Shown here: piece after piece, positions 1-64,000 of the stretch
Layout: each line of letters starts with the position of its first letter
How positions within the stretch are numbered: position 1 is the first letter of the stretch
Source of the DNA: Candidatus Latescibacterota bacterium
GTDB taxonomy: Bacteria; Latescibacterota; UBA2968; SICM01
Direction of reading: 5' to 3'
DNA length: 64,000 bases
Assembly: GCA_009694805.1 (NCBI GenBank)
Contig: SICM01000003.1
Location: 1-64,000 of the forward strand
Notes under the pieces: generated by a model
What the model was told of the DNA's origin: nothing
The model's database searches: none
What the model saw: the letters and a program-made list of their open reading frames with translations, nothing else
Position numbers and translations under genes: made by a program

Positions 1-199
1 CTCTATTTGAATCTTGCTCCCAGCCGTCTCCAGGAAGGACGCGGGCCTCTTTTCCTGCCTCCTGGCTGGGACACAATACCAGATGAAATTTTGAATTTCG
101 ATCTTTCAATATTTTCAATATCTTACACCTAAACCGATCACGAATGAATACCCGTACAGGAGTTGCAAGGAATGACATTTTTTACCTCGCGAGACTGAG

Positions 200-613
200 A
201 TGGCTATCAAGTTCCAAATAGATTTTCCCGATAACCTGGACAGCGGGCTGGACCGTCTAGTTGAGGCCGGGCATTTTAAGAGCCGTGAAGAAGCGGTTTT
301 GAAGGCTACGGAACAGTTGCTCAAACGCCTCGATCCTGCCCCGCAAGTCTCCGGCGCCCCAGAAAACCTGGCGCGTCAGGAATCCCTGTTTCAGCAGAAC
401 CAGGCTTACTTCGAAAGTCAAAAACAGGACCTTCAGAACCAGTACGGGGATTCGTTCATCGCCGTATGGGGAGAGCGCATTGTAGATCACGATGCCGACC
501 GGGCCCGGCTGGCTGAGCGCGTGTACAAACAGTTTGGCGCTGTGCCGATTTATATTGACCAACCCTCCGTATCTCCCGCCCGATTTCACGTCTCTTCTCC
601 CACGCTCGCTTGA
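200..613 (+). CDS. DUF5678-like small protein with RHH-like N-terminus
   Basis: ORF 200..613; N-terminal 'IDFPDNLDSGLDRLVEAGHFKSREEAVLKATEQLL' looks like a ribbon-helix-helix antitoxin-type segment; C-terminal 'YFESQKQDLQNQYGDSFIAVWGERIVDHDADRARLAERVYKQFGAVPIYID' is DUF5678-like. Confidence 0.6.
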   Translation: MAIKFQIDFPDNLDSGLDRLVEAGHFKSREEAVLKATEQLLKRLDPAPQVSGAPENLARQESLFQQNQAYFESQKQDLQNQYGDSFIAVWGERIVDHDADRARLAERVYKQFGAVPIYIDQPSVSPARFHVSSPTLA

Positions 614-616
614 CCG

Positions 617-997
617 ATGCTCTATCCCTACAGCAACGCCCACCGGCCACCGGCTCCCGTTCTGGAGGCCACGATTGCGCATCCGGGAATATCTGATGCG
701 TCAACCATTCTGAATGCGAAAATCGATACAGGCGCGGACATTACCACCATTCCGAAGACTGTCTTTCTTCAACTTCAGATTCCGCCGTGTCGAGAGGTCC
801 TTGCCGTCGGCTACAACGGTGAAGAGACCCGACAGCGGACCTATCTGGTCCATCTGAGCATCGCCGGAAACATCTATGCTTATCACGAGGTCATGGCAAC
901 GACGGGAAGGCAGGCTCTGATCGGTCGCGATATTCTGAACCGATGGGTTGTCACGCTGGATGGTCCAAACGAGCGTATAGACATCAAAACTGATTAG
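617..997 (+). CDS. Retropepsin-like (clan AA) aspartic protease family protein
   Basis: ORF starts 4 nt after the upstream stop; 'AKIDTGADITTIP' catalytic D-T/S-G motif and 'ALIGRDILNRW' flap/ILG-type motif. Confidence 0.7.
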   Translation: MLYPYSNAHRPPAPVLEATIAHPGISDASTILNAKIDTGADITTIPKTVFLQLQIPPCREVLAVGYNGEETRQRTYLVHLSIAGNIYAYHEVMATTGRQALIGRDILNRWVVTLDGPNERIDIKTD

Positions 998-1022
998 CGG
1001 ATGAAGGCTGGATGATGTCTCC

Positions 1023-1052
1023 AAGCCGCACTACCCGTGCGGCTTATTCTTT
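1023..1052 (+). terminator. Probable intrinsic terminator after the retropepsin-like gene
   Basis: AAGCCGCAC-TACCC-GTGCGGCTT perfect 9-bp stem followed by ATTCTTT. Confidence 0.6.
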
Positions 1053-1070
1053 AGGGCGAAACAGCCAGAC

Positions 1071-1127
1071 ATGAAAATCGTGGCGGAAGGCATTCTGAGC
1101 CGGGGCGAGCGGGGTTCTGTTCCGTGA
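1071..1127 (+). pseudogene. N-terminal remnant of a sialidase-like gene
   Basis: ATG AAA ATC GTG GCG GAA GGC ATT CTG AGC CGG GGC GAG CGG GGT TCT GTT CCG TGA = MKIVAEGILSRGERGSVP*, matching the start of the sialidase at 2255 (MKVIEQGILNRGERGTRR). Confidence 0.6.
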
Positions 1128-2233
1128 AACAGGTCCGTATCTTTCCCCCGGGTGATCATCCGGTTCCGATGAACACGCCCGTTGTCATCGAGACGCGGCA
1201 TCGGGACTGGATACGGCGGGATATGGGAGGGATCTGTTTCAATTCCCCCCGGACGGCCTATGACTTTCTGGTCTCTCACGCTCCGGACGGGAGATTGAGC
1301 GACTGCGTGGAGATCACCGCCCTGCTCTCCGACTGGTCGGTCGCGGGGCCCATCCGGGAGGTTCGTCGACCGCTTTACGGCGCATCGCGCTGGGCCGCGA
1401 CGACGACGCTTCCGGTGGCGAAAGATCTCCCTGAGGGTCTTCCTTTCACGATGGAGGGGGTCGCGTACGGAGGGGGCGCATCCTATGCCATAAATCCGGC
1501 CTGGATGTATGATCTCAGCCATATGGTGCTCTCTCTGATCGTCGTGCAGCCCGTGGGCGAAGGCGACCTGATTCACCTTTCCGGGGTCGTCTCCTGGGAT
1601 TCTCACGGAAATGTCCTGCACCCAGGCGATGTGGATGCGCAGGTTCGACAGATTCTGGATTATGCCGCTCGCATGCTGAGGGAGAGCGGCAGTTCCCTGT
1701 CGGACCTTGTACGCGTCCGGACGTTTACGAGCCGGCCCCAGGTCGGGCAGATTTTACAGGACCGACTGGCAGAGCGCATCCAGAGGGCGTTCGTCTCTCA
1801 TCAGATGTTGTCTTCCCTCGATCCGACGGACCTGGGTCAACTCGTGTGCGAAGTTCAGTTCACGGCGGCGCGGGGCGCTACAAGGGCCTCAAGCGCCCAT
1901 GGCACATCGGTTGTTTTAGGGGGGGCGACCCATCTGTATCTTGCGCCGGTGAAGCGTGAAGGTACCAGCGAGGCCGTTTCCATCGAACAGGAGGCGGAGG
2001 AGGTCGTCCACCGTCTCAAGGCTACCTGTGAGGATTGCGGCCTGAACATGTCGAACCTTGTCTCTCTTCTGGTTGAAGTGGCCGACAAGGCCGCAGGGGC
2101 CGTCCTGTCCCTGGCGCTCCATCGTGTTTCCGGAGGCGCATTCCGCGCCGGGATAACGGCCAGTGTGAATCATAAAATCGTAGAAGATACCGGGCGGCGA
2201 ATCCTCCTCACCGGCACTGCGATCGGCGTCTGA
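1124..2233 (+). CDS. Rid (YjgF/YER057c/UK114)-like protein, apparently two Rid-like domains
   Basis: 'HLSGVVSWDSHGNVLHPGDVDAQVRQILDYAARMLRESGSSLSDLVRVRTFTS' is Rid-family-like; a second 'EEVVHRLKATCEDCGLNMSNLVSLLVEVAD' segment. Confidence 0.6.
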   Translation: MKQVRIFPPGDHPVPMNTPVVIETRHRDWIRRDMGGICFNSPRTAYDFLVSHAPDGRLSDCVEITALLSDWSVAGPIREVRRPLYGASRWAATTTLPVAKDLPEGLPFTMEGVAYGGGASYAINPAWMYDLSHMVLSLIVVQPVGEGDLIHLSGVVSWDSHGNVLHPGDVDAQVRQILDYAARMLRESGSSLSDLVRVRTFTSRPQVGQILQDRLAERIQRAFVSHQMLSSLDPTDLGQLVCEVQFTAARGATRASSAHGTSVVLGGATHLYLAPVKREGTSEAVSIEQEAEEVVHRLKATCEDCGLNMSNLVSLLVEVADKAAGAVLSLALHRVSGGAFRAGITASVNHKIVEDTGRRILLTGTAIGV

Positions 2234-2254
2234 AGGAGAAGAAGGGGTTGAAAA

Positions 2255-3370
2255 ATGAAGGTCATTGAACAGGGCATTCTCAACCGGGGTGAGCGGGGGA
2301 CGAGGCGGGCGCTGGCGACGTTTCCGAACGTGACGGCCCTGCGCGACGGGACGCTGCTGGCGACCTATCGGGTCGGGACGACGAAGGACAGCGAGGATGA
2401 GACGATCGAGCTGCGCCGGTCCACGGACGGCGGGCGGACGTGGGGCGCGCCGGAGGTTCCGTTCTCGACGGTGGTCGGGGGAAGGCGAGGCTCGCTCAAA
2501 GTGGCGCACGCCACGCCGCTGGAGGGGGACCGGCTGATCGCTGCCGCGCTCTGGATCGACCGGGAGGCGTATCCGGGGCAGCCGCTGTTCAACAGCGACA
2601 CGGAGGGGTGCCTGCCGATGGCGATCCTGGTGGCGGATTCGGAGGATCTGGGACAGAGTTGGTCGCCCTGGCGGGTCGTGCCCGTGCCGGAGGACGTGGG
2701 GCCGCCGAGTTTGACGAGTCCGGTCCTGCGGCTGAGGAGCGGCAGGCTGGCGATGAGCATCGAGACGAACAAGGGCTATGAAGATGGGTCGAAGTGGACC
2801 CAGCGGGTGGTGTATGTGTACTCGGAAGATGAGGGGAAGACGTGGGGCGCGCCGGTGACGGTGGCGCAGGACCCGGCGGCCAGGTTCTTCAACTGGGACC
2901 AGCGGGCCGGGGTGGCCCCGGACGGCAGGGTGGTGACGTTCACCTGGACTTATGACCGGGAGACGACGACCTATTTGAATGTCCGCCGGAGGATCAGCCG
3001 GGATGAGGGGGCGACGTGGACCGCGCCGGAGGACCTGGGGTTTGCGGACCAGGCGTCGCATCCGGCGATCCTGCCGGATGGCCGGGTCGTTCTGGCGTGG
3101 GTGGACCGGTTCGGGACGCGGTCGATCCGGGCCAGGGTGGCGGAGGGTGTGGATGGGCCCTTTCCGGAGGGGTCGGAGGTGGTCTTGTATGAATACCGGG
3201 AACAGGGGAAGGAACGGGCGCGGGACACGGGGGAGATGCTGGCGGAGATGAGTGTCTGGAGCTTCGGGTTGCCTTATGTGGAGGGGTTGCCGGATGGGGA
3301 GGTGATGGTGGTGTATTATGCGGGGGATGTGGGGGGGACGGATGTGAGGTGGGTGAGGCTGAAGGTGTAG
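2255..3370 (+). CDS. Exo-alpha-sialidase / BNR-repeat family protein
   Basis: Three Asp-box-like motifs: STDGGRTWGAPE, SEDEGKTWGAP, SRDEGATWTAPE. Confidence 0.85.
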   Translation: MKVIEQGILNRGERGTRRALATFPNVTALRDGTLLATYRVGTTKDSEDETIELRRSTDGGRTWGAPEVPFSTVVGGRRGSLKVAHATPLEGDRLIAAALWIDREAYPGQPLFNSDTEGCLPMAILVADSEDLGQSWSPWRVVPVPEDVGPPSLTSPVLRLRSGRLAMSIETNKGYEDGSKWTQRVVYVYSEDEGKTWGAPVTVAQDPAARFFNWDQRAGVAPDGRVVTFTWTYDRETTTYLNVRRRISRDEGATWTAPEDLGFADQASHPAILPDGRVVLAWVDRFGTRSIRARVAEGVDGPFPEGSEVVLYEYREQGKERARDTGEMLAEMSVWSFGLPYVEGLPDGEVMVVYYAGDVGGTDVRWVRLKV

Positions 3371-3380
3371 AAATAGGGTT

Positions 3381-3663
3381 TCCAACTTTTCTTGCTCGTG
3401 CAAGAAAAGTTGGACAAAAGAAGCACGCTCGCTCATGCGCCGCGAGGGGCTTTGGCGCGACGTACTTCGTTCCGTGACGTAATCGGGGTCCCGTGGCAGT
3501 CCGAGCCCCTTCCGCCGCACCCCCGCGCCGCTTCGCGTCGCTCGTACCCCACCGTGCCTTTGCGGACGCTCTGCTTGAAAGCCGGGACGTCGCGCCTTCT
3601 GGTCGTTTGGACAAGGTTCCTCCCCCTCTCCCTTTTTGGGGGAGGGGGATGGGGGGAGGGGTC
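3381..3663 (+). repeat. Dispersed structured element, copy 1
   Basis: HP1 TCCAACTTTTCTTGC-TCGT-GCAAGAAAAGTTGGA (3381-3414); long-range stem GGCGCGACGT (3454-3463)/ACGTCGCGCC (3587-3596); 3' CCCCCTCTCCC...GGGGGAGGGGG hairpin. Confidence 0.85.
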
Positions 3664-3680
3664 TGATTTCGAGGAATTCT

Positions 3681-4820
3681 ATGCCAAAACCTTATCTGGG
3701 TTCGTTGGGGCGGTTGATGGATGCGCTGGCGCGGGATCAGGGGCGGGCGCTGTCGTATGAGAGATGCCGCGCGATGGGGCCGAAGGCCTGGTCCGAGGAG
3801 GCGCGGAAGGCGCTGCTGGAGCGGCTGGACTTTTCGCCGGAGCGGGTAGCGCTGGAGGCCAGGGTTCTGGCGAGCAGGACGGAATCGGGTTACGTTCGGG
3901 AGACAGTGGAGTTCGCATCCACGCGGCATCATCGGATCAGGGGGGAGTTGCTCACGCCGAGTTCGGGGAAGCCGCCCTTTCCGGCGGTGCTGGCGCTGCA
4001 CGATCACGGCGGCTTCTACACGCACGGGCGGGAGAAGCTCGTGGAGGGGCTGAGCGACTCGCCCGCGCTGATGGAGTTCCTGGAGAGGTGTTACGAGGGG
4101 CGATTCTGGGCGAGCGAGCTGGCGCGCCGGGGGTACGCGGTGCTGGTGACGGACGTGCTGGGGTGGGGAGAACGGCGCATGCCGGCCGAGGATCTGCCGG
4201 AGGATGTGCGCGTCCGGCTGGAGAAGTGGCCGGAGGGGAGCCGGGAGTGGGTCGCGGCCTACAACAACCACGCCTCGCAGGTGACGCCGACGCTCAACCA
4301 GAACGCGAATTTCGCGGGGGTGAGCTGGATGGGAATGGTGGTCTGGGATGACCGCCGGGCGCTGGAGTACCTGATCTCCCGACCGGAGGTGGATGCGGGC
4401 CGGGTGGCGTGCGCGGGGCTGTCAGGAGGGGGGTGGCGCAGCACGTACCTGATGGGGGCGGAGTCGCGGCTGAGCGGGGGGGCCATTGCCGGATGGATGG
4501 CCCGCATCGGGGACCAGCTTCTCCACAAGACCCGCTGTCACCTCGGGCTCTACACCGCGCCGTCGGTGTATCGCGCGCTGGACCATCCGGACATCGCGGC
4601 CATCGGGGCGCCGAGGCCGCTGATGGTGCTCCAGTGTATGCAGGACCAGCTCTTTTCGATGGACTCGATGCGGGACTCGTGCGAGGACATCCGCAGGGTC
4701 TATGAGGATTGGGGGCACGGCGAGCGGTTCGACGCCCGGTTCTATGACGTGCCGCACTGCCTGAACCGGCAGATGCAGGAGGAGATGTTCGCGTGGATGG
4801 ATAAATGGATGAAGGGATGA
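3681..4820 (+). CDS. Alpha/beta hydrolase (dienelactone hydrolase / acetyl-xylan-esterase-like)
   Basis: 'LALHDHGGFYTHG' oxyanion region and nucleophile elbow 'CAGLSGGGWRS'; ATG at 3681 is in frame with the listed ORF 3636..4820. Confidence 0.75.
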   Translation: MPKPYLGSLGRLMDALARDQGRALSYERCRAMGPKAWSEEARKALLERLDFSPERVALEARVLASRTESGYVRETVEFASTRHHRIRGELLTPSSGKPPFPAVLALHDHGGFYTHGREKLVEGLSDSPALMEFLERCYEGRFWASELARRGYAVLVTDVLGWGERRMPAEDLPEDVRVRLEKWPEGSREWVAAYNNHASQVTPTLNQNANFAGVSWMGMVVWDDRRALEYLISRPEVDAGRVACAGLSGGGWRSTYLMGAESRLSGGAIAGWMARIGDQLLHKTRCHLGLYTAPSVYRALDHPDIAAIGAPRPLMVLQCMQDQLFSMDSMRDSCEDIRRVYEDWGHGERFDARFYDVPHCLNRQMQEEMFAWMDKWMKG

Positions 4821-4853
4821 TGAATATAGCGCGGGGATTCATCGCCGTGAGGG

Positions 4854-6833
4854 ATGAGGATGAAACGAGACGAGATTCCGAGAGACGAACGCGCGGTCAG
4901 CGATGCGGATTTTCTGAGGGCGCTGGACCCGAAGCGGCGTGACCTGGCGGGGATACGGCGGGCTGCGGAGGCCGGGGATATCGACGGGGCGAGGCGGGGG
5001 CTGGTGGAACACTTCCGGACGCGGCAGCGCCCGGCGTGGTTCTTTGACTTCCGGGATGGAAGGCGGGGGAAGGTCGTCGCGGCATGGCCCGGCATCGAGC
5101 AGGGGGATCGGTGGCGCGCGGACCCGTTGCTCCGGAATCGGTTCCACCTGAGAGAGGACAACCCGGCGCTGGTGTGGGACTTCGGGAAGGGCCTCCGGTG
5201 GCATACCGCGGAGATGCGGCAACTCGGCTCGACCCCCTACCGGCTGAAGCGGGGGAATTTCTTTCGCGACCTGGCCATGGCCTACGGGGAGACGGGGCGT
5301 GCGGCGTATGCGGTGAAGTTCGCGGCGTTCGCGGAGCGATGGCGGAAGGACTGGCCGCTGGTGGTGGACGATGCGTTCCATCCGGACACGGCCCTGCTGT
5401 CCCGGCCAGACGGGCACGACACGATGACCATGGCCTACCGCTGGATGGCCTGGATGGACTGCCTCTACGGGGGCATTGCGTTTGCGCCGGAGGTCCCGAC
5501 GGAGACGACGTTTGGACTGATCAAGTCCCTCTGGTTCATCGCGCTTCAGTACCGGCACTACGAGAAGAGCGTGTACACGCCCGCCAACCACCACCTGTTC
5601 GAACGGGGGACGGCGCCGTTCCTGTGCGGGATCATGCTGCCCGAGTTTCCGGAGGTGGCCCGGCTGGTCGAGCAGGCCAGGCCGGTGATCGCCCGGCACG
5701 TGGCGCGGAGTTTTTTGCCGGACGGCGGGTACGAGGAGCGGTCACCGGCCCACGCCGTGGTGGCCCTGCACATGTTCTTGATCCCCCTCCGCCTGGCGGG
5801 GCTGAACCGGGTTCGGATGCTGGGCCGGGGCGAGGAGGCGCTGATCCGGCGGTGCGGGGAGATGGTGGCCCTGCTTGCCCTCCCGGACGGGTCCCAGCCC
5901 GACATCGGGGACGGGCGCTACCTCGCCTCGGACACGGTGAGGGTCCTGGGGGACCTGGGCGCGATCCTGAAGAGCCGGGCATCCGCCGAGGTCCTCCGGC
6001 GTCTTCGACTGAACGGTCAGGTGGAAGCGAAGGATCGCCCGGCGCTGAAACGAGTCGGGCGGCAGGCGCTTCCGCTGACGGCCTCCTATCCCTCGGCAGG
6101 GTTCTTCGTGTCGCGAGATGGATGGACGCCCCGCGCGTCGGCGATGGCGCTGTCGGTCCCCGGGACGGGCCTCCCCAACCACGCGCACGACGACGCGCTT
6201 TCGCTGCAACTCATCGTGCGGGGGGAGCCGATGATCGGGACGCCGATCTCAGAGCTCTATTCGTATCTGAACCGGAATCGGCAGGCGCAGAAGCGTCTCA
6301 TCCGGGGGCATTTTTACGCGATGACCTCGCACAACGTGGTGCTGGTCGGCGGCGAACCCCTCCGGTCCCCGGCGTCCCTGGCGTCGAGCTGGGGGCCGGC
6401 GCCCACGCCCGTTCAGACCGAGTGGGAGGAGGGGGATGACGGCGTCCGGGTGGCGAGTTCCCACGAGGGGTATCCCGGCGTCCGACTGTCCCGTGAGGTC
6501 GTGTTCCGGCACGGGAAGGGGTGGGTCGTGCGGGACCGGGTGGAGGGCAGCGCCAGGAAGCCGCACGTGGCCCGGTGGCATTTTGAATACGGTGTGGAGG
6601 TCGTGGAGCAGGAGGGTCTGTTGGTGGCGACGCGTGGCCAGGCCCGGTTGAGGATAGGGCTATCGTCTCAGGGCAAGGTGAGGGCGCGGCTCTACCGGGA
6701 CCGGAAGTGGCTGGGGAAAAATCCGCTCCGCCCGGAGGAGGCCGCGCCCTGGGTGCTGGACGTGAGGTTCGGCGGGTCGGGAGACGATCTGCTGGAGACG
6801 CGGTTTGACATTCTCTCGAAGCGTGGAAAGTGA
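4854..6833 (+). CDS. Heparinase II/III family polysaccharide lyase
   Basis: 'MAYRWMAWMDCLYGG', 'NHHLFERGTAPFLCGIMLPEF', 'GLPNHAHDDALSLQL' typical of the family. Confidence 0.85.
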   Translation: MRMKRDEIPRDERAVSDADFLRALDPKRRDLAGIRRAAEAGDIDGARRGLVEHFRTRQRPAWFFDFRDGRRGKVVAAWPGIEQGDRWRADPLLRNRFHLREDNPALVWDFGKGLRWHTAEMRQLGSTPYRLKRGNFFRDLAMAYGETGRAAYAVKFAAFAERWRKDWPLVVDDAFHPDTALLSRPDGHDTMTMAYRWMAWMDCLYGGIAFAPEVPTETTFGLIKSLWFIALQYRHYEKSVYTPANHHLFERGTAPFLCGIMLPEFPEVARLVEQARPVIARHVARSFLPDGGYEERSPAHAVVALHMFLIPLRLAGLNRVRMLGRGEEALIRRCGEMVALLALPDGSQPDIGDGRYLASDTVRVLGDLGAILKSRASAEVLRRLRLNGQVEAKDRPALKRVGRQALPLTASYPSAGFFVSRDGWTPRASAMALSVPGTGLPNHAHDDALSLQLIVRGEPMIGTPISELYSYLNRNRQAQKRLIRGHFYAMTSHNVVLVGGEPLRSPASLASSWGPAPTPVQTEWEEGDDGVRVASSHEGYPGVRLSREVVFRHGKGWVVRDRVEGSARKPHVARWHFEYGVEVVEQEGLLVATRGQARLRIGLSSQGKVRARLYRDRKWLGKNPLRPEEAAPWVLDVRFGGSGDDLLETRFDILSKRGK

Positions 6834-6837
6834 GACT

Positions 6838-8370
6838 ATGGATACAGACGTGATCATCGTGGGGGCGGGGCATAACGGGCTGGTGGCTGCGGCGTACCTG
6901 GCGCAGGCCGGGTTGCGGGTCGATCTGTTCGAGCGCCGGGCGTTTACGGGAGGCTCGGCGATCACCGAAGAGCTATGGCCGGGGTTCAAATTTTCGACCT
7001 GTGCGCACATGACGCACGCGATTCACCCGAAGATCATCCGCGACCTGCGCCTCACCGAGCGGGGGCTGGCGATGTGTACGCGCGAGGGGGGCCTCCGTCT
7101 CTGCGCGGACGGGACCTACTACGGCCCCGAGGATCACGATTCGCCGCGAAATCTTGCGACGGAGGGCCGGCTGACGGCGGAGGAGCAGGAGGGGGCACGG
7201 CGGTACGGCGAGTTCAAACGGACGCTGAACGACACCTTCGCGCCCTACCGGCTGGGACCGCCGCCCACGCTGGAGGCGGTACGGGCAAAGGTCGCGGGCA
7301 CGCCGGCTGCGGAGGTCCTGGAACAGGCGCTGACGACCCGCATCCGGGGACTTCACGAGGTTTTTCTCCCGTCCGAATTTCTGAAGGAGAAATACGCCGG
7401 GGAAGGGGCTGCTGTGGGGCGCAACCCGCTCGGGCTGCACCTGGCCTACAGCTCCATCAATCGGCCGGAGGAAGGGACCGGCGAAGAACCTCCTTATGGA
7501 TATCCGAGCGGAGGGATGGGGGTGGTGAGTCGGGTGATGGAGGAGGCTGCCGAAGAGGCGGGGGCCCGGGTTCACGTGAGCCGGGGGGTGGATCGATTCC
7601 TCGTGGAGGAGGGCCAGGTCGTCGGCGTACGGCTGGAGGACGGGTCCGAGGTGCGGAGTCGGGTCGTGGTGTCCAACCTGGACCCCAAGCGGACGTTCCT
7701 GAAGTTGCTCGCGCCGGAGCACGTGGAGGGGGGCCTCCGGCGTCGCATCGAGGGGCTGATCACGCACGTGAGTTGTTACAAGTTCCTGGCTGTGATCTCG
7801 GAGCTGCCCCGATGGAAGGCGTGGGACGGGGACCCGGACCGGCCTCCGCAGGGCTCCGTGGTGCTGGGCCATTCGCGCGCCGGGATCGACGCGGCCTACG
7901 ACGACCTGGAGGGGGGACGGGCGCCGGAAGCGCCGGTCGTCAGTTTCTCGATTCCCTCGTTCACAGACCCCAGCCTGACGCAGCCGGGGTACCATACGGC
8001 GTCGATCTGGATCTATCCGGCCCCGGCCAGGTTGCGGGAAGGGACGTGGGATGAGGTGCGTGAGGGGGTCGCGGAGCGGTTGATCGACCAGATCACCGCG
8101 TATGCGCCCAACTTCAGGGGGTCGATCCGGGACTACCGGCTGAGGACGCCGCTGGATCTGGAGCGGGAGAACGGGCTGACGGATGGGTGCATCTGGCACG
8201 TCCAGCACGCGGGGGAACATCTCTTCTGGAACCGGCCGCTGCCGGAGCTGGCGGCCTACCGTGCCCCGCTGAAGGGGCTGTATCTATGCGGGGCCGGGCA
8301 GCACCCCGGCGGAGAGGTGAGCGGGATACCGGGGCACAATGCGGCGCAGGAGATTCTCAAAGACATGTGA
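6838..8370 (+). CDS. FAD-dependent phytoene-desaturase-like (CrtI-type) oxidoreductase
   Basis: N-terminal Rossmann motif 'DVIIVGAGHNGLVAAAYLAQAGLRVDLFERR'; C-terminal 'LYLCGAGQHPGGEVSGIPGHNAA'. Confidence 0.85.
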   Translation: MDTDVIIVGAGHNGLVAAAYLAQAGLRVDLFERRAFTGGSAITEELWPGFKFSTCAHMTHAIHPKIIRDLRLTERGLAMCTREGGLRLCADGTYYGPEDHDSPRNLATEGRLTAEEQEGARRYGEFKRTLNDTFAPYRLGPPPTLEAVRAKVAGTPAAEVLEQALTTRIRGLHEVFLPSEFLKEKYAGEGAAVGRNPLGLHLAYSSINRPEEGTGEEPPYGYPSGGMGVVSRVMEEAAEEAGARVHVSRGVDRFLVEEGQVVGVRLEDGSEVRSRVVVSNLDPKRTFLKLLAPEHVEGGLRRRIEGLITHVSCYKFLAVISELPRWKAWDGDPDRPPQGSVVLGHSRAGIDAAYDDLEGGRAPEAPVVSFSIPSFTDPSLTQPGYHTASIWIYPAPARLREGTWDEVREGVAERLIDQITAYAPNFRGSIRDYRLRTPLDLERENGLTDGCIWHVQHAGEHLFWNRPLPELAAYRAPLKGLYLCGAGQHPGGEVSGIPGHNAAQEILKDM

Positions 8371-8390
8371 TTATCATCCTATACCGCTTT

Positions 8391-8632
8391 CCAACTTTTC
8401 TTGCTCGTGCAAGAAAAATTGGCAAAAGAAGCACGCTCCTCAGACGCCGGAGGGGCTTGGGCGCGACGCAACCTCAACGTTCAGGGGACGCACCGAAATG
8501 TGTGCCCCCGGCATGTTTGATGCTTCTGCTGGGCTCCTGCGGTGGGGGTTTCTGGCGTCGCGCCTGCTTTGGGTCTGTACACTACCTTTCTCCCCTCTCC
8601 CTGCGGGGGAGGGGAAGGGGGAGGGGTCTCAA
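8391..8632 (+). repeat. Dispersed structured element, copy 2
   Basis: HP1 8391-8422; long-range stem GGCGCGACGC (8460-8469)/GCGTCGCGCC (8555-8564); small hairpin GCACC-GAAATG-TGTGC (8490-8505); 3' CCCCTCTCCCTGCGGGGGAGGGG. Confidence 0.85.
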
Positions 8633-8643
8633 CTGACTGGTTC

Positions 8644-9316
8644 AGTACTCTCATTCAGGAACGTCTCAAAGATCTACGAGTCATCCGGCGGGGGGAGGCG
8701 GGTGGTGCTGCGGGACGTATCCATCGACGTGGCCGGTGGGCGGAAGGTGGCGCTGGTGGGGCGGAGCGGGAGCGGCAAGTCCACGTTCCTGCACCTGGCC
8801 GCCGGGATCGATCTGCCCACGGAGGGGGAGATCTGTCTGCTGGGAAGAGACCTGGCCGGGTTGTCGGAGCGGGCGCGGACGCTGCAGCGGCGGGATGCGG
8901 TGGGGCTGATCTTTCAGTTCTTCTACCTGCTGCCCCATCTGAACGTCCACGACAACGTGGCCCTGCCGGAGCTGATCGCCGGGGGGAGGCCGGCGGACTT
9001 TGAGGGAAGGGTGCGGGAATTGCTGGAACGGGTGGGGCTGGAGGACCGCGCGGAGGACCATGTGCAGCGGCTGAGCGGGGGGGAGATGCAGCGGGTCGCG
9101 ATCTGCCGGGCGCTGCTGCGCCGGCCCCGGCTGATCCTGGCGGATGAGCCGACAGGCAACCTGGACGACGTCACGGCCCGCGCCGTGATGGACCTGCTGC
9201 TCCAGCTCGTCTCGGAGGCGGGGAGTACGCTGATCTGCGTGACGCACGACCGGGACCTGGCCGCGCTGGCGGATGAGACGTGGCATCTGCACAGCGGCAT
9301 CCTGGAGGCGTCGTGA
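8644..9316 (+). CDS. ABC transporter ATP-binding protein (LolD/AttE-like)
   Basis: Walker A GRSGSGKST, signature LSGGEMQRVAICRALL, Walker B LILADEPTGNL; start uncertain, in-frame ATGs 8498/8513 lie inside repeat copy 2. Confidence 0.9.
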
Positions 9317-11856
9317 TCCGGTACTTCTGGAAGACCCTGCTGGCCCACTTCAGGAAGGGGCGCAGTCTCTACGCGCTGAGCGCGCTGGGCGTGGCCCTGG
9401 GCGTGGCCTCGGTGGTCTGTATCCAGATCATCAACCGGAACGCGCTGGGGGCGTTTGAGGGGAGCGTCAGGGCGGTGAGTGGGGATGCGGACCTGAGTGT
9501 GGTGGGCCGGACGCCAGCGTTTCCCGAATCGCTCTATGTGAAGGTCCAGGCCGAGTCCGGCGTGGCCTCGGCCTGGCCGCTCTACCGGGTCCACGTGGCG
9601 CTGGCCGGACGCGGGGACTTTTTCCTGGAGGTCCTGGGTGTGGATCTGTTCGCGCCTGTCCCGTTGCCGTGGGAGGGGGGGGCGCAACGGATAGACAATT
9701 CGTTGCGGGACCTGGCCGGGGCGCTCGGACGGCCCGGATGGGTCGCGGTGACGCCGTCGCTGGCCGGGGAGATGGGGTGGTCCGTGGGGGACGCCGTGGC
9801 GGTGACGAGCGGGTCGCGCCGGGTCCGCCTGGTCGTGGGGGCGCTGGTGGACTTCCAGCGGGTGAGTCCCCTGGCCAGCCGCAAGATGGCGGTGATGGAC
9901 ATCGCGCAGGCGCAGGGCCTGCTGGGGCGGCGGGGGGAGGTCCATCAGATCGACGTCCGCGCCGCGAAGGGGACAGACCTGAAGGATCTGGCCTCCCGGC
10001 TTCGGGAGCGGCTCGGGCCTTCGGTGCAGGTCCTCACGCCGGAGCAGCGGGAGAAGCAGGCCGAGGGGCTGCTGAGCGCGTTCCGGCTCAATCTGACGGC
10101 GCTGAGTCTGATCAGCGTGTTCGTGGGGGCCTTCCTGATCTATAGCAGCACGCAGGCGGCCCTGGTGCGCCGCCGGGCGGAGTTCGGGCTGCTCCGCTCG
10201 GTGGGGGCCACCCGGAAGCAGACTTTCGGGCTGATCCTGGGGGAGGTGGTCCTGCTGGCCCTCCTGGGCGTGGCGATGGGGCTGCCGCTGGGCTACTGGG
10301 CGGCGGCGACGAACGTGAAGGTCGTCAGCGCCACGCTGTCCAATCTCTACCTGCTGAACGAGATCGAGGCCCTGCGGGTGCCGCTGTGGGTCTACGGGCT
10401 GGCGGTTCTGGTGGGGGTCGGGGGGGCGGTCCTGGGGGCCGCGCTGCCCGCCCTGGACGTGAGCCGGAGGGACACGCGGTCGCTCCTGGCGGCGTTCACG
10501 CTGCACGAGCAGGTGAGCGGGGCGGCGTCCCGCCTGTTCCTGGCGGGAGGGGGGCTGATGTTGATCGCGGGCGGGTGGTTCTGGGGGTTCGGGTGGGCGT
10601 GGCGGCCGGGGGGGTTCGTGCTGGGGATCGCCCTCCTGATCGGCATCCCGCTGGTCACGCCCTTTCTGGTGCGGCAGGTCTGCGGACGGGTACGGGTCCG
10701 GGGTTTCGGGCTGAGTTACAGCCTCAAGAGCCTGGGGACCCGGGTCCAGACCGCGTTCGCGGTCTCGGCCCTGGCCGTGGCCGTGAGCATGCTGATCGGG
10801 ATCACGCTGATGATCGGGAGCTTCCGCCGGACGGTGGAGGTCTGGCTCACCCTGACGGCGCAGGCGGATGTGTACATCACCACGGAGTCGTGGACGCGGG
10901 CGGGCGCGGAGGCCACGCTCAGTCCGGCGCTGGCCGAGTCCATCGCCGCGCATCCGGGGGTGCGGGCCGTGGACCGGCTGCGGCAGTTCTTCGTCTACTC
11001 AGGGGAACGGCGAATCGTCCTGGGAGGGGTGGAGATGGGGCTTCCGGACGGGGAGGGGCGCTTCCCCCTTCTGGCCGGCGAGCGGGGGGGGGCGCTGCGG
11101 CAGGTGCGCGAAGCAGGGGCGGTCCTGATCAGCGAACCTCTGGCGCGCAAGGCGGGGCTGGGCCCGGGGGACTGGCTGCCGGTCTACGGTCCGAAGGGGG
11201 AGGTGCGGTTCCGGGTCGCGGGGGTATACTATGATTATACGACGGAGGGCGGGGCGGTGGCGATGGATCTCCGGACGATGGAGCGAGCTTTCGGGCCGGG
11301 GGAGGTCAACAATATGTCCCTTTATTTGAGCCCCGGATTCGACCCGGAGCGCGTGGTGGACGAGTTGAGGGCGAGGTTCGCGGGGTATCCGCTGGAGGTC
11401 CGGAGCAACCGACGGCTGCGAGAGGAGGTCTTCGCGATCTTCGATCAGACGTTCGCGGTCACGCAGATCCTGCGGGGGATGAGTCTCCTGATCGCGGTCT
11501 GCGGGATCACGCTCACGCTCCTGGTGCTGGCCAGAGAAAGGGTGTCGGAACTGGCGCTCTACCGGGCGCTGGGGACGCAACGGCGGCAGGTCTTCCGGGT
11601 GTTCGTGGGCGAGGGGTTGAGTATGGGGGTCATGGGTCTGGGGATCGGTGTCGTGGGAGGGTTCGCTCTGGCGATGATTCTGATCTTCGCGATCAACCGG
11701 GCCTACTTCGGGTGGACGATTCAGGTCTACTGGCCCTGGTGGCAGGTCGCAGGGCAGGCGGCGACGATTCTGACGGCGGCGGTCATGGCGAGTTTATACC
11801 CCGCGCTGCGGGCGAGCCAGGCGCCGGCGGGGGAGTTGAGTCGAGATGATATTTGA
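9313..11856 (+). CDS. ABC transporter permease, FtsX/MacB-type (AttF/AttG-like)
   Basis: GTG start overlaps the ATPase stop; multi-TM with two FtsX-like repeats ('RRRAEFGLLRSVGATRKQ', 'ERVSELALYRALGTQRRQ'). Confidence 0.88.
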   Translation: MIRYFWKTLLAHFRKGRSLYALSALGVALGVASVVCIQIINRNALGAFEGSVRAVSGDADLSVVGRTPAFPESLYVKVQAESGVASAWPLYRVHVALAGRGDFFLEVLGVDLFAPVPLPWEGGAQRIDNSLRDLAGALGRPGWVAVTPSLAGEMGWSVGDAVAVTSGSRRVRLVVGALVDFQRVSPLASRKMAVMDIAQAQGLLGRRGEVHQIDVRAAKGTDLKDLASRLRERLGPSVQVLTPEQREKQAEGLLSAFRLNLTALSLISVFVGAFLIYSSTQAALVRRRAEFGLLRSVGATRKQTFGLILGEVVLLALLGVAMGLPLGYWAAATNVKVVSATLSNLYLLNEIEALRVPLWVYGLAVLVGVGGAVLGAALPALDVSRRDTRSLLAAFTLHEQVSGAASRLFLAGGGLMLIAGGWFWGFGWAWRPGGFVLGIALLIGIPLVTPFLVRQVCGRVRVRGFGLSYSLKSLGTRVQTAFAVSALAVAVSMLIGITLMIGSFRRTVEVWLTLTAQADVYITTESWTRAGAEATLSPALAESIAAHPGVRAVDRLRQFFVYSGERRIVLGGVEMGLPDGEGRFPLLAGERGGALRQVREAGAVLISEPLARKAGLGPGDWLPVYGPKGEVRFRVAGVYYDYTTEGGAVAMDLRTMERAFGPGEVNNMSLYLSPGFDPERVVDELRARFAGYPLEVRSNRRLREEVFAIFDQTFAVTQILRGMSLLIAVCGITLTLLVLARERVSELALYRALGTQRRQVFRVFVGEGLSMGVMGLGIGVVGGFALAMILIFAINRAYFGWTIQVYWPWWQVAGQAATILTAAVMASLYPALRASQAPAGELSRDDI

Positions 11857-13165
11857 GGGGATTCCAACTTTTCTTGCTCGTGCAAGAAAAGTTGGGCAAA
11901 AGAAGCACGCTCGCTCAAGCGCCGCGAGGGGCTGGCGCGGCGCAACCTTAACGTCCTGCGGCCCTTCAACGTTGGGTGCTCACGGGAGGTGGGATGGCTC
12001 CGTCGGGCTCCGGTGGTCTGGGTTTCTGGCGCCGCGCACTCGGGGCTGTCGCGTTCTTCTGGTTATCCTTTTCAATATTCTTTTTGCAGCCGTATGCCCG
12101 GCGGAGGAGTGGAGGGCCGCGCGGCCCGACTATCCGTGGACGTTCCCGCAGGACCACTGGGCGCGGGAGGGGTACCGGACGGAGTGGTGGTACTTCACGG
12201 GACAGTTGTGTGTGGAGGGGGATTCGACCCGGTGGTTCGGGTATCAGTTCACGTTCTTCCGGGTGGGGACTCTGAGAGAACGACCTGACCTGGCCTCGGA
12301 CTGGGCCGCGCGGAATCTGATCATGGGGCACGCGGCCATCAGCGATCTTTCGGGGGGTCGGCATCTCTTCAGCGAAGTGCTCTACCGGGAGGTCCCGCTG
12401 CTGGCCGGGTTCAACGCATATCCGGATTCGCTGATCGCGTGGAGCCGGGGGCCCGCCGGGACGGACGGGGCCTGGGCGCTGCGCTGGAACGGAGGGGCGT
12501 TCGACTTTGAGATGCGGGACGACGCGCAGGGCGCGGCCTTCCGGCTGTCCACGCGGCCTCTGAAACCGTTGATCTTTGAGGGGCCGAACGGATACAGCCG
12601 CAAGGGGGAGGGGCCGACGGCGGCGAGCCAGTACTACAGCTTCACCCGGCTCCGGACGGAGGGGACGCTGTCGCTGGAGGGGAGGACGTGGCGGGTGCGG
12701 GGCGAGAGCTGGATGGACAAGGAGTTCGGGTCGAATCAGCTCGGCAAAGATCAGGTGGGGTGGGACTGGTTCAGTCTGCAACTGGACGACGGGCGGGAGG
12801 TCATGCTCTACCTGCTGCGCGACGCGGCGGGGGAGGTCGATTTCGCCAGGGGCACGCTGGTCACGGCGACGGGGGAGGCGCGGTACCTGACGCGGGAGGC
12901 GTGGCGGGTGCAGGCTACGGCGACGTGGAAGAGTCCCCATACCGGGGCGACGTATCCCGCCCGCTGGGTCGTGGAACTTCCGGGGGAGGGGCTGCGCCTG
13001 GAGGTCGCGCCGGAGCTGGCGGATCAGGAGAACCGGGGCAGGCTCGCCGGGGGACTTTTCTACTGGGAGGGCGCGGTGTCCGTGAAGAACTCCGGGGGGG
13101 CGCGGATCGGGCGGGGGTACGTGGAGCTGACCGGGTACGGGACGAAGAACCGGCCGGGGATATAA
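11846..13165 (+). CDS. AttH/CrtC-type lipocalin-like secreted hydrolase
   Basis: 'DYPWTFPQDHWAREGYRTEWWYFTGQL', 'GESWMDKEFGSNQL...GWDWFSLQLDDGREVMLYLLR' characteristic of AttH/CrtC; start uncertain because the frame runs through repeat copy 3 before the signal peptide RVLLVILFNILFAAVCPAEEW. Confidence 0.8.
   Translation: MIFEGIPTFLARARKVGQKKHARSSAARGWRGATLTSCGPSTLGAHGRWDGSVGLRWSGFLAPRTRGCRVLLVILFNILFAAVCPAEEWRAARPDYPWTFPQDHWAREGYRTEWWYFTGQLCVEGDSTRWFGYQFTFFRVGTLRERPDLASDWAARNLIMGHAAISDLSGGRHLFSEVLYREVPLLAGFNAYPDSLIAWSRGPAGTDGAWALRWNGGAFDFEMRDDAQGAAFRLSTRPLKPLIFEGPNGYSRKGEGPTAASQYYSFTRLRTEGTLSLEGRTWRVRGESWMDKEFGSNQLGKDQVGWDWFSLQLDDGREVMLYLLRDAAGEVDFARGTLVTATGEARYLTREAWRVQATATWKSPHTGATYPARWVVELPGEGLRLEVAPELADQENRGRLAGGLFYWEGAVSVKNSGGARIGRGYVELTGYGTKNRPGI
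11864..12050 (+). repeat. Dispersed structured element, copy 3 (lacks the 3' hairpin)
   Basis: HP1 CCAACTTTTCTTGC-TCGT-GCAAGAAAAGTTGG (11864-11895); long-range stem GGCGCGGCGC (11934-11943)/GCGCCGCGC (12029-12037). Confidence 0.8.
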
Positions 13166-13204
13166 GGGAAAAGGCGGAAGGCGAAAGGATGAAGGCGGAG
13201 GGCC
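13166..13204 (+). repeat. Degenerate heptad array
   Basis: GGGAAAA|GGCGGAA|GGCGAAA|GGATGAA|GGCGGAG|GGCCG. Confidence 0.75.
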
Positions 13205-13227
13205 GTTCATTTTGAATAGGGGGGGCG

Positions 13228-14941
13228 ATGAGACGGACGCTCGTGTTTCTGGCCGTTCTGATGGGTCTGGCAGGAGGCGGTGCGCTCCAGGCGCAGGAGG
13301 CCGGGGAGCTCTCCATGAACGTCCTCTATCTCGATGGGAAGAGTGGCTACGTCGCGCTGCCGTCCGGGATGTTCGACGGCCTGAGGGAGGCCACGGTCGA
13401 GGCGTGGGTCAAGTGGGAACAGTTCAACGACTGGGCACGGGTGTTCGACTTCGGGCGGGAAAAGAACGCCGTGCTGGTGCTGAATGAGAAGCGGTCCTCC
13501 ACGGTGCAGTTTGCGATCTACGACCGGAAGGGGAAGGACCACCGGACGCGGGCGGAGAAGTTGATCGCTCCGGGGGTCTGGACGCACCTTGCGGCGGTCT
13601 GCGGGCCCCGGCGGGATGGAATTCTACGTGGACGGAAGGCTGGTGGATTCGGACCGGTACGAAGGGGGGCTGGATCAGGCCGCCGGGGGACAGAACTATG
13701 TGGGGAGGTCGAACTGGCCCGGGGACGCGCTGTTTCAGGGCTACGTGGCCGAGTTCCGGGTCTGGGACAGGCGGCGCACGCGGGAGGAGATCCTCTCCCG
13801 GATGGGCCGGCTTCTGACGGGCCGGGAGCCGGGGCTGGCGGGCTACTGGCGGTTCAATCGGGCGGAGGGCGCGTCCGTGCCGGATGACGGGCCTTCGGGG
13901 AGGTCCGCGTCGTTGATGGGGGGCGCTCAGGTCGTGACGGTGCCCGCCGTGGCGAGGTATCTGACGCCGGGGGAGCTGGAGAAGGCGGCGGCGAACGTGT
14001 ATGCGCTGGGCCAGACCAGTCTGAAGCAGGGGGCCTACATCACGGCCTACAAGGACTTCCAGGCGGCCCTGGACCTGGTCCCCGGCTTTCGGGACGCGGA
14101 CGCCCTGATGCGGGAGGCCGTTGAAAAGGGGCGTTACCGCCTGGCCGTGTTCCCCGTCGCGGCCCGGATGAGGGTCGGGGGTTCGGGGCAGACTTCCAGG
14201 CCGGGGCTGCTGAGGCGCGCGCTGGAGGCCCTGTCGGAGTCCGGAACAGTGGACCTGCTCAGGCAGGAGGAGGCGCGCGCGGCCCTGGAAGAGGACCTCA
14301 ACGAAACCCTCCTTTCAGAGCTTTCGAAAGGGCTTCCGCCCTACGTGGATCTGGTGGCTCAGAACAGGCTGGACTGGATTCTGAAGGGAAAGGGGCTGGA
14401 TGTGAGGAGGGCAGACCCCGCGCAGATTGTCCAGGCCGCCGGGGGCTCGGGGATCCGGGCCGTGGCGCTGGGAGAGGTGGATGTCGCGTCGCTGACTCAG
14501 GACAGTGACCGGGAGGCGCAGAAGGCGTTCCTGGCGCGGGAAGTCTCTTATTTCGACGACAAGGGCAAGGAGAAGAAGCGGCGCGAGAAGGCGGGAGAAC
14601 ATACCTATTATGTGGTGAAGAAGGATGTCCGGATGACGTGCCGGGTGAGCTACCGGGTCGTGGAGGCGGAGACGGGGGAGGCCCTGAAACAGGATTTCGT
14701 CGAAGAGGAGGTCCAGGACGCCGTGGAGTACGCGGACCCCAACGGGATGCGACCCCAGGACCTCTGGGTCGAACGGTACGGTGACCTCCGGCGTCTGGAC
14801 GGGGAGGACAAGCGGTTCGGGGCGCGGGAGAAGCTGCGCAGCCGGCCCGAGCTGATCTCGGCGGCGCTGGGCGTCCGAATGGCTGAACGCCTCCTGTCTT
14901 TTGTGGAGGGCTACAGCCCGGGCGGTTCCGGGGGGAAGTGA
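13228..14941 (+). CDS. LamG/concanavalin-A-like domain protein with TPR and C-terminal CsgG/FlgO-like segment; frameshifted
   Basis: ORFs 13228..13887 and 13589..14941 join if one C of CCCC at 13606-13609 is removed, giving THLAAVCGPGGMEFYVDGRLV, a typical LamG run. Confidence 0.75.
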
Positions 14942-14990
14942 CCCGGCAGGGGTTTTCGCGGGTGAGGCAGGGCCAGGGTTCTTGTCTGGT

Positions 14991-15024
14991 GTGGTCGATT
15001 GTGTTATGTGGTCGATTGTGTTAT
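14991..15024 (+). repeat. Perfect 17-bp tandem duplication upstream of the AOR gene
   Basis: GTGGTCGATTGTGTTAT x2. Confidence 0.85.
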
Positions 15025-15085
15025 ATTGAGTCTGGTTGCGGCATTGAGTCCCTTTTGTTGAAGACATTATCATCCAGGAGCGCCC

Positions 15086-16990
15086 ATGAGAGCCACGACA
15101 GAGACGCCCAAGCAGGCGACGGATTTCGGCTTCACGCGGGCCGTGTTCGATGTCTCCCGGGGGGAGATGGTGGATTTCAGGGAACTGCCCGTGCAGGACG
15201 ACATGGACTTCCTCGGCGGCATCGGGCGATCCTTCAAGATCGTGGGGGAGTACCGCGTCAGCGACCCGTTCGCGCCGGACAGCCCCCTGGTGCTCAACAC
15301 GGGCTGTCTGACCGGGACGAGCTACATGACGGGGCTGAGGGCCTACTTCACGGGCTACTCTCCGCTCAAGCGGACGAGGCAGGGGGCGCCGATGGCGTCC
15401 TGGTCGGCCATGAGCGGGTGCTTCGGGCGGAAATTCCGTTCTGCCGGGATCGACGATCTCATCCTGATCGGCGCGGCGAAGGCGCCGCAGATCCTGCTCG
15501 TGAAGCAGTCCGCCGCAGGGCCGGAGGTCTCTCTGCTGCCCGCGCCGACGGAGATCGTGGGGGCGCGGACGCCGGAGAAGTTCGCTTATCTGAACCAGCG
15601 GTTCAACAACCCGGAGGGCCGCGACTTCCCGGCGCAGTTTGCGGTGTTAGGCCCTGCGGGGGAGCACTGGCAGACGGTCTGGTACGCGAGCATCGCCGGG
15701 TCCACGGTGGAGCAGCTTCAGTCGGGCGAGGACAAGATGCGGTTTGCAGGCCGGCTGGGGATGGGGTCCGTGCTCGGCTCCAAGGGGATCATCGCCATCG
15801 TCGCGTACGCGGAGGAAGACCTCTCCCTGAAGGGGGACGAGCGGATGAAGCCGATCAACCGGGAGATCGGCCGGGGGGAGCAGAGCAAGAACTATCGCCA
15901 TCCGAACAACCAGGACGGCCGGGGGGGCACGGGCCGGAACGAGCGGCTGCTGGACAGCTTTGGCATTTTGCCGGTCAGGAACTTCGAGCCGAGGGGGGAG
16001 AACCTGGCGACGCCGGTTCATCTGGAGACGGTGCGGGAGGCGGACAAGTACATCGTCATCGACAAGAACTGCTTCGGGTGTCAGATCTCGTGCCATCAGG
16101 ACGTGTACGCAGCGCCGGAGGGGGGCAAGGATCCCAATCCGCGCGCCGCGAGGCGGAACCACGGGCCCTACGTCGGGCGCTACGAGTTCGAGCCGATGGA
16201 GCTGTCCGGGCCGAACAACGGGGTGCTGGACCCGGACCAGAACCTGGCCCTGGCGCGGCTGGCGGATGACCTGGGGTTCGATGCGATCTCGGTGAATGTG
16301 GTGCTGTCGTTCCTGATGGACTACAACTCCCGGAACGGAAAGCGGGTGGCCGGAGGGCTTCAGTTCGGAGATGCGGAGGGGGCTGCGCGGGTGATGGAGG
16401 AGGTCGCCTACGGGCGGGAGCCGCTGTTCGGCAAGGGAGTCAAGGCGATCTCGGAGGAGATCGGAGGCGCGGGGTTCGCGATGCACTCGAAGGGGGTGGA
16501 GCTGTCGGCCTACCTGGGACAGACGAATCCGGGCTACCCGTTTGCCACGGCGGGGGGGCACATGTCGATGCGGACTTTTCTGCTGTATGCGACGGACCCG
16601 GAGTGCAAGCCGGAGTCGGCGGACTACTGGGTGGACAAGATCGCGAATGAAGGATGGAAGATGATCAACGTCAACCTGCACGGGGGCTGCCTGTTCGCGA
16701 TGGCCCCGCCGAACCAGGTCGCCGACTCGGTGGCGTCGATCTACGGGATTCCGATGACGGCGGAGCGGGTGCTGGACGCCACGTACCGGGCGCATCTGAT
16801 GGGGTTTGCGCTGGAACAGCGGCAGGGGGCGACGGAGGCGGACTACGACCTGCCTGCGGAGACCTTTGTGGGCGGGCGGAAGGGGGATCTGCCGGGGGTG
16901 CATTTTCTGACGCGGGGGCTGTTCGAGGAGATCCGGGAGCGGGTGCTGAGCAAGTTTAAGGGGGATGCGGTGAGGTTTGGGTATGCGTGA
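15086..16990 (+). CDS. Aldehyde:ferredoxin oxidoreductase family (tungstopterin) enzyme
   Basis: 'LVLNTGCLTGTSYMTGLRAYFTGYSPLKR', 'CFGCQISCHQD', 'FDAISVNVVLSFLMD' match AOR family architecture. Confidence 0.88.
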   Translation: MRATTETPKQATDFGFTRAVFDVSRGEMVDFRELPVQDDMDFLGGIGRSFKIVGEYRVSDPFAPDSPLVLNTGCLTGTSYMTGLRAYFTGYSPLKRTRQGAPMASWSAMSGCFGRKFRSAGIDDLILIGAAKAPQILLVKQSAAGPEVSLLPAPTEIVGARTPEKFAYLNQRFNNPEGRDFPAQFAVLGPAGEHWQTVWYASIAGSTVEQLQSGEDKMRFAGRLGMGSVLGSKGIIAIVAYAEEDLSLKGDERMKPINREIGRGEQSKNYRHPNNQDGRGGTGRNERLLDSFGILPVRNFEPRGENLATPVHLETVREADKYIVIDKNCFGCQISCHQDVYAAPEGGKDPNPRAARRNHGPYVGRYEFEPMELSGPNNGVLDPDQNLALARLADDLGFDAISVNVVLSFLMDYNSRNGKRVAGGLQFGDAEGAARVMEEVAYGREPLFGKGVKAISEEIGGAGFAMHSKGVELSAYLGQTNPGYPFATAGGHMSMRTFLLYATDPECKPESADYWVDKIANEGWKMINVNLHGGCLFAMAPPNQVADSVASIYGIPMTAERVLDATYRAHLMGFALEQRQGATEADYDLPAETFVGGRKGDLPGVHFLTRGLFEEIRERVLSKFKGDAVRFGYA

Positions 16991-17005
16991 TATAGGAGCT
17001 TTGAC

Positions 17006-18014
17006 ATGAACCGACCTCCGGAAAAGTTCAAGCGTATCCCTGTCGAACAGCTCCAGGCGTTCGCGGCGGCGTGCCTGAAGGCCGCTGGGATGCGGGCCGA
17101 GCACGCGGACCAGCTCGCGGAGTTGCTGACCCACGGCGACCTGCGCGGGGGTGCGCTCGCACGGCACGCGCGCGCTCTCCGGCTACTGCCGGTCGCTGCG
17201 TGACGGCCAGGTCAACCCCAACCCCGACCTCCGGGTGCTCCAGGAGACGGATACCTCCGTCCTGGTGGACGGGGACGGGGGGCTGGGCTACGCGCCGATG
17301 ATGAGGGCGACCGAGATGGCCATCCCCAAGGCGAAGGCCAAGGGCGTGGCCGTGGGGGCGACGCGGCACATCGGGCACTACGGCTCCGCCGGCCATTACG
17401 TGCGCCGGGCCATGCAGGAGGGGTGTACGGCGTTCTCGGTGCAGGGGGGCCACACCACATACTGGGGGGAGGACGGGAGGAACAAGACCATTCAGTCCGC
17501 GTACTGGGGCAACCCGCCGATCTGCTTCGGCCTGCCGGGCCAGGACGAGCCGCCGCTGGTGCTGGACGCGGCCACCTGCATCCTGGCCGACTACCAGCGG
17601 GGGGAGGCATTCGACGCGCTCCAGGAGTTGATCCCGGCGGCGTTTTTCAAGTCCATGGGCTACACGGGCGTGGCCACGGCCCTGGGTGGGGCGTTCGTGG
17701 GGATGAACAGCCCGGAGGCAGAGGCGGTGACGGCGAAGTGGCCGGGCGCGCGGCACGGGGGGCTGGTCCTGGTGATGAACATCGGCCTGTTCGCGCCGGC
17801 GGAGGCGTTCCGGACCGGCATCGACAACCTGGTGCGCGGGGTGCGGGAGCACATGGCGCCGGTGCGGGGTTACGCGGAGGCCACGCTGCCGGGCACGGTC
17901 GAGTCCCGCAATGAACAGGCGTACCGCCGGGACGGGATTCCCTACGGCCTGGAGGACCTGGCGCGCATCGAGGCGACGGGGGCGGCGTTCGGTGTGACGC
18001 CGGGGTGGGCGTAG
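17006..18014 (+). CDS. Malate/L-lactate dehydrogenase family (Ldh2/MdhII-type); frameshifted
   Basis: ORF 17006..17203 continues in ORF 17151..18014 if one G of GGGGG at 17147-17151 is removed: THGDLRGVRSHGTRALSGYCRSLRDGQ. Confidence 0.8.
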
Positions 18015-18091
18015 GAAACGATTGCTTCGCAATAGAGACCTCCGCGGGAGAGGGGACGGGGGTCAGGCCGGTTAATGTAAAGGAGAATTCC

Positions 18092-19345
18092 GTGATTCGA
18101 AAGTCCTGTCTCTTAGTCGTGTTCCTTCTGACCTTTGCCGGTGTCGTGCGCGCCGAGTACCAGATGCTGGACCGGATCGTGGCCGTGGTGGACGACCAGA
18201 TCATCCTCGCCTCGGACGTGGAGCAGGAGCTGGCCATGCAGGTGATGCAGCGCGGCGGAGACCCGGCCAAGCTGACGTCGAGCCAGCGCGAAGAGTACAC
18301 CCAACAGACCCTCGAACTCCTCATCCGGTCGAAAATCCTGGCCTATAAGGCCAAGAGGGACACCCTCAAGGTGGACGAGGAGCAGCTCGAAGAGGCGGTG
18401 CGGCAGCAGATGCAGCAGGTCAAGGAGGAGAACCCGAACTTTCAGGACCTGCTCAAATCGCAGAATATGACGGAGCGGGAGCTGCGCAACCGTTACCGGA
18501 AGACCCTCCGGGAGCAGTTTCTGACGCAGCAGGTGCAGCAGAAGTTGGCGTCCAGGGTGGAGGTTTCCTACCGGGACGTACAGGCCTTCCGCCAGACGTA
18601 CCGGGATTCCCTCCCGCCGCAGGTGGGCGTCAGCCACATCCTCATCACGCCGAAGGCCGGGGACGTGCAGCGGGCCGAGGCGCGAAAAAAGGCCGAGGCC
18701 CTGCTGGCGCGGGTGAAGGCGGGGGAGGACTTCGCGGCCCTGGCCACGCAGAATTCGGATGATACGGGCAGCGCCAAGGAGGGGGGGGATCTCGGGTTCT
18801 TCGGCAAGGGAAACATGGTTCCGGAGTTCGAGAAGGTGGCGTTTGCGCTGAAGCCGGGGGAGATCAGCGACGTGGTGGAGAGCTCGTTCGGGTTCCACAT
18901 CATCAAGTGCGAGGGCGTGTCCGAAGGCAAGGTGCATGCCCGGCATATCCTGGTCACCTTTCCGCCCCCTTCCGAGGAGGACGACAAGAAGGCCTACACC
19001 CTGGCCAGCGAGCTGAAGGAGCGGGCGCTGAAGGGGGAGAAGTTTGCGGACCTCGCCCGACAGTACTCCGAGGAGAAGGGGAGCGCGGAGCGCGGAGGAT
19101 TTCTGAACTTCTTCCGCCGGGATGCTATCCCGTCGGAATTTGCGGACACGGTGTCGAAGATGCGCCTCGGCGACGTGGCCGGGCCGGTCAAGACCAAGTT
19201 CGGGTGGCACGTGCTCAAGCTCAACAACGACCGGGAGACGATCGAGAATCTTCTGCGCCAGGAAAAGCTGACGGAGCTGTTCGAGAAGACCATCGAAGAT
19301 ACGCGGCGAAAGATGTACGTGGATGTGCGGGGGGGTAAACCGTGA
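18092..19345 (+). CDS. surA: SurA-like periplasmic peptidyl-prolyl isomerase/chaperone (two PpiC domains)
   Basis: Signal peptide; 'DRIVAVVDDQIILASDVEQEL' SurA-N; two PpiC rotamase segments 'VSHILITPKAGD...GGDLGFFGKGNMVPEFEKVAF', 'ARHILVTFPPP...GGFLNFFRRDAIPSEFADTV'. Confidence 0.85.
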   Translation: MIRKSCLLVVFLLTFAGVVRAEYQMLDRIVAVVDDQIILASDVEQELAMQVMQRGGDPAKLTSSQREEYTQQTLELLIRSKILAYKAKRDTLKVDEEQLEEAVRQQMQQVKEENPNFQDLLKSQNMTERELRNRYRKTLREQFLTQQVQQKLASRVEVSYRDVQAFRQTYRDSLPPQVGVSHILITPKAGDVQRAEARKKAEALLARVKAGEDFAALATQNSDDTGSAKEGGDLGFFGKGNMVPEFEKVAFALKPGEISDVVESSFGFHIIKCEGVSEGKVHARHILVTFPPPSEEDDKKAYTLASELKERALKGEKFADLARQYSEEKGSAERGGFLNFFRRDAIPSEFADTVSKMRLGDVAGPVKTKFGWHVLKLNNDRETIENLLRQEKLTELFEKTIEDTRRKMYVDVRGGKP

Positions 19346-19362
19346 CGAGTGATGAGTGATGA
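19342..19362 (+). repeat. Degenerate heptad array
   Basis: GTGACGA|GTGATGA|GTGATGA spanning the surA-like stop and the next start. Confidence 0.7.
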
Positions 19363-20101
19363 GTCTGTCAGCCCTCCTTACGGGCGTCTGGCCGACATCT
19401 ACGACTTCGTCATGCGACACGTCGATTACAGGGCGTGGGCGGACTATGTCGAGGCGGCCTTCGCGCGGCACGGGGTGAATCCGGTTCGCGTCCTGGACAT
19501 GGCCTGCGGCACGGGGACCATGGCCCTGGAGCTGTCGCGGCGGGGTTATGACACGAGTGGCGTTGACGCCTCGGAGGCGATGCTCTCTGTGGCCCGCCGG
19601 AAGGTCGAGGCCGCCGGCCGGGCCATCCCGCTTCACGTGGCCGACCTGCGGTCTGTGGAGGGGCTCCCTGTCTTCGACGCCGTCATCTGTCTCTACGACA
19701 GCATGAACTACATGATGTCCCCGGATGAGATGGGCCAGGCCTTCCGGCAGGTTCGTCCGCTTGTCCGGCAGGAGGGGCTGTTCCTGTTCGACGTCTGCAC
19801 GGAGGCCAACTCCATCCGTTATTTTCGCGACATGACGGATCGCGAGGTCGGAGACGGGTTCGCCTATGTGCGTCACAGTTTCTACAGGGACGGCATCCAG
19901 ACGAACGATTTCACGATCCGCTTTCAGGCCTCCGGGGAATCGGTCCGGGAGACTCACCGCCAGCGCATCTATCCGGTCAGGACGGTGCTCGATGCCATTG
20001 CGGCGTCCGATTTCGCGCTGCAGGGGGCTTACGAAGGGTTCACCTTCCGCACGGCCTCCGAGGAATCCGACCGGGTGCATTTCGTTCTGAGACCGAAATG
20101 A
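19349..20101 (+). CDS. Class I SAM-dependent methyltransferase
   Basis: 'VRVLDMACGTGTMALELSRRGYDTSGVDASEAMLSVARRK'. Confidence 0.88.
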   Translation: MMSDESVSPPYGRLADIYDFVMRHVDYRAWADYVEAAFARHGVNPVRVLDMACGTGTMALELSRRGYDTSGVDASEAMLSVARRKVEAAGRAIPLHVADLRSVEGLPVFDAVICLYDSMNYMMSPDEMGQAFRQVRPLVRQEGLFLFDVCTEANSIRYFRDMTDREVGDGFAYVRHSFYRDGIQTNDFTIRFQASGESVRETHRQRIYPVRTVLDAIAASDFALQGAYEGFTFRTASEESDRVHFVLRPK

Positions 20102-20102
20102 A

Positions 20103-20180
20103 TCCGCAGATGGGCGCAGAGGGGCGCAGATGGCGCAGGTCACACAGGGTTTCTATCTGCGACATCCGTGAAATCTGCGG
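20103..20180. repeat. Intergenic inverted repeat of CGCAGAT type
   Basis: TCCGCAGATGGGCGCAGAGGGGCGCAGATGGCGCAGG ... ATCTGCGACATCCGTGAAATCTGCGG. Confidence 0.6.
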
Positions 20181-20189
20181 GTGGGTTCT

Positions 20190-20843
20190 ATGATCGAACT
20201 CCAGAACGTCTGGGTTGAGAAGGGGGACTCCATCCTTCTGGAAGACGTGACCATGGCCGTCCGGAAAGGGGAGTTCGTCTACCTGATCGGTCCGAGCGGG
20301 GCCGGGAAGAGCACGCTCCTGCGCCTGATCTATTTCGACGAGCGCCCGACGCGGGGGCGCGTGGCCGTGGAGGGCCGGAACTCCGACGCCATCCGGGACC
20401 GGGACATCCCTTTCATTCGCCGAAAGATCGGCCTCATCTTTCAGGACTTCAATCTCCTGCGGGACCGGACGGTCCTGGACAACGTGGCCTTCGCCCTGGA
20501 GGTGACCGGGGCTTCCCGATCGACCCTCCACCGGCGGGCGCTGGCCGCGCTGGCCGCCGTGGGCATGACGCAGAAACGGAACGAGATCCCCGATCACCTG
20601 TCGGGGGGGGAGCGCCAGCGCGTGGTGATCGCCCGCGCCCTGGTCAACGAGCCGGTCCTGCTGCTGGCGGACGAACCGACCGGAAACCTGGACGCCCGCG
20701 CGACGGAGAACGTGACGGAGATCCTCCGGAACATCCACCGTCAGGGCACTGCCGTGATCGTGGCCACGCACGACGCCACCCTGACCCAGCGGTCTCCCCA
20801 CCGGACGGTGAGACTGGAGTCGGGAAAGATCAAAGGCCAGTGA
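20190..20843 (+). CDS. ftsE: Cell division ATP-binding protein FtsE
   Basis: Walker A GPSGAGKST, LSGGERQRVVIARAL, LLADEPTGNLD; followed by ftsX. Confidence 0.9.
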   Translation: MIELQNVWVEKGDSILLEDVTMAVRKGEFVYLIGPSGAGKSTLLRLIYFDERPTRGRVAVEGRNSDAIRDRDIPFIRRKIGLIFQDFNLLRDRTVLDNVAFALEVTGASRSTLHRRALAALAAVGMTQKRNEIPDHLSGGERQRVVIARALVNEPVLLLADEPTGNLDARATENVTEILRNIHRQGTAVIVATHDATLTQRSPHRTVRLESGKIKGQ

Positions 20844-20895
20844 CGCGTGATGTGTGACGCGTGATGAGCAGCCCCTCACCCCTCACCTTTCACTC
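20841..20895. repeat. Degenerate heptad array, two inverted arms
   Basis: TGACGCG|TGATGTG|TGACGCG|TGATGAG - CAG - CCCCTCA|CCCCTCA|CCTTTCA. Confidence 0.8.
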
Positions 20896-20903
20896 CCTTT
20901 TTT

Positions 20904-21773
20904 ATGAACCTCTCCTTCGCCTTTCGCGAGGCGCTCATCGGGCTGCGTCGGACGGGGTCTGTGGGCATCGTCTCGGCGGGAACCCTGATCGTCTCGCTCC
21001 TCCTGCTCGGCGCGTTTGTCCTCCTGACCGCCAATGTCTATGGCCTGCTCCGCTCCGTCCGGGAGCGCGTCGAGATCGCCGTCTACCTCAAAGACGGGGT
21101 GTCGGACGAACGGGCGATGCAGTTGACACGGGATACCGCCCGCCTGCAGGGGGTGGAGCGAGCGACCTACGTGGACAAGGCCACGGCTGCGCAGGAGTTC
21201 CGGGAGGCGTTCGGCGGAGGGCTGCTGGAGGCCGTGTCGCACAACCCCCTGCCCGCCTCCATCCGGCTGCATCTGAGCCCGGACGTGGACCCCGCAGGGG
21301 TCGTGGAGGGCCTTTCGGTCCAGATCCAGAAATGGCCCGGGGTGGAGGAGGTGGACACGGGGCTGGCCTGGGTGTCACGACTCGACCGGCTCTCGCGCAT
21401 CGTGTTTGCGGTCAACGGCATCCTGGGGCTCGTCATCAGCCTGGCCTGCGCCTTCGCCATCTCCAACACCGTCCAGTTGACGGTGGTCGCGCGCCGGGAG
21501 GCCATCGAGGTGATGCGTCTGGTCGGGGCCACGGAGGGGTTCATCCGCCTGCCGTTTTTGATCACGGGCATGGTTCAGGGGGCGGCGGGGGGCGTGGTGG
21601 CCGCCCTCTTTCTGGTGGTGGGCTACATCTATGGCGTCCGCCTGTTCCCGGAGCTGCCCGTCCGCTCCGCGGCCTCGACCGGGGGCGGCCTCGTGGCGCT
21701 GGGGCTCGTGCTGGGGGCCCTGGCCAGTCTCTTCGCGGTCCGCCGCGTGCTGCGCACCCTGGCGTGGCGGTAG
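20904..21773 (+). CDS. ftsX: Cell division permease FtsX
   Basis: 4-TM FtsX architecture; 'VEIAVYLKDGVSDERAMQL' extracellular domain; 'EVMRLVGATEGFIRLPFLI'. Confidence 0.9.
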   Translation: MNLSFAFREALIGLRRTGSVGIVSAGTLIVSLLLLGAFVLLTANVYGLLRSVRERVEIAVYLKDGVSDERAMQLTRDTARLQGVERATYVDKATAAQEFREAFGGGLLEAVSHNPLPASIRLHLSPDVDPAGVVEGLSVQIQKWPGVEEVDTGLAWVSRLDRLSRIVFAVNGILGLVISLACAFAISNTVQLTVVARREAIEVMRLVGATEGFIRLPFLITGMVQGAAGGVVAALFLVVGYIYGVRLFPELPVRSAASTGGGLVALGLVLGALASLFAVRRVLRTLAWR

Positions 21774-21788
21774 AGGAGAGACAGGGAA

Positions 21789-21878
21789 ATGCAAAGCGCA
21801 AAGTGTAGAATGCAAAGTGTAAAATGTAAACCCTGTCTTTTCATTTTGTGTTTTGCATTTTGCATTTTGCATTTTGCA
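21789..21878. repeat. Degenerate heptad array, two inverted arms
   Basis: ATGCAAA|GCGCAAA|GTGTAGA|ATGCAAA|GTGTAAA|ATGTAAA (21789-21830) and TTTTGTG|TTTTGCA x4 (21844-21878). Confidence 0.9.
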
Positions 21879-23039
21879 CTCTGGTTTTTTCCCGTGCTTG
21901 CGGCGAACGCGCCCAGCAGGACCTCGGAAGAGGTGCGGACCTCCCTGGAACGGATCAAGCGGGAGGCGGAGGAGAACCGGAAGCGGTTGCGCCGGACAGA
22001 GGCGCGGGAGCGCAGCGTCGTGGCGCAGCTCGACTCTCTGGACCGGGAGATGGGGCTGGTCCGGTCCTACTTCAAGCAGCTCGACGCGGAGGCCCAGCGC
22101 CTCACGCAGGAGATGCGCGGGGCGGACACGGCGCTGGAGATGTCTGCGCAGCAGCTGGTGGACCGGCAGGCCGGTTTTGCCCGGAGGCTGCGGGACATCT
22201 ACAAGCGGGGCCGCCGGCTTCAGGGCCTCCAGGCCCTGCTGTCGGCGGACTCCTTCACCGGGCTTCTCCGCCGGTCCCGTTATCTGGCCGCCGTGGCCCG
22301 GCAGGACCGGGAGGATTACGAGGCGATCCTGCGGGACCGGGACGCCATCGGGGCCACGCGGTCCAGGCTTTCGGCGCAGCAGGAGGCGTTCGAGGCCGTC
22401 CGGAGGGAGAGAGAGGCCCAGGTGAAGGCCCTGAGCGCCCAGGTGGAGGCCCGGAAGCGGCTGCTCGGGGAGGTGCGCAGGAGCGTCAAGACGTACAAGG
22501 CTGCCGAGACGCAATTCGCCCGCGAACGCGAGCGGAGCGAGGAGGCGCTTCGTCGGCTGATCGCGGAGGCAGAGGAGGGGCGCGCTCGCAGGCAGGAGGC
22601 GCGGGGTTCCGCATCCGCTCCGCAGACAGACGCCTTCTCCGGGTTGCGAGGGCGTCTGCGATGGCCCGTCCGGGGGGCGGTCGTGGGGCGCTTCGGGCGC
22701 ATTCAGGACCCGACGCTGAAGACGTGGACCTTCAACCGGGGGATCGAGATCGAGGCCCTGGAGGGGACGCCGGTCCAGGCCGTGGCCGTCGGGCAGGTGG
22801 AGACGGTGGACTGGTTCCGGGGCTACGGGTGGTTTGCGATAGTGGGCCACGGGGGCGGCTACTACACCCTCTACGCCCATCTGAGCGAGGTCTCCGTGCG
22901 GGTCGGGGACCGGGTAGAGGCTGGAGAGCCGATCGCGCTGTCGGGGGACACGGGTACGCTCGACCAGCGGGCCACGCTCCATTTCGAAATCCTCAAAGGG
23001 AGCGATCCGGAAGACCCGTTGGCGTGGCTGGGGAGATAA
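21789..23039 (+). CDS. envC: EnvC-like murein hydrolase activator (coiled coil + M23 peptidase/LytM domain)
   Basis: Signal peptide, long coiled coil, LytM 'GIEIEALEGTPVQAVAVGQVETVDWFRGYGWFAIVGHGGGYYTLYAHLSEVSVRVGDRVEAGEPIALSGDTG'; downstream of ftsEX. Confidence 0.88.
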   Translation: MQSAKCRMQSVKCKPCLFILCFAFCILHFALWFFPVLAANAPSRTSEEVRTSLERIKREAEENRKRLRRTEARERSVVAQLDSLDREMGLVRSYFKQLDAEAQRLTQEMRGADTALEMSAQQLVDRQAGFARRLRDIYKRGRRLQGLQALLSADSFTGLLRRSRYLAAVARQDREDYEAILRDRDAIGATRSRLSAQQEAFEAVRREREAQVKALSAQVEARKRLLGEVRRSVKTYKAAETQFARERERSEEALRRLIAEAEEGRARRQEARGSASAPQTDAFSGLRGRLRWPVRGAVVGRFGRIQDPTLKTWTFNRGIEIEALEGTPVQAVAVGQVETVDWFRGYGWFAIVGHGGGYYTLYAHLSEVSVRVGDRVEAGEPIALSGDTGTLDQRATLHFEILKGSDPEDPLAWLGR

Positions 23040-23061
23040 GGCATCAGAGAAGGGGAGGGAA

Positions 23062-25286
23062 GTGACCGAGATCCGAGGACAGATTTACCGGAAACTCCAC
23101 AAGACCTACGCCGTCCGGGACTTTGACAATCGGGATGTCTGGGCGGGAAACATGTCCATTGAGGTGGATGGGATTCTTTATGGGCCGACCATGGCCCGGG
23201 CCTTTCTGGGGCCTCATCGACCGCAGGTGGAGGCGCGTGTTCGGGCTGAACTCTACCTGCGGGACGTAGACTTCACGGCGGTCCGTTCGGGGGATATCGA
23301 CGCGCATCTCTGGACGGACATCAATGATCGCGGGTTCGTCGACCGGCGGGGGATGCATCACAACGCCCTGGGGCGGCATCTGCCCATGCATCTGTTGGTG
23401 GATGAAAGGGGGCGTCCACGGCTTTCGGGGAACAACCTGGTTTTCGAGTCGGGCGCGATGCCGGTCGAACAGACAGGGGTGTTCCATTACGCGGTGGCGT
23501 TTTCAGCAGACGCCAGGTCCTCCTCCGATCCGTCCAAGTCGTGGGTCCCCCTCAACGACATCGCCTTCAACCGGGACGGGGTGATCGTGGTCAGCCCCGA
23601 AGGGGTTCAGAGGTGCCCCTCCGTGACCGAGGTCTGCGCGCGAAAGGTGGGGGCGAGGGCGCAGGGGGAGACGTTCGTGAGCGGGACCTTCCGGGGAATG
23701 ACCCGTCTTCTGGAGACGATCCCGACGGACGTGGTCTACCTGCTGCCCTTCTTTGAAACGGGGTTCGGAGACCTCTTCACGGGGGAGGACGTGCGCAAGG
23801 GGACGCTGGGGAGTGTGTACGCGGTGCGGGACTTTTTCAGGATCGCCTCCCAGCTCGTCACCCCGCCCGAGGAGGCGGACCTCCTCCAGCTCGTGTCGGA
23901 GGGCCTGATCCAGAATTTCGACCTGCGCGACCTGCTGGACGGGCGTCAGTTGGCCCGCCTGCGAGGGGTGGAGGACTTCAACCATTTCCGGACCTTCACG
24001 GAACTGGCGGACTGGGTGGGACACGACCGGCTGACCCAGCTCGTGGGGCGCGCGGAACTCCGGGCGCTGACCCGGCGGGCGCACGCATTGGGCAAGCGGG
24101 TCATCTTCGACCTGGTGCTGATGCAGACCAGTCGGGACTGCCCCCTGATCGAGCAGCACCCGGAGTGGTATGTGCTGGACGAGATGGGCCGGCCCAGGAT
24201 TCATCGGATCGCCTGGCTGGTCTACTCCGACGTGGCCCTTCTGGACCTCCCCTTCAACAAGCCCCTTCAGAACTACCTTTCGGCGGTGGCGCCCTTCTGG
24301 ATCGAGGCGTGCGACCTGGACGGGGTGCGGATCGACGCGAGTCAGACCGTGGACCGGCCCTTTCTGAAGCAGATCAAGAACCGGATCAACGAGGTGAAGC
24401 CGGACGCGATTGTGCTGGGGGAGACGCTGTGCGACCCGCAGGAGGCGGTGGACGTTCCGACCGACATGATTTACGCGCTGCTGGCCGATTTTCACCGGGA
24501 TACCGAGCACGCCCGCCCGTATGTCGAGTTTCTGGAGCGGATGTGCGGGACGTTTGCGCCCCGCACGGTGGCCCTGGGCTACTTCGAGAATCACGACAGC
24601 CCGCGCGCGACCCGGACCTGGCGGGAGCGGTTTGCGAGGCTGCTGGGGGAGGAGGCCGAGCTGGCGCGGGCGTGGGGGGAGCGGGTGGGGGGGCACGACC
24701 CGGCGCTCGTCATGGCCCTGCTCAGGAACATCCAGGCGACGCTGATCGATGCGACGGCGGGGACGGCCCTGAACGTGAATCTGGCCTATGGCCTGGAGTT
24801 CGGAACGGCCTGGGGGGGGAGGCACTCACCGATTTTGAGAACCCGACGCTGTATCGCTCCGAGCGGGCCGGGAGTCCGCCCCATGCCTGTCTCACGCGCG
24901 CCTACGAGGCGCTGCACCGTCTCCGGGAGGGGCTTCCGGAGGTGTGGAAAGGGCACATCTATTTTCACCGGAACGAATTCGTGGGAGGGGACCCCGAAGA
25001 CCGGGTGCTGGCCTACACCCGCTACACGCCCGATTCGGGCCTGCTGGCGGCCCACAACCTCGACCCGTGCCGGGCGCGCAGGGTGACCTGCCGGCTGGAC
25101 GATCTGGAAGGCCTGGCGTGGAGGCCGGTGGAAGGGGAGACGCTTTTCGACACCTATCCCTTCTTCTTCGAGAAGGAGCGGTCCGGGGGGGCCGTGGTGG
25201 AGGGGGGAGCGGTCAGCGTCTCCCTTGGGCCACTGCAGAGCCTCCTCTTCAGGCTGCGGGGTGGATGCCGCTCCACGGGGGTGTGA
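23062..25286 (+). CDS. Alpha-amylase-family (GH13-like) glycosidase; frameshifted
   Basis: 'ALTRRAHALGKRVIFDLVLMQTSRDCPLI', 'DLDGVRIDASQTVDRPFLKQI', 'IVLGETLCDP', 'ALGYFENHDSPRA'; ORF 23062..25086 joins ORF 24165..25286 if one G of GGGGGGG at 24812-24818 is removed. Confidence 0.75.
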
Positions 25287-25303
25287 AAGGAGGCTATGAT
25301 GTG

Positions 25304-27637
25304 ATGAGATGGTTTGTGATGCTCCTGGCGCTGGCTGCGGTGTCCGAGGGGGCTGCGGAGACTCCCCGGCAGGTCACCCTGGACAGTCTCGAAAACGTGG
25401 ATGCGCGGCTGAAGAAGGGGGGCCAGGCGGGCGACTACACGACCCTGGGGGAGGCCTGCGCCCGCGCCGGGGACCTGGGCAGGGCGACGAACGCCTATGA
25501 GAAGGCGGTGGATCTGGATGGGAAAGACCTTCAGGTCCGGTATGCCCTGGGTCGCCTCTATTTCAGGAGGGCGATGGGGAAGGGGGTGAAGGCCATTGAG
25601 TTTCGCCGGAAGGCGATGCTCACGGCCCGCCGGATTCAGGAGATCGATCCTTCCTGTCCGCTGACCTATTTTCTGCTGGGGCTCTGCTACGAGTGGCTGG
25701 AGAACGATTCCGAACAGGCCCTGAAGTACTACGAGCGATACGTCGGCCTGCGGCCAGACGACCCGGAGGGCCTGCTGGGGATCGGGAGGGCTTGTCTGGA
25801 CCTCCGGCAGTTCAAGAAGATCGAGGAGACTCTGACCCCCTATTGTGAGCAGCATCCGGAGGATGTGCGCCTCCTGCCGGTATTGGCGCAGGTGGACCTC
25901 CTGCTCGGCAGGTCGGAGCAGGCATTTGCCCGCTTCAACCGCTACCTGGAGACCCTCGACCCGGCGGAGCGGGCCCTGTACGAGGACATCCGGCCCATCG
26001 CTTCGGCATCGGAGGCGGAGGCGTTTGCGGCGCTGGCTCCGGAGGAACGTCCGGCGTCTCTGAAGCGGTTCTGGGCGAAGCGGGATGTTGACATCCTGAC
26101 GGACGTGAGTGAGGGGCAGGTCGAGCACTACCGCCGGGTCTGGTACGCGCGCACCTACTTCGGGCGCCTGGTTCAGCCGTGGGACCGTCGGGGGGAGGTC
26201 TACATCCGGTACGGAGAGCCGGACTCGCGGTCGCGCGCCGGACACATCGACGTCATCCAGGGCGAGGGGGTGCAGCGGGTGAAGGAGCGGATGGCGCAGT
26301 CGCTCTACGGGACGGTCTCGCAGGACGTGACCTACGTGGGGCCGGTGTTCCCGATCCGGAGCCGCTATAACGGGGAGTCGACCCTGGCGGCCCCGCTGGA
26401 CAAGGTGATCATGGACCCGGGCAGCGTGGTGCCCCGCATCGAGGACGTGGAGAACAATCAGAACAATGAGCTCGGCACCCTCCTGCAGGGGGCGGCCAAC
26501 GAGGCGCTGCCGACGCAACTGCCCACGTTCAGCAGCCTCACCTATGCGCCCGTGACCACGGGCGGGGACCACAGCCTGGTGCTGTGGGAGTCGTGGATCT
26601 ACCTGAACGTCAGCGGCGGCATTGAGGTCACGTTCACGGACGAGCTGAACAGCGGGGTCTACGACTACGCCCCGATCCCGGCGGTGGACTTCAAGGAGGA
26701 GCGGGCGATCGCCAGGTTGAGCAAGCTCACCGCCTACGCGCCGAAGGCCGTGGTGGACCGGGCGGCCTCGGAGACGCCGGCCGTCTACCGCGTGAAGCGG
26801 GAGGGGGAGGAGCTGGGGTTCTACTACGACACGGCGGACTACCGGGGCGCAGACGGAAAGACCCGCGTGGAGATCGCCTACGGGCTTCCCACGAAGGAGA
26901 TGGGGGTTCTGGACGAGGGGGACACGCTGACGGTGGCCGTGGAGCGGGCCGTGGCCCTGGCCACGAAGGACCGGTCCCAGGTCTACCGGGTGCACGACGG
27001 GACGGCGCTGACGGGACGAGGGGGGTTCCTGAAGCAGAGGGGGGAGTTCATCCCGGACCTGATCCGGCTGGAGGTGCCGCCGGGGGACTACGAACTCGCG
27101 GTGCAGATCGTGGACCGGGTATCGGGGCGCACCGGGCTTTACAAGCAGGACCTGAAAGTCAAGCCCTACGGCGGGGAGGGCCTGCAGATCAGCGACGTGG
27201 CCCTGGCCTTCGCGGTGCTGGACCAGCCAGCGGGCGATCATTTCCGGAAGGGGGACGTGTGGGTGCTGCCGATGCCGACCCGGGCCTACGGGGCGGGGCA
27301 GAACGCGGCGGCTTACTACGAGGTCTACAACCTGCAGAAGGACGCCCAGGGTCACACCCGGTACAGGGTGGAATACAGCGTCCGGTCCGACGTGGACGAG
27401 GCGGGGGGGGACCCGATCTCCAGGGCCATCGTGAGTGTCAAGAAGCTCATGCGGAGCCGCAAGCCCCAGGTGTCGGTCACGTACGACCGCGCCGGAAGCG
27501 CCTCGTCCGACGCGGGCTATCTCACCCTGGACCTGAAGAAGGTCAAGTCGGGCCGGAATCTCCTGAGGGTGTCGGTCACGGACCTGATCGGCGGCCAGTC
27601 CACGGAGCGGGAGGTGGCGTTCCGGTACGGGAAGTGA
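25304..27637 (+). CDS. TPR protein with GWxTD-type C-terminal domain
   Basis: Signal peptide, TPRs, 'RRGEVYIRYGEPDSRSR' followed by a beta-rich domain as in GWxTD proteins. Confidence 0.7.
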   Translation: MRWFVMLLALAAVSEGAAETPRQVTLDSLENVDARLKKGGQAGDYTTLGEACARAGDLGRATNAYEKAVDLDGKDLQVRYALGRLYFRRAMGKGVKAIEFRRKAMLTARRIQEIDPSCPLTYFLLGLCYEWLENDSEQALKYYERYVGLRPDDPEGLLGIGRACLDLRQFKKIEETLTPYCEQHPEDVRLLPVLAQVDLLLGRSEQAFARFNRYLETLDPAERALYEDIRPIASASEAEAFAALAPEERPASLKRFWAKRDVDILTDVSEGQVEHYRRVWYARTYFGRLVQPWDRRGEVYIRYGEPDSRSRAGHIDVIQGEGVQRVKERMAQSLYGTVSQDVTYVGPVFPIRSRYNGESTLAAPLDKVIMDPGSVVPRIEDVENNQNNELGTLLQGAANEALPTQLPTFSSLTYAPVTTGGDHSLVLWESWIYLNVSGGIEVTFTDELNSGVYDYAPIPAVDFKEERAIARLSKLTAYAPKAVVDRAASETPAVYRVKREGEELGFYYDTADYRGADGKTRVEIAYGLPTKEMGVLDEGDTLTVAVERAVALATKDRSQVYRVHDGTALTGRGGFLKQRGEFIPDLIRLEVPPGDYELAVQIVDRVSGRTGLYKQDLKVKPYGGEGLQISDVALAFAVLDQPAGDHFRKGDVWVLPMPTRAYGAGQNAAAYYEVYNLQKDAQGHTRYRVEYSVRSDVDEAGGDPISRAIVSVKKLMRSRKPQVSVTYDRAGSASSDAGYLTLDLKKVKSGRNLLRVSVTDLIGGQSTEREVAFRYGK

Positions 27638-27647
27638 AACGACAATT

Positions 27648-27727
27648 CCTCGATACGCCCCTTTGGGACTACTCGGAATAGACGGAACCGTACGCCCCGA
27701 GTAGCGAACCAAGTGAGCGTATCGAGG
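27648..27727. repeat. CCTCGATACG long nested inverted repeat, copy 1
   Basis: CCTCGATACGC (27648-27658)/GCGTATCGAGG (27717-27727); CTACTCGG/CCGAGTAG (27669-27676/27697-27704); ACGG-AA-CCGT at the apex. Confidence 0.85.
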
Positions 27728-27729
27728 GG

Positions 27730-27757
27730 CAAACGGCAAACGTAAAACGGAGAGACG
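27730..27757 (+). repeat. Degenerate heptad array
   Basis: CAAACGG|CAAACGT|AAAACGG|AGAGACGG, abutting the CCTCGATACG repeat. Confidence 0.7.
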
Positions 27758-30529
27758 GTGAACCGGGGAAAGTGGACCCTGTGGTTATTCCGCGTGGCGG
27801 CCGTGGTGCTCCTCCCTTTGCTGTCCTTCGGTGCGCTGGAGTTGGGGTTGAGGATTTTCGGATATGGGAATCCTGCTGACTTTTTCGTCAAGATCAAAGG
27901 GCGTGACGCCTATACGATCAACCCGCAATTCGGCTGGCGCTTTTTCCCTCCGGAGATCGCCAGAAGGCCCGAGCCCTGCAGCCTGCCGGCCCGGAAGGAC
28001 GCCCATACGTTTCGCATCTTTGTGCTGGGGGAATCCGCTGCCATGGGGATCCCTGAGCCGGCGTTCGGCTTCGGGCGAATCCTGGAGGTGATGCTTCGAA
28101 ACCGGTATCCCGGCATCCGGTTTGAGGTGGTCAACGCGGCCATGACGGCCATCAACTCCCACGTCATCCTTCCGATTGCCCGGGACTGCGCGGGGCGAGA
28201 CGGCGACCTGTTCATCCTGTATGCGGGCAACAACGAGGTGGTGGGGCCCTATGGCGCGGGGACCGTCTTCCAGGCTTATTCGCCCAGCCTGTCGCTGATC
28301 AGGGCCGGGGTCTGGGCGAAATCGACCCGGATCGGGCAATGGGTTGAAAATCTGATGCGATGGTCCGTCAGACGGGATCAGGGTTTTACGGAGTGGCAGG
28401 GGATGGGGATGTTTCTCCACCACCAGGTTCCGGCCGATGACCCGCGCCTGGAGAAGATCTACCAGCACTTTCAAAAGAATCTGACCGATATCTGCGAGGT
28501 CGCCAGGGGCAGGGGGGGACAGGTCATCGTCTGCACGGTGGCGACGAACCTGAAGGACAGCGCGCCGTTTGCCTCGGCGCATCGGCCTGCCCTGACCCCA
28601 TCCGACATGGCGGAATGGGAAAGGCTCTACAGGAGCGGGATTGCGCTGGCCGAATCGGGCCAGCACGCCCGTGCGATTGAGGCATTCCTCAAGGCAGTTC
28701 CCTTTGATGACCGGTTCGCGGATCTCCCCTTTCGCCTGGCCCGGAGCTATCTGGCGATGGGCCTGTTCGAGGAGGCCCGCGCACATTTCATCCAGGCCCG
28801 CGACCTGGACGCCCTCCGGTTCCGGGCGGACACCCGGATCAACGAGATCATCCGTCAGGTGGCAGGCCAAAGGGAGGTCCAGGGGATTTTTCTGATCGAC
28901 GCAGCGCGCGCGTTTGATCTGAATGGGGAGACGCCCATCCCGGGCCAGGAGCTGTTCTACGAGCACGTGCATCTGAACTTCGACGGGAACACCCTGCTCG
29001 CCAGGACGATTTTTGAGCGGGTGAGCCAAATCCTTCAGGCGAAGTTCGGGGACCGGGTTCAGGCTCCGGCCACTCCGCCGTCTAAGGACCTTTGCCAGGA
29101 GCTGTTGGCGCTGACGGACTGGAACCAGTACCGGATGCAGGCCCAGATGGCGGAGATGATGGAACACCCCCCGTTCACCCATCAGCTCGACACCGAACGG
29201 GACCGCCTTCAAAGGTATGGGGCGCTGAAGGCGTTTCGTTTGAAACGTGTCTTTCCGGCCGCTCTCCAGAAGGCCCAGGCCCAGCAGGTCTACCTCAAGG
29301 CCGTGGAACGGGACCCGGAGGACCTGAGTTTCCGGCAGGGGTTCATCCATCTTTTGCAGGAACGCCGGGACTATGCCGCTGCCGCCGCGCAATGTCGCAC
29401 GTTGCTGGAGAGGATACCGGATAATCCGTGGTTCCACGGAGGGCTGGGAGATATTCTAAGCCTTCAGGGGAAGGCCGACGAGGCGGTGGCGCAGTACCGG
29501 GAGATGCAGCGCCTCTTACCGGGGCTGGCTGCGCCCCACCTCCAGGTCGGGATGACGCTGGCCAAACAGGGTAAGTTCTCCGAGGCAGTTGCCGAGTTGA
29601 ACCGGGCGCTGGAGATCGACCCTGGATCGGAGACCGTGCGGACCCCTCTTACCGAACTCCTCGAAACCCAGGGCAGGCCGGAGGAGGCCAGAGCGGTCCT
29701 CACGTCCGGGCTTGAGAGGGCTCGCCAGCATCAGGACAGGCGCTCTGAAGGCATCTTTCTGGGCAGGCTGGGAAGGGTCTACCACAGGCAGGAAAAACCG
29801 GATGAGGCCCTGAAGTATTACCGGCGCGCGCTGGAGGCCGACCGGGAAGCTCAAAATTACCCCGGGGAGGCGGGTGTCCTCAACGATGCCGGGGATGCTT
29901 ACCTGGCCATGGGGGATTTTTCGGAGGCGCTGAAGTCTTACGAGGCCGGGCTTAAAATCTATGGAGAGATGGACGATCTCTCCGGGCAGGCCAGCGCCTT
30001 TTCGGGAATCGGGAGTGTCTTGCTCAGACGCGGGGGCGGGGGGGGAGACCTGGAAGGGGCGTTGAGGGCTTTCAAGGAGGCCCTTGAGAATCAGCGCGAG
30101 ATGGACGACCTTCCGGGGCAGGCCAGCAGTCTGGGCAACATCGGAGACGTGTACTTCCAGAAAGAGGATTGGGAGCAGGCGCTGGCCTCTTACGGAGAAG
30201 GCCTCCAGATACGGAGAGGGCTGGGGGACCTCGCCGGTCAGGCCTTCACATTGAGTTTCATGGGCAACGTCTACATCCGGAAAAAGGGGCTGGATGAGGC
30301 CCTGAACGCCCACGCGCAGGCGCTTGAGATTTACAAGAAGATCGGGGATCTTCCGGGCCAGGCCAATGCCCTCTCCAACATCGGTCTGTGTTATGCCAAA
30401 CAGGGGAGGGTGCGTGAGGCGTTCGATCTGCTGAATCAGGCTCGATCCATTTATCTCAAGATGGGGGACAGGGGGGCTGAGTTGCAGGGGGTGGAGGAGA
30501 TGATGGGGAGGCTGCAGGGGGGACAGTGA
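27758..30529 (+). CDS. Membrane-anchored SGNH-hydrolase-like + TPR protein
   Basis: N-terminal TM; 'RIFVLGESAAMGIPEPAFGFGRILEVMLRNRYP', 'ILYAGNNEVVGPYG'; many C-terminal TPRs. Confidence 0.75.
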   Translation: MNRGKWTLWLFRVAAVVLLPLLSFGALELGLRIFGYGNPADFFVKIKGRDAYTINPQFGWRFFPPEIARRPEPCSLPARKDAHTFRIFVLGESAAMGIPEPAFGFGRILEVMLRNRYPGIRFEVVNAAMTAINSHVILPIARDCAGRDGDLFILYAGNNEVVGPYGAGTVFQAYSPSLSLIRAGVWAKSTRIGQWVENLMRWSVRRDQGFTEWQGMGMFLHHQVPADDPRLEKIYQHFQKNLTDICEVARGRGGQVIVCTVATNLKDSAPFASAHRPALTPSDMAEWERLYRSGIALAESGQHARAIEAFLKAVPFDDRFADLPFRLARSYLAMGLFEEARAHFIQARDLDALRFRADTRINEIIRQVAGQREVQGIFLIDAARAFDLNGETPIPGQELFYEHVHLNFDGNTLLARTIFERVSQILQAKFGDRVQAPATPPSKDLCQELLALTDWNQYRMQAQMAEMMEHPPFTHQLDTERDRLQRYGALKAFRLKRVFPAALQKAQAQQVYLKAVERDPEDLSFRQGFIHLLQERRDYAAAAAQCRTLLERIPDNPWFHGGLGDILSLQGKADEAVAQYREMQRLLPGLAAPHLQVGMTLAKQGKFSEAVAELNRALEIDPGSETVRTPLTELLETQGRPEEARAVLTSGLERARQHQDRRSEGIFLGRLGRVYHRQEKPDEALKYYRRALEADREAQNYPGEAGVLNDAGDAYLAMGDFSEALKSYEAGLKIYGEMDDLSGQASAFSGIGSVLLRRGGGGGDLEGALRAFKEALENQREMDDLPGQASSLGNIGDVYFQKEDWEQALASYGEGLQIRRGLGDLAGQAFTLSFMGNVYIRKKGLDEALNAHAQALEIYKKIGDLPGQANALSNIGLCYAKQGRVREAFDLLNQARSIYLKMGDRGAELQGVEEMMGRLQGGQ

Positions 30530-30576
30530 GATGAAGAAAGAATCGCGCTCGCTCAGAGGTCTTTCTTGCCGGCGTT

Positions 30577-30800
30577 CCCACTTTTCTTGCTCGTGCAAGA
30601 AAAGTGGGCAAAAGAAGCACGCCCGCTCAGACGCCGCGGGGGGCTTTGGCGCGCCGCAACCTTGACGTTCAGTTGTCGCACCGAAATGGGTGCCCCCGGA
30701 AAGTGGGTTGCTTCTGCTGGACTCCGGTAGTGGGGGGTTCTGGCGGCGCGCCGCGAGTCTTTTTGACTGGGCTGTTCCCTTTATCGCCGTTTCTCTGCTT
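30577..30800 (+). repeat. Dispersed structured element, copy 4
   Basis: HP1 CCCACTTTTCTTGC-TCGT-GCAAGAAAAGTGGG (30577-30608); stem GGCGCGCCGC (30648-30657)/GCGGCGCGCC (30743-30752); small hairpin GCACC-GAAATG-GGTGC (30678-30693). Confidence 0.88.
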
Positions 30801-30826
30801 CTCCCTGTTCTTGAGAGGGTCCCCAT

Positions 30827-31597
30827 ATGCGAGTCGATTTTCAGACGTTTCTGCCCGGGCAGTTTGACGGGAAACCCTTCGGGCCGGAGGATCTGACGGC
30901 GCTGGCGGACGAGGCGGGGGTCGAGCGGTTCGTGGTGATGCCGGAGACTGCCGAGCGCCCGGACAATGCGGGCCTGGCCGCACGGATCAAGGGGGAGCAG
31001 AGGATGGTCGGCTGCGCGTCGGTGAACCCGACGCGGGGGGAGGAGGCCGTCCGGGAGTTCGAGGCGGCGGTGAAGTCGTTCGGGTTCCGGGGGCTGCGCC
31101 TGTCCCCCTTCACGCACGGCTACTCCATTGACGGGGAGGTCGCCCGCCCCGCGCTGGAGAAGGCCGGGGAACTGGGCGTCCCGGTCACGATGGAGAGCTG
31201 CTCGGAGGGGTGCTGGCCGTCGCAGGTCGCCCGGGTGGCGGAACAGTTTCCGGGGGTGACGATCATCGCGGACGTGGGCTTTCGCCCGCTGGCCCCTCCC
31301 GTGAGTCTGGGGCTGGCAGCGCCGCGAGAGGGGCGGATCGCGGACGTGGCGCTGGAGCGTCCCAATGTCTATCTGGGACTGACCGCGCTGGGGGCGGCGG
31401 AGACCTACCTGATCAAGCGCCTCCTGGGGGCTGTGGGGACGGATAAGTTCATCTTCGGGTCGAATGCCCCGTCGGGTATCCCCCTGTTCGCCATCGGCGG
31501 GTTCCAGCGGGCAGGGCTGGGGGAACAGGCGGAGGCGATGATCTTCGGCGAGACGCTCCGAAGGATATACAGGCTGGAGAGGGGGGACCGGTCATGA
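30827..31597 (+). CDS. Amidohydrolase-family metal-dependent hydrolase
   Basis: 'KSFGFRGLRLSPFTHGYSIDGEVARPALEKAGELGVPVTMESC', 'KFIFGSNAP'. Confidence 0.75.
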   Translation: MRVDFQTFLPGQFDGKPFGPEDLTALADEAGVERFVVMPETAERPDNAGLAARIKGEQRMVGCASVNPTRGEEAVREFEAAVKSFGFRGLRLSPFTHGYSIDGEVARPALEKAGELGVPVTMESCSEGCWPSQVARVAEQFPGVTIIADVGFRPLAPPVSLGLAAPREGRIADVALERPNVYLGLTALGAAETYLIKRLLGAVGTDKFIFGSNAPSGIPLFAIGGFQRAGLGEQAEAMIFGETLRRIYRLERGDRS

Positions 31598-32331
31598 TCT
31601 ACTGCTGCGAATCTTACCTGCCCAACTCCGGAAATCCATACCTGTGCGGGGACTCGTTCGAGCCGGCGGACCTGGTCCGGATGCTGGACGAGGCGGGCAT
31701 CGATGCGGCGATGACGATCCCCGCGCCCGAGGCCCCGCTGCCGGGCTGGCCGCAGACGAACAACGAGACGCTGAAAGAGGCGATGGACCTGTATCCCTCC
31801 CGGATCCTGGGCTGCTGTCACGTGGACCTCCACCGGGGCCGGGAGGCCGTGGAAGAGTTCCGGAGGACGGTGAAGGACTGGGGGTTTAAGGGACTGAAGC
31901 TTTCAGTGACCCCCTTCGACACGGCGGACGCGCTGGCGCGGGCAGCGGCGGACCTGGGGGTGCCGGTGACGATCCATACCAACGGTTCGACGGACCTGTA
32001 CCCGAAGATTGCCGAACTGGCGAAGAAGTACCCCGCGCTCCAGGTCGTGATGGAGCACATGGGATATCGCTACCACGTGGACCGGGCCGTCGAGATCGTC
32101 AGGCAGCATCCGAACCTCTATATGGGCACGACCGTGGTGGCCGCCACGGAGCCCGTGGTCGTCCGGAAGGTCATCCAGGCCGTGGGCGTGGAACGGGTGC
32201 TGTTCGGGGCGAATACGCCCTGGGCGATCCCCTATTACGGCGTGGCGGGCATCCGGAGGCTGGGCCTGGGCAAGGCGGATGAAGCGTTGATTCTGAGCGG
32301 GAATTTCAGAAGGATATACCGGATGGGGTGA
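31594..32331 (+). CDS. Amidohydrolase-family metal-dependent hydrolase (paralogue of the upstream gene)
   Basis: 'WGFKGLKLSVTPFDTADALARAAADLGVPVTIHTNGSTD', 'VVMEHMGYRYHVDRAVEIVRQHPNLYM', 'VLFGANTPWAIPYYG'. Confidence 0.8.
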   Translation: MIYCCESYLPNSGNPYLCGDSFEPADLVRMLDEAGIDAAMTIPAPEAPLPGWPQTNNETLKEAMDLYPSRILGCCHVDLHRGREAVEEFRRTVKDWGFKGLKLSVTPFDTADALARAAADLGVPVTIHTNGSTDLYPKIAELAKKYPALQVVMEHMGYRYHVDRAVEIVRQHPNLYMGTTVVAATEPVVVRKVIQAVGVERVLFGANTPWAIPYYGVAGIRRLGLGKADEALILSGNFRRIYRMG

Positions 32332-32341
32332 GGTCTGTTCG

Positions 32342-33709
32342 TCATGCTTTCCAGACTTCTTCGACCAGGGACCGCGCGGCATCCAGGAGGAGGTCGAAGG
32401 CCTGAGGACCGACGTTGGACCAGGTGCCGAGGCTGACCTCGTAGCCGCCCTGGGCCCAGGCTGACACCGGGGCCAGGTAGCCGATGTAGTCGTTGGCATA
32501 GCCGAGGCAGAGGGCCATGGGCGCGCAGGTCTCCCGTTTGAGGACCACGCCCATCTGCGCGAACGGCTCACCGGGGATGCCGACGAGGGCCGCATCGCCC
32601 ACGCGCAGGACCTGGACCTCGGCGGGGGCCGGGGCGTCTCCCCGGCGCACCCGCACCAGACGCTCCGTCAGGCCCAGCAGGGCGCGCTCCGCTCTCTTTC
32701 GCTCTTCATCGGTTCCGGCCTGGCGAACGACCTCTTCGCCCTGCCGGTGAGCTTCCAGGACTTCGGACAGGGGAGGGAGTTCCCGCGAGGGGAGGGAGAG
32801 GGTCCGGGAGGCCGCTCTGACGTGGGGCGAGGCCACCGGGTAGTCCGGGGCGGACACGGCGGCGATCTGCTTGAGGACCTCCCCGGCCAGCAGGAGCCCG
32901 TAGCGCCGCACGTCGGCGAAGTCCGTGGTCCCGCGAACGGGGTTGATGTCCCCGGCAGCGCCCTGAAGAAAGAGGCAGTGGTCGCATCCGATGCCGGAAC
33001 CTTCGATGAAGGTGGTCATCGCGCCGGGGAAGTCGGCGGAGATGAGGGGCTGCACCTGCACGGTGACCGGATGGCAGGCGAAGTGGACCAGGGCGATGTT
33101 CGACGCACCCTCCCGCTCGAACAGGAGGAGGGTGGCCTCCGGGTCGTGCGTCCCCCAGTCGGCGATCTGATCGTCCGGCGGGCGACGGGTCCAGGGGTAG
33201 AGCCTGCCGTCCCTGCCGAGGATGCGGCGGGACCGGGCGAGGCCTTCGGCGCGCCCGATGGCCTGTTTGAGGCGGGCCGGGGCGCGGTCCCGGTCGGCCA
33301 GGGCCACGGCGGAGGCGAGCTGGTCCCGGAGGGTATCGATCCAGGCCGCGGCCCCGGGATGGTCGAGCATCCGGCGGAGGCCGGTTGTCTCCGGCGTGGA
33401 GTGTGCGTGCGTGGCGCTGAGCAGGACGTGATCGGGCGGGATGCCGCAGGCCGCGCGGACGCGTTCCCGGACCTCTGCGGTGAAGTCCCGCCCCTCTCCG
33501 GCCAGGGATTTTGAGAGTCCGATGATGTCGGCGGAGAGGAGGGCCACGCGGCGCTCTCCGTCGCCGACGACCACGGCCCTCGCGTGGAGGGGGTCGTGTA
33601 CGCCTTCGAAGAAGGCGTGGCGGGGCACGAAGCCCAGATAAGGGATGGTCAGGGGCGGGGTGATGTCGATGCGGGACGCGCCGGCGGTGAATCCTTCGTT
33701 CATGCTCAA
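32342..33709 (-). CDS. Neutral/alkaline ceramidase-like protein
   Basis: 'AGASRIDITPPLTIPYLGF...DPLHARAVVVGDGERRVALLSADIIGL', 'VLLSATHAHSTPET', 'LFLQGAAGDINPV'. Confidence 0.8.
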   Translation of the reverse strand: MSMNEGFTAGASRIDITPPLTIPYLGFVPRHAFFEGVHDPLHARAVVVGDGERRVALLSADIIGLSKSLAGEGRDFTAEVRERVRAACGIPPDHVLLSATHAHSTPETTGLRRMLDHPGAAAWIDTLRDQLASAVALADRDRAPARLKQAIGRAEGLARSRRILGRDGRLYPWTRRPPDDQIADWGTHDPEATLLLFEREGASNIALVHFACHPVTVQVQPLISADFPGAMTTFIEGSGIGCDHCLFLQGAAGDINPVRGTTDFADVRRYGLLLAGEVLKQIAAVSAPDYPVASPHVRAASRTLSLPSRELPPLSEVLEAHRQGEEVVRQAGTDEERKRAERALLGLTERLVRVRRGDAPAPAEVQVLRVGDAALVGIPGEPFAQMGVVLKRETCAPMALCLGYANDYIGYLAPVSAWAQGGYEVSLGTWSNVGPQAFDLLLDAARSLVEEVWKA

Positions 33710-33883
33710 CCTCTGTGTTTGGCGGCGAGGCTATCCGCGACCTTGCGGATGGAGGGGTGGAAGGGGGACTGTAAATATATGTCCCGTGCGCTATCCGTGC
33801 AAGCGCATTGACAGAACTGGAACGAGGTATTATCATGAGGGCGGCCGGTCGGGCGTCCGTACCCTCATCGTGAGGCATATTCC

Positions 33884-34918
33884 GTGACTCAGAAGAGCGC
33901 ATACGCAGCGGCGGGCGTGGATATCGAGGCCGCCGACGCCACCAAACGCCGCATGAAGGCCCTCGTGCGGTCCACGTTCGGGCCGGAGGTGCTGGCGGAC
34001 ATCGGGGGGTTCGGGGGGCTGTTCGCCCCGGACTGGGGGGCCTACCAGGCGCCGGTGCTGGTCGCCAGCGCGGATGGGGTGGGCACGAAGCTCAAGGTCG
34101 CGTTCATGACGGGCATCCATCACACGGTGGGCGCGGACCTGGTGTGTCACTGCGCGAACGATATCCTGGTGCAGGGGGCGAGGCCGCTGTTCTTCCTGGA
34201 CTACATTGGCATGGGGAACCACGACCCGGATGTGGCCCTGGCCGTGGTGTCCGGCGTGGCCGAGGGGTGCCGGCGCGTGGGGTGTGCGCTGATCGGGGGC
34301 GAGACGGCCACCATGCCGGACTTCTACGGCCCCGGCGAGTACGACCTGGCCGGGACCATTGTGGGGGTCGTGGAGCGCGCGCGGATCGTGGACGGGTCCG
34401 CGATCCGGCCCGGGGACGCGCTGATCGGGCTGGGCTCGGATGGCCTGCACACGAACGGGTACTCCCTGGCCCGGCGGCTGCTGTTTGAGGCGGCGGGCAT
34501 GACGCCGGAGACGCGGGTGGAGGCCTGGGGCGCGAAGGTGGGCGAGGAGCTGCTGAAGCCGCACCGACCCTACGTCGAGCCGGTGTTCCGGCTCCTCGGT
34601 CAGGTCCCGGTACACGGCATGGCGCACATCACCGGGGGCGGGCTGGTGGACAACCTCCCGCGCATCCTCCCCTCCGGCAGTGCGGCCCGCATCGAGAAGG
34701 GGACCTGGCCCGTGCTCCCAGTGTTCACGACCCTGAAGGCCGCAGGAGACGTGAGCGAGTCGGAGATGTACCGGGTGTTCAACATGGGGATCGGGTTCGT
34801 GGTGGCCGTGCCGCCGGACCGGGCAGAGGAGACGCTGGCGCTTCTGAAGGCGCAGGGGGAGCGGGCCTACCGGATCGGAGCGGTGGTGGACGGGGATCAG
34901 GGCGTGGAGATCGTGTGA
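33884..34918 (+). CDS. purM: Phosphoribosylformylglycinamidine cyclo-ligase
   Basis: 'YAAAGVDIEAADATKRRMKALV', 'LVASADGVGTKLKVAF', 'GGETATMPDFY', 'HITGGGLVDNLPRILP'. Confidence 0.95.
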   Translation: MTQKSAYAAAGVDIEAADATKRRMKALVRSTFGPEVLADIGGFGGLFAPDWGAYQAPVLVASADGVGTKLKVAFMTGIHHTVGADLVCHCANDILVQGARPLFFLDYIGMGNHDPDVALAVVSGVAEGCRRVGCALIGGETATMPDFYGPGEYDLAGTIVGVVERARIVDGSAIRPGDALIGLGSDGLHTNGYSLARRLLFEAAGMTPETRVEAWGAKVGEELLKPHRPYVEPVFRLLGQVPVHGMAHITGGGLVDNLPRILPSGSAARIEKGTWPVLPVFTTLKAAGDVSESEMYRVFNMGIGFVVAVPPDRAEETLALLKAQGERAYRIGAVVDGDQGVEIV

Positions 34919-34926
34919 GGGGGGAT

Positions 34927-34948
34927 GCGCGGGGATTCATCCCCGCGC
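34927..34948. repeat. GATTCATC hairpin, perfect palindrome
   Basis: GCGCGGGGAT-TC-ATCCCCGCGC. Confidence 0.85.
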
Positions 34949-34983
34949 AAGGGGGGTGTGGAGGGGGATATGTTTTTTCGTAG

Positions 34984-35003
34984 CCCGGCGATTCATCGCC
35001 GGG
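34984..35003. repeat. GATTCATC hairpin, perfect palindrome
   Basis: CCCGGCGAT-TC-ATCGCCGGG. Confidence 0.85.
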
Positions 35004-35016
35004 TGGAGATTTCGTA

Positions 35017-35044
35017 GAACGATGAATGACGAACGATGAATGGG
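35017..35044 (+). repeat. Degenerate heptad array
   Basis: GAACGAT|GAATGAC|GAACGAT|GAATGGG. Confidence 0.75.
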
Positions 35045-35049
35045 GAGTT

Positions 35050-36066
35050 ATGCCCGACGTTCTCAAGCTGGCGCTCGTGGGCTGCGGCGCGATTGCGCGG
35101 TTTCATCTGGACGGCATTCAGGCGTGCGGGGGGAAGATCCGGGTCACCGCGGCCGTGGACCCGGACCGCGGGAAGGCCGAACGAGTCGCCTCGGAGACCG
35201 GCGCGCAGGTCTTCTCGTCTCTGGCGGAGGCCGTGGCCGGGGGCGATTTCGACGCCGTGGATCTGATGGTCCCGCACGACCTGCACGAGGCGGTCGCTGT
35301 GAAGGCCTTCCAGGCCGGAAAACACGTGCTGCTCGAAAAGCCGATGGCCCCCACGCTGGAGGCCTGCGACCGCATCCTGGCCTCGGCGAAGGCCGCGGGC
35401 ACGGTCTTCATGGTCGCCGAGAACGCCCAGTACTGGCCGGAGGTCGTGAAGGCGAAGGAGCTGATCGACGCCGGGGCCATCGGGGAGATCCTCACGGCCC
35501 GCGCCACGTATGCCGCCGAGTTCGACGCCTACTGGTTCAAGGAGAAGAATGCCTGGCGATATGAGAAGGGGCGCACGGGCGGAGGGATCACCATCGACGG
35601 GGGCTCCCACTGGATCCGTCCCCTGCGGATGTGGATGGGGGAGATTGAGGAGGTGGTGGGGGTCCTGGACCATCCGCTCAAGCAGATGGAGGGGGAGTCC
35701 CTGGTCCGCGCCCTCTTCCGGTTCCGATCGGGAAAGATCGCCACGTTCGACGCGATGATGGTCACCACGGTCCTGGGGCCGGATGCGTCGTGGCGCGTGG
35801 TCGGGACGAAGGGAGAGATCGTGATCGAGGGGGGGTTCGGGGGCGGGATCAAGCTGTTTGACGTCGCGAACCGGGGAGGAAAGCTGATGGCCGAGCCGCA
35901 GGGCTATGGGAAGTCCTTCGGGCCGGAGCTGGACGACTTTGCGGAGGCCGTGTTACGCGGAAAACCCCTGGAGGCCGGGCCGGACTACGCGCTGGGCGAG
36001 TTGCGCACGGCCCTGGCCATCTACCGGTCTGCCGAGAGCAGGCAATGGGAGAAGGTGTGGGGGTGA
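35050..36066 (+). CDS. Gfo/Idh/MocA family oxidoreductase
   Basis: 'LALVGCGAIARFHLDGIQACGGKIRVTAAVDPDRGKAERVA', 'GKHVLLEKPMAPTLEACD'; ATG at 35050 preferred over the in-frame 35026 start inside the heptad array. Confidence 0.9.
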   Translation: MPDVLKLALVGCGAIARFHLDGIQACGGKIRVTAAVDPDRGKAERVASETGAQVFSSLAEAVAGGDFDAVDLMVPHDLHEAVAVKAFQAGKHVLLEKPMAPTLEACDRILASAKAAGTVFMVAENAQYWPEVVKAKELIDAGAIGEILTARATYAAEFDAYWFKEKNAWRYEKGRTGGGITIDGGSHWIRPLRMWMGEIEEVVGVLDHPLKQMEGESLVRALFRFRSGKIATFDAMMVTTVLGPDASWRVVGTKGEIVIEGGFGGGIKLFDVANRGGKLMAEPQGYGKSFGPELDDFAEAVLRGKPLEAGPDYALGELRTALAIYRSAESRQWEKVWG

Positions 36067-36240
36067 GGCACGCTCGTTTTTAGTTGTTCGCAAAGGCTTT
36101 ATCCTCTATATTCATTGAGATAGGCTGCGAAGGACGGGTCGGTTCGGGGATCGGGACAGGCGCTCAGGGGATTTGGGTTTGCGAACGAGGAATATAGCGA
36201 TTCATGGTCGTATTGACGATGTGAGGAGACATAACGTATT

Positions 36241-36501
36241 ATGTGGAGCTGGTTTCGGAGCCTTTTCAAGCGAGAGTCCCCCACTCCGGCCTCTCCTCCC
36301 GCGCGGGGCACGGTCAAGCGCATCGTCCGGGACAGGGGATTCGGGTTCATTCGGAGCACCGACGGAAAAGAGGTTTTTTTTCATAGATCGGCTCTGGTGG
36401 GGATGGACATGGGCGCTCTGTCGGAGGGGCAGAAGGTGGAGTTCGTACTGGAGAATAGTCCCAAAGGCCCCAGGGCGTCCAGGGTGCGGGTGGTGAGGTA
36501 A
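36241..36501 (+). CDS. Cold-shock-domain protein
   Basis: 'GTVKRIVRDRGFGFIRSTDGKEVFFHRSALVGMDMGALSEGQKVEFVLENSPKGPRASRVR'. Confidence 0.9.
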   Translation: MWSWFRSLFKRESPTPASPPARGTVKRIVRDRGFGFIRSTDGKEVFFHRSALVGMDMGALSEGQKVEFVLENSPKGPRASRVRVVR

Positions 36502-36503
36502 AA

Positions 36504-36597
36504 GCGGGGATCGGGGAGCGAGGGGTGGGGATTGAGAAAAAGACAAAGGCAAAACGTTCTGATTTTTCTCACCCCTCGCCCCTCACCCCTGACCCCT
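36504..36597. repeat. Degenerate heptad array, two inverted arms
   Basis: GCGGGGA|TCGGGGA|GCGAGGG|GTGGGGA and CACCCCT|CGCCCCT|CACCCCT|GACCCCT (36570-36597). Confidence 0.85.
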
Positions 36598-37684
36598 GTT
36601 TCAGGATCTCCACAATCCGTTCTGCCGCGTGTCCATCCCAGAGATCAGGAATTCGCCCCTGCTTGTGGGACCCCTCCAGGATTCGCAACGCCTCCCGGAC
36701 AATCATCTGAGGGTTTGTGCCGACCAGGGTGCTCGTCCCCACGGACACCGTCTCAGGGCGTTCGGTGTTCTCTCTGACGGTGAGGCAGGGGATGCCGAGG
36801 ACCGTGGTCTCCTCCTGCAGGCCGGCCGAATCCGTGATGACGAGCCGGGCTTCTTTTTGAAGTTTGATGGAGTCGAAGTAGCCCACCGGATCGGTCAGGA
36901 TCAGTTTTGGCATGGCGGCGATCTGATTCTGGAGGCCGAAGATCTCCAGGGCCTTTCGGGTGCGTGGGTGGATGGGGAAGACGAGGGCGATGCGCTCCTG
37001 AATCTTCTGAAGGGCCGACAGGATGCCTCGAAGCGTCTCCGGATAGTCCACGTTGGAGACCCGGTGCAGGGTCACCAGGGCATATTCCCCGGGCTGGACG
37101 CCGAGGGTTGAGAGGATGGGCGATCGGTCCGCGGCGGTCAGGGCATGAAAGAGGGAGTCGATCATGACGTTGCCCACGCGGTGAACTTTGTCGGGGGGGT
37201 AGCCTTCGCGCATCAGGTTGGCGTCGGCCTCCGCGGAGGTGGTGAACAGGAGATCGGAGACGGCGTCAGTGACGATCCGATTGATCTCTTCGGGCATGGT
37301 CCGGTCGGAGCTGCGCAGGCCCGCTTCCACGTGGGCGACGGGGACGTGGAGTTTGGCGGCGCAGAGCGCGCAGGCGAGGGTGGAGGTGACGTCGCCGACG
37401 ACCAGGACGAGGTCAGGACGCTGTTCGATCAGGAGTTCCTCAAAGGCGATCATGACCTTTGCGGTCTGGACGGCCTGCGAGCCGGAGCCGATGCCCAGAT
37501 GCCGGTCCGGCTCCGGGAGGCCGAGGTCACGGAAGAAGACCTCGGACATCTGCCAGTCGTAGTGCTGGTCGGTGTGGACGAGGCAGGGCGAGAAGGCGTC
37601 GGGGTGTCTCTGGAGCGCCCGGAGGATGGGGGCGATCTTCATGAAGTTGGGACGTGTGCCGACGACGAGGGTGATGGAACGCAT
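36569..37684 (-). CDS. wecB: UDP-N-acetylglucosamine 2-epimerase (non-hydrolysing)
   Basis: 'ITLVVGTRPNFMKIAPILRAL', 'VVGDVTSTLACALCAAKLHVPVAHVEAGLRS', 'ITDSAGLQEETTVLGIPCLTVRENTERPET'. Confidence 0.92.
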   Translation of the reverse strand: MRSITLVVGTRPNFMKIAPILRALQRHPDAFSPCLVHTDQHYDWQMSEVFFRDLGLPEPDRHLGIGSGSQAVQTAKVMIAFEELLIEQRPDLVLVVGDVTSTLACALCAAKLHVPVAHVEAGLRSSDRTMPEEINRIVTDAVSDLLFTTSAEADANLMREGYPPDKVHRVGNVMIDSLFHALTAADRSPILSTLGVQPGEYALVTLHRVSNVDYPETLRGILSALQKIQERIALVFPIHPRTRKALEIFGLQNQIAAMPKLILTDPVGYFDSIKLQKEARLVITDSAGLQEETTVLGIPCLTVRENTERPETVSVGTSTLVGTNPQMIVREALRILEGSHKQGRIPDLWDGHAAERIVEILKQGSGVRGEG

Positions 37685-37740
37685 GGGGCGACCTCTTTGG
37701 GAGGGGATCGTTCCCCCGGCTCCGGGAGCCCCATTCCAGG

Positions 37741-37980
37741 TCCAACTTTTCTTGCTCACCCAAGAAAAGTTGGACAAAAGAAGGGTGCTCCTCAAGCGCC
37801 GGAGGGGCTTGGCGCGCCGCAACCTTAACGTTCAGTTGTCGCACAGAAATTTGTGCCCCCGGCATGTGGGGTGCTTCTGCTGGACTCCGGTGGTGGGGGT
37901 TTCTGGCGGCGCGCCTGCTTTTGATCTGTACATCGTACTGGTTATTGTACTCTCCCCTCCCCTCTTGTAGGGAGGGGTTT
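37741..37980 (+). repeat. Dispersed structured element, copy 5
   Basis: HP1 TCCAACTTTTCTTG-CTCACC-CAAGAAAAGTTGGA (37741-37774); stem GGCGCGCCGC (37811-37820)/GCGGCGCGCC (37906-37915); small hairpin GCACA-GAAATT-TGTGC (37841-37856); 3' CCCCTCCCCTCTTGTAGGGAGGGG. Confidence 0.88.
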
Positions 37981-38050
37981 CATGGTGAGGTCACAAAAAC
38001 ATGCGCCAAATAGATGGCGATGTCAAGCCGATTACCCAAAGGAGGTTTTT

Positions 38051-38392
38051 GTGAAGATCGTTCGAATAATCGCGGGGGCGATGATGGCGGGGGCGCTGGG
38101 GCTGGGCCTCTGGGCGTGCCAGCAGGCCGGTGCGAAGGTGGCGGAGATCAAGGTGAACAACATGGTGTGCGGCACGTGCGCGGCGGCGATCGAGGCGGCG
38201 CTGAAGAATGTGGAGGGCGTTCAGGATGTGAAGGTGGACAAGGACGCGAAGGTGGCGACGGTGCGCTACGAGGCGGGCAAGGTGGATGTGAAGGGTCTGG
38301 AGAAGGCGGTTTCGATGGCAGGCTACAACGCCAACGACACGGCGGCGGACCCGAAGGCGCACGCGGATCTGCCGGATTGCTGCAAGATTTAG
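38051..38392 (+). CDS. Heavy-metal-associated (MerP/HMA-like) lipoprotein-like protein
   Basis: HMA core 'VAEIKVNNMVCGTCAAAIEAALKNVEGVQDVKVDKDAKVATVRYEAGKVDVKGLEKAVSMAGY'; preceded by GGAGG. Confidence 0.85.
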   Translation: MKIVRIIAGAMMAGALGLGLWACQQAGAKVAEIKVNNMVCGTCAAAIEAALKNVEGVQDVKVDKDAKVATVRYEAGKVDVKGLEKAVSMAGYNANDTAADPKAHADLPDCCKI

Positions 38393-38549
38393 AGTCCGTC
38401 CCGGAGAACCCTGAGCGGCTGAAAAAAGGTTGCGTTTTGGATATCCATGAATTAGCTTCTCAAGCTGCGAGCCCTGCGTCGCGCATCGCAGGGCCGTTGT
38501 GTCCGGGGTCTGTTTTTGGGGGTCGAGGGTTGTTTTCAAGGAGAGGTAT

Positions 38550-39302
38550 ATGGCTGAGGTGACAGAGGTGGCAGGTCGGATAGGTTTCGGCGAAACCCTT
38601 CGCCGGGATGCCTGGTGGGTGGCGCCCCTGGCGACGGCGCTGGGGCTGGGCGCCTTCGGCGTCTATTCGTTCTGGGCGGCGCTTCAGGGGAATCACTACG
38701 AGTCGAGTCCCTATCTCTCTCCGTTCTACTCGCCGCTCATCCTGGTGGACTGGTGGAAATTCTCGCCGGCGTTCCTGATCCTGTGGGCGCCTCTGGGGTT
38801 TCGGGCCACGTGTTACTACTATCGGAAGGCCTACTACCGGTCTTACTTCCTCGACCCGCCCGCGTGTGCGGTGGGGGAGTTTCGGGACGGAAAATACAAG
38901 GGGGAGACGGCGTTCCCCTTTATCCTTCAAAACCTGCATCGCTACATGCTGATCCCAGCCCTCGCGCTGATCGCCTTCCTGTGGCACGACGCGTACAACG
39001 CCTTTTTCTTCTCGGACGGATTGCACATGGGCGTGGGATCCCTCGTGCTGACCGCAAACGCCTTTCTGCTGTCGGGCTACACGCTCGGGTGTCATTCCCT
39101 GCGCCACCTCGTGGGCGGGCGTCTGGACTGTTTCTCGTGCGCCACGCTGGGCAACTTTCGGCACGGTATCTGGGAGAAGCAGAGCGTCCTGAATCGTTTT
39201 CACATGGGATGGGCGTGGACGAGTCTGTTCATGGTGGGATTCTCTGACGTTTACGTACGTCTGCTGTCGATGGGCGTGGTCACCGATGTGAGGTTGATCT
39301 GA
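38550..39302 (+). CDS. sdhC: Succinate dehydrogenase / fumarate reductase membrane (cytochrome b) subunit
   Basis: Multi-TM protein immediately upstream of sdhA-sdhB homologues; overlaps the sdhA-like start. Confidence 0.75.
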   Translation: MAEVTEVAGRIGFGETLRRDAWWVAPLATALGLGAFGVYSFWAALQGNHYESSPYLSPFYSPLILVDWWKFSPAFLILWAPLGFRATCYYYRKAYYRSYFLDPPACAVGEFRDGKYKGETAFPFILQNLHRYMLIPALALIAFLWHDAYNAFFFSDGLHMGVGSLVLTANAFLLSGYTLGCHSLRHLVGGRLDCFSCATLGNFRHGIWEKQSVLNRFHMGWAWTSLFMVGFSDVYVRLLSMGVVTDVRLI

Positions 39303-41095
39303 TGGAGAATTACGAGACGCACGAATACGACGTGATCGTGATCGGGGCCGGAGGGGCCGGGCTGCGGGCGGCCATCGAGGCTTCGGCGCAGGGGGCTTCG
39401 GTGGCGCTGATCTGCAAGTCCCTGCTGGGCAAGGCGCACACGGTGATGGCCGAGGGGGGGGTCGCGGCGGCCCTGGCCAACGTGGACGAGCGGGACAACT
39501 GGCAGGTGCATTTTCGCGACACGATGCGCGGCGGGAAGATGCTGAACAACTGGCGCATGGCGCAACTCCACGCGCAGGAGGCCCCGGACCGGGTGAATGA
39601 ACTGGAGGCGTGGGGGGCGCTGTTCGACCGGACGAAGGATGGCCGAATCCTGCAACGAAACTTTGGGGGACACCGGTATCCGAGGCTGGCACACGTGGGG
39701 GACCGGACCGGGCTGGAGATGATCCGGACGCTTCAGGACCGGGGGGTCCACCTGGGCATCGACGTGTACATGGAGTGTACCGTGGCGCGGCTGCTGAAGG
39801 ACGGAGAGGCCGTGTCGGGGGCGTTCGCGTACTGGCGGGAGCACGGCCGGTTCGTGATCTTCCGGGCGAAGGCGACGGTCCTGGCCACCGGCGGCGTCGG
39901 CAAGGCCTACCGGATCACGAGCAATTCGTGGGAGTACACGGGCGACGGCCACGCCCTGGCCTACGAGGCGGGGGCGGATCTGATCGACATGGAATTCTTG
40001 CAGTTCCATCCCACGGGCATGATCTGGCCGCCGAGCGTGCGGGGACTCCTCGTGACGGAGGGGGTTCGGGGGGACGGCGGGGTGCTCCTGAACAACCAGG
40101 GGGAGCGGTTCATGTTCAACTATATCCCCGACACCTACCGGAAGGAGACGGCGGAGACCATCGAGGAGGCGGATCGCTGGCTGGCCGGGGATCGGTCCGC
40201 ACGACGGACGCCTGACCTGCTGACGCGGGACGTGGTGGCCAAGGCCATCAACGCGGAGATGAAGGCGGGGCGGGGCAGCCCGCACGGCGGGGCGTTTCTG
40301 GACATCTCAAAGACGCGGGACGCGGAGACGATCAAGCGGAAACTGCCGAGCATGTATCACCAGTTCAAGGAGCTGGCCGGGGTGGACATCACGAAGGAGG
40401 CGATGGAGGTGGGGCCGACCTGCCACTACGCGATGGGTGGGGTGCGGGTGGATGCGGAGACGGCGGCGACGACGGTCCCGGGCCTGTTCGCGGCGGGGGA
40501 GGTGGCGGGGGGCATGCACGGGGCGAACCGGCTGGGTGGCAACTCCCTGAGCGACCTCCTGGTGTTCGGGCGGCGGGCCGGGCTGGGCGCGGCGGCGTAT
40601 GCGAAGCGTCTGTCTAAGGCCCTTTCGTTGAACCCCGACCAGGTGGAGGCCGTGGCGCGGGAGGTGCAGGAGCCGTTCAACCGGACGGAGGGGGAGAACC
40701 CCTTCACGGTTCACGAGAAGCTCCAGGAGGTCATGGAGCGCCACTGCGGGATCATCCGGGAGGAGCAGGAACTCCGGGAGGGACTGGTGGAGCTGGAGAA
40801 GCTGAAGGCGCGGGCCGGGCGGATGCGGGTGACGGGAAACCGCGATTTCAACCCCGGCTGGAACATGGCCGTGGACCTTCACAACATGCTCCTCGTGTCC
40901 GAGGCGCTGGCGAAGGCGGCCCTGGAGCGGAAGGAGAGCCGGGGCGGACACACGCGGTCCGATCACCCGAAGGAGGACCCGGCGTGGACGCGGGTGAACG
41001 TGGTGATTCGCCGGTCGGGGGATGAGATGGCCGTGACGCAGGAGCCGATTCCCCAGATGCCCGATGAACTCAAGAGACTGTTCGAGGAGGGGTAG
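39302..41095 (+). CDS. sdhA: Succinate dehydrogenase / fumarate reductase flavoprotein subunit
   Basis: 'YDVIVIGAGGAGLRAAIEASAQGASVALICKSLLGKAHTVMAEGGVAAAL', 'FLQFHPTGM', 'YAMGGVRVDAET', 'GLFAAGEVAGGMHGANRLGGNSLSDLLVFGRRAG'. Confidence 0.95.
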   Translation: MENYETHEYDVIVIGAGGAGLRAAIEASAQGASVALICKSLLGKAHTVMAEGGVAAALANVDERDNWQVHFRDTMRGGKMLNNWRMAQLHAQEAPDRVNELEAWGALFDRTKDGRILQRNFGGHRYPRLAHVGDRTGLEMIRTLQDRGVHLGIDVYMECTVARLLKDGEAVSGAFAYWREHGRFVIFRAKATVLATGGVGKAYRITSNSWEYTGDGHALAYEAGADLIDMEFLQFHPTGMIWPPSVRGLLVTEGVRGDGGVLLNNQGERFMFNYIPDTYRKETAETIEEADRWLAGDRSARRTPDLLTRDVVAKAINAEMKAGRGSPHGGAFLDISKTRDAETIKRKLPSMYHQFKELAGVDITKEAMEVGPTCHYAMGGVRVDAETAATTVPGLFAAGEVAGGMHGANRLGGNSLSDLLVFGRRAGLGAAAYAKRLSKALSLNPDQVEAVAREVQEPFNRTEGENPFTVHEKLQEVMERHCGIIREEQELREGLVELEKLKARAGRMRVTGNRDFNPGWNMAVDLHNMLLVSEALAKAALERKESRGGHTRSDHPKEDPAWTRVNVVIRRSGDEMAVTQEPIPQMPDELKRLFEEG

Positions 41096-41839
41096 ATGTC
41101 CGAGAGACATTTCAGGGTATACCGGGGCAACGCCGCAGGAGGCTCGTTTCAGGACTTCCGCGTGCAGGTGGACGAGGGCATGGTGGTGCTCGACGCCATC
41201 CATCGCATCCAGGCCACGCAGGCGATGGACCTGGCCTGCCGGTGGAACTGCAAGGCGGGCAAATGCGGGTCGTGCAGCGCGGAGGTCAACGGTCGTCCGC
41301 GCCTGATGTGCATGACGCGCATGTCCGACTATGCGGGGGAGGAGACGATCACCGTGGGGCCGATGAGGGCGTTCCCGCTGCTCAAGGACCTGGTGACGGA
41401 CGTGTCGTGGAACTTCGAGGTCAACCGGAAAATCCCGGGGTTCAAGCCGCGCCCCCCGGAGGCCGACGGCACCTGGCGGATGCAGCAGATCGACATCGAC
41501 CGGGTGCAGGAGTTCCGGAAGTGCATCGAGTGTTTCCTCTGCCAGGATGTCTGCCACGTCCTGCGGGACCACAACCGGAAGGACGCCTTCGTGGGACCGA
41601 GGTTTCTCGTGCGCCTGGCGAGTCTGGAGATGCACCCGCTGGACACGGCAGACCGGTCAGAATTCCTGAAGGACGTGGCCGGCACCGGGTTCTGCAACAT
41701 CACGAAGTGCTGCACGGAGGTCTGCCCGGAGCATATCACGATCACGGACAACGCCATCATCCCGCTGAAGGAGCGGGTGGTGGGCCGTTTCTACGATCCG
41801 CTGGCGTGGCTGCTGAGGAAGATCACGGGGAAGGGGTAG
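41096..41839 (+). CDS. sdhB: Succinate dehydrogenase / fumarate reductase iron-sulfur subunit
   Basis: 'CRWNCKAGKCGSCSAEVNGRPRLMCMT' 2Fe-2S; 'CIECFLCQDVCHV' and 'CNITKCCTEVCPEHI'. Confidence 0.93.
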   Translation: MSERHFRVYRGNAAGGSFQDFRVQVDEGMVVLDAIHRIQATQAMDLACRWNCKAGKCGSCSAEVNGRPRLMCMTRMSDYAGEETITVGPMRAFPLLKDLVTDVSWNFEVNRKIPGFKPRPPEADGTWRMQQIDIDRVQEFRKCIECFLCQDVCHVLRDHNRKDAFVGPRFLVRLASLEMHPLDTADRSEFLKDVAGTGFCNITKCCTEVCPEHITITDNAIIPLKERVVGRFYDPLAWLLRKITGKG

Positions 41840-41850
41840 ATAAAAGGCAG

Positions 41851-41890
41851 GCCCTCACCCCCAGCCCCTCTCCCACACGTGGGAGAGGGG
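41851..41890. repeat. CCCTCACCCC-CCCCTCTCCC hairpin repeat between convergent genes
   Basis: CCCCTCTCCCAC-AC-GTGGGAGAGGGG perfect 12-bp stem at 41865-41890. Confidence 0.8.
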
Positions 41891-41918
41891 TGGCCGCGCC
41901 AGCGGACGGGGCGAGGGC

Positions 41919-42920
41919 TTACTGTTTGCTGATCATTTTACGAAGGGCATTGACGTCCGGGTCGTCGCTCAGGGGGCGGCCCAGGTAGAGGACGGCCTGC
42001 CTCCCCCTTGCCTCCGGGGCATCCCAGGCCTGGCGCAGGAGGCGCGCCCCGGCGGTCTCCGGGCGGCTTCGCAGATGGGCGAGCCGGGCCAGGACGACGA
42101 GGTGGAACAGGAGGTCGTGCGCGTCGGTGGCGCGAACGACGGCCTCCTCGCGGGGCTCCGGGGAGGCGGCAGACCGTGCCCGGGCGTAGTAAGCGACGAG
42201 TTCGGGCGTCAGGGGGCTGACGAGACGGCCCCCTCTGCGGTAGGCCCCCAGGCCGGTGACGTACTGGACGAAGCGGCGCTCAGGCCAGTCCCATCCCACG
42301 CTTGAAAAATCGATGAAACGAACTGTCCCGTCGCAGTCGATGACGACGTTGCGGGCGTTGTAGTCCAGGCTGGCGACGGCCCGCGCTCCAGTGCGGAGAC
42401 GTTCCACCACGCGCACCAGCCCTTCTCGCGCCTCTGTCAGAGGACCGCCCCTCAACAGGGCCTCCGCCCCCCGCTTGGCCATCCGGAGGATGCCGGCTGC
42501 TTCGTCTCCCGCATCCGGTTTTAGCACCAGGCTCTCGTTCAGTTTCGCATCCCTCATCGCCGCCTCGATCCTGCACAGGCCTTCGGCGACGCCTCTTCCC
42601 CTTTGCGCTCCTGCCTTTTGATCCTCCTCCTGACAGACGTCATCCATCGTCCTGTCTCCTGCCCACGCCGTGACCAGGATGCGCAGGTCAGGTTCGACGA
42701 GGTGGACCTCCGGGACAGGGCAGCCGAGCCGGTGAAGGCGTTCGAGGGCGAGGGACTCCGTGTGGAGCGGGTCCGGCGCCGGACCCTCCGCGACGCGCTT
42801 GAGGGCCACCTGAAGGCCGTCCGAGAGGGTCACTTTGTAGACGTGTGCGCCGGCCTGTTCGATGGAGGCAGGGGGGGTGCGGCCCAGGACGGTTTCTCGG
42901 AGGAGAGAGCGGTCGACCAT
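41919..42920 (-). CDS. Phosphotransferase / aminoglycoside-phosphotransferase-like kinase
   Basis: 'LERLHRLGCPVPEVHLVEPDLRILVTAWAGD', 'ASLDYNARNVVIDCDGTVRFIDFSSVGWDWPERRF'. Confidence 0.65.
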   Translation of the reverse strand: MVDRSLLRETVLGRTPPASIEQAGAHVYKVTLSDGLQVALKRVAEGPAPDPLHTESLALERLHRLGCPVPEVHLVEPDLRILVTAWAGDRTMDDVCQEEDQKAGAQRGRGVAEGLCRIEAAMRDAKLNESLVLKPDAGDEAAGILRMAKRGAEALLRGGPLTEAREGLVRVVERLRTGARAVASLDYNARNVVIDCDGTVRFIDFSSVGWDWPERRFVQYVTGLGAYRRGGRLVSPLTPELVAYYARARSAASPEPREEAVVRATDAHDLLFHLVVLARLAHLRSRPETAGARLLRQAWDAPEARGRQAVLYLGRPLSDDPDVNALRKMISKQ

Positions 42921-42923
42921 ATT

Positions 42924-42979
42924 GCGGATTACGGATTACGAATTACGAATTTCTAACTCGACATTCGACATTCGACGTT
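42924..42979. repeat. Degenerate heptad array, two inverted arms
   Basis: GCGGATT|ACGGATT|ACGAATT|ACGAATT and CGACATT|CGACATT|CGACGTT. Confidence 0.85.
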
Positions 42980-42994
42980 CGTTTCATCCCGAAA

Positions 42995-43339
42995 TCATAT
43001 GGGTGTCTCGGCTCCATAGTCTCCGAGCCGGCGGGGTTTCATTCGGCGTTTTCCTTCCTGATTCAGGGCTGATGCATGCTCCTCGTCGAGCTTCTGGATC
43101 TTCTGCTCCATGTCCGTGAGGGTGCGCTGGAGGCGTTCGATCGTCACGGTCCTGTCGCGCTCCTGGCGCGAGAGCTGGGCGGAGGCATCCCGCATCTCCT
43201 CCGTGTGCTGGCGAGCGACGGCGTATTCCCGCTGAAGCCTGGCGAGGTCGCGCCGCAAGCGCACGACCGTACGCGTGGCCAGGAACTTGGCGGTCAGCGT
43301 CCCAGCCGTGGCCAGAAGCCAGATCACTCCCCAGAACAT
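42995..43339 (-). CDS. Small membrane-anchored coiled-coil protein
   Basis: 'MFWGVIWLLATAGTLTAKFLATRTVV' TM followed by a charged coiled coil; start chosen at the internal Met. Confidence 0.5.
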   Translation of the reverse strand: MFWGVIWLLATAGTLTAKFLATRTVVRLRRDLARLQREYAVARQHTEEMRDASAQLSRQERDRTVTIERLQRTLTDMEQKIQKLDEEHASALNQEGKRRMKPRRLGDYGAETPI

Positions 43340-43375
43340 GAGTCGCCCTCTTTTGAAAGTTGTGGCGCATCGCAC

Positions 43376-43389
43376 GGCGATTCATCGCC
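43376..43389. repeat. GATTCATC hairpin
   Basis: GGCGAT-TC-ATCGCC. Confidence 0.7.
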
Positions 43390-43462
43390 GCATGGGAGAA
43401 TTTCCCATAACATCTGAAAATCGACGGCAGCAGGCAAGAACTATTTTTTTGGAGAGGCTCCG

Positions 43463-44350
43463 GTGCCGTTCAATTTCAACTGGGTGATCGAGGGGGAAGT
43501 CGCAGGCATGGGGAGGCCGGGGTCCGGGATGGAGCTGGCCGGGGAGATGAGTCCTGTGGAGCGGCGCTTTCTTTCGTGGCTGGCGGGACCGCAGGACCTG
43601 CACGTGGAACGGAAGGCCCTGGCGCGCAGGATCGGGCTGGATTTCGAGGAGGAGTTCGACCTGGACCGGCGGATGATCCCGATCTACAAGAAGTTCCGGG
43701 ATATCTGGGACATCCTGGAGTCCTACCGGGAGGGGGTGGGCGCGGGTGGCCACGCCGTGGACCACTTTCGCCTGAACCCGGCGCGGTTGAGGGGCGACCT
43801 CCGGTTCCTGAAGGAGCAGGGGATCGGGGCGATTGTGACGCTGTCGGAACGCCCGCTTGAGGCGAGTCCTGTGGCCGAGTTCGGGTTTGACGTGGCCCAC
43901 ATTCCTCTGCGGGACCGACGCGCCCCCGAGCAGGGTCTGATCGATGTGTTCGTGCGCTATGTGAGGCGCACCGTGGCCGCCGGGACGCCGGTGGTGGTCC
44001 ACTGCCTGGGCGGGTATGGACGGACGGGGACGATGCTGGCGTGTCACCTCGTCCACCGGGGACGCACGGCCGAGGAGGCCCTGACCGAGGTGCGGGGAAA
44101 ACGGCCGGGGTCCGTGGAGCCGGGGGAGCAGGAGGAGACGGTGCGGGAGTATGAGCGAAGGATAAAATCAGTCACGGGTCCAGGGTCGCGGGTCAAAACC
44201 CGCGTGACTCGTGACTCGCGACTTTCGCAAGGAGGTTACCGGTGCCGGACGCCACGTCACAGAAGCTTCGCGCCGATGCCCGCGCCGTCTTTGACGCGGC
44301 GCTGGAGGCGGCGGACCCGAAGATCAGCATTCGGAATGCGGTGCGCATAG
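43463..44350 (+). CDS. Dual-specificity/tyrosine-phosphatase-like protein; true C-terminus probably near 44170
   Basis: 'VVVHCLGGYGRTGTMLACHLVHRGRTAEEAL' CX5R phosphatase motif; the listed ORF reads through a heptad array into the next gene. Confidence 0.75.
   Translation: MPFNFNWVIEGEVAGMGRPGSGMELAGEMSPVERRFLSWLAGPQDLHVERKALARRIGLDFEEEFDLDRRMIPIYKKFRDIWDILESYREGVGAGGHAVDHFRLNPARLRGDLRFLKEQGIGAIVTLSERPLEASPVAEFGFDVAHIPLRDRRAPEQGLIDVFVRYVRRTVAAGTPVVVHCLGGYGRTGTMLACHLVHRGRTAEEALTEVRGKRPGSVEPGEQEETVREYERRIKSVTGPGSRVKTRVTRDSRLSQGGYRCRTPRHRSFAPMPAPSLTRRWRRRTRRSAFGMRCA
44171..44228. repeat. Degenerate heptad array, two inverted arms
   Basis: GTCACGG|GTCCAGG|GTCGCGG|GTCAAAA - CC - CGCGTGA|CTCGTGA|CTCGCGA|CTTTCGC. 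Confidence 0.9.
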
Positions 44351-45579
44351 AGGGCCGGACGCTGCGCGTCGGAGAGGGGACGTACGATCTGGACGCTTTC
44401 TCGCGGGTCCTGGTGGTAGGGGCGGGGAAGGCTTCCGCGCAGATGGCGTCGGCCGTCGAGGAGGTCCTGGGGGACCGGGTGAGCGGGGGCCTGATCAACA
44501 CGAAGTATGACCACGGCGTTCCCCTGAGACGGGTCGAGGTCAACGAGTGCGGGCATCCGGTGCCGGACGAGGCGGGGGTGGCGGGGACGGAGCGCATCGT
44601 CCGGATGCTGGCCGAGGCGGACGAGCGGACGCTGGTCTTCTGCCTGCTGTCCGGGGGCGGGTCGGCGCTGATGCCGGCCCCGGCGGACGGGATCACGTTC
44701 GCCGAGAAACAGGAGACGACGCGGCAGTTGCTGGCGTGCGGGGCGACGATCAACGAGTTGAACGCCGTCCGCAAGCACCTGTCGAAGGTGAAGGGGGGGC
44801 AACTCGCCCGGATCGCCTTTCCGGCGACCCTCGTCTCCCTGGTCCTGTCGGACGTGATCGGAGACCCGCTGGATGTGATCGCGTCGGGGCCGACGGCCCC
44901 GGATGAGAGCACCTTCGGGCATTGCCTGGAGATCCTGCGGAAGTACGAGGTCCAGGATCGCATCCCGAAGGGGGTGATGGAGCGGTTGCAGGGCGGTTCC
45001 GAGGGGAAGGTTCAGGAGACGCCCAAGCCGGGGGACAGCGTCCTGAGCCGGTGCCGGAACCTCATCGTGGGGAGCAACCGGCTGGCCGTGGCCGCGGCGC
45101 GGGAGAAGGCGGAGGCCCTGGGCTACCGGACGCTGATGCTCTCCACGCGCGTTCAGGGGGAGGCGCGGGAGGTGGCCAAGGTGTTCGCGGCCATCGGGAA
45201 GGAGATCCGGACGACCGGGGCGCCGATCCCAACCCCTGCGTGCGTGATCTGCGGGGGGGAGACGACGGTGACCCTCCGGGGGAAGGGGAAAGGGGGGCGC
45301 AACCAGGAGATCGCCCTGTCCGCGGCGATGGAGATCGAGGGGTGGTCGGGGCTCGTGATCTTCAGCGGGGGGACGGACGGGACGGACGGGCCGACGGATG
45401 CGGCCGGGGCCGTTGCGGACGGGGAGACCGTGGCGCGGGCGCGCGGGATGGGGCTGGCGGCGGGGGATTTCCTGAAGGAGAACGATTCGTACCCCTACTT
45501 TGAGCGACTGGGGGATCTGGTGATGACAGGGCCGACGGGAACCAATGTGATGGATGTGGCGTTGATCATGGTGGGGTGA
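44242..45579 (+). CDS. Glycerate 2-kinase (DUF4147/MOFRL type)
   Basis: 'VVGAGKASAQMASAVEEVLGD', 'CLLSGGGSALMPAP', 'NAVRKHLSKVKGGQLA', 'CGGETTVTLRGKGKGGRNQEIALSAA', 'FSGGTDGTDGPTDAAGA'. Confidence 0.92.
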   Translation: MPDATSQKLRADARAVFDAALEAADPKISIRNAVRIEGRTLRVGEGTYDLDAFSRVLVVGAGKASAQMASAVEEVLGDRVSGGLINTKYDHGVPLRRVEVNECGHPVPDEAGVAGTERIVRMLAEADERTLVFCLLSGGGSALMPAPADGITFAEKQETTRQLLACGATINELNAVRKHLSKVKGGQLARIAFPATLVSLVLSDVIGDPLDVIASGPTAPDESTFGHCLEILRKYEVQDRIPKGVMERLQGGSEGKVQETPKPGDSVLSRCRNLIVGSNRLAVAAAREKAEALGYRTLMLSTRVQGEAREVAKVFAAIGKEIRTTGAPIPTPACVICGGETTVTLRGKGKGGRNQEIALSAAMEIEGWSGLVIFSGGTDGTDGPTDAAGAVADGETVARARGMGLAAGDFLKENDSYPYFERLGDLVMTGPTGTNVMDVALIMVG

Positions 45580-45623
45580 GGGCCGGGGGCGTTTTTTTAT
45601 ACACTTTCAGGGGATGACGGACT

Positions 45624-46952
45624 ATGGGCGCTCGCGTTTTATTTTTTTTAATCTGTCTTTCCATCTTCAGCGCATCTTTTCTGAGAGGACCTGCGGCTCA
45701 GAATCCGCCGGACCTGACCCCTGCTGAGCGGGCGAGGGCCTATTTCGAGAAGGGACAGATCGACTCGGCCATCGCCGTCTTTGAGGCGGCGGCCTCGGCC
45801 AACCCGAAAGACGCGGACCTGATGTCCCAGTTGGGGTTCTTCTGCGCCCAGGCGGGACGGGTCGACGAGGCGATTGCGGCCTATGAGAAGGCCCGGGATC
45901 TGGACCCCAGGAACACGGAGGCGCTGAGCAACCTCGGCCTGCTCTACTCCGGGAAGGGGCGTTTTGAGGAGGCCCTGGCGTCGCTTCAGAAGGCCCTGGC
46001 CATGGCCCCGGACGACGTCGCGCTGCACGTCAACCTGGGCGGGGTCTACTTCGCCATGCAGGACACGGCGAAGGCCGTGACGGCTTACCGGAGGGCGATC
46101 TCCATCGCCCCGAACGATGCCAAGCCGCACGGCGCCCTGGGGTTTGTGATGGCGGAGGCGGGGTCCCTGGATGTGGCTGTCTCGGAGTTCAGCCGGGCCG
46201 CTGCGCTGAGCCCCGATGACGTGGAGGTGCGGGGGAGCCTGGCCGACGCCTATCTGGGCAAGGGGGAGATGGACTCGGCGCTCGTGAACTACCGGCGACT
46301 GCTGGCCATCGCCCCGAATGCCGTCCGGGCGCGCCAGCGGCTGGGGATCGTGTACACGGAGAAAGGGATGCTCGACTCAGCGATGGTCGAATACCGCCGC
46401 TGCCTGGAGGTTGCCCCCCGGTGGGTCCTGCCGCAGAGCAACCTGGCCACCGTGTACATCCGCGCCGGGATGCTCGACTCGGCGCTCGCGGCCTACCGCC
46501 GGTGCCTCGCCCTTGTCCCCGATGAGGCGGGGTTCCACAACAACATCGGTTTTGTCTACGCCCGGAAGGGAGAGATCGATTCGGCGCTCACGGCCTACAA
46601 GCGGGCCATCCGATTGAGCAAAGATCCCAACACGCTGGCGGACGCCCAGAACAACCTGAACATCATGCAATCGATTCAGGCGGGCAAGATACGGGCCCGT
46701 CACATCCTGGTCAAGACGCAGGCGGAGGCGGAGGACATCCTGAAGCAGTTGAAGAACGGCGCCGATTTCGCCGACCTGGCTCGCAGGCGGTCCATCGACC
46801 CGAGCGCGGCGGAGGGGGGGATGACGGGGTTCTTCGTGCCGGGGGACCTCGACCCGGACTTTGAAGCGGCCGTCCGGCAGACGAAGGCGGGGACCCTGAG
46901 CGGCGTCGTGAAGACGAAGCTGGGTTACCACATCATCCTGAGATTGAACTGA
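45624..46952 (+). CDS. TPR protein with C-terminal PpiC rotamase domain
   Basis: Serial TPRs ending in 'IRARHILVKTQAEAEDILKQLKNGADFADLARRRSIDPSAAEGGMTGFFVPGDLDPDFEAAV'. Confidence 0.85.
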   Translation: MGARVLFFLICLSIFSASFLRGPAAQNPPDLTPAERARAYFEKGQIDSAIAVFEAAASANPKDADLMSQLGFFCAQAGRVDEAIAAYEKARDLDPRNTEALSNLGLLYSGKGRFEEALASLQKALAMAPDDVALHVNLGGVYFAMQDTAKAVTAYRRAISIAPNDAKPHGALGFVMAEAGSLDVAVSEFSRAAALSPDDVEVRGSLADAYLGKGEMDSALVNYRRLLAIAPNAVRARQRLGIVYTEKGMLDSAMVEYRRCLEVAPRWVLPQSNLATVYIRAGMLDSALAAYRRCLALVPDEAGFHNNIGFVYARKGEIDSALTAYKRAIRLSKDPNTLADAQNNLNIMQSIQAGKIRARHILVKTQAEAEDILKQLKNGADFADLARRRSIDPSAAEGGMTGFFVPGDLDPDFEAAVRQTKAGTLSGVVKTKLGYHIILRLN

Positions 46953-46959
46953 AACCGAA

Positions 46960-47026
46960 CGTCAAACGTATCTCGTGAAGCGTGAAGCGCGTAAAACCCG
47001 TGAAGCGTATCTCGTGACACGTCTCA
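46960..47026 (+). repeat. Degenerate heptad array
   Basis: CGTCAAA|CGTATCT|CGTGAAG|CGTGAAG|CGCGTAA|AACC|CGTGAAG|CGTATCT|CGTGACA|CGTCTCA. Confidence 0.88.
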
Positions 47027-47041
47027 CCTTCTTCCCTGCCT

Positions 47042-48064
47042 GTGAAACGTTTTCGCGTCCTGTTTCTCCTCCTGGGATTCCTCCTGCTGGGCATCCTGAT
47101 CTTCCGGACGGACCCCCAACAGATCTTCTCCTATCTCTCGATGATCGGATGGCGGTTTCTCCTGATCATCGGGGTGGCCTTTGGCTGGCAGTTCGGGAAT
47201 ACCATCGCCTGGGGACTGGCCTTCCAGCGGGGGGAGAGGGTTCGATTCCGGCATCTGTTCGTCGCCAAGCTGGGGGGCGATGCGATCAATTATATCACCC
47301 CGCTTCTGGGCCTGGGGGGTGAATTCGTGAAGCCCTACCTGATCCGTCGCCACGTGTCCCTGTCCGCGAGCTTCGCCTCCATCGTCATCACCAAGACGGT
47401 TCAGGCCATGACGGGGGTGATCTATGCCCTTGTGGGCATCGGGTGCGCCCTCTTTTTTTTAAACCTGTCCCCCTCCGTGTGGGCTACGACCGCGGGCGTT
47501 GTGGGGGCAGGGGGGGCCATCCTCCTGTGGTTGTTCATCCAGCAGCACCGGAACCCTTTCTCATCCCTTCTGAAGGTCCTGATCCGGTTAGGCGTCAAGA
47601 CAGGCTCTCTGAAGGACCGACTCCATAGCGCGGCGGAGATGGACGCCTACATCGCGGCCTACTACCGGAAGGAGCGGATGCGACTCCTGGCCGCCGTGGC
47701 GATTTACTGTCTGAGCTGGACGTTCGGGGTCCTGGAGACGTGGCTGATCGTCCATCTGCTGGAAGCGCCGATCTCCTTTGGAACCGCCTTTTTTCTGACC
47801 TCTCTCTCCTCCGTGATCAGCACGGCCTTCTTCTTCGTGCCGGGGGGCGTGGGGGTGTCGGAAGGAGGGCAGGTATTTCTGTTCGGGCTTCTGGGGCTCC
47901 CTCCGGCCATGGGATTGGCCGTGGGGATCATCAAGCGCATCCGGAAGCTGGTCTATGTGCTGGCGGGACTCCTGCTGATCTCCGGATGGCTCTGCAAGGG
48001 GGAGAAGGAGGAAGCAGAGGGCTCAGGATGGGGTGAGGGGTGTCGTGCCGTGGATACAGTGTGA
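47042..48064 (+). CDS. Lysylphosphatidylglycerol synthase transmembrane / flippase-like domain protein
   Basis: Multi-TM; 'KLGGDAINYITPLLGLGGEFVKPYLIRRHVSLSASFASIVITKTVQAM', 'FVPGGVGVSEGGQVFLFGLLGLP'. Confidence 0.8.
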   Translation: MKRFRVLFLLLGFLLLGILIFRTDPQQIFSYLSMIGWRFLLIIGVAFGWQFGNTIAWGLAFQRGERVRFRHLFVAKLGGDAINYITPLLGLGGEFVKPYLIRRHVSLSASFASIVITKTVQAMTGVIYALVGIGCALFFLNLSPSVWATTAGVVGAGGAILLWLFIQQHRNPFSSLLKVLIRLGVKTGSLKDRLHSAAEMDAYIAAYYRKERMRLLAAVAIYCLSWTFGVLETWLIVHLLEAPISFGTAFFLTSLSSVISTAFFFVPGGVGVSEGGQVFLFGLLGLPPAMGLAVGIIKRIRKLVYVLAGLLLISGWLCKGEKEEAEGSGWGEGCRAVDTV

Positions 48065-48072
48065 ACCGCCGT

Positions 48073-48155
48073 GAATTACGAATTACGAATTACGAAGTTC
48101 AAATTCAAAGCTTAAGGCTCAGGGTTTAGGACCTGGGACCCGGGATTCAGGATCG
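48073..48155 (+). repeat. Degenerate heptad array (two different units)
   Basis: GAATTAC x3|GAAGTTC, then AAGGCTC|AGGGTTT|AGGACCT|GGGACCC|GGGATTC|AGGATCG. Confidence 0.8.
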
Positions 48156-48182
48156 ATTCCGGGTTGGCAGAGATTTTGCAAC

Positions 48183-49529
48183 ATGAGGATGGGTATGGAC
48201 TGTTCCAAGTTATGGGGTTGGAGATTCGCCGCCGTGGCCCTGGTCCTCATCCCGGCCTGCGCATCCGCGGAGGGGGGGATGACGTTGCAGGCCTGCATCG
48301 AACGGGCGCTGGCGGTGAACCCGGAGGTCAAGGGGGCCGCATTCGACGTCCAGACTGCGGAGGCCAGACTGGGGGAGGTGAAGGCGTCCCGATTCGTCCC
48401 CAAGTTCGAGATGACGCAGTACTTCGGGCCTTCGCCGGCGGCGCACGGGGACGTCTTCACGGCGCGGTCGGACTGGAAGAGCCTGAGCGTCTTCGAACGG
48501 ACGGAGTTCGAGATCCTCCAGCCGCTCTACACATCGGGGAAGTGGAGCGCGGCGAGAGACGCGGCGGTGGCGGGCGTGGCGGTCCAGTCGGCAGGCGTGG
48601 ACCGGCGGCGGGCAGAGGTCGTCCTGAGGGTCAAGGAGCTGTATTACGGCCTCCTCCTGGCCAAGCAGCTTTACGACGCGGCCGCCGAGAGCCAGAGCGA
48701 ACTGAAAGAGGCCCGAACCAGGCTCATGGAGAAGATCGAGGGGGAGTCGGAGGAGGTCTCCTACAACGACCTCTACAAGCTGGACACGTTCGGCTTCAAG
48801 GTCGATCAGGGGCTGCACCGCGTGGAGAAGGAGATGGCCCTGGCCCGGTCGGCGTTCAAGGCGTTGCTCGGCCTGGCCCCGGCGGACAGCTTTGACGTGG
48901 CGGGGGAGGGTCTGGAGCAGGAGGCGGTGACGATCGAACCCCTGGAAGTCTACGTCGCGAGGGCCCTGAAAGACCGGCCCGAGATCCGGCAGCTTGCGGC
49001 GGGGATCGAGGCGCGCCGGGCGCAGGTGAGCGTGGCCCGGAGCGACTACTACCCGCAGGTGTTCATAGCGGGAGGGGGAAAGCTCGGGTATGCCCCGAAT
49101 CGGGACCGGCAGACCGGTCCGTTTGTGCGGGACGATTTCAACGTCCGGCAGGCAGGGGCTGTGATCGGCCTGCGGCAGTCGCTCTCCTTCGGGATGACGA
49201 GGTCCCGCGTGGCTGCTGCTCAGGCCGAGTACCAGAAGACGCTGGCGACCGAAAAGGCCGCGCGGGATGGCATCGCGCTGGAGGTGGAACGGGCCTACAG
49301 GGACCTGGCCGAGGCGGGGGCGAACGTGGAGAGTGGAGAGCGGGCGTTGAAGGCGTCGCGGAGTCTGATGGTGGCGACGCGGGATGCCTTCAACGCCGGG
49401 CTGGGAGAGAGCAAAGAGATGGTCGATGCCTTCAAGGGGTATGGTGAGATGCGCGTGGAGTATTTCAGGGCGATTTTCGAGTACAACCGGGCGGCGGCGC
49501 AGCTGGACAGGGTGACGGGGAAGGAATAG
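48183..49529 (+). CDS. TolC-family outer-membrane efflux protein
   Basis: 'MTLQACIERALAVNPEVKGAAFDVQTAEARLGEVKASRFVPKFEM', 'GAVIGLRQSLSFGMTRSRVAAAQAEYQ'. Confidence 0.85.
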   Translation: MRMGMDCSKLWGWRFAAVALVLIPACASAEGGMTLQACIERALAVNPEVKGAAFDVQTAEARLGEVKASRFVPKFEMTQYFGPSPAAHGDVFTARSDWKSLSVFERTEFEILQPLYTSGKWSAARDAAVAGVAVQSAGVDRRRAEVVLRVKELYYGLLLAKQLYDAAAESQSELKEARTRLMEKIEGESEEVSYNDLYKLDTFGFKVDQGLHRVEKEMALARSAFKALLGLAPADSFDVAGEGLEQEAVTIEPLEVYVARALKDRPEIRQLAAGIEARRAQVSVARSDYYPQVFIAGGGKLGYAPNRDRQTGPFVRDDFNVRQAGAVIGLRQSLSFGMTRSRVAAAQAEYQKTLATEKAARDGIALEVERAYRDLAEAGANVESGERALKASRSLMVATRDAFNAGLGESKEMVDAFKGYGEMRVEYFRAIFEYNRAAAQLDRVTGKE

Positions 49530-49545
49530 GCAGAAGGCAAGAAAA

Positions 49546-49572
49546 TGTAAAATACAAAATGCAAAACAAAAA
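49546..49572 (+). repeat. Degenerate heptad array
   Basis: TGTAAAA|TACAAAA|TGCAAAA|CAAAAAAA. Confidence 0.65.
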
Positions 49573-49577
49573 AACCT

Positions 49578-50297
49578 ATGCGAATTATAAAAAACTACAA
49601 ATTGCGAAAAGCGAGTGTCTGGACAGGAGGGGTGCTGCTCTCTACTTTCTGCTTCCTGTTTTCCGGGGGGGTGGGAAGGGTGGCGCTGGCAGACCCGGAC
49701 AGGATCGTGCTGGAGAATTTCTCGCAGGGGCGCGTGGGAGAGTTGCCGTCGGGGTGGCGGTGGCGCGGAAAGGACGACGACAAACCCAAGCTCTACGCCA
49801 TTCAGGAGGAGAGCGGTCACCGGTACCTGAACGCGAAGGATAGCGGGTATTCCGTGGCGATCTTCAAGACGATATCCTGGGACCTCCGGGCATATCCGGT
49901 CCTGACGTGGCGATGGCGTGCCAAGGCCCTCCCCCCCGGCGGGGATGAGCGGTTCGGGGCGAAGAACGACAGCGCGGCGGGTCTCTACGTGGTCTTCTCG
50001 CAGAACTGGGTGGGGGTTCCGAAGCAGATCAAGTACGTCTGGAGCACGACGCTTCCGGTCGGGACGGTCGCAGACCGGAAGTTGATCGGGAGGCCCCGTG
50101 TCCTGGTCCTCCGGAGCGGCAGGGCGCGGCTCGGGGAATGGGTGACGGAGCGGGTGAATCTCTACGAGGACTACAAACGGATCTGGGGCGGGGAGCCCAG
50201 CGAGAAGACGGTGGGCATCGCCATTCTGACGGATGCGGATGCGACGCACACCTTCGCAGAGGCGGATTATGCGGATATCGTGGCGAGGAAAGAGTAA
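49578..50297 (+). CDS. DUF3047 family secreted protein
   Basis: Signal peptide; 'LTWRWRAKALPPGGDERFGAKNDSAAGLYVVFSQNW...IKYVWSTTLPVGT', 'GIAILTDADATHTFAEADYADI'. Confidence 0.8.
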   Translation: MRIIKNYKLRKASVWTGGVLLSTFCFLFSGGVGRVALADPDRIVLENFSQGRVGELPSGWRWRGKDDDKPKLYAIQEESGHRYLNAKDSGYSVAIFKTISWDLRAYPVLTWRWRAKALPPGGDERFGAKNDSAAGLYVVFSQNWVGVPKQIKYVWSTTLPVGTVADRKLIGRPRVLVLRSGRARLGEWVTERVNLYEDYKRIWGGEPSEKTVGIAILTDADATHTFAEADYADIVARKE

Positions 50298-50337
50298 TTG
50301 CAACTTTTCTTGCTACCGCTTTATGAAGGGGATTCCA

Positions 50338-51057
50338 ATGATTAAACGAACCTGTTATGGCGCCGCGTGTCTGATCCTGATGGCGTTTGCGCTGTGGGCT
50401 GACGGCCTTGCGCAGACGCCTTCGGATGCGGTCACCGGCCAGAAGCTGATCGACATGCTGAAGGAACGGGACAACGCCATCCGGGCCATCGCCCGTTCGA
50501 CGAGCGGCCCGTTGAGCGCTGCGAACCAGGAGAAGCTGAAGGGCATCGTCGGCGATGCCTTCGATTACGAGGAGCTGAGTCGGCAGTCTCTGGGGAAATA
50601 CTGGGCTGAGCGCACGCCGGCGGAGCAGAAAGAGTTCGTGGGGCTTTACAGAAAGCTCATCGAGAAGAGCTACGCCGATCCCAAGCTCTACCGGAAGGTG
50701 GAGAAGATCGCCTACGATGGGGCAGAGGTGGTGGACTCGATGGCGACGGTGAGGACGACCGTGGTGTACAAGGGAGAGAAGAGCGTCATCAAATACGTGA
50801 TGCGCCGTGTGGGCGACAGGTGGCTGATCACGGACATGGTGATCGACGACGTGAGCGTGGTGCGAAACAACCGACAGAACTTCTACAAGGAGATCGCCAA
50901 GTCGTCCTATGCCGGGCTGTTGAGCAAGCTCAAGAAGAAACTGGCGGAGAAGACGTCCGGGGGGGGAAGGCCAGCGGTAAGACATTTTGAAAGGCGGGCG
51001 GGAGGGGTGAGGGGTGAGGTGCGGGCATGGAGATGTTTTTCAGGGGCGGGTGAATGA
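50338..51057 (+). CDS. MlaC-like phospholipid-binding ABC transporter auxiliary protein
   Basis: 'VGDAFDYEELSRQSLGKYWAERTPAEQKEFVGLYRKLIEKSYADPKL', 'VYKGEKSVIKYVMRRVGDRWLITDMVIDDVSVVRNNRQNFYKEI'. Confidence 0.85.
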   Translation: MIKRTCYGAACLILMAFALWADGLAQTPSDAVTGQKLIDMLKERDNAIRAIARSTSGPLSAANQEKLKGIVGDAFDYEELSRQSLGKYWAERTPAEQKEFVGLYRKLIEKSYADPKLYRKVEKIAYDGAEVVDSMATVRTTVVYKGEKSVIKYVMRRVGDRWLITDMVIDDVSVVRNNRQNFYKEIAKSSYAGLLSKLKKKLAEKTSGGGRPAVRHFERRAGGVRGEVRAWRCFSGAGE

Positions 51058-51070
51058 ACCCGCCCCTTTT
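51043..51070 (+). terminator. Intrinsic terminator overlapping the mlaC-like stop codon
   Basis: GGGGCGGGT-GAATGA-ACCCGCCCC followed by TTTTATTCTTT. Confidence 0.8.
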
Positions 51071-51196
51071 ATTCTTTCTTGCGGAGGCCGCAGGAATGCC
51101 TTATATTGAGAGAGTTTTAGCCGTATCGAGGGCATGGAACTGGGCTGGGAAAGAGGGTCACATTCGTCCTTCAGGCTTGGGGGAGATCGTAGCATT

Positions 51197-52198
51197 ATGA
51201 CATTCTGGCCCAAGATGCTCAAGCGGGCGTTCGACCGGGAGCCGATCGCGTGTCACCTCTACGTAACCGATCAGTGCAACCTGGACTGTCACTACTGCAC
51301 TGAGTACGACAACAGCGTCCCTCATCCGAGCCTGGAAGACCTCAAGCGGTGGATCCGGAAGATCAAGGAACTGGGGTGTATCCGGATCGGCCTTCAGGGG
51401 GGAGAACCCCTGTTACACCCGGACATCGTGGAAGTGGTCCAGTACTGCAAAACGCTCCGGCTCAGGACCAGCCTCTCCACGAACGGGTTCAAACTGACCC
51501 CGAAGCTGGTCCGCTCCCTGGAGGAGGCTGGACTGGATTCGCTCCAGGTGTCCGTGGATCGGATGACGCCCATCCCGTCCACGCTCAAGGCCCTCAAGAC
51601 CGTCATCCCCAAACTGGAATATCTCAAGCATTCCAAGATCCCCTACCATATCTCAGGCGTCCTGTTCAGCGAGACGCTCGCGGAGTCCCGGCAGGTGCTG
51701 GAGTACGGGTTCTCTGAGGGGATCTCCACGCACGCCCGTCTGGTCCACGCAGGGCCGGATGGAGGCCTGCGCGTCGGCGCCGGCGAGAAGGCCGCGCTGT
51801 CGTCGTTCATCGACTCGATGGCCGAGGCGAAGCGGCAGGGGAAGCAGGTTCATACGACCGGCCCCATCCTGGACTATCAGAAGGCCCTGCTCAACGGGGG
51901 GGGCGTGGACTGGACGTGTCTGGCCGGATATAAATATTTTTTCGTGTCGGCGAAGGGGGAATTCTGGCTCTGCAGCATGAACCGGAGGCCGGCCCTGGAC
52001 ATCATGTCCGTCACCCCTGACCTCCTGAAGAGTTACTTCCACAAGAAGGCGTGTCAGGAGGGGTGCGGGGTTTACTGCATCGTCGAGACCTCCATGTTCT
52101 GCAATCATCCCTTCCGGTTCGTGCTCCACGAAGCGTGGGATCGCCTTCAGCAGAAGGCCTCGCGACTATGGAATCGCCCGTCAAAGTCCTTTTCCTGA
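51197..52198 (+). CDS. Radical SAM protein with SPASM-like C-terminal cysteines
   Basis: 'YVTDQCNLDCHYCTEYD' CX3CX2C; 'IGLQGGEPLLHPDI'; C-terminal 'WLCSMNRR...CQEGCGVYCIVETSMFC'. Confidence 0.85.
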   Translation: MTFWPKMLKRAFDREPIACHLYVTDQCNLDCHYCTEYDNSVPHPSLEDLKRWIRKIKELGCIRIGLQGGEPLLHPDIVEVVQYCKTLRLRTSLSTNGFKLTPKLVRSLEEAGLDSLQVSVDRMTPIPSTLKALKTVIPKLEYLKHSKIPYHISGVLFSETLAESRQVLEYGFSEGISTHARLVHAGPDGGLRVGAGEKAALSSFIDSMAEAKRQGKQVHTTGPILDYQKALLNGGGVDWTCLAGYKYFFVSAKGEFWLCSMNRRPALDIMSVTPDLLKSYFHKKACQEGCGVYCIVETSMFCNHPFRFVLHEAWDRLQQKASRLWNRPSKSFS

Positions 52199-53361
52199 CC
52201 AGTTGCGTCCGGGGCGGAGGGCCTGGCTGGAGCCTCTTCTATCTGCTCAAGTATCTCGACCGGTCCGCCGTCGATCCGACGGTGGTACTCCCGGCGGCCG
52301 GAGTTCTGGCCGGACGTCTGGAGTCCATCCAGGTCCGGTATCGGATCTGTCCTCAACTGCCGGAGCGGCTCTACACCCTCCGGTTTGCGCGTGCTGGAAG
52401 GGTGCGGTATCTCCTCTCCGCGCTGTGGAACTTCGTGGATGGATGCCGCGCCTTCGTCGCGCTGGTCCGGTTCATCCGCGCGGAAAAGTTCCATCTGATC
52501 TACTGCAACAACATGCTCGTGAAGGCCATCGGCGCTTTCGCCGGGCAGGTCACGGGCACGCCGGTGATTCTGCACTGCCGGAACATCCACGATTCCTTCC
52601 TGAGACGGACACTGCTGGTCCAGATCGCCCGATTGCCCGCTGTCCGGCGCGTGGTGTGCATCTCCCAGGCTGCCGAGGGGCCGTACCGCTTTTCCGGGAA
52701 GACGACGGTGGTCCCGAACGGGGTGGATCTGAGCGAATATCATCCTGAACGGGTGACCGGGAGGCTCCGGGCAGAATTGGGCCTGGGCGAAGAGGATATC
52801 ATCGTCGGCTATCTGGGACGGATCGTCCCGTGGAAGGGACTCGACGTGCTGATCGACGCTGCCCGGATCGTGTTGCAGCAGCGTCGGGGGGTCCAGTTCT
52901 GTATCGTGGGGGAGAATCCGGTCGGGGCCACGCGGGATCTGGGGGCGGAGTACCGTCAGCGGGCGGTGGGCCACGGGATTTCGGACCACGTCCATTTTCT
53001 CGGATTCCGGGAGGACGTCCGGCCCTATCTGCGCGACTTCAACCTGCTGGCCCTCCCCTCCAAGGAGCCGGAGCCTTTCGGACGGGTGAACATCGAGGCG
53101 ATGGCGATGGGCGTGCCGGTGATCGCGACCGCCCACGGAGGGCCCGCCGAGATCATCGAAGATGGCGTGGACAGTTTCCTGGTCCCTCCGAAAGACCCCG
53201 AGGCCCTGGCCCGCAAGATCCTGTGGCTGATCTCAGATCTGGAAGCCTGCAGGGCATTTGGCGCACGTGCGCGGAAGAAGGTCTGCGAACGCTTCGACGC
53301 CGCGAAGGTCGCGGGGAGGATCGAAGGCGTCATCGGAGAGGCGACAGAACGGCGGAGATGA
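52168..53361 (+). CDS. GT1/GT4-type glycosyltransferase
   Basis: 'VVPNGVDLSEYHPER', 'VGYLGRIVPWKGLDVLIDAARIV', 'SKEPEPFGRVNIEAMAMGVPVIATAHGGPAEIIEDGVDSFLVPP'. Confidence 0.9.
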   Translation: MESPVKVLFLTSCVRGGGPGWSLFYLLKYLDRSAVDPTVVLPAAGVLAGRLESIQVRYRICPQLPERLYTLRFARAGRVRYLLSALWNFVDGCRAFVALVRFIRAEKFHLIYCNNMLVKAIGAFAGQVTGTPVILHCRNIHDSFLRRTLLVQIARLPAVRRVVCISQAAEGPYRFSGKTTVVPNGVDLSEYHPERVTGRLRAELGLGEEDIIVGYLGRIVPWKGLDVLIDAARIVLQQRRGVQFCIVGENPVGATRDLGAEYRQRAVGHGISDHVHFLGFREDVRPYLRDFNLLALPSKEPEPFGRVNIEAMAMGVPVIATAHGGPAEIIEDGVDSFLVPPKDPEALARKILWLISDLEACRAFGARARKKVCERFDAAKVAGRIEGVIGEATERRR

Positions 53362-53436
53362 AACGGAGAAGGGAGAAACGGGGAAACGGGGAGAAGTTCT
53401 TTCCTCTTCACCGATTCTCCGATTCCCCGGTTCCGG
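53360..53436. repeat. Degenerate ~8-nt array, two inverted arms, between convergent genes
   Basis: GAAACGGAGAAGGGAGAAACGGGGAAACGGGGAG and CCGATTCT|CCGATTCC|CCGGTTCC|GG. Confidence 0.75.
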
Positions 53437-55231
53437 GTTGGGTGGCAGAGGAGGGTGAGGGCGGCGAATCGCTTGGGATGCGGTAGACTCTGAAGAGGGC
53501 ATTCTCATAGACCTTGTCGAGTGTGCTCAGGTCTCCGAGGTGCTGGGGCGCGACGACGACGACGTATTGTACGTCGAACGTCCGGGCCAGGGCGCGGGCG
53601 CGTTCCGCGTCCAGGCTGAGATATCCCTGAACGACCTCCTGCTGAGACACGGGGTTGCTCGTGCCGCTCACCGTTGCGATTCGGCGGTACCACTCTTCAG
53701 AATCCTGCAGGCGGTAGGGAAACCCCTTCCAGTCCACGACGATGCTCCGTCCCGCGTTGAGCCGGAATCGGTCCATCTTGAGTGGCGCCACGAAACGGGC
53801 GTCTTGAGGGGTAGCCGCACGGATCCACCGGTAGAGGTCGGATTCGGGTCTGAAGGGCAGCAAGGTAGCGAGGATCTGGGGCGGCGTATGGCTTCGGACC
53901 CATCTACACAGGGCGTAATCGGCCCCGTAGGGAGAGAAGGACGCCATTGAAAGCGGGAAGCAGAATCCGGTCAGACCTGTCAGGAAGAGGAGGGTTCCCC
54001 AGGTCAGGAACCGGGGCGCAAACTTCGGACCCTGGCCGAAAAACCTGACTCGCGCGGCGATGAGACAGGGGATGATCAGGATGACCAGCACGAGCCCGAC
54101 GATCCGATTCGTCCAGCAGGTCACGAGCAGGCCCAGGCCCAGAAGGATGAGTCTCCTGAGTCTGGATGCGGCGTCCCCCTGAGATTCCACCTCTTTCGCC
54201 ACCGCGCCTGCGAAGAAGAGCAGGCCGAAGCAGGACAGGAGCGCCACGAAGTGGAATGGCTCCAGCATGGCGACCTGCGGGATAAAGAGGATCAGCGTAC
54301 AGAAGCACATGAGGATGAAAAGTCCTGACAGGGAGGCGGCGGCCGAGAGCACGACCGGCGACCCGGGCGTCCGAGGCCAGCGCATGAGCAGGCCGATGAT
54401 CCCCAGGGCCGCGTGTCCGGCGAAAAGGGCAAAGCCCGCCGTGCCCCAGTTTCTGGGCAGGTAGTGATGGGGCGCGCGGAATCGGAGCAGGGCGTCGAGG
54501 CGTTCGACGGCGTGTTCTCCGAGATCGAAGCGGACCAGGACTGACCAGACGGACGGAAGCGTCAGGACCAGGAAGGGGACCAGGAAGGCGATGATCTCCC
54601 GCCTTGAGAACCTGCGGGGGAGCGCGACCCAGACCCCTCCCAGGAACAGCGGGATCATGAACAGAAACGTCCCGTGGAACAGGCCGCTCAGGCCGAACAG
54701 CGCCCCGGCCAGGGCGCAACGCGAGGGCATCGGCGCAGCGCACGAGAGTGCGGCCACGCCGGCCAGGAACAGGGTGGAGGCTATTCCTGCGGGGAGGAGC
54801 CAGGGGACGAAGAAGGGGTGCGACAGGATGCTCGTGTTGCCCACGGCCATGTAGAGAATGATCAGGGAGAACAGGAACGGCAGGAAGGGGCGGTCGTAGA
54901 GGGCGCGCAGGATGACGTAGGCGCTGAAGGCGAGCAGGGTCTTGAACAGCAGGTAGAAGACGGCGCTGGTCCAGGGCAGGGGCCCCATCCCCTGCAGCAG
55001 ATAGATCAGGTAGGTGAAAGCGGCGTGGTGATGGACGGTCTCCGAGGCAAACCAGTCCCCTGCGAGGAACGAGGGGGCGGCCATCCGAAGGCCCGAAAGC
55101 AGATAGGTGTTCTGGTCCGAGACGCCGTAATGCACCCCGAGGGAACACGCAAAGAGGAGGCAGAGGAGCCCCACCCCGAGACGTTCCGGGGGGCGCCAGG
55201 ACCGGATCCATTCCGATTTCATAAGCGACAT
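53408..55231 (-). CDS. Polytopic membrane protein (mannosyltransferase/PMT-like topology, family not assigned)
   Basis: Many TM segments; 'GVSDQNTYLLSGLRMAAPSFLAGDWFASETVHHHAAFTYLIYLLQGMG'. Confidence 0.6.
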   Translation of the reverse strand: MSLMKSEWIRSWRPPERLGVGLLCLLFACSLGVHYGVSDQNTYLLSGLRMAAPSFLAGDWFASETVHHHAAFTYLIYLLQGMGPLPWTSAVFYLLFKTLLAFSAYVILRALYDRPFLPFLFSLIILYMAVGNTSILSHPFFVPWLLPAGIASTLFLAGVAALSCAAPMPSRCALAGALFGLSGLFHGTFLFMIPLFLGGVWVALPRRFSRREIIAFLVPFLVLTLPSVWSVLVRFDLGEHAVERLDALLRFRAPHHYLPRNWGTAGFALFAGHAALGIIGLLMRWPRTPGSPVVLSAAASLSGLFILMCFCTLILFIPQVAMLEPFHFVALLSCFGLLFFAGAVAKEVESQGDAASRLRRLILLGLGLLVTCWTNRIVGLVLVILIIPCLIAARVRFFGQGPKFAPRFLTWGTLLFLTGLTGFCFPLSMASFSPYGADYALCRWVRSHTPPQILATLLPFRPESDLYRWIRAATPQDARFVAPLKMDRFRLNAGRSIVVDWKGFPYRLQDSEEWYRRIATVSGTSNPVSQQEVVQGYLSLDAERARALARTFDVQYVVVVAPQHLGDLSTLDKVYENALFRVYRIPSDSPPSPSSATQPGTGESENR

Positions 55232-55353
55232 TGAACAGGGATGGACAGGATGAACAGGACAGGGGGGCCGGGATGTCGAATGGCCTGAGCGCAAATTTAA
55301 ACGCTCCGCCCTCTTAGTCAACACATTTCTGAGGCTTGTGGCAAAAAAGAGAA

Positions 55354-55410
55354 TCGAACAGGGATGTACAGGCTTGTCCTGAGCGTAGTCGAAGGGGTGA
55401 GCAGGATAAA
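55354..55410. repeat. CTTGTCCTGAGCGTAGTCGAAGG element nested in an ACAGGGATG...CAGGAT repeat
   Basis: CAGGGATGTACAGG|CTTGTCCTGAGCGTAGTCGAAGGGGTGA|GCAGGATAAAAG; compare AACAGGGATGGACAGGATGAACAGG at 55232-55258. Confidence 0.6.
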
Positions 55411-55419
55411 AGAACTGTA

Positions 55420-55462
55420 GGCGTGAGGAGTGAGGATCGAGGGAAGACTTCCTCATTCCTCA
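55420..55462. repeat. Degenerate heptad array, two inverted arms
   Basis: GGCGTGA|GGAGTGA|GGATCGA|GGGAAGA - C - TTCCTCA|TTCCTCA. Confidence 0.8.
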
Positions 55463-55503
55463 TCTCTATGTGCGGGCTTCAACTTTTTTCAGGATCGGTG
55501 TCC

Positions 55504-56469
55504 ATGTTGACGCGTAAGATGACGCCTTCGCGAAAATTTAGGGCCACCCTCAAATACATCAAGACCCGCCTCCAGCGCCGGCCCCTGCTGGTGAATCTGG
55601 AGGTGACCAAGTTCTGCAACGCGGCGTGCGATTTTTGCGATTACTGGCAGACGAAAAAGTCGCCGAAGCTGGACGATTACGTGGCCGTCGTCCAGAAGAT
55701 CAACCCGATGATGGTGTCGCTGACGGGGGGGGAGCCGATGCTTCGGAAGGACCTCCCGAACGTCATCCGCAACCTGCGGGACCATTTCGGATTTCTCTAC
55801 ATCGGGATGGTGACCCACGGGCAGTTGCTGACCATGGAGAAGGCGAAGGCCCTGTGGGACGCCGGTCTGGATCAGCTTTCGATCTCGATGAACTACCTCG
55901 GCCCGAAGCACGACGAGGAACGGGGACTGCCCGGACTGTTCGACCACCTGTCGAAGCTGATCCCGAGGCTGAAAGAGGTGGAAGTGGACAACGTGGTGCT
56001 GAACACCGTGATCAAGGACGACAATCTGGATCACATTCCGAACCTCATCCGGCAGGCGCACGCGTGGGGCATTCGCATCTCGTTCAGTTCCTACACGGCG
56101 CTCAAGAACGGGAATGAGGTGCACATGGTCCGGGCGGAACAGATGGAGAAGCTGCGGGCCACGATCGAGGAGATCCGGGCGCTGAAGCGGCGCTACCGGA
56201 ACGTGGTCTCCTCCCAGTATTACCTGAGCATGGTGCCGAAGTACTTCGAGCAGGGCTACCTGGAGGGGTGCAAGGCGGGGAAGAGTTTCATCCAGGTGAC
56301 GCCGGACGGCCACCTGAAGGTGTGTCCGGAGATGCCGGTGATCGGCCACTACTCCGAGTACAGGCGACAGAAGGAGGACGTGACCTGCACGAAGTGCTGG
56401 TACAGCTGTCGTGGAGAGTCTCAGGCCCCGTTCTCGCCCCAGCGGTTCTGGGAGCTGGTGAGGGGATAG
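55504..56469 (+). CDS. Radical SAM protein
   Basis: 'LEVTKFCNAACDFCDYW' CX3CX2C; 'VSLTGGEPMLRKDLPNVI'; C-terminal 'CPEMP...CTKCWYSC'. Confidence 0.88.
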   Translation: MLTRKMTPSRKFRATLKYIKTRLQRRPLLVNLEVTKFCNAACDFCDYWQTKKSPKLDDYVAVVQKINPMMVSLTGGEPMLRKDLPNVIRNLRDHFGFLYIGMVTHGQLLTMEKAKALWDAGLDQLSISMNYLGPKHDEERGLPGLFDHLSKLIPRLKEVEVDNVVLNTVIKDDNLDHIPNLIRQAHAWGIRISFSSYTALKNGNEVHMVRAEQMEKLRATIEEIRALKRRYRNVVSSQYYLSMVPKYFEQGYLEGCKAGKSFIQVTPDGHLKVCPEMPVIGHYSEYRRQKEDVTCTKCWYSCRGESQAPFSPQRFWELVRG

Positions 56470-56477
56470 AGGCAGTC

Positions 56478-56558
56478 CCTCGATACGGGGCCTGCGGCCG
56501 CTACTCGGGATAAACGGACCGTATGCCCCGAGTAGCGGCTGTAAGCCGCGTATCGAGG
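56478..56558. repeat. CCTCGATACG long nested inverted repeat, copy 2
   Basis: CCTCGATACG/CGTATCGAGG (56478-56487/56549-56558); GCCGCTACTCGGG/CCCGAGTAGCGGC (56497-56509/56527-56539); ACGG-A-CCGT apex. Confidence 0.88.
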
Positions 56559-56559
56559 G

Positions 56560-56580
56560 GCAGAAGGCAGAAGGCAGAGG
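56560..56580 (+). repeat. Degenerate heptad array
   Basis: GCAGAAG|GCAGAAG|GCAGAGG, abutting the CCTCGATACG repeat. Confidence 0.7.
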
Positions 56581-56613
56581 GGCGCGCGGCGATGCCGCGC
56601 GCCCCTCTTTTTT
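56577..56613 (+). terminator. Strong intrinsic terminator between the radical SAM gene and convergent ftsZ
   Basis: GAGGGGCGCGCGGC-GAT-GCCGCGCGCCCCTC (14-bp perfect stem) then TTTTTT. Confidence 0.88.
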
Positions 56614-57817
56614 ATATGCTCAATCCGCGCCCCTTGCGGAGGAAGGTGGGGTATTCGAGGTCGTTGGGGGAGAGTTTTTCGAGATCGACCTCGTCGCCCG
56701 CCTTGTGCTCCGCCGACTCCGGCGAAGCGGCGTCGTTCGCGCCGTTCGGCGGACGCATGAAGGTCGGGATGTCCAGCTTCTCCATCTTGGAGATGCGGCC
56801 GTTGTCGGGGAGGGCGGTCCTGGCCTTCTCGGTGACGCTGGCGACCGCATCCTCCCGCTTGCTGTGGAAGCCGGTGGCGATGACCGTGACGCGCATCTCA
56901 TCTTCCAGGTTGTCGTCGAGGACCGTGCCCCAGATGATCTCGGCATCGCTGCCCACGGCCTCGGTGATGACGGAGACGGCGTCATTGACCTCGAACAGCG
57001 TGAGGTCGCTTCCTGCGGAGATGTTGACCAGGACGCCCTTGGCCCCCAGGATGGACATGTCTTCGAGGAGGGGGCTTCGGATGGCGTTCTGGGCGGCCTG
57101 GATGGACCGGTTCTCGCCCCGCGCCAGCCCGGTGCCCATCAGGGCGTCTCCGCCGGCGGACATGACGGTCTTGACGTCGTTGAAGTCGAGGTTGATCAGG
57201 CCGGGCGTGGTGATCAGGTCGGAGATGCCCCGCGTGGCCTGGAGCAGGACATCGTCGGCCAGCCGGAACGCCTCGGTGAGGGGGAGGTCTTTCGGGGCGA
57301 TGGTCAGGAGGCGCTGGTTGGGGATGATGATGAGGGTATCGACGCTCTCCTTGAGCTGCGCGATGCCCTGCTCGGCGTTGCGCGAACGGGGTTTCCCCTC
57401 CCACTTGAAGGGCGTGGTGACGATGCCGACGGTGAGCGCGCCCAGCTCCTTGGCGATCTGCGCCACGACGGGGGCCGCTCCGGTTCCGGTCCCGCCCCCC
57501 ATGCCGGCGGTGATGAAGACCATGTCGCTCCCGGCGAGGATCTCGGCGACCTGTTCCCGATCCTCTTCTATGGCCTTGCGTCCGACGTCCGGCCTGGCCC
57601 CCGCGCCGAGCCCTTTCGTGACGCTGTTACCGATGTGGATGCGGTGGGTGGCCTTGGAGAGTTCCAGGACCTGGGCGTCGGTGTTGATGGCCACGAACTC
57701 CACGCCTTCCAGCCCCGCGTCGATCATGCGATTGACCGCGTTGCCCCCTGCGCCCCCCACGCCGATGACCCGCATCCTGGCCTGTTTCTCCGTCTCCATG
57801 ATGGAAAATGTTACCAC
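56612..57817 (-). CDS. ftsZ: Cell division protein FtsZ
   Basis: '[32 protein letters not shown]', '[19 protein letters not shown]'. Confidence 0.97.
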
Positions 57818-57830
57818 GGTTCACCTCCCT

Positions 57831-57873
57831 GAAACGATGAATGCAGAACGCTGAAGGATGAATGCGAAATGAA
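57831..57873. repeat. Degenerate heptad array
   Basis: GAATGCA|GAACGCT|GAAGGAT|GAATGCG|AAATGAA. Confidence 0.75.
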
Positions 57874-57882
57874 AAGTAGGTT

Positions 57883-59112
57883 TTAAAAGATTCCGGTCAC
57901 CAGATTCTTGAGCCAGCCCATCAGCCCCCCGGGCGTCTCGGGGATCTTGACCCGGTCGTTGCGGCTGCGGACGCGGTGGCCGTAGAGGACCAGGCCGACG
58001 CCCGTGGCGTAGCTGGGGGCATTGATGATGTCGATCAGCCCGCCGACCCCCTGAGGGAGGCCCGCGTTGACCGGCATGTCGAACACCTGCTCGGCGAGCT
58101 TGGATACCCCGTTGAGGAGCGACCCTCCGCCGGTCAGGACGATGCCCGCCGAAAGGAGGTCCGCGTACTCTGTCCTCCGGATCTCCTTGAACACGAGTGA
58201 GAAGATCTCCTCCATGCGGGGCTCGATGATGGCGGCGAGTTCCCGGCGGGGGATCTGGTAGGAGACCCGTCCGGCCACGCCCGGGACGGTGATCGTCTCT
58301 TCCGCCGCCACCTCCGACTGGAGGGCGCAGCCATAATCCTGCTTGATGCGCTCGGCCTGCTGCCAGGGCGTCCGGAGGCCGATGGCCACGTCGTTGGTGA
58401 CGTTCTGGCCGCCCAGCCCGATCACGGCGGTATGGCGCACGCTCCCTTCGTAGAAGACGGCCAGGTTGGTCGCGCCGCCGCCGATGTCCACGAGCGCCAC
58501 CCCCATCTCCTGCTCGTCGGGGGAGAGGACGGAGTGGCTGGCTGCGATGGGCTCCAGGACCGGCTCCACCACCTCGATCCCGGCGCGGGAGACGCTCTTG
58601 ATGAGGTTCTGGACGGAGGTGACGGCGCCGGTCACGATGTGGACCTCCGCTTCGAGGCGCACCCCGGACATCCCGATCGGCTCCTTGATGCCGGACTGCT
58701 CATCGACGGTGAACTCCTGCGGCAGGACGTGGATGACCTGGCGGTCCGGAGGGATGGAGACGGCCCGCGCGGCGTCGATGACGCGTGTCTGGTCGGTGGC
58801 CGTGATCTCGTGGTCAGGCCCGGAGACGGCGATGACCCCCCGGCTGTTGATGCTGCGGATGTGTTCCCCGCCGATCCCGACGTAGACGGATTCGATCTTG
58901 ACGCCGGCCATCATCTCGGCCTCTCCGACGGCCTTCTGGATCGACTGCACCGTCTTCTCGACGTTGACCACCACGCCCCGACGAAGACCCTCCGAAGGGC
59001 TGGTCCCCACGCCCACCACCCGGAGTTCACCCGACACATCGACCTCTGCGACGATGGCACACACTTTGGTGGTGCCGATGTCGAGACCCACAATCATGTC
59101 CTCTTTTGCCAT
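57883..59112 (-). CDS. ftsA: Cell division protein FtsA
   Basis: 'MIVGLDIGTTKVCAIVAEVD', 'VALVDIGGGATNLAVFYEGSVRHTAVIGLGGQNVTNDVA', 'IVLTGGGSLLNGV'. Confidence 0.96.
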   Translation of the reverse strand: MAKEDMIVGLDIGTTKVCAIVAEVDVSGELRVVGVGTSPSEGLRRGVVVNVEKTVQSIQKAVGEAEMMAGVKIESVYVGIGGEHIRSINSRGVIAVSGPDHEITATDQTRVIDAARAVSIPPDRQVIHVLPQEFTVDEQSGIKEPIGMSGVRLEAEVHIVTGAVTSVQNLIKSVSRAGIEVVEPVLEPIAASHSVLSPDEQEMGVALVDIGGGATNLAVFYEGSVRHTAVIGLGGQNVTNDVAIGLRTPWQQAERIKQDYGCALQSEVAAEETITVPGVAGRVSYQIPRRELAAIIEPRMEEIFSLVFKEIRRTEYADLLSAGIVLTGGGSLLNGVSKLAEQVFDMPVNAGLPQGVGGLIDIINAPSYATGVGLVLYGHRVRSRNDRVKIPETPGGLMGWLKNLVTGIF

Positions 59113-59137
59113 ATCTCCCTCAATCTCCCTTCTTCAG

Positions 59138-59207
59138 GCAGAATGCAGAATGCAGAAGGTGTTTACTGCCTTCTGTCTCCTGCTTACTGCTTACTGCTTA
59201 CTGACAG
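59138..59207. repeat. Degenerate heptad array, two inverted arms
   Basis: GCAGAAT|GCAGAAT|GCAGAAG and CTGCCTT|CTGTCTC|CTGCTTA|CTGCTTA|CTGCTTA|CTGACAG. Confidence 0.88.
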
Positions 59208-59222
59208 AGGTCTTCCTTCCTG

Positions 59223-59972
59223 TTATTTTTTCAGTTTTCCCTTTTTATTTTCGTCTTCCGGCCTGGCCTTCGGGGGCCCGACGACCACCTGGCCACTGAA
59301 ACGCAGGTCGATGTAACTGGGCAGGGCCGACCATTTGGCGGCCTCAAGTGCCCGGAACTTCTCCGCCTGGACAGGTACGGCTTCGGGTTTCATCCAGACC
59401 TCGAGCCCATCCCCCACCAGGTTGAGGACGACCCTGTCCGGACCGGGGCGCACCTCGGAGATCTGATCCCAGAGGTCGGGCGCGGCCTTCCGGGCGTCCT
59501 TCAGGAGCGCCAGGCAGCGGCTGAGGCCCTCCTCCGCGACGGGGCGACCGAGGGTGTAGGTCTTCGGGTTCACCCCCGTGATCACGGGGAGATCCACGAA
59601 GGACGGGTGGAACGGGATCAGGACGCCCTCCTCGTCGATCCCGCAGAGGGTCTCCAGGTTGATCAGGGCGATCGGGGTCCGCTCGACGACGGTGATAAGA
59701 ACGCCGTTGGGGGGCGTGCGGACGATGCGCGCGCTCCGGATCATGGGGTGGGCCTCGATGCGGGCGGCGGCATCCTTCAGGTCCATCTCATAGAGGTTGG
59801 CGCCGGGCGCGATGCCGGAGAGGGCTGAGATCTCCTCGTTCTCCAGAAGGCGCAGGCCATCGACGGAGATGCGGGCCACCTTGAAGAGCGGCGAACGGGT
59901 GATGGAGGGGCCTGCGCCGAGGGCGAGGAGCGCGGCGGCGACGATGAACAGGGTTTTTTTTTGGATGAGCAT
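59223..59972 (-). CDS. ftsQ: Cell division protein FtsQ (POTRA)
   Basis: Position between murB and ftsA; 'FKVARISVDGLRLLENEEISALSGIAPGANLYEMDLKDAAARIEAHPMIRSARIVRTPPNGVLITVVERTPIAL'. Confidence 0.9.
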   Translation of the reverse strand: MLIQKKTLFIVAAALLALGAGPSITRSPLFKVARISVDGLRLLENEEISALSGIAPGANLYEMDLKDAAARIEAHPMIRSARIVRTPPNGVLITVVERTPIALINLETLCGIDEEGVLIPFHPSFVDLPVITGVNPKTYTLGRPVAEEGLSRCLALLKDARKAAPDLWDQISEVRPGPDRVVLNLVGDGLEVWMKPEAVPVQAEKFRALEAAKWSALPSYIDLRFSGQVVVGPPKARPEDENKKGKLKK

Positions 59973-59978
59973 GGAGGT

Positions 59979-60893
59979 CTAAGGGCTTTCGCCGATGGTT
60001 CGTATCTCGGTTTCCAGTTCGATGCCGGCGTGCTGTCGGACGCGGTCGCGGATGCGTTCGATGAGGGTCAGGACGTCCGCGGCCGTGGCCCCGCCCCGGT
60101 TGACCATGAAGTTGGCGTGGAGGTCGGAGACGACCGCGCCGCCCACGCCGAGGCCCTTGCAGCCTGCCTGGTCGATCAGAAGGCCGGCGGACGACCCGGC
60201 CGGGTTCTTGAAGATGCACCCCGCGTTGCGCTCGTAGAGGGGCTGCGTGGCCTTGCGCCTGCTCAGGATGTCGTCCATGCGGGCCTCGATCTCCTCCGGC
60301 CGGCCCCCGGCCAGGGCGAACGCCCCGCGCAGCAGGAGGAGGCCCGGCGGCAGGTCGCAGCGGCGGTAGCTGTGGGGGAGGTCCTCCTTTTTCAGAAGGA
60401 GGGTCTGGCCCGTCCCCATGTCCAGGGCCTCGACGGACAGGAGGCGGTCGAAGGTCTCGCCGCCGAAGGCCCCGGCGTTGCCCCGCATCGCGCCGCCCAG
60501 GGTGCCCGGGACGCTGCACGCCCACTCCATCCCGGCCAGGCCCGCGCGCTGGCACTGGCGGGAGAAGACGGAGAGGCTGGCCCCGGCCTCGGCGGACCCG
60601 GTCTCCTCCTGAAAGGAGATGACGCGCAGGCCCTTCGTCAGGCAGATGACCGCGCCGCGCCACCCGGCGTCGGAGACGAGCATGTTCGTCCCGTCACCGA
60701 GGGGGAGGATCGGGATCTCCTGGCTGACGAGGCGCCGGCAGACGGCCCTGACCTCGTCGAGATCCCCAGGCAGGAGGAGGGCGTCCGCAGGCCCCCCGAC
60801 GCCGAAGCTGGTGTGCCGCGCCATCGGCTCATCGAAGCGGACCTCGCCCCGGCAGATCGCCCGAAGTTCCTGTTTGAGTCGATCGTCCATCAC
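59979..60893 (-). CDS. murB: UDP-N-acetylenolpyruvoylglucosamine reductase
   Basis: 'HTSFGVGGPADALLLPGD', 'GMEWACSVPGTLGGAMRGNAGAFGGE', 'AGCIFKNPAGSSAGLLIDQAGCKGLGVGGA'. Confidence 0.95.
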   Translation of the reverse strand: MMDDRLKQELRAICRGEVRFDEPMARHTSFGVGGPADALLLPGDLDEVRAVCRRLVSQEIPILPLGDGTNMLVSDAGWRGAVICLTKGLRVISFQEETGSAEAGASLSVFSRQCQRAGLAGMEWACSVPGTLGGAMRGNAGAFGGETFDRLLSVEALDMGTGQTLLLKKEDLPHSYRRCDLPPGLLLLRGAFALAGGRPEEIEARMDDILSRRKATQPLYERNAGCIFKNPAGSSAGLLIDQAGCKGLGVGGAVVSDLHANFMVNRGGATAADVLTLIERIRDRVRQHAGIELETEIRTIGESP

Positions 60894-62260
60894 AGAAGTC
60901 TCAGCAGCTCTTCCCCTGCGGATCGGATGTCTCCGGCCCCCATGACGATCACCAGGTCGCCTGGCTGAACCCGTTCGGCCAGGGCCCCTGCGACGGCGTC
61001 CCGGTCCGGGATGTAGGTGACGCCTTTCGCCCCGGCCTGCCGGGCGGCCTCTGCGACCAGCGCCCCGGTGACCCCTTCGATGGGGGCTTCCCGAGCGGCG
61101 TAGACATCGGTCACGATGACCAGATCGGCTTCGGCCAGGGCTGCGCCGAACCTCGACGCAAAGTCCCGCGTCCGGGAGTAGAGGTGGGGCTGAAACGCGA
61201 CCACGATCCGGTCCCGTCCGAGGGACCGGGCCCCGGCGAGCGTGGCCTCCACCTCCGTCGGGTGATGGGCGTAGTCGTCAACGACCAGAACGCCGTTTCG
61301 CTCGCCCAGGGTCTCGAACCTGCGCCCCACGCCGCCGAAGGCCTGGAGGGCGTCCCGGATGGGGTCGAAGCTGACGCCGAGGTTCAGGGCCACCGTCGCG
61401 GCGGTCAGCGCGTTGCGGACGTTGTGCAGGCCCGGCAGGCGGAGCTGAATGGCGCCGATCACCGTCGCCTTACGCATCAGCGTGCAGGTCGAACCCGCCC
61501 CCGTCAGCGACACATCGGTCGCCGACACGTCGGCGTCGGACGAGAGTCCACAGGTGACGACGCGGGACGTGAGGGAGGGACGAAGGGCGCGGACGTTCGG
61601 GTCGTCGATGCAGAGGACGGCGAAACCGTCCGACGGGACGCGGTTGGCGAACATCACAAAGGCATCGCTGATGTCGTCCAGGTCCTGGTAGCAGTCCAGA
61701 TGCTCCTCCTCCACCGTGGTGACGACGGCCACGGCAGGCCGGAGGCTGAGGAAAGACCGGTCGAACTCGTCGGCCTCGGCCACGAAGTGCGGCCCGGCGC
61801 CGACGCGGGCGTTGCCCCCGATCTCCGGAACGTGTCCGCCGACCATCACCGTCGGGTCGAGCCCGGCCTGGATCAGCGCCAGGGCGGCCATCGCCGTGGT
61901 GGTCGTCTTTCCGTGCGTGCCGGAGATGGCGACGCCCCTCTTCCCCTCCATCATCCGCCCCAGGGCCTGGGCCCGGCCGATGACCGGAATGCCCAGCCGG
62001 TGGGCCTCGACGACCTCGGCGTTGTCGGGCCGGATGGCGGCAGTGGCGATGACCAGATCTGTGCCCAGGACGGCCTCGGCGCGGTGCCCCTCCCGGACGG
62101 CGATGCCTTCCGTGCGCAGTTGTCGGAGGGGCTCGGAAGCCTCCCGGTCGGAGCCCGATACGATGCATCCGCGCGCGGCGAGGAGCCGGGCCATCGCGCT
62201 CATGGCCACGCCACCGATGCCGACGAAGTGGATGCGCTGTCCGGGAGCGAAAGGCGTCAT
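60890..62260 (-). CDS. murC: UDP-N-acetylmuramate-L-alanine ligase
   Basis: 'IHFVGIGGVAMSAMARLLAARGCIVSGSD', 'GVAISGTHGKTTTTAM', 'VDDYAHHPTEVEATL'. Confidence 0.96.
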   Translation of the reverse strand: MTPFAPGQRIHFVGIGGVAMSAMARLLAARGCIVSGSDREASEPLRQLRTEGIAVREGHRAEAVLGTDLVIATAAIRPDNAEVVEAHRLGIPVIGRAQALGRMMEGKRGVAISGTHGKTTTTAMAALALIQAGLDPTVMVGGHVPEIGGNARVGAGPHFVAEADEFDRSFLSLRPAVAVVTTVEEEHLDCYQDLDDISDAFVMFANRVPSDGFAVLCIDDPNVRALRPSLTSRVVTCGLSSDADVSATDVSLTGAGSTCTLMRKATVIGAIQLRLPGLHNVRNALTAATVALNLGVSFDPIRDALQAFGGVGRRFETLGERNGVLVVDDYAHHPTEVEATLAGARSLGRDRIVVAFQPHLYSRTRDFASRFGAALAEADLVIVTDVYAAREAPIEGVTGALVAEAARQAGAKGVTYIPDRDAVAGALAERVQPGDLVIVMGAGDIRSAGEELLRLL

Positions 62261-62280
62261 AGAGGTTCTGCGTTCCAAGC

Positions 62281-62344
62281 CCTGAGTCCTGAGTGAAGTC
62301 AGAAGCTCACCACGGTCTTTTTTCTCAGCACTCAGCATTCAGCC
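62281..62344. repeat. Degenerate heptad array, two inverted arms
   Basis: CCTGAGT|CCTGAGT|GAAGTCA and CTCAGCA|CTCAGCA|TTCAGCC. Confidence 0.85.
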
Positions 62345-62371
62345 CTTATCGTGTGTGGAAAACCGACGGAT

Positions 62372-63478
62372 TCAGGCGCGTTCCCGGAGCAGTCCTGCCC
62401 GCTGCATGGCATCGACGATGCGGGCCGCGGCGTCGGGGGCGCTGAAGGCGCGCATCCGGTCGGACATGTCACGCTGTCTGACGGGGTCGTTCACCAGGTC
62501 CAGCACGGCCCGGGCGAGCCGATGTCCGTCCAGGTCGCGCTGCGGGATCATCTGCGCGGCCCCGGCCCTGACGAGGGCCTGCGCATTCTTCGTCTGATGG
62601 TCTTCTGCGGCCGTCGGGAGCGGGACGAAGATGGCCGGGAGGCCGCAGCGGGTCAGTTCGGCGATGGTCGTGGCGCCTGCGCGGCAGATAGCCAGGTCCG
62701 CCGCGCCGAAGGCGGCGGCCATGTCGTCGATGAAGGCCCGGACGACCACCCGGTCTCCGAAGGGCCGGGCCTGCTCGGAGGCCGAATCAAAGTCCAGATG
62801 GCCGGTCTGCCAGAGCACCTGGAGCCTCTGGCCCTCGATGAGCGCCGGGAGGGCCTGGCCGACGGCCGTGTTGATGCCGCGCGCGCCCTGGCTCCCCCCG
62901 AAGACCAGCAGCGTGGAGAGGTCGGGATGGAGGCCCGAGCGGATGCGGCCCTCGGTCTGGCCGATGGTTCCGAATTCGGCCCGCGTGGGATTTCCGCTCA
63001 CCTCCCCTCTGCCTCCCAGGTAGTGCAGGGAGGCGGGGAAGGTCACGTGGACCTGCGTGGCGACGCGGGAGAGGAGCCGGGTCGTGAGGCCCGGAAAGCT
63101 GTTCTGTTCCTGGACCACGACGGGCACCGACTGCAGGTATGCGACGATGCCCGCCGGACCGCCGACGTAACCGCCGGTGCAGATGACGACGGCGGGGCGG
63201 AATCGGCGAACCATCCGGAAGGTCCGGATCAGGCCTGCCGTGAGGATGAACGCGAATCGGAGGAGATCGACGCTCAACGCCCGGCGGAGGCCGATGACCG
63301 GCACGACCTCTATCGGATAACCCGCCCTCGGGACGGCCCGCATCTCCACACCCCGACGCGTCCCGACGAACCGGATGTCTGCGTCGGCCCGACGTCTGCG
63401 GATCTCATCGGCTATGGCGATGGCCGGGAACGCGTGTCCGCCTGTCCCTCCACCGGCTATCAGGATGCGGATCGCCAT
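62372..63478 (-). CDS. murG: Undecaprenyldiphospho-muramoylpentapeptide beta-N-acetylglucosaminyltransferase
   Basis: 'ILIAGGGTGGHAFPAIAIADEI', 'GGYVGGPAGIVAYLQSVPVVVQEQNSFPGLT', 'ICRAGATTIAELTRCGLPAIFVPLPTAAEDHQTKNA'. Confidence 0.95.
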   Translation of the reverse strand: MAIRILIAGGGTGGHAFPAIAIADEIRRRRADADIRFVGTRRGVEMRAVPRAGYPIEVVPVIGLRRALSVDLLRFAFILTAGLIRTFRMVRRFRPAVVICTGGYVGGPAGIVAYLQSVPVVVQEQNSFPGLTTRLLSRVATQVHVTFPASLHYLGGRGEVSGNPTRAEFGTIGQTEGRIRSGLHPDLSTLLVFGGSQGARGINTAVGQALPALIEGQRLQVLWQTGHLDFDSASEQARPFGDRVVVRAFIDDMAAAFGAADLAICRAGATTIAELTRCGLPAIFVPLPTAAEDHQTKNAQALVRAGAAQMIPQRDLDGHRLARAVLDLVNDPVRQRDMSDRMRAFSAPDAAARIVDAMQRAGLLRERA

Positions 63479-63545
63479 GGATGTTCATATCTTGAAAGGA
63501 GCAGAATGAAAACAGCGGAACAATCCTGTTCATCCCTGTAAACCC

Positions 63546-64000
63546 TCAGGTCCCGCGCCCCGTCTGCGGGGGCCAGACGAGGGCCCCGGTCATCGATGTG
63601 AACGACGTCGAGGGGGGGGTCCCCTGCCGCGCCACGTTCAGGAGGATGCCGACGCCGATGAGGGTCAGCATGAGCGAAGAACCGCCGTAGCTGATGAACG
63701 GGAGCGGAAGGCCGGTGGTCGGGAGCACGGCGGTGACGACGCCGATGTTGAGCAGGGCGTACATCAGGACCAGGGAGGTGATGCCGACGCTGAGGAGGAA
63801 GCCGTGCAGGTCCGGGGCGCGCCGGGCGATTCTGAACCCGATCAGCCCGAACAGGAGAAACAGGGCGACCACCGTGACGGTTCCCAGGAGCCCCCACTCC
63901 TCGCCGAGGATGGAGAAGACGAAATCGGTGTGAGGGTCGGGCAGGAAGAGGAACTTCTGGTGGCTGTGCCCCAGCCCGACGCCGGTGAGTCCGCCGGAGG
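63546..64000 (-). CDS. ftsW: Lipid II flippase/SEDS protein FtsW, truncated by the window end
   Basis: 'GLGHSHQKFLFLPDPHTDFVFSILGEEWGLLG...LPFISYGGSSLMLTLIGVGILLNVAR'. Confidence 0.93.
   Translation of the reverse strand, partial: SGGLTGVGLGHSHQKFLFLPDPHTDFVFSILGEEWGLLGTVTVVALFLLFGLIGFRIARRAPDLHGFLLSVGITSLVLMYALLNIGVVTAVLPTTGLPLPFISYGGSSLMLTLIGVGILLNVARQGTPPSTSFTSMTGALVWPPQTGRGT

Follow-up and report, generated by a model that had tools for sequence, protein, structure and literature searches.

Five copies of a structured repeat in the window (the whole stretch of 64,000 nucleotides analysed here, bases 1-64000 of its contig in a 4.9-Mb genome of 293 contigs) are members of a dispersed intergenic family that has at least 115 copies in this genome. 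All of them share a head whose fold, as predicted from sequence, is near certain: a hairpin (HP1) with its loop pairing to a strand just downstream, and a linker that repeats one arm of the hairpin in mirror order. We consider it somewhat better than an even chance (roughly 0.55) that the family is a non-autonomous, intergenic DNA element of REP/MITE-like type, with a folded head whose shape would be recognised as a single strand.

A covariance model of the head (R1) found five plus-strand heads in the window, at 3380, 8389, 11862, 30575 and 37740, with E values from 1e-11 to 4e-14; weaker minus-strand matches are the same palindromes in reverse. A pattern search of the window with HP1, allowing up to three mismatches, returned the five known sites only and nothing in shuffled sequence. 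Both searches confirmed the places and the common plus orientation which the first-pass annotation had assigned to the copies. In copy 5, HP1 occupies 37742-37773 (R1 E 1.3e-12), with arms CCAACTTTTCTTG and CAAGAAAAGTTGG, whose outer pairs covary, around the loop CTCACC (37755-37760). The linker CAAAAGAA (37775-37782) is the mirror of the HP1 purine strand AAGAAAAG and is predicted to run as a third strand along HP1. According to complementarity tests, GGTG at 37784-37787 is the 3′ strand of the pseudoknot and would pair with loop bases CACC at 37757-37760, and G37783 may extend it. HP2 (CTC-CTCAAGCGCCG-GAG, 37788-37804) has a middle pair that varies across type-a copies, and P3 (37811-37915), assigned from the alignment and from covariation at position 7, pairs GGCGCGCCG (37811-37819) with CGGCGCGCC (37907-37915) and closes an inner domain of type a.

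The same parts, also on the plus strand, were located in the other four copies. Copy 1 (type c, 3382-3596; R1 E 2.8e-13) has HP1 at 3382-3413, the linker at 3415-3422, P3 at 3454-3462 with 3588-3596 and a pseudoknot of CGTG 3397-3400 with CACG 3424-3427. Copy 2 (type a, 8391-8564; E 1.2e-11) has HP1 at 8391-8422, the linker at 8423-8430, P3 at 8460-8468 with 8556-8564 and the pseudoknot at 8406-8409 with 8432-8435. For copy 3, a diverged type a (11864-12038; E 2.8e-13), the corresponding positions are 11864-11895, 11897-11904, 11934-11942 with 12030-12038, and 11879-11882 with 11906-11909; for copy 4 (type a, 30577-30752; E 3.7e-14) they are 30577-30608, 30609-30616, 30648-30656 with 30744-30752, and 30592-30595 with 30618-30621.

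Exact matches to the linker pattern occur 57 times in forward and 58 times in reverse orientation genome-wide, and a control pattern gave none. For counts of anatomy and context, 96 copies were extracted from 95 stretches of the genome. The head common to all copies is ∼75 nt long, of which ∼50 nt are predicted to form the knotted hairpin, and consists of HP1 (13 bp), the linker, the pseudoknot strand, HP2 and the 5′ strand of P3; the whole unit measures ∼180-230 bp. The inner domains behind the head fall into four or more unrelated types, all of which are closed by the 3′ strand of P3: type a in 52 copies, c in 18, b in 10 and d in 2, the rest being 4 heads without clear closure and 10 copies that the script left unclassified. 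Copy 1 has the type-c domain common to 17 other copies and copies 2-5 have type a, behind the same head. HP2 sometimes contains inserted hairpins, and its middle pair in 49 type-a copies is T:A (22), C:G (21) or G:C (4). The majority of copies have diverged from copy 5 (80-93% identity), which gives no sign of recent movement. Degenerate second heads (CGCTCAGAGnCTTTCTTAnCGGCC) in the same orientation were seen in the 5′ flanks of two copies elsewhere (L053 and L113) and at 30530-30576 of the window, i.e. tandem or nested insertions. A motif of the inner domain, AACTCG-[hairpin]-CTCARACA, recurs in elements of several phyla (L186, L143, L210 and others) and may be a second conserved module.

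Covariation in the stems, which the first-pass annotation had read from the five copies, was borne out for HP1 and P3 by the larger set. The outer pairs of HP1 exist in six compensated forms in this genome: CCAC/GTGG (59), CAAC/GTTG (16), TCAC/GTGA (6), CTAC/GTAG (3), CCCC/GGGG (1) and CGAC/GTCG (1); invariance of the inner part (TTTCTTG/CAAGAAA) was partly imposed by the search patterns used. Position 7 of P3 is C:G in 40 copies, G:C in 17 and A:T in 4, i.e. paired in 61 of 85 copies, compared with 35.7 by shuffling (maximum 49). Two further claims did not extend to the family. The small hairpin that had appeared to covary between copies 4 and 5 forms its fifth pair in only 13 of 45 copies, where the opposed bases are otherwise usually C/T. 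The 3′ C/G hairpin, which had been counted as part of the layout, was rejected as part of the element: the CCCCTCTCCC hairpin is near only 21 of 95 copies and also occurs far from heads, which indicates a separate, independent repeat. One such CCCCTCTCCC/GGGAGAGGGG hairpin is at 41865-41890 of the window. Elsewhere in the window we observed a near-perfect palindrome at 56477-56559 (41-nt arms, 83% complementary, 1 nt between them), short repeats of the TTTTGCATTTTGCA type in opposite orientation at 21844-21889 and 49542-49573, and tandem ∼120-nt coding repeats with TPR-like spacing at 29926-30367 in the gene 27758-30529.

The loop of HP1 can pair with the bases that directly follow the linker on its 3′ side, a relation absent from the first-pass annotation that gives the head the topology of an H-type pseudoknot. 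The paired sequences change together: within this genome they are CGTG/CACG, TGCC/GGCA, CACC/GGTG, CGTC/GACG and CGCT/AGCG, and those of other genomes include TCGC/GCGA, TGCA/TGCA, CCGC/GCGG, TCCCA/TGGGA, GTTTGC/GCAAAC and CTTGAC/GTCAAG. For 62 distinct loop/linker pairs from outside this genome, the complementary run has a mean length of 4.40, compared with 3.11 after shuffling (the maximum of 2000 shuffles being 3.53). In 87 aligned heads, 93.4% of cells pair versus 78.4% in shuffled alignments, and the covariation score of the structure is 0.384, compared with 0.137 for shuffled alignments and 0.07-0.09 for slid structures; all four pseudoknot pairs have changed on both sides. The complementarity of the stem 1 loop to a downstream strand is thus accompanied by covariation, as in H-type pseudoknots. 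Covariation above phylogenetic background was assessed on the 87 heads with our own R-scape-style script, which used a FastTree tree, Fitch events and 200 alignments simulated along the tree. Four column pairs reached E<0.05 and all of them fall within the proposed structure: three belong to HP1 and one to the pseudoknot, whose remaining three pairs had E of 0.095, 0.105 and 0.86. The earlier reading of the copies as carrying a selected single-strand structure is thereby strongly supported and taken further, since HP1 and the pseudoknot covary beyond the tree-simulated background and the mirror rule described below adds a further constraint.

The linker has the sequence of the 3′ purine strand of HP1 in reverse, uncomplemented order, which was likewise not among the features first recorded. 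In general form, a stem strand 5′-A(i) G A(j) G-3′ goes with a linker 5′-C A(j) G A(i)-3′. Among 156 distinct heads, the two j-runs have equal lengths in 143 (by shuffling, 72 on average and 91 at most in 5000 trials) and the two i-runs in 126 (74 on average and 95 at most), and the direct, unmirrored order fits 20. The mirror change of A-runs has recurred independently: within one Ralstonia replicon, copies have runs of either 3/3 or 4/4, and the runs are 5/5 in Clostridia (Oscillospiraceae) and in other families of this phylum. Such a relation would be needed by an antiparallel third strand, and from the mirror rule alone we infer that the linker may lie along HP1 in this way, as loop 3 does in H-type pseudoknots.

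In the mechanism that we propose, the element, when single-stranded (as lagging-strand DNA or as an RNA copy), would fold its head into a compact pseudoknot with the linker as third strand on HP1. An enzyme of the host or of the element would recognise the shape of this head in trans and copy or insert the element, and pairing would be kept in each lineage while the bases drift, as recognition of shape in trans would predict. That the family is mobile and recognised by shape is likely but unproven.

An alternative, which we regard as unlikely though the strongest of those considered, is a functional structured RNA (an sRNA or a UTR/attenuator module) kept in many copies by selection for a role in the host. 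An H-type pseudoknot whose A-rich third loop runs along stem 1 is a typical fold of RNA, and the head has this topology; moreover, the head-sense strand folds better in 51 of 52 type-a and 10 of 10 type-b copies. Against this, it is the opposite strand that folds better in type c, as it does in 85 of 92 non-window elements, and HP1 and the pseudoknot have few G-U pairs, with C-A mismatches as common or commoner. These differences in strand folding and the scarcity of G-U pairs favour structure at the DNA level, although base-composition skew limits the test. In inverted pairs (see below), a single unit also carries the head in both senses, and orientation relative to genes is random: the strands of the flanking genes relative to the element are -- at 37 copies, ++ at 36, +- at 10 and -+ at 7. 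A cis-regulatory UTR element was rejected on account of this random orientation.

It is improbable that the repeat serves a host protein as a duplex DNA site (with a nucleoid, gyrase or terminator-like role) and was spread by selection on its position, and this reading was rejected. Such a site would agree with the intergenic placement, since none of the 96 copies is inside a gene (simple codon-model gene calls) and the nearest upstream gene is usually 5-80 nt away. However, the loop and linker boxes change together and yet vary within one genome, which is incompatible with a single protein specificity, and it is not evident what the mirror rule would mean for recognition of a duplex.

The mobile, single-strand reading also draws on how the family behaves in other bacteria. 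In Ralstonia, a 510-bp composite carries inverted heads at its two ends, and its ∼220-bp half also occurs singly; in Oscillospiraceae, a ∼330-bp inverted pair carries two distinct heads. Both pairs have terminal inverted repeats, and the window copies are single-headed. Between acnD and prpC, two Ralstonia contain the element at a site that in Ralstonia sp. RS642 and RS650 and in Burkholderia cenocepacia is taken up by a short spacer of unrelated sequence, and a second Ralstonia site has a similar pattern of presence and absence. The spacers of the element-free orthologous sites are too diverged to place junctions and no target-site duplication was resolved; the pattern could reflect loss. In the two occupied Ralstonia orthologues the stem sequences differ with pairing kept, by compensation in situ or by replacement from another copy. 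An inverted-pair composite in Pseudomonas (L238:2935-3810) lies inside longer, imperfectly matched inverted repeats (GGTTCTTTGCG.../...GAAGAACCC) beside A-runs, which suggests a larger IS-derived carrier element.

Movement by a RAYT (a Y1 HUH transposase), as in REP/REPIN systems, is highly doubtful as an explanation. The family is high-copy, intergenic, palindromic, non-coding and chromosomal like REPs (Nunvar 2010, PMC2817692; Bertels and Rainey 2011, PMC3116915), occurs as singlets and inverted doublets as REPINs do (PMC3116915), and has compensatory variation within one genome. In contrast to REPs of 20-40 nt, its unit is ∼200 nt with a pseudoknot and a mirror linker, and the conserved bases before HP1 (CCCnnCCCGSATT) are without the GTAG/GGAG tetranucleotide at the hairpin foot. 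The connection with IS200/IS605-type (Y1/RAYT) transposition that had been suggested for the copies found no support. This genome does have one Y1 match, a RAYT-like gene that looks frameshifted and is flanked by hsdS- and hsdR-like genes in a type I restriction-modification locus (L031), whose 2.85 kb contain no head, and no RAYT gene flanked by its REPs was found in this genome. Y1 protein was undetected in 11 of 51 head-bearing genomes (some of the genomes are incomplete), among them the two with the most heads (184 and 144); a RAYT/IS200 enzyme as necessary mobiliser was therefore rejected. It counts against the mobile reading itself that no recurrent transposase-like gene was found among 112 head loci; an all-versus-all comparison of the ORFs beside the heads returned only translations of the repeat and no shared mobiliser. 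Finally, it is extremely unlikely that the folding is unselected and that template-switch (quasipalindrome) correction in replication maintains the complementarity of the arms, a reading that was also rejected. Such correction would leave compensatory double changes with few G-U intermediates in HP1 but cannot yield the mirror, non-complementary relation between stem and linker and leaves the conservation of the head across phyla unexplained.

The head is present in multiple copies in at least seven phyla (Pseudomonadota, Bacillota, Desulfobacterota, Nitrospirota, Bacteroidota, Patescibacteria and Latescibacterota). Among the matches listed from a scan of genome collections are Burkholderiales, Gallionella, Pseudomonas, Thiobacillus, Nitrospirae, Oscillospiraceae, Ruminococcus, Desulfobacteraceae, Parcubacteria and Cellulophaga; all 41 named genomes that were searched again contain multiple heads, up to 184 per genome, and 14 of 65 Latescibacterota genomes match. 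Searches of phages and E. coli found no head, matches on viral contigs were confined to five stretches, most at contig edges, and only 10 plasmid records contained a head, half of them replicons above 1 Mb. Such near-absence from phages, viral contigs and small plasmids is unusual for an active mobile element.

Whether the family had already been described, a point that the first-pass annotation had left for checking, can be answered in part. Rfam 15 gave no match at the curated threshold in the window and 18 other loci, by which a known Rfam family was rejected, and no credible match at E up to 5 for five loci; the motif strings were not found in the open-access papers searched. The Bordetella families Bor-1/Bor-2 (PMC2267715), compared by description rather than by sequence, could overlap with this family and could be earlier sightings of it. 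With bacterial MITEs and structured repeats in general (ERIC, NEMIS and the families of Cozzuto 2008, PMC2267715), it shares a non-autonomous, intergenic and hairpin-rich nature and, in Ralstonia and Clostridia, inverted-repeat composites; unlike them, its single units are without terminal inverted repeats and the same head spans phyla. The ends of IS200/IS605 elements are hairpins recognised as single strands, as we propose for the head; however, no cognate transposase gene adjoins the copies, and the loop of the head pairs with the 3′ flank whereas the guide at the IS foot pairs with the cleavage site. Stem-1/loop-3 triple-helix pseudoknots of viral frameshifters and telomerase RNA likewise have a stem 1 whose loop pairs downstream and an A-rich third loop antiparallel to the 3′ strand of the stem, but here the structure is a dispersed genomic repeat and the mirror match is exact, including the G and the lengths of the A-runs. 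In its life style the family is like REPINs, and its fold is like that of frameshifting pseudoknots, but it lacks features that define REP/RAYT systems and membership of an Rfam family. More tentatively, and at less than even odds, the family may represent a possibly ancient, previously unrecognised class of bacterial dispersed element, with a pseudoknot-plus-third-strand head, numbering up to hundreds of copies per genome in several phyla and spread by a shape-reading enzyme.

A head that follows exact covariation rules in at least seven phyla and is absent from Rfam 15 offers a sharp handle on the old question of how short structured repeats are spread and kept in bacteria. It also explains why certain ORFs labelled ‘hypothetical protein’ recur, as mere translations of these repeats. 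Moreover, the head lends itself naturally to tests of third-strand structure under selection and, if this reading is true, a third-strand (triplex) contact kept by selection would have left its sequence signature in a genomic repeat, namely the mirror rule.
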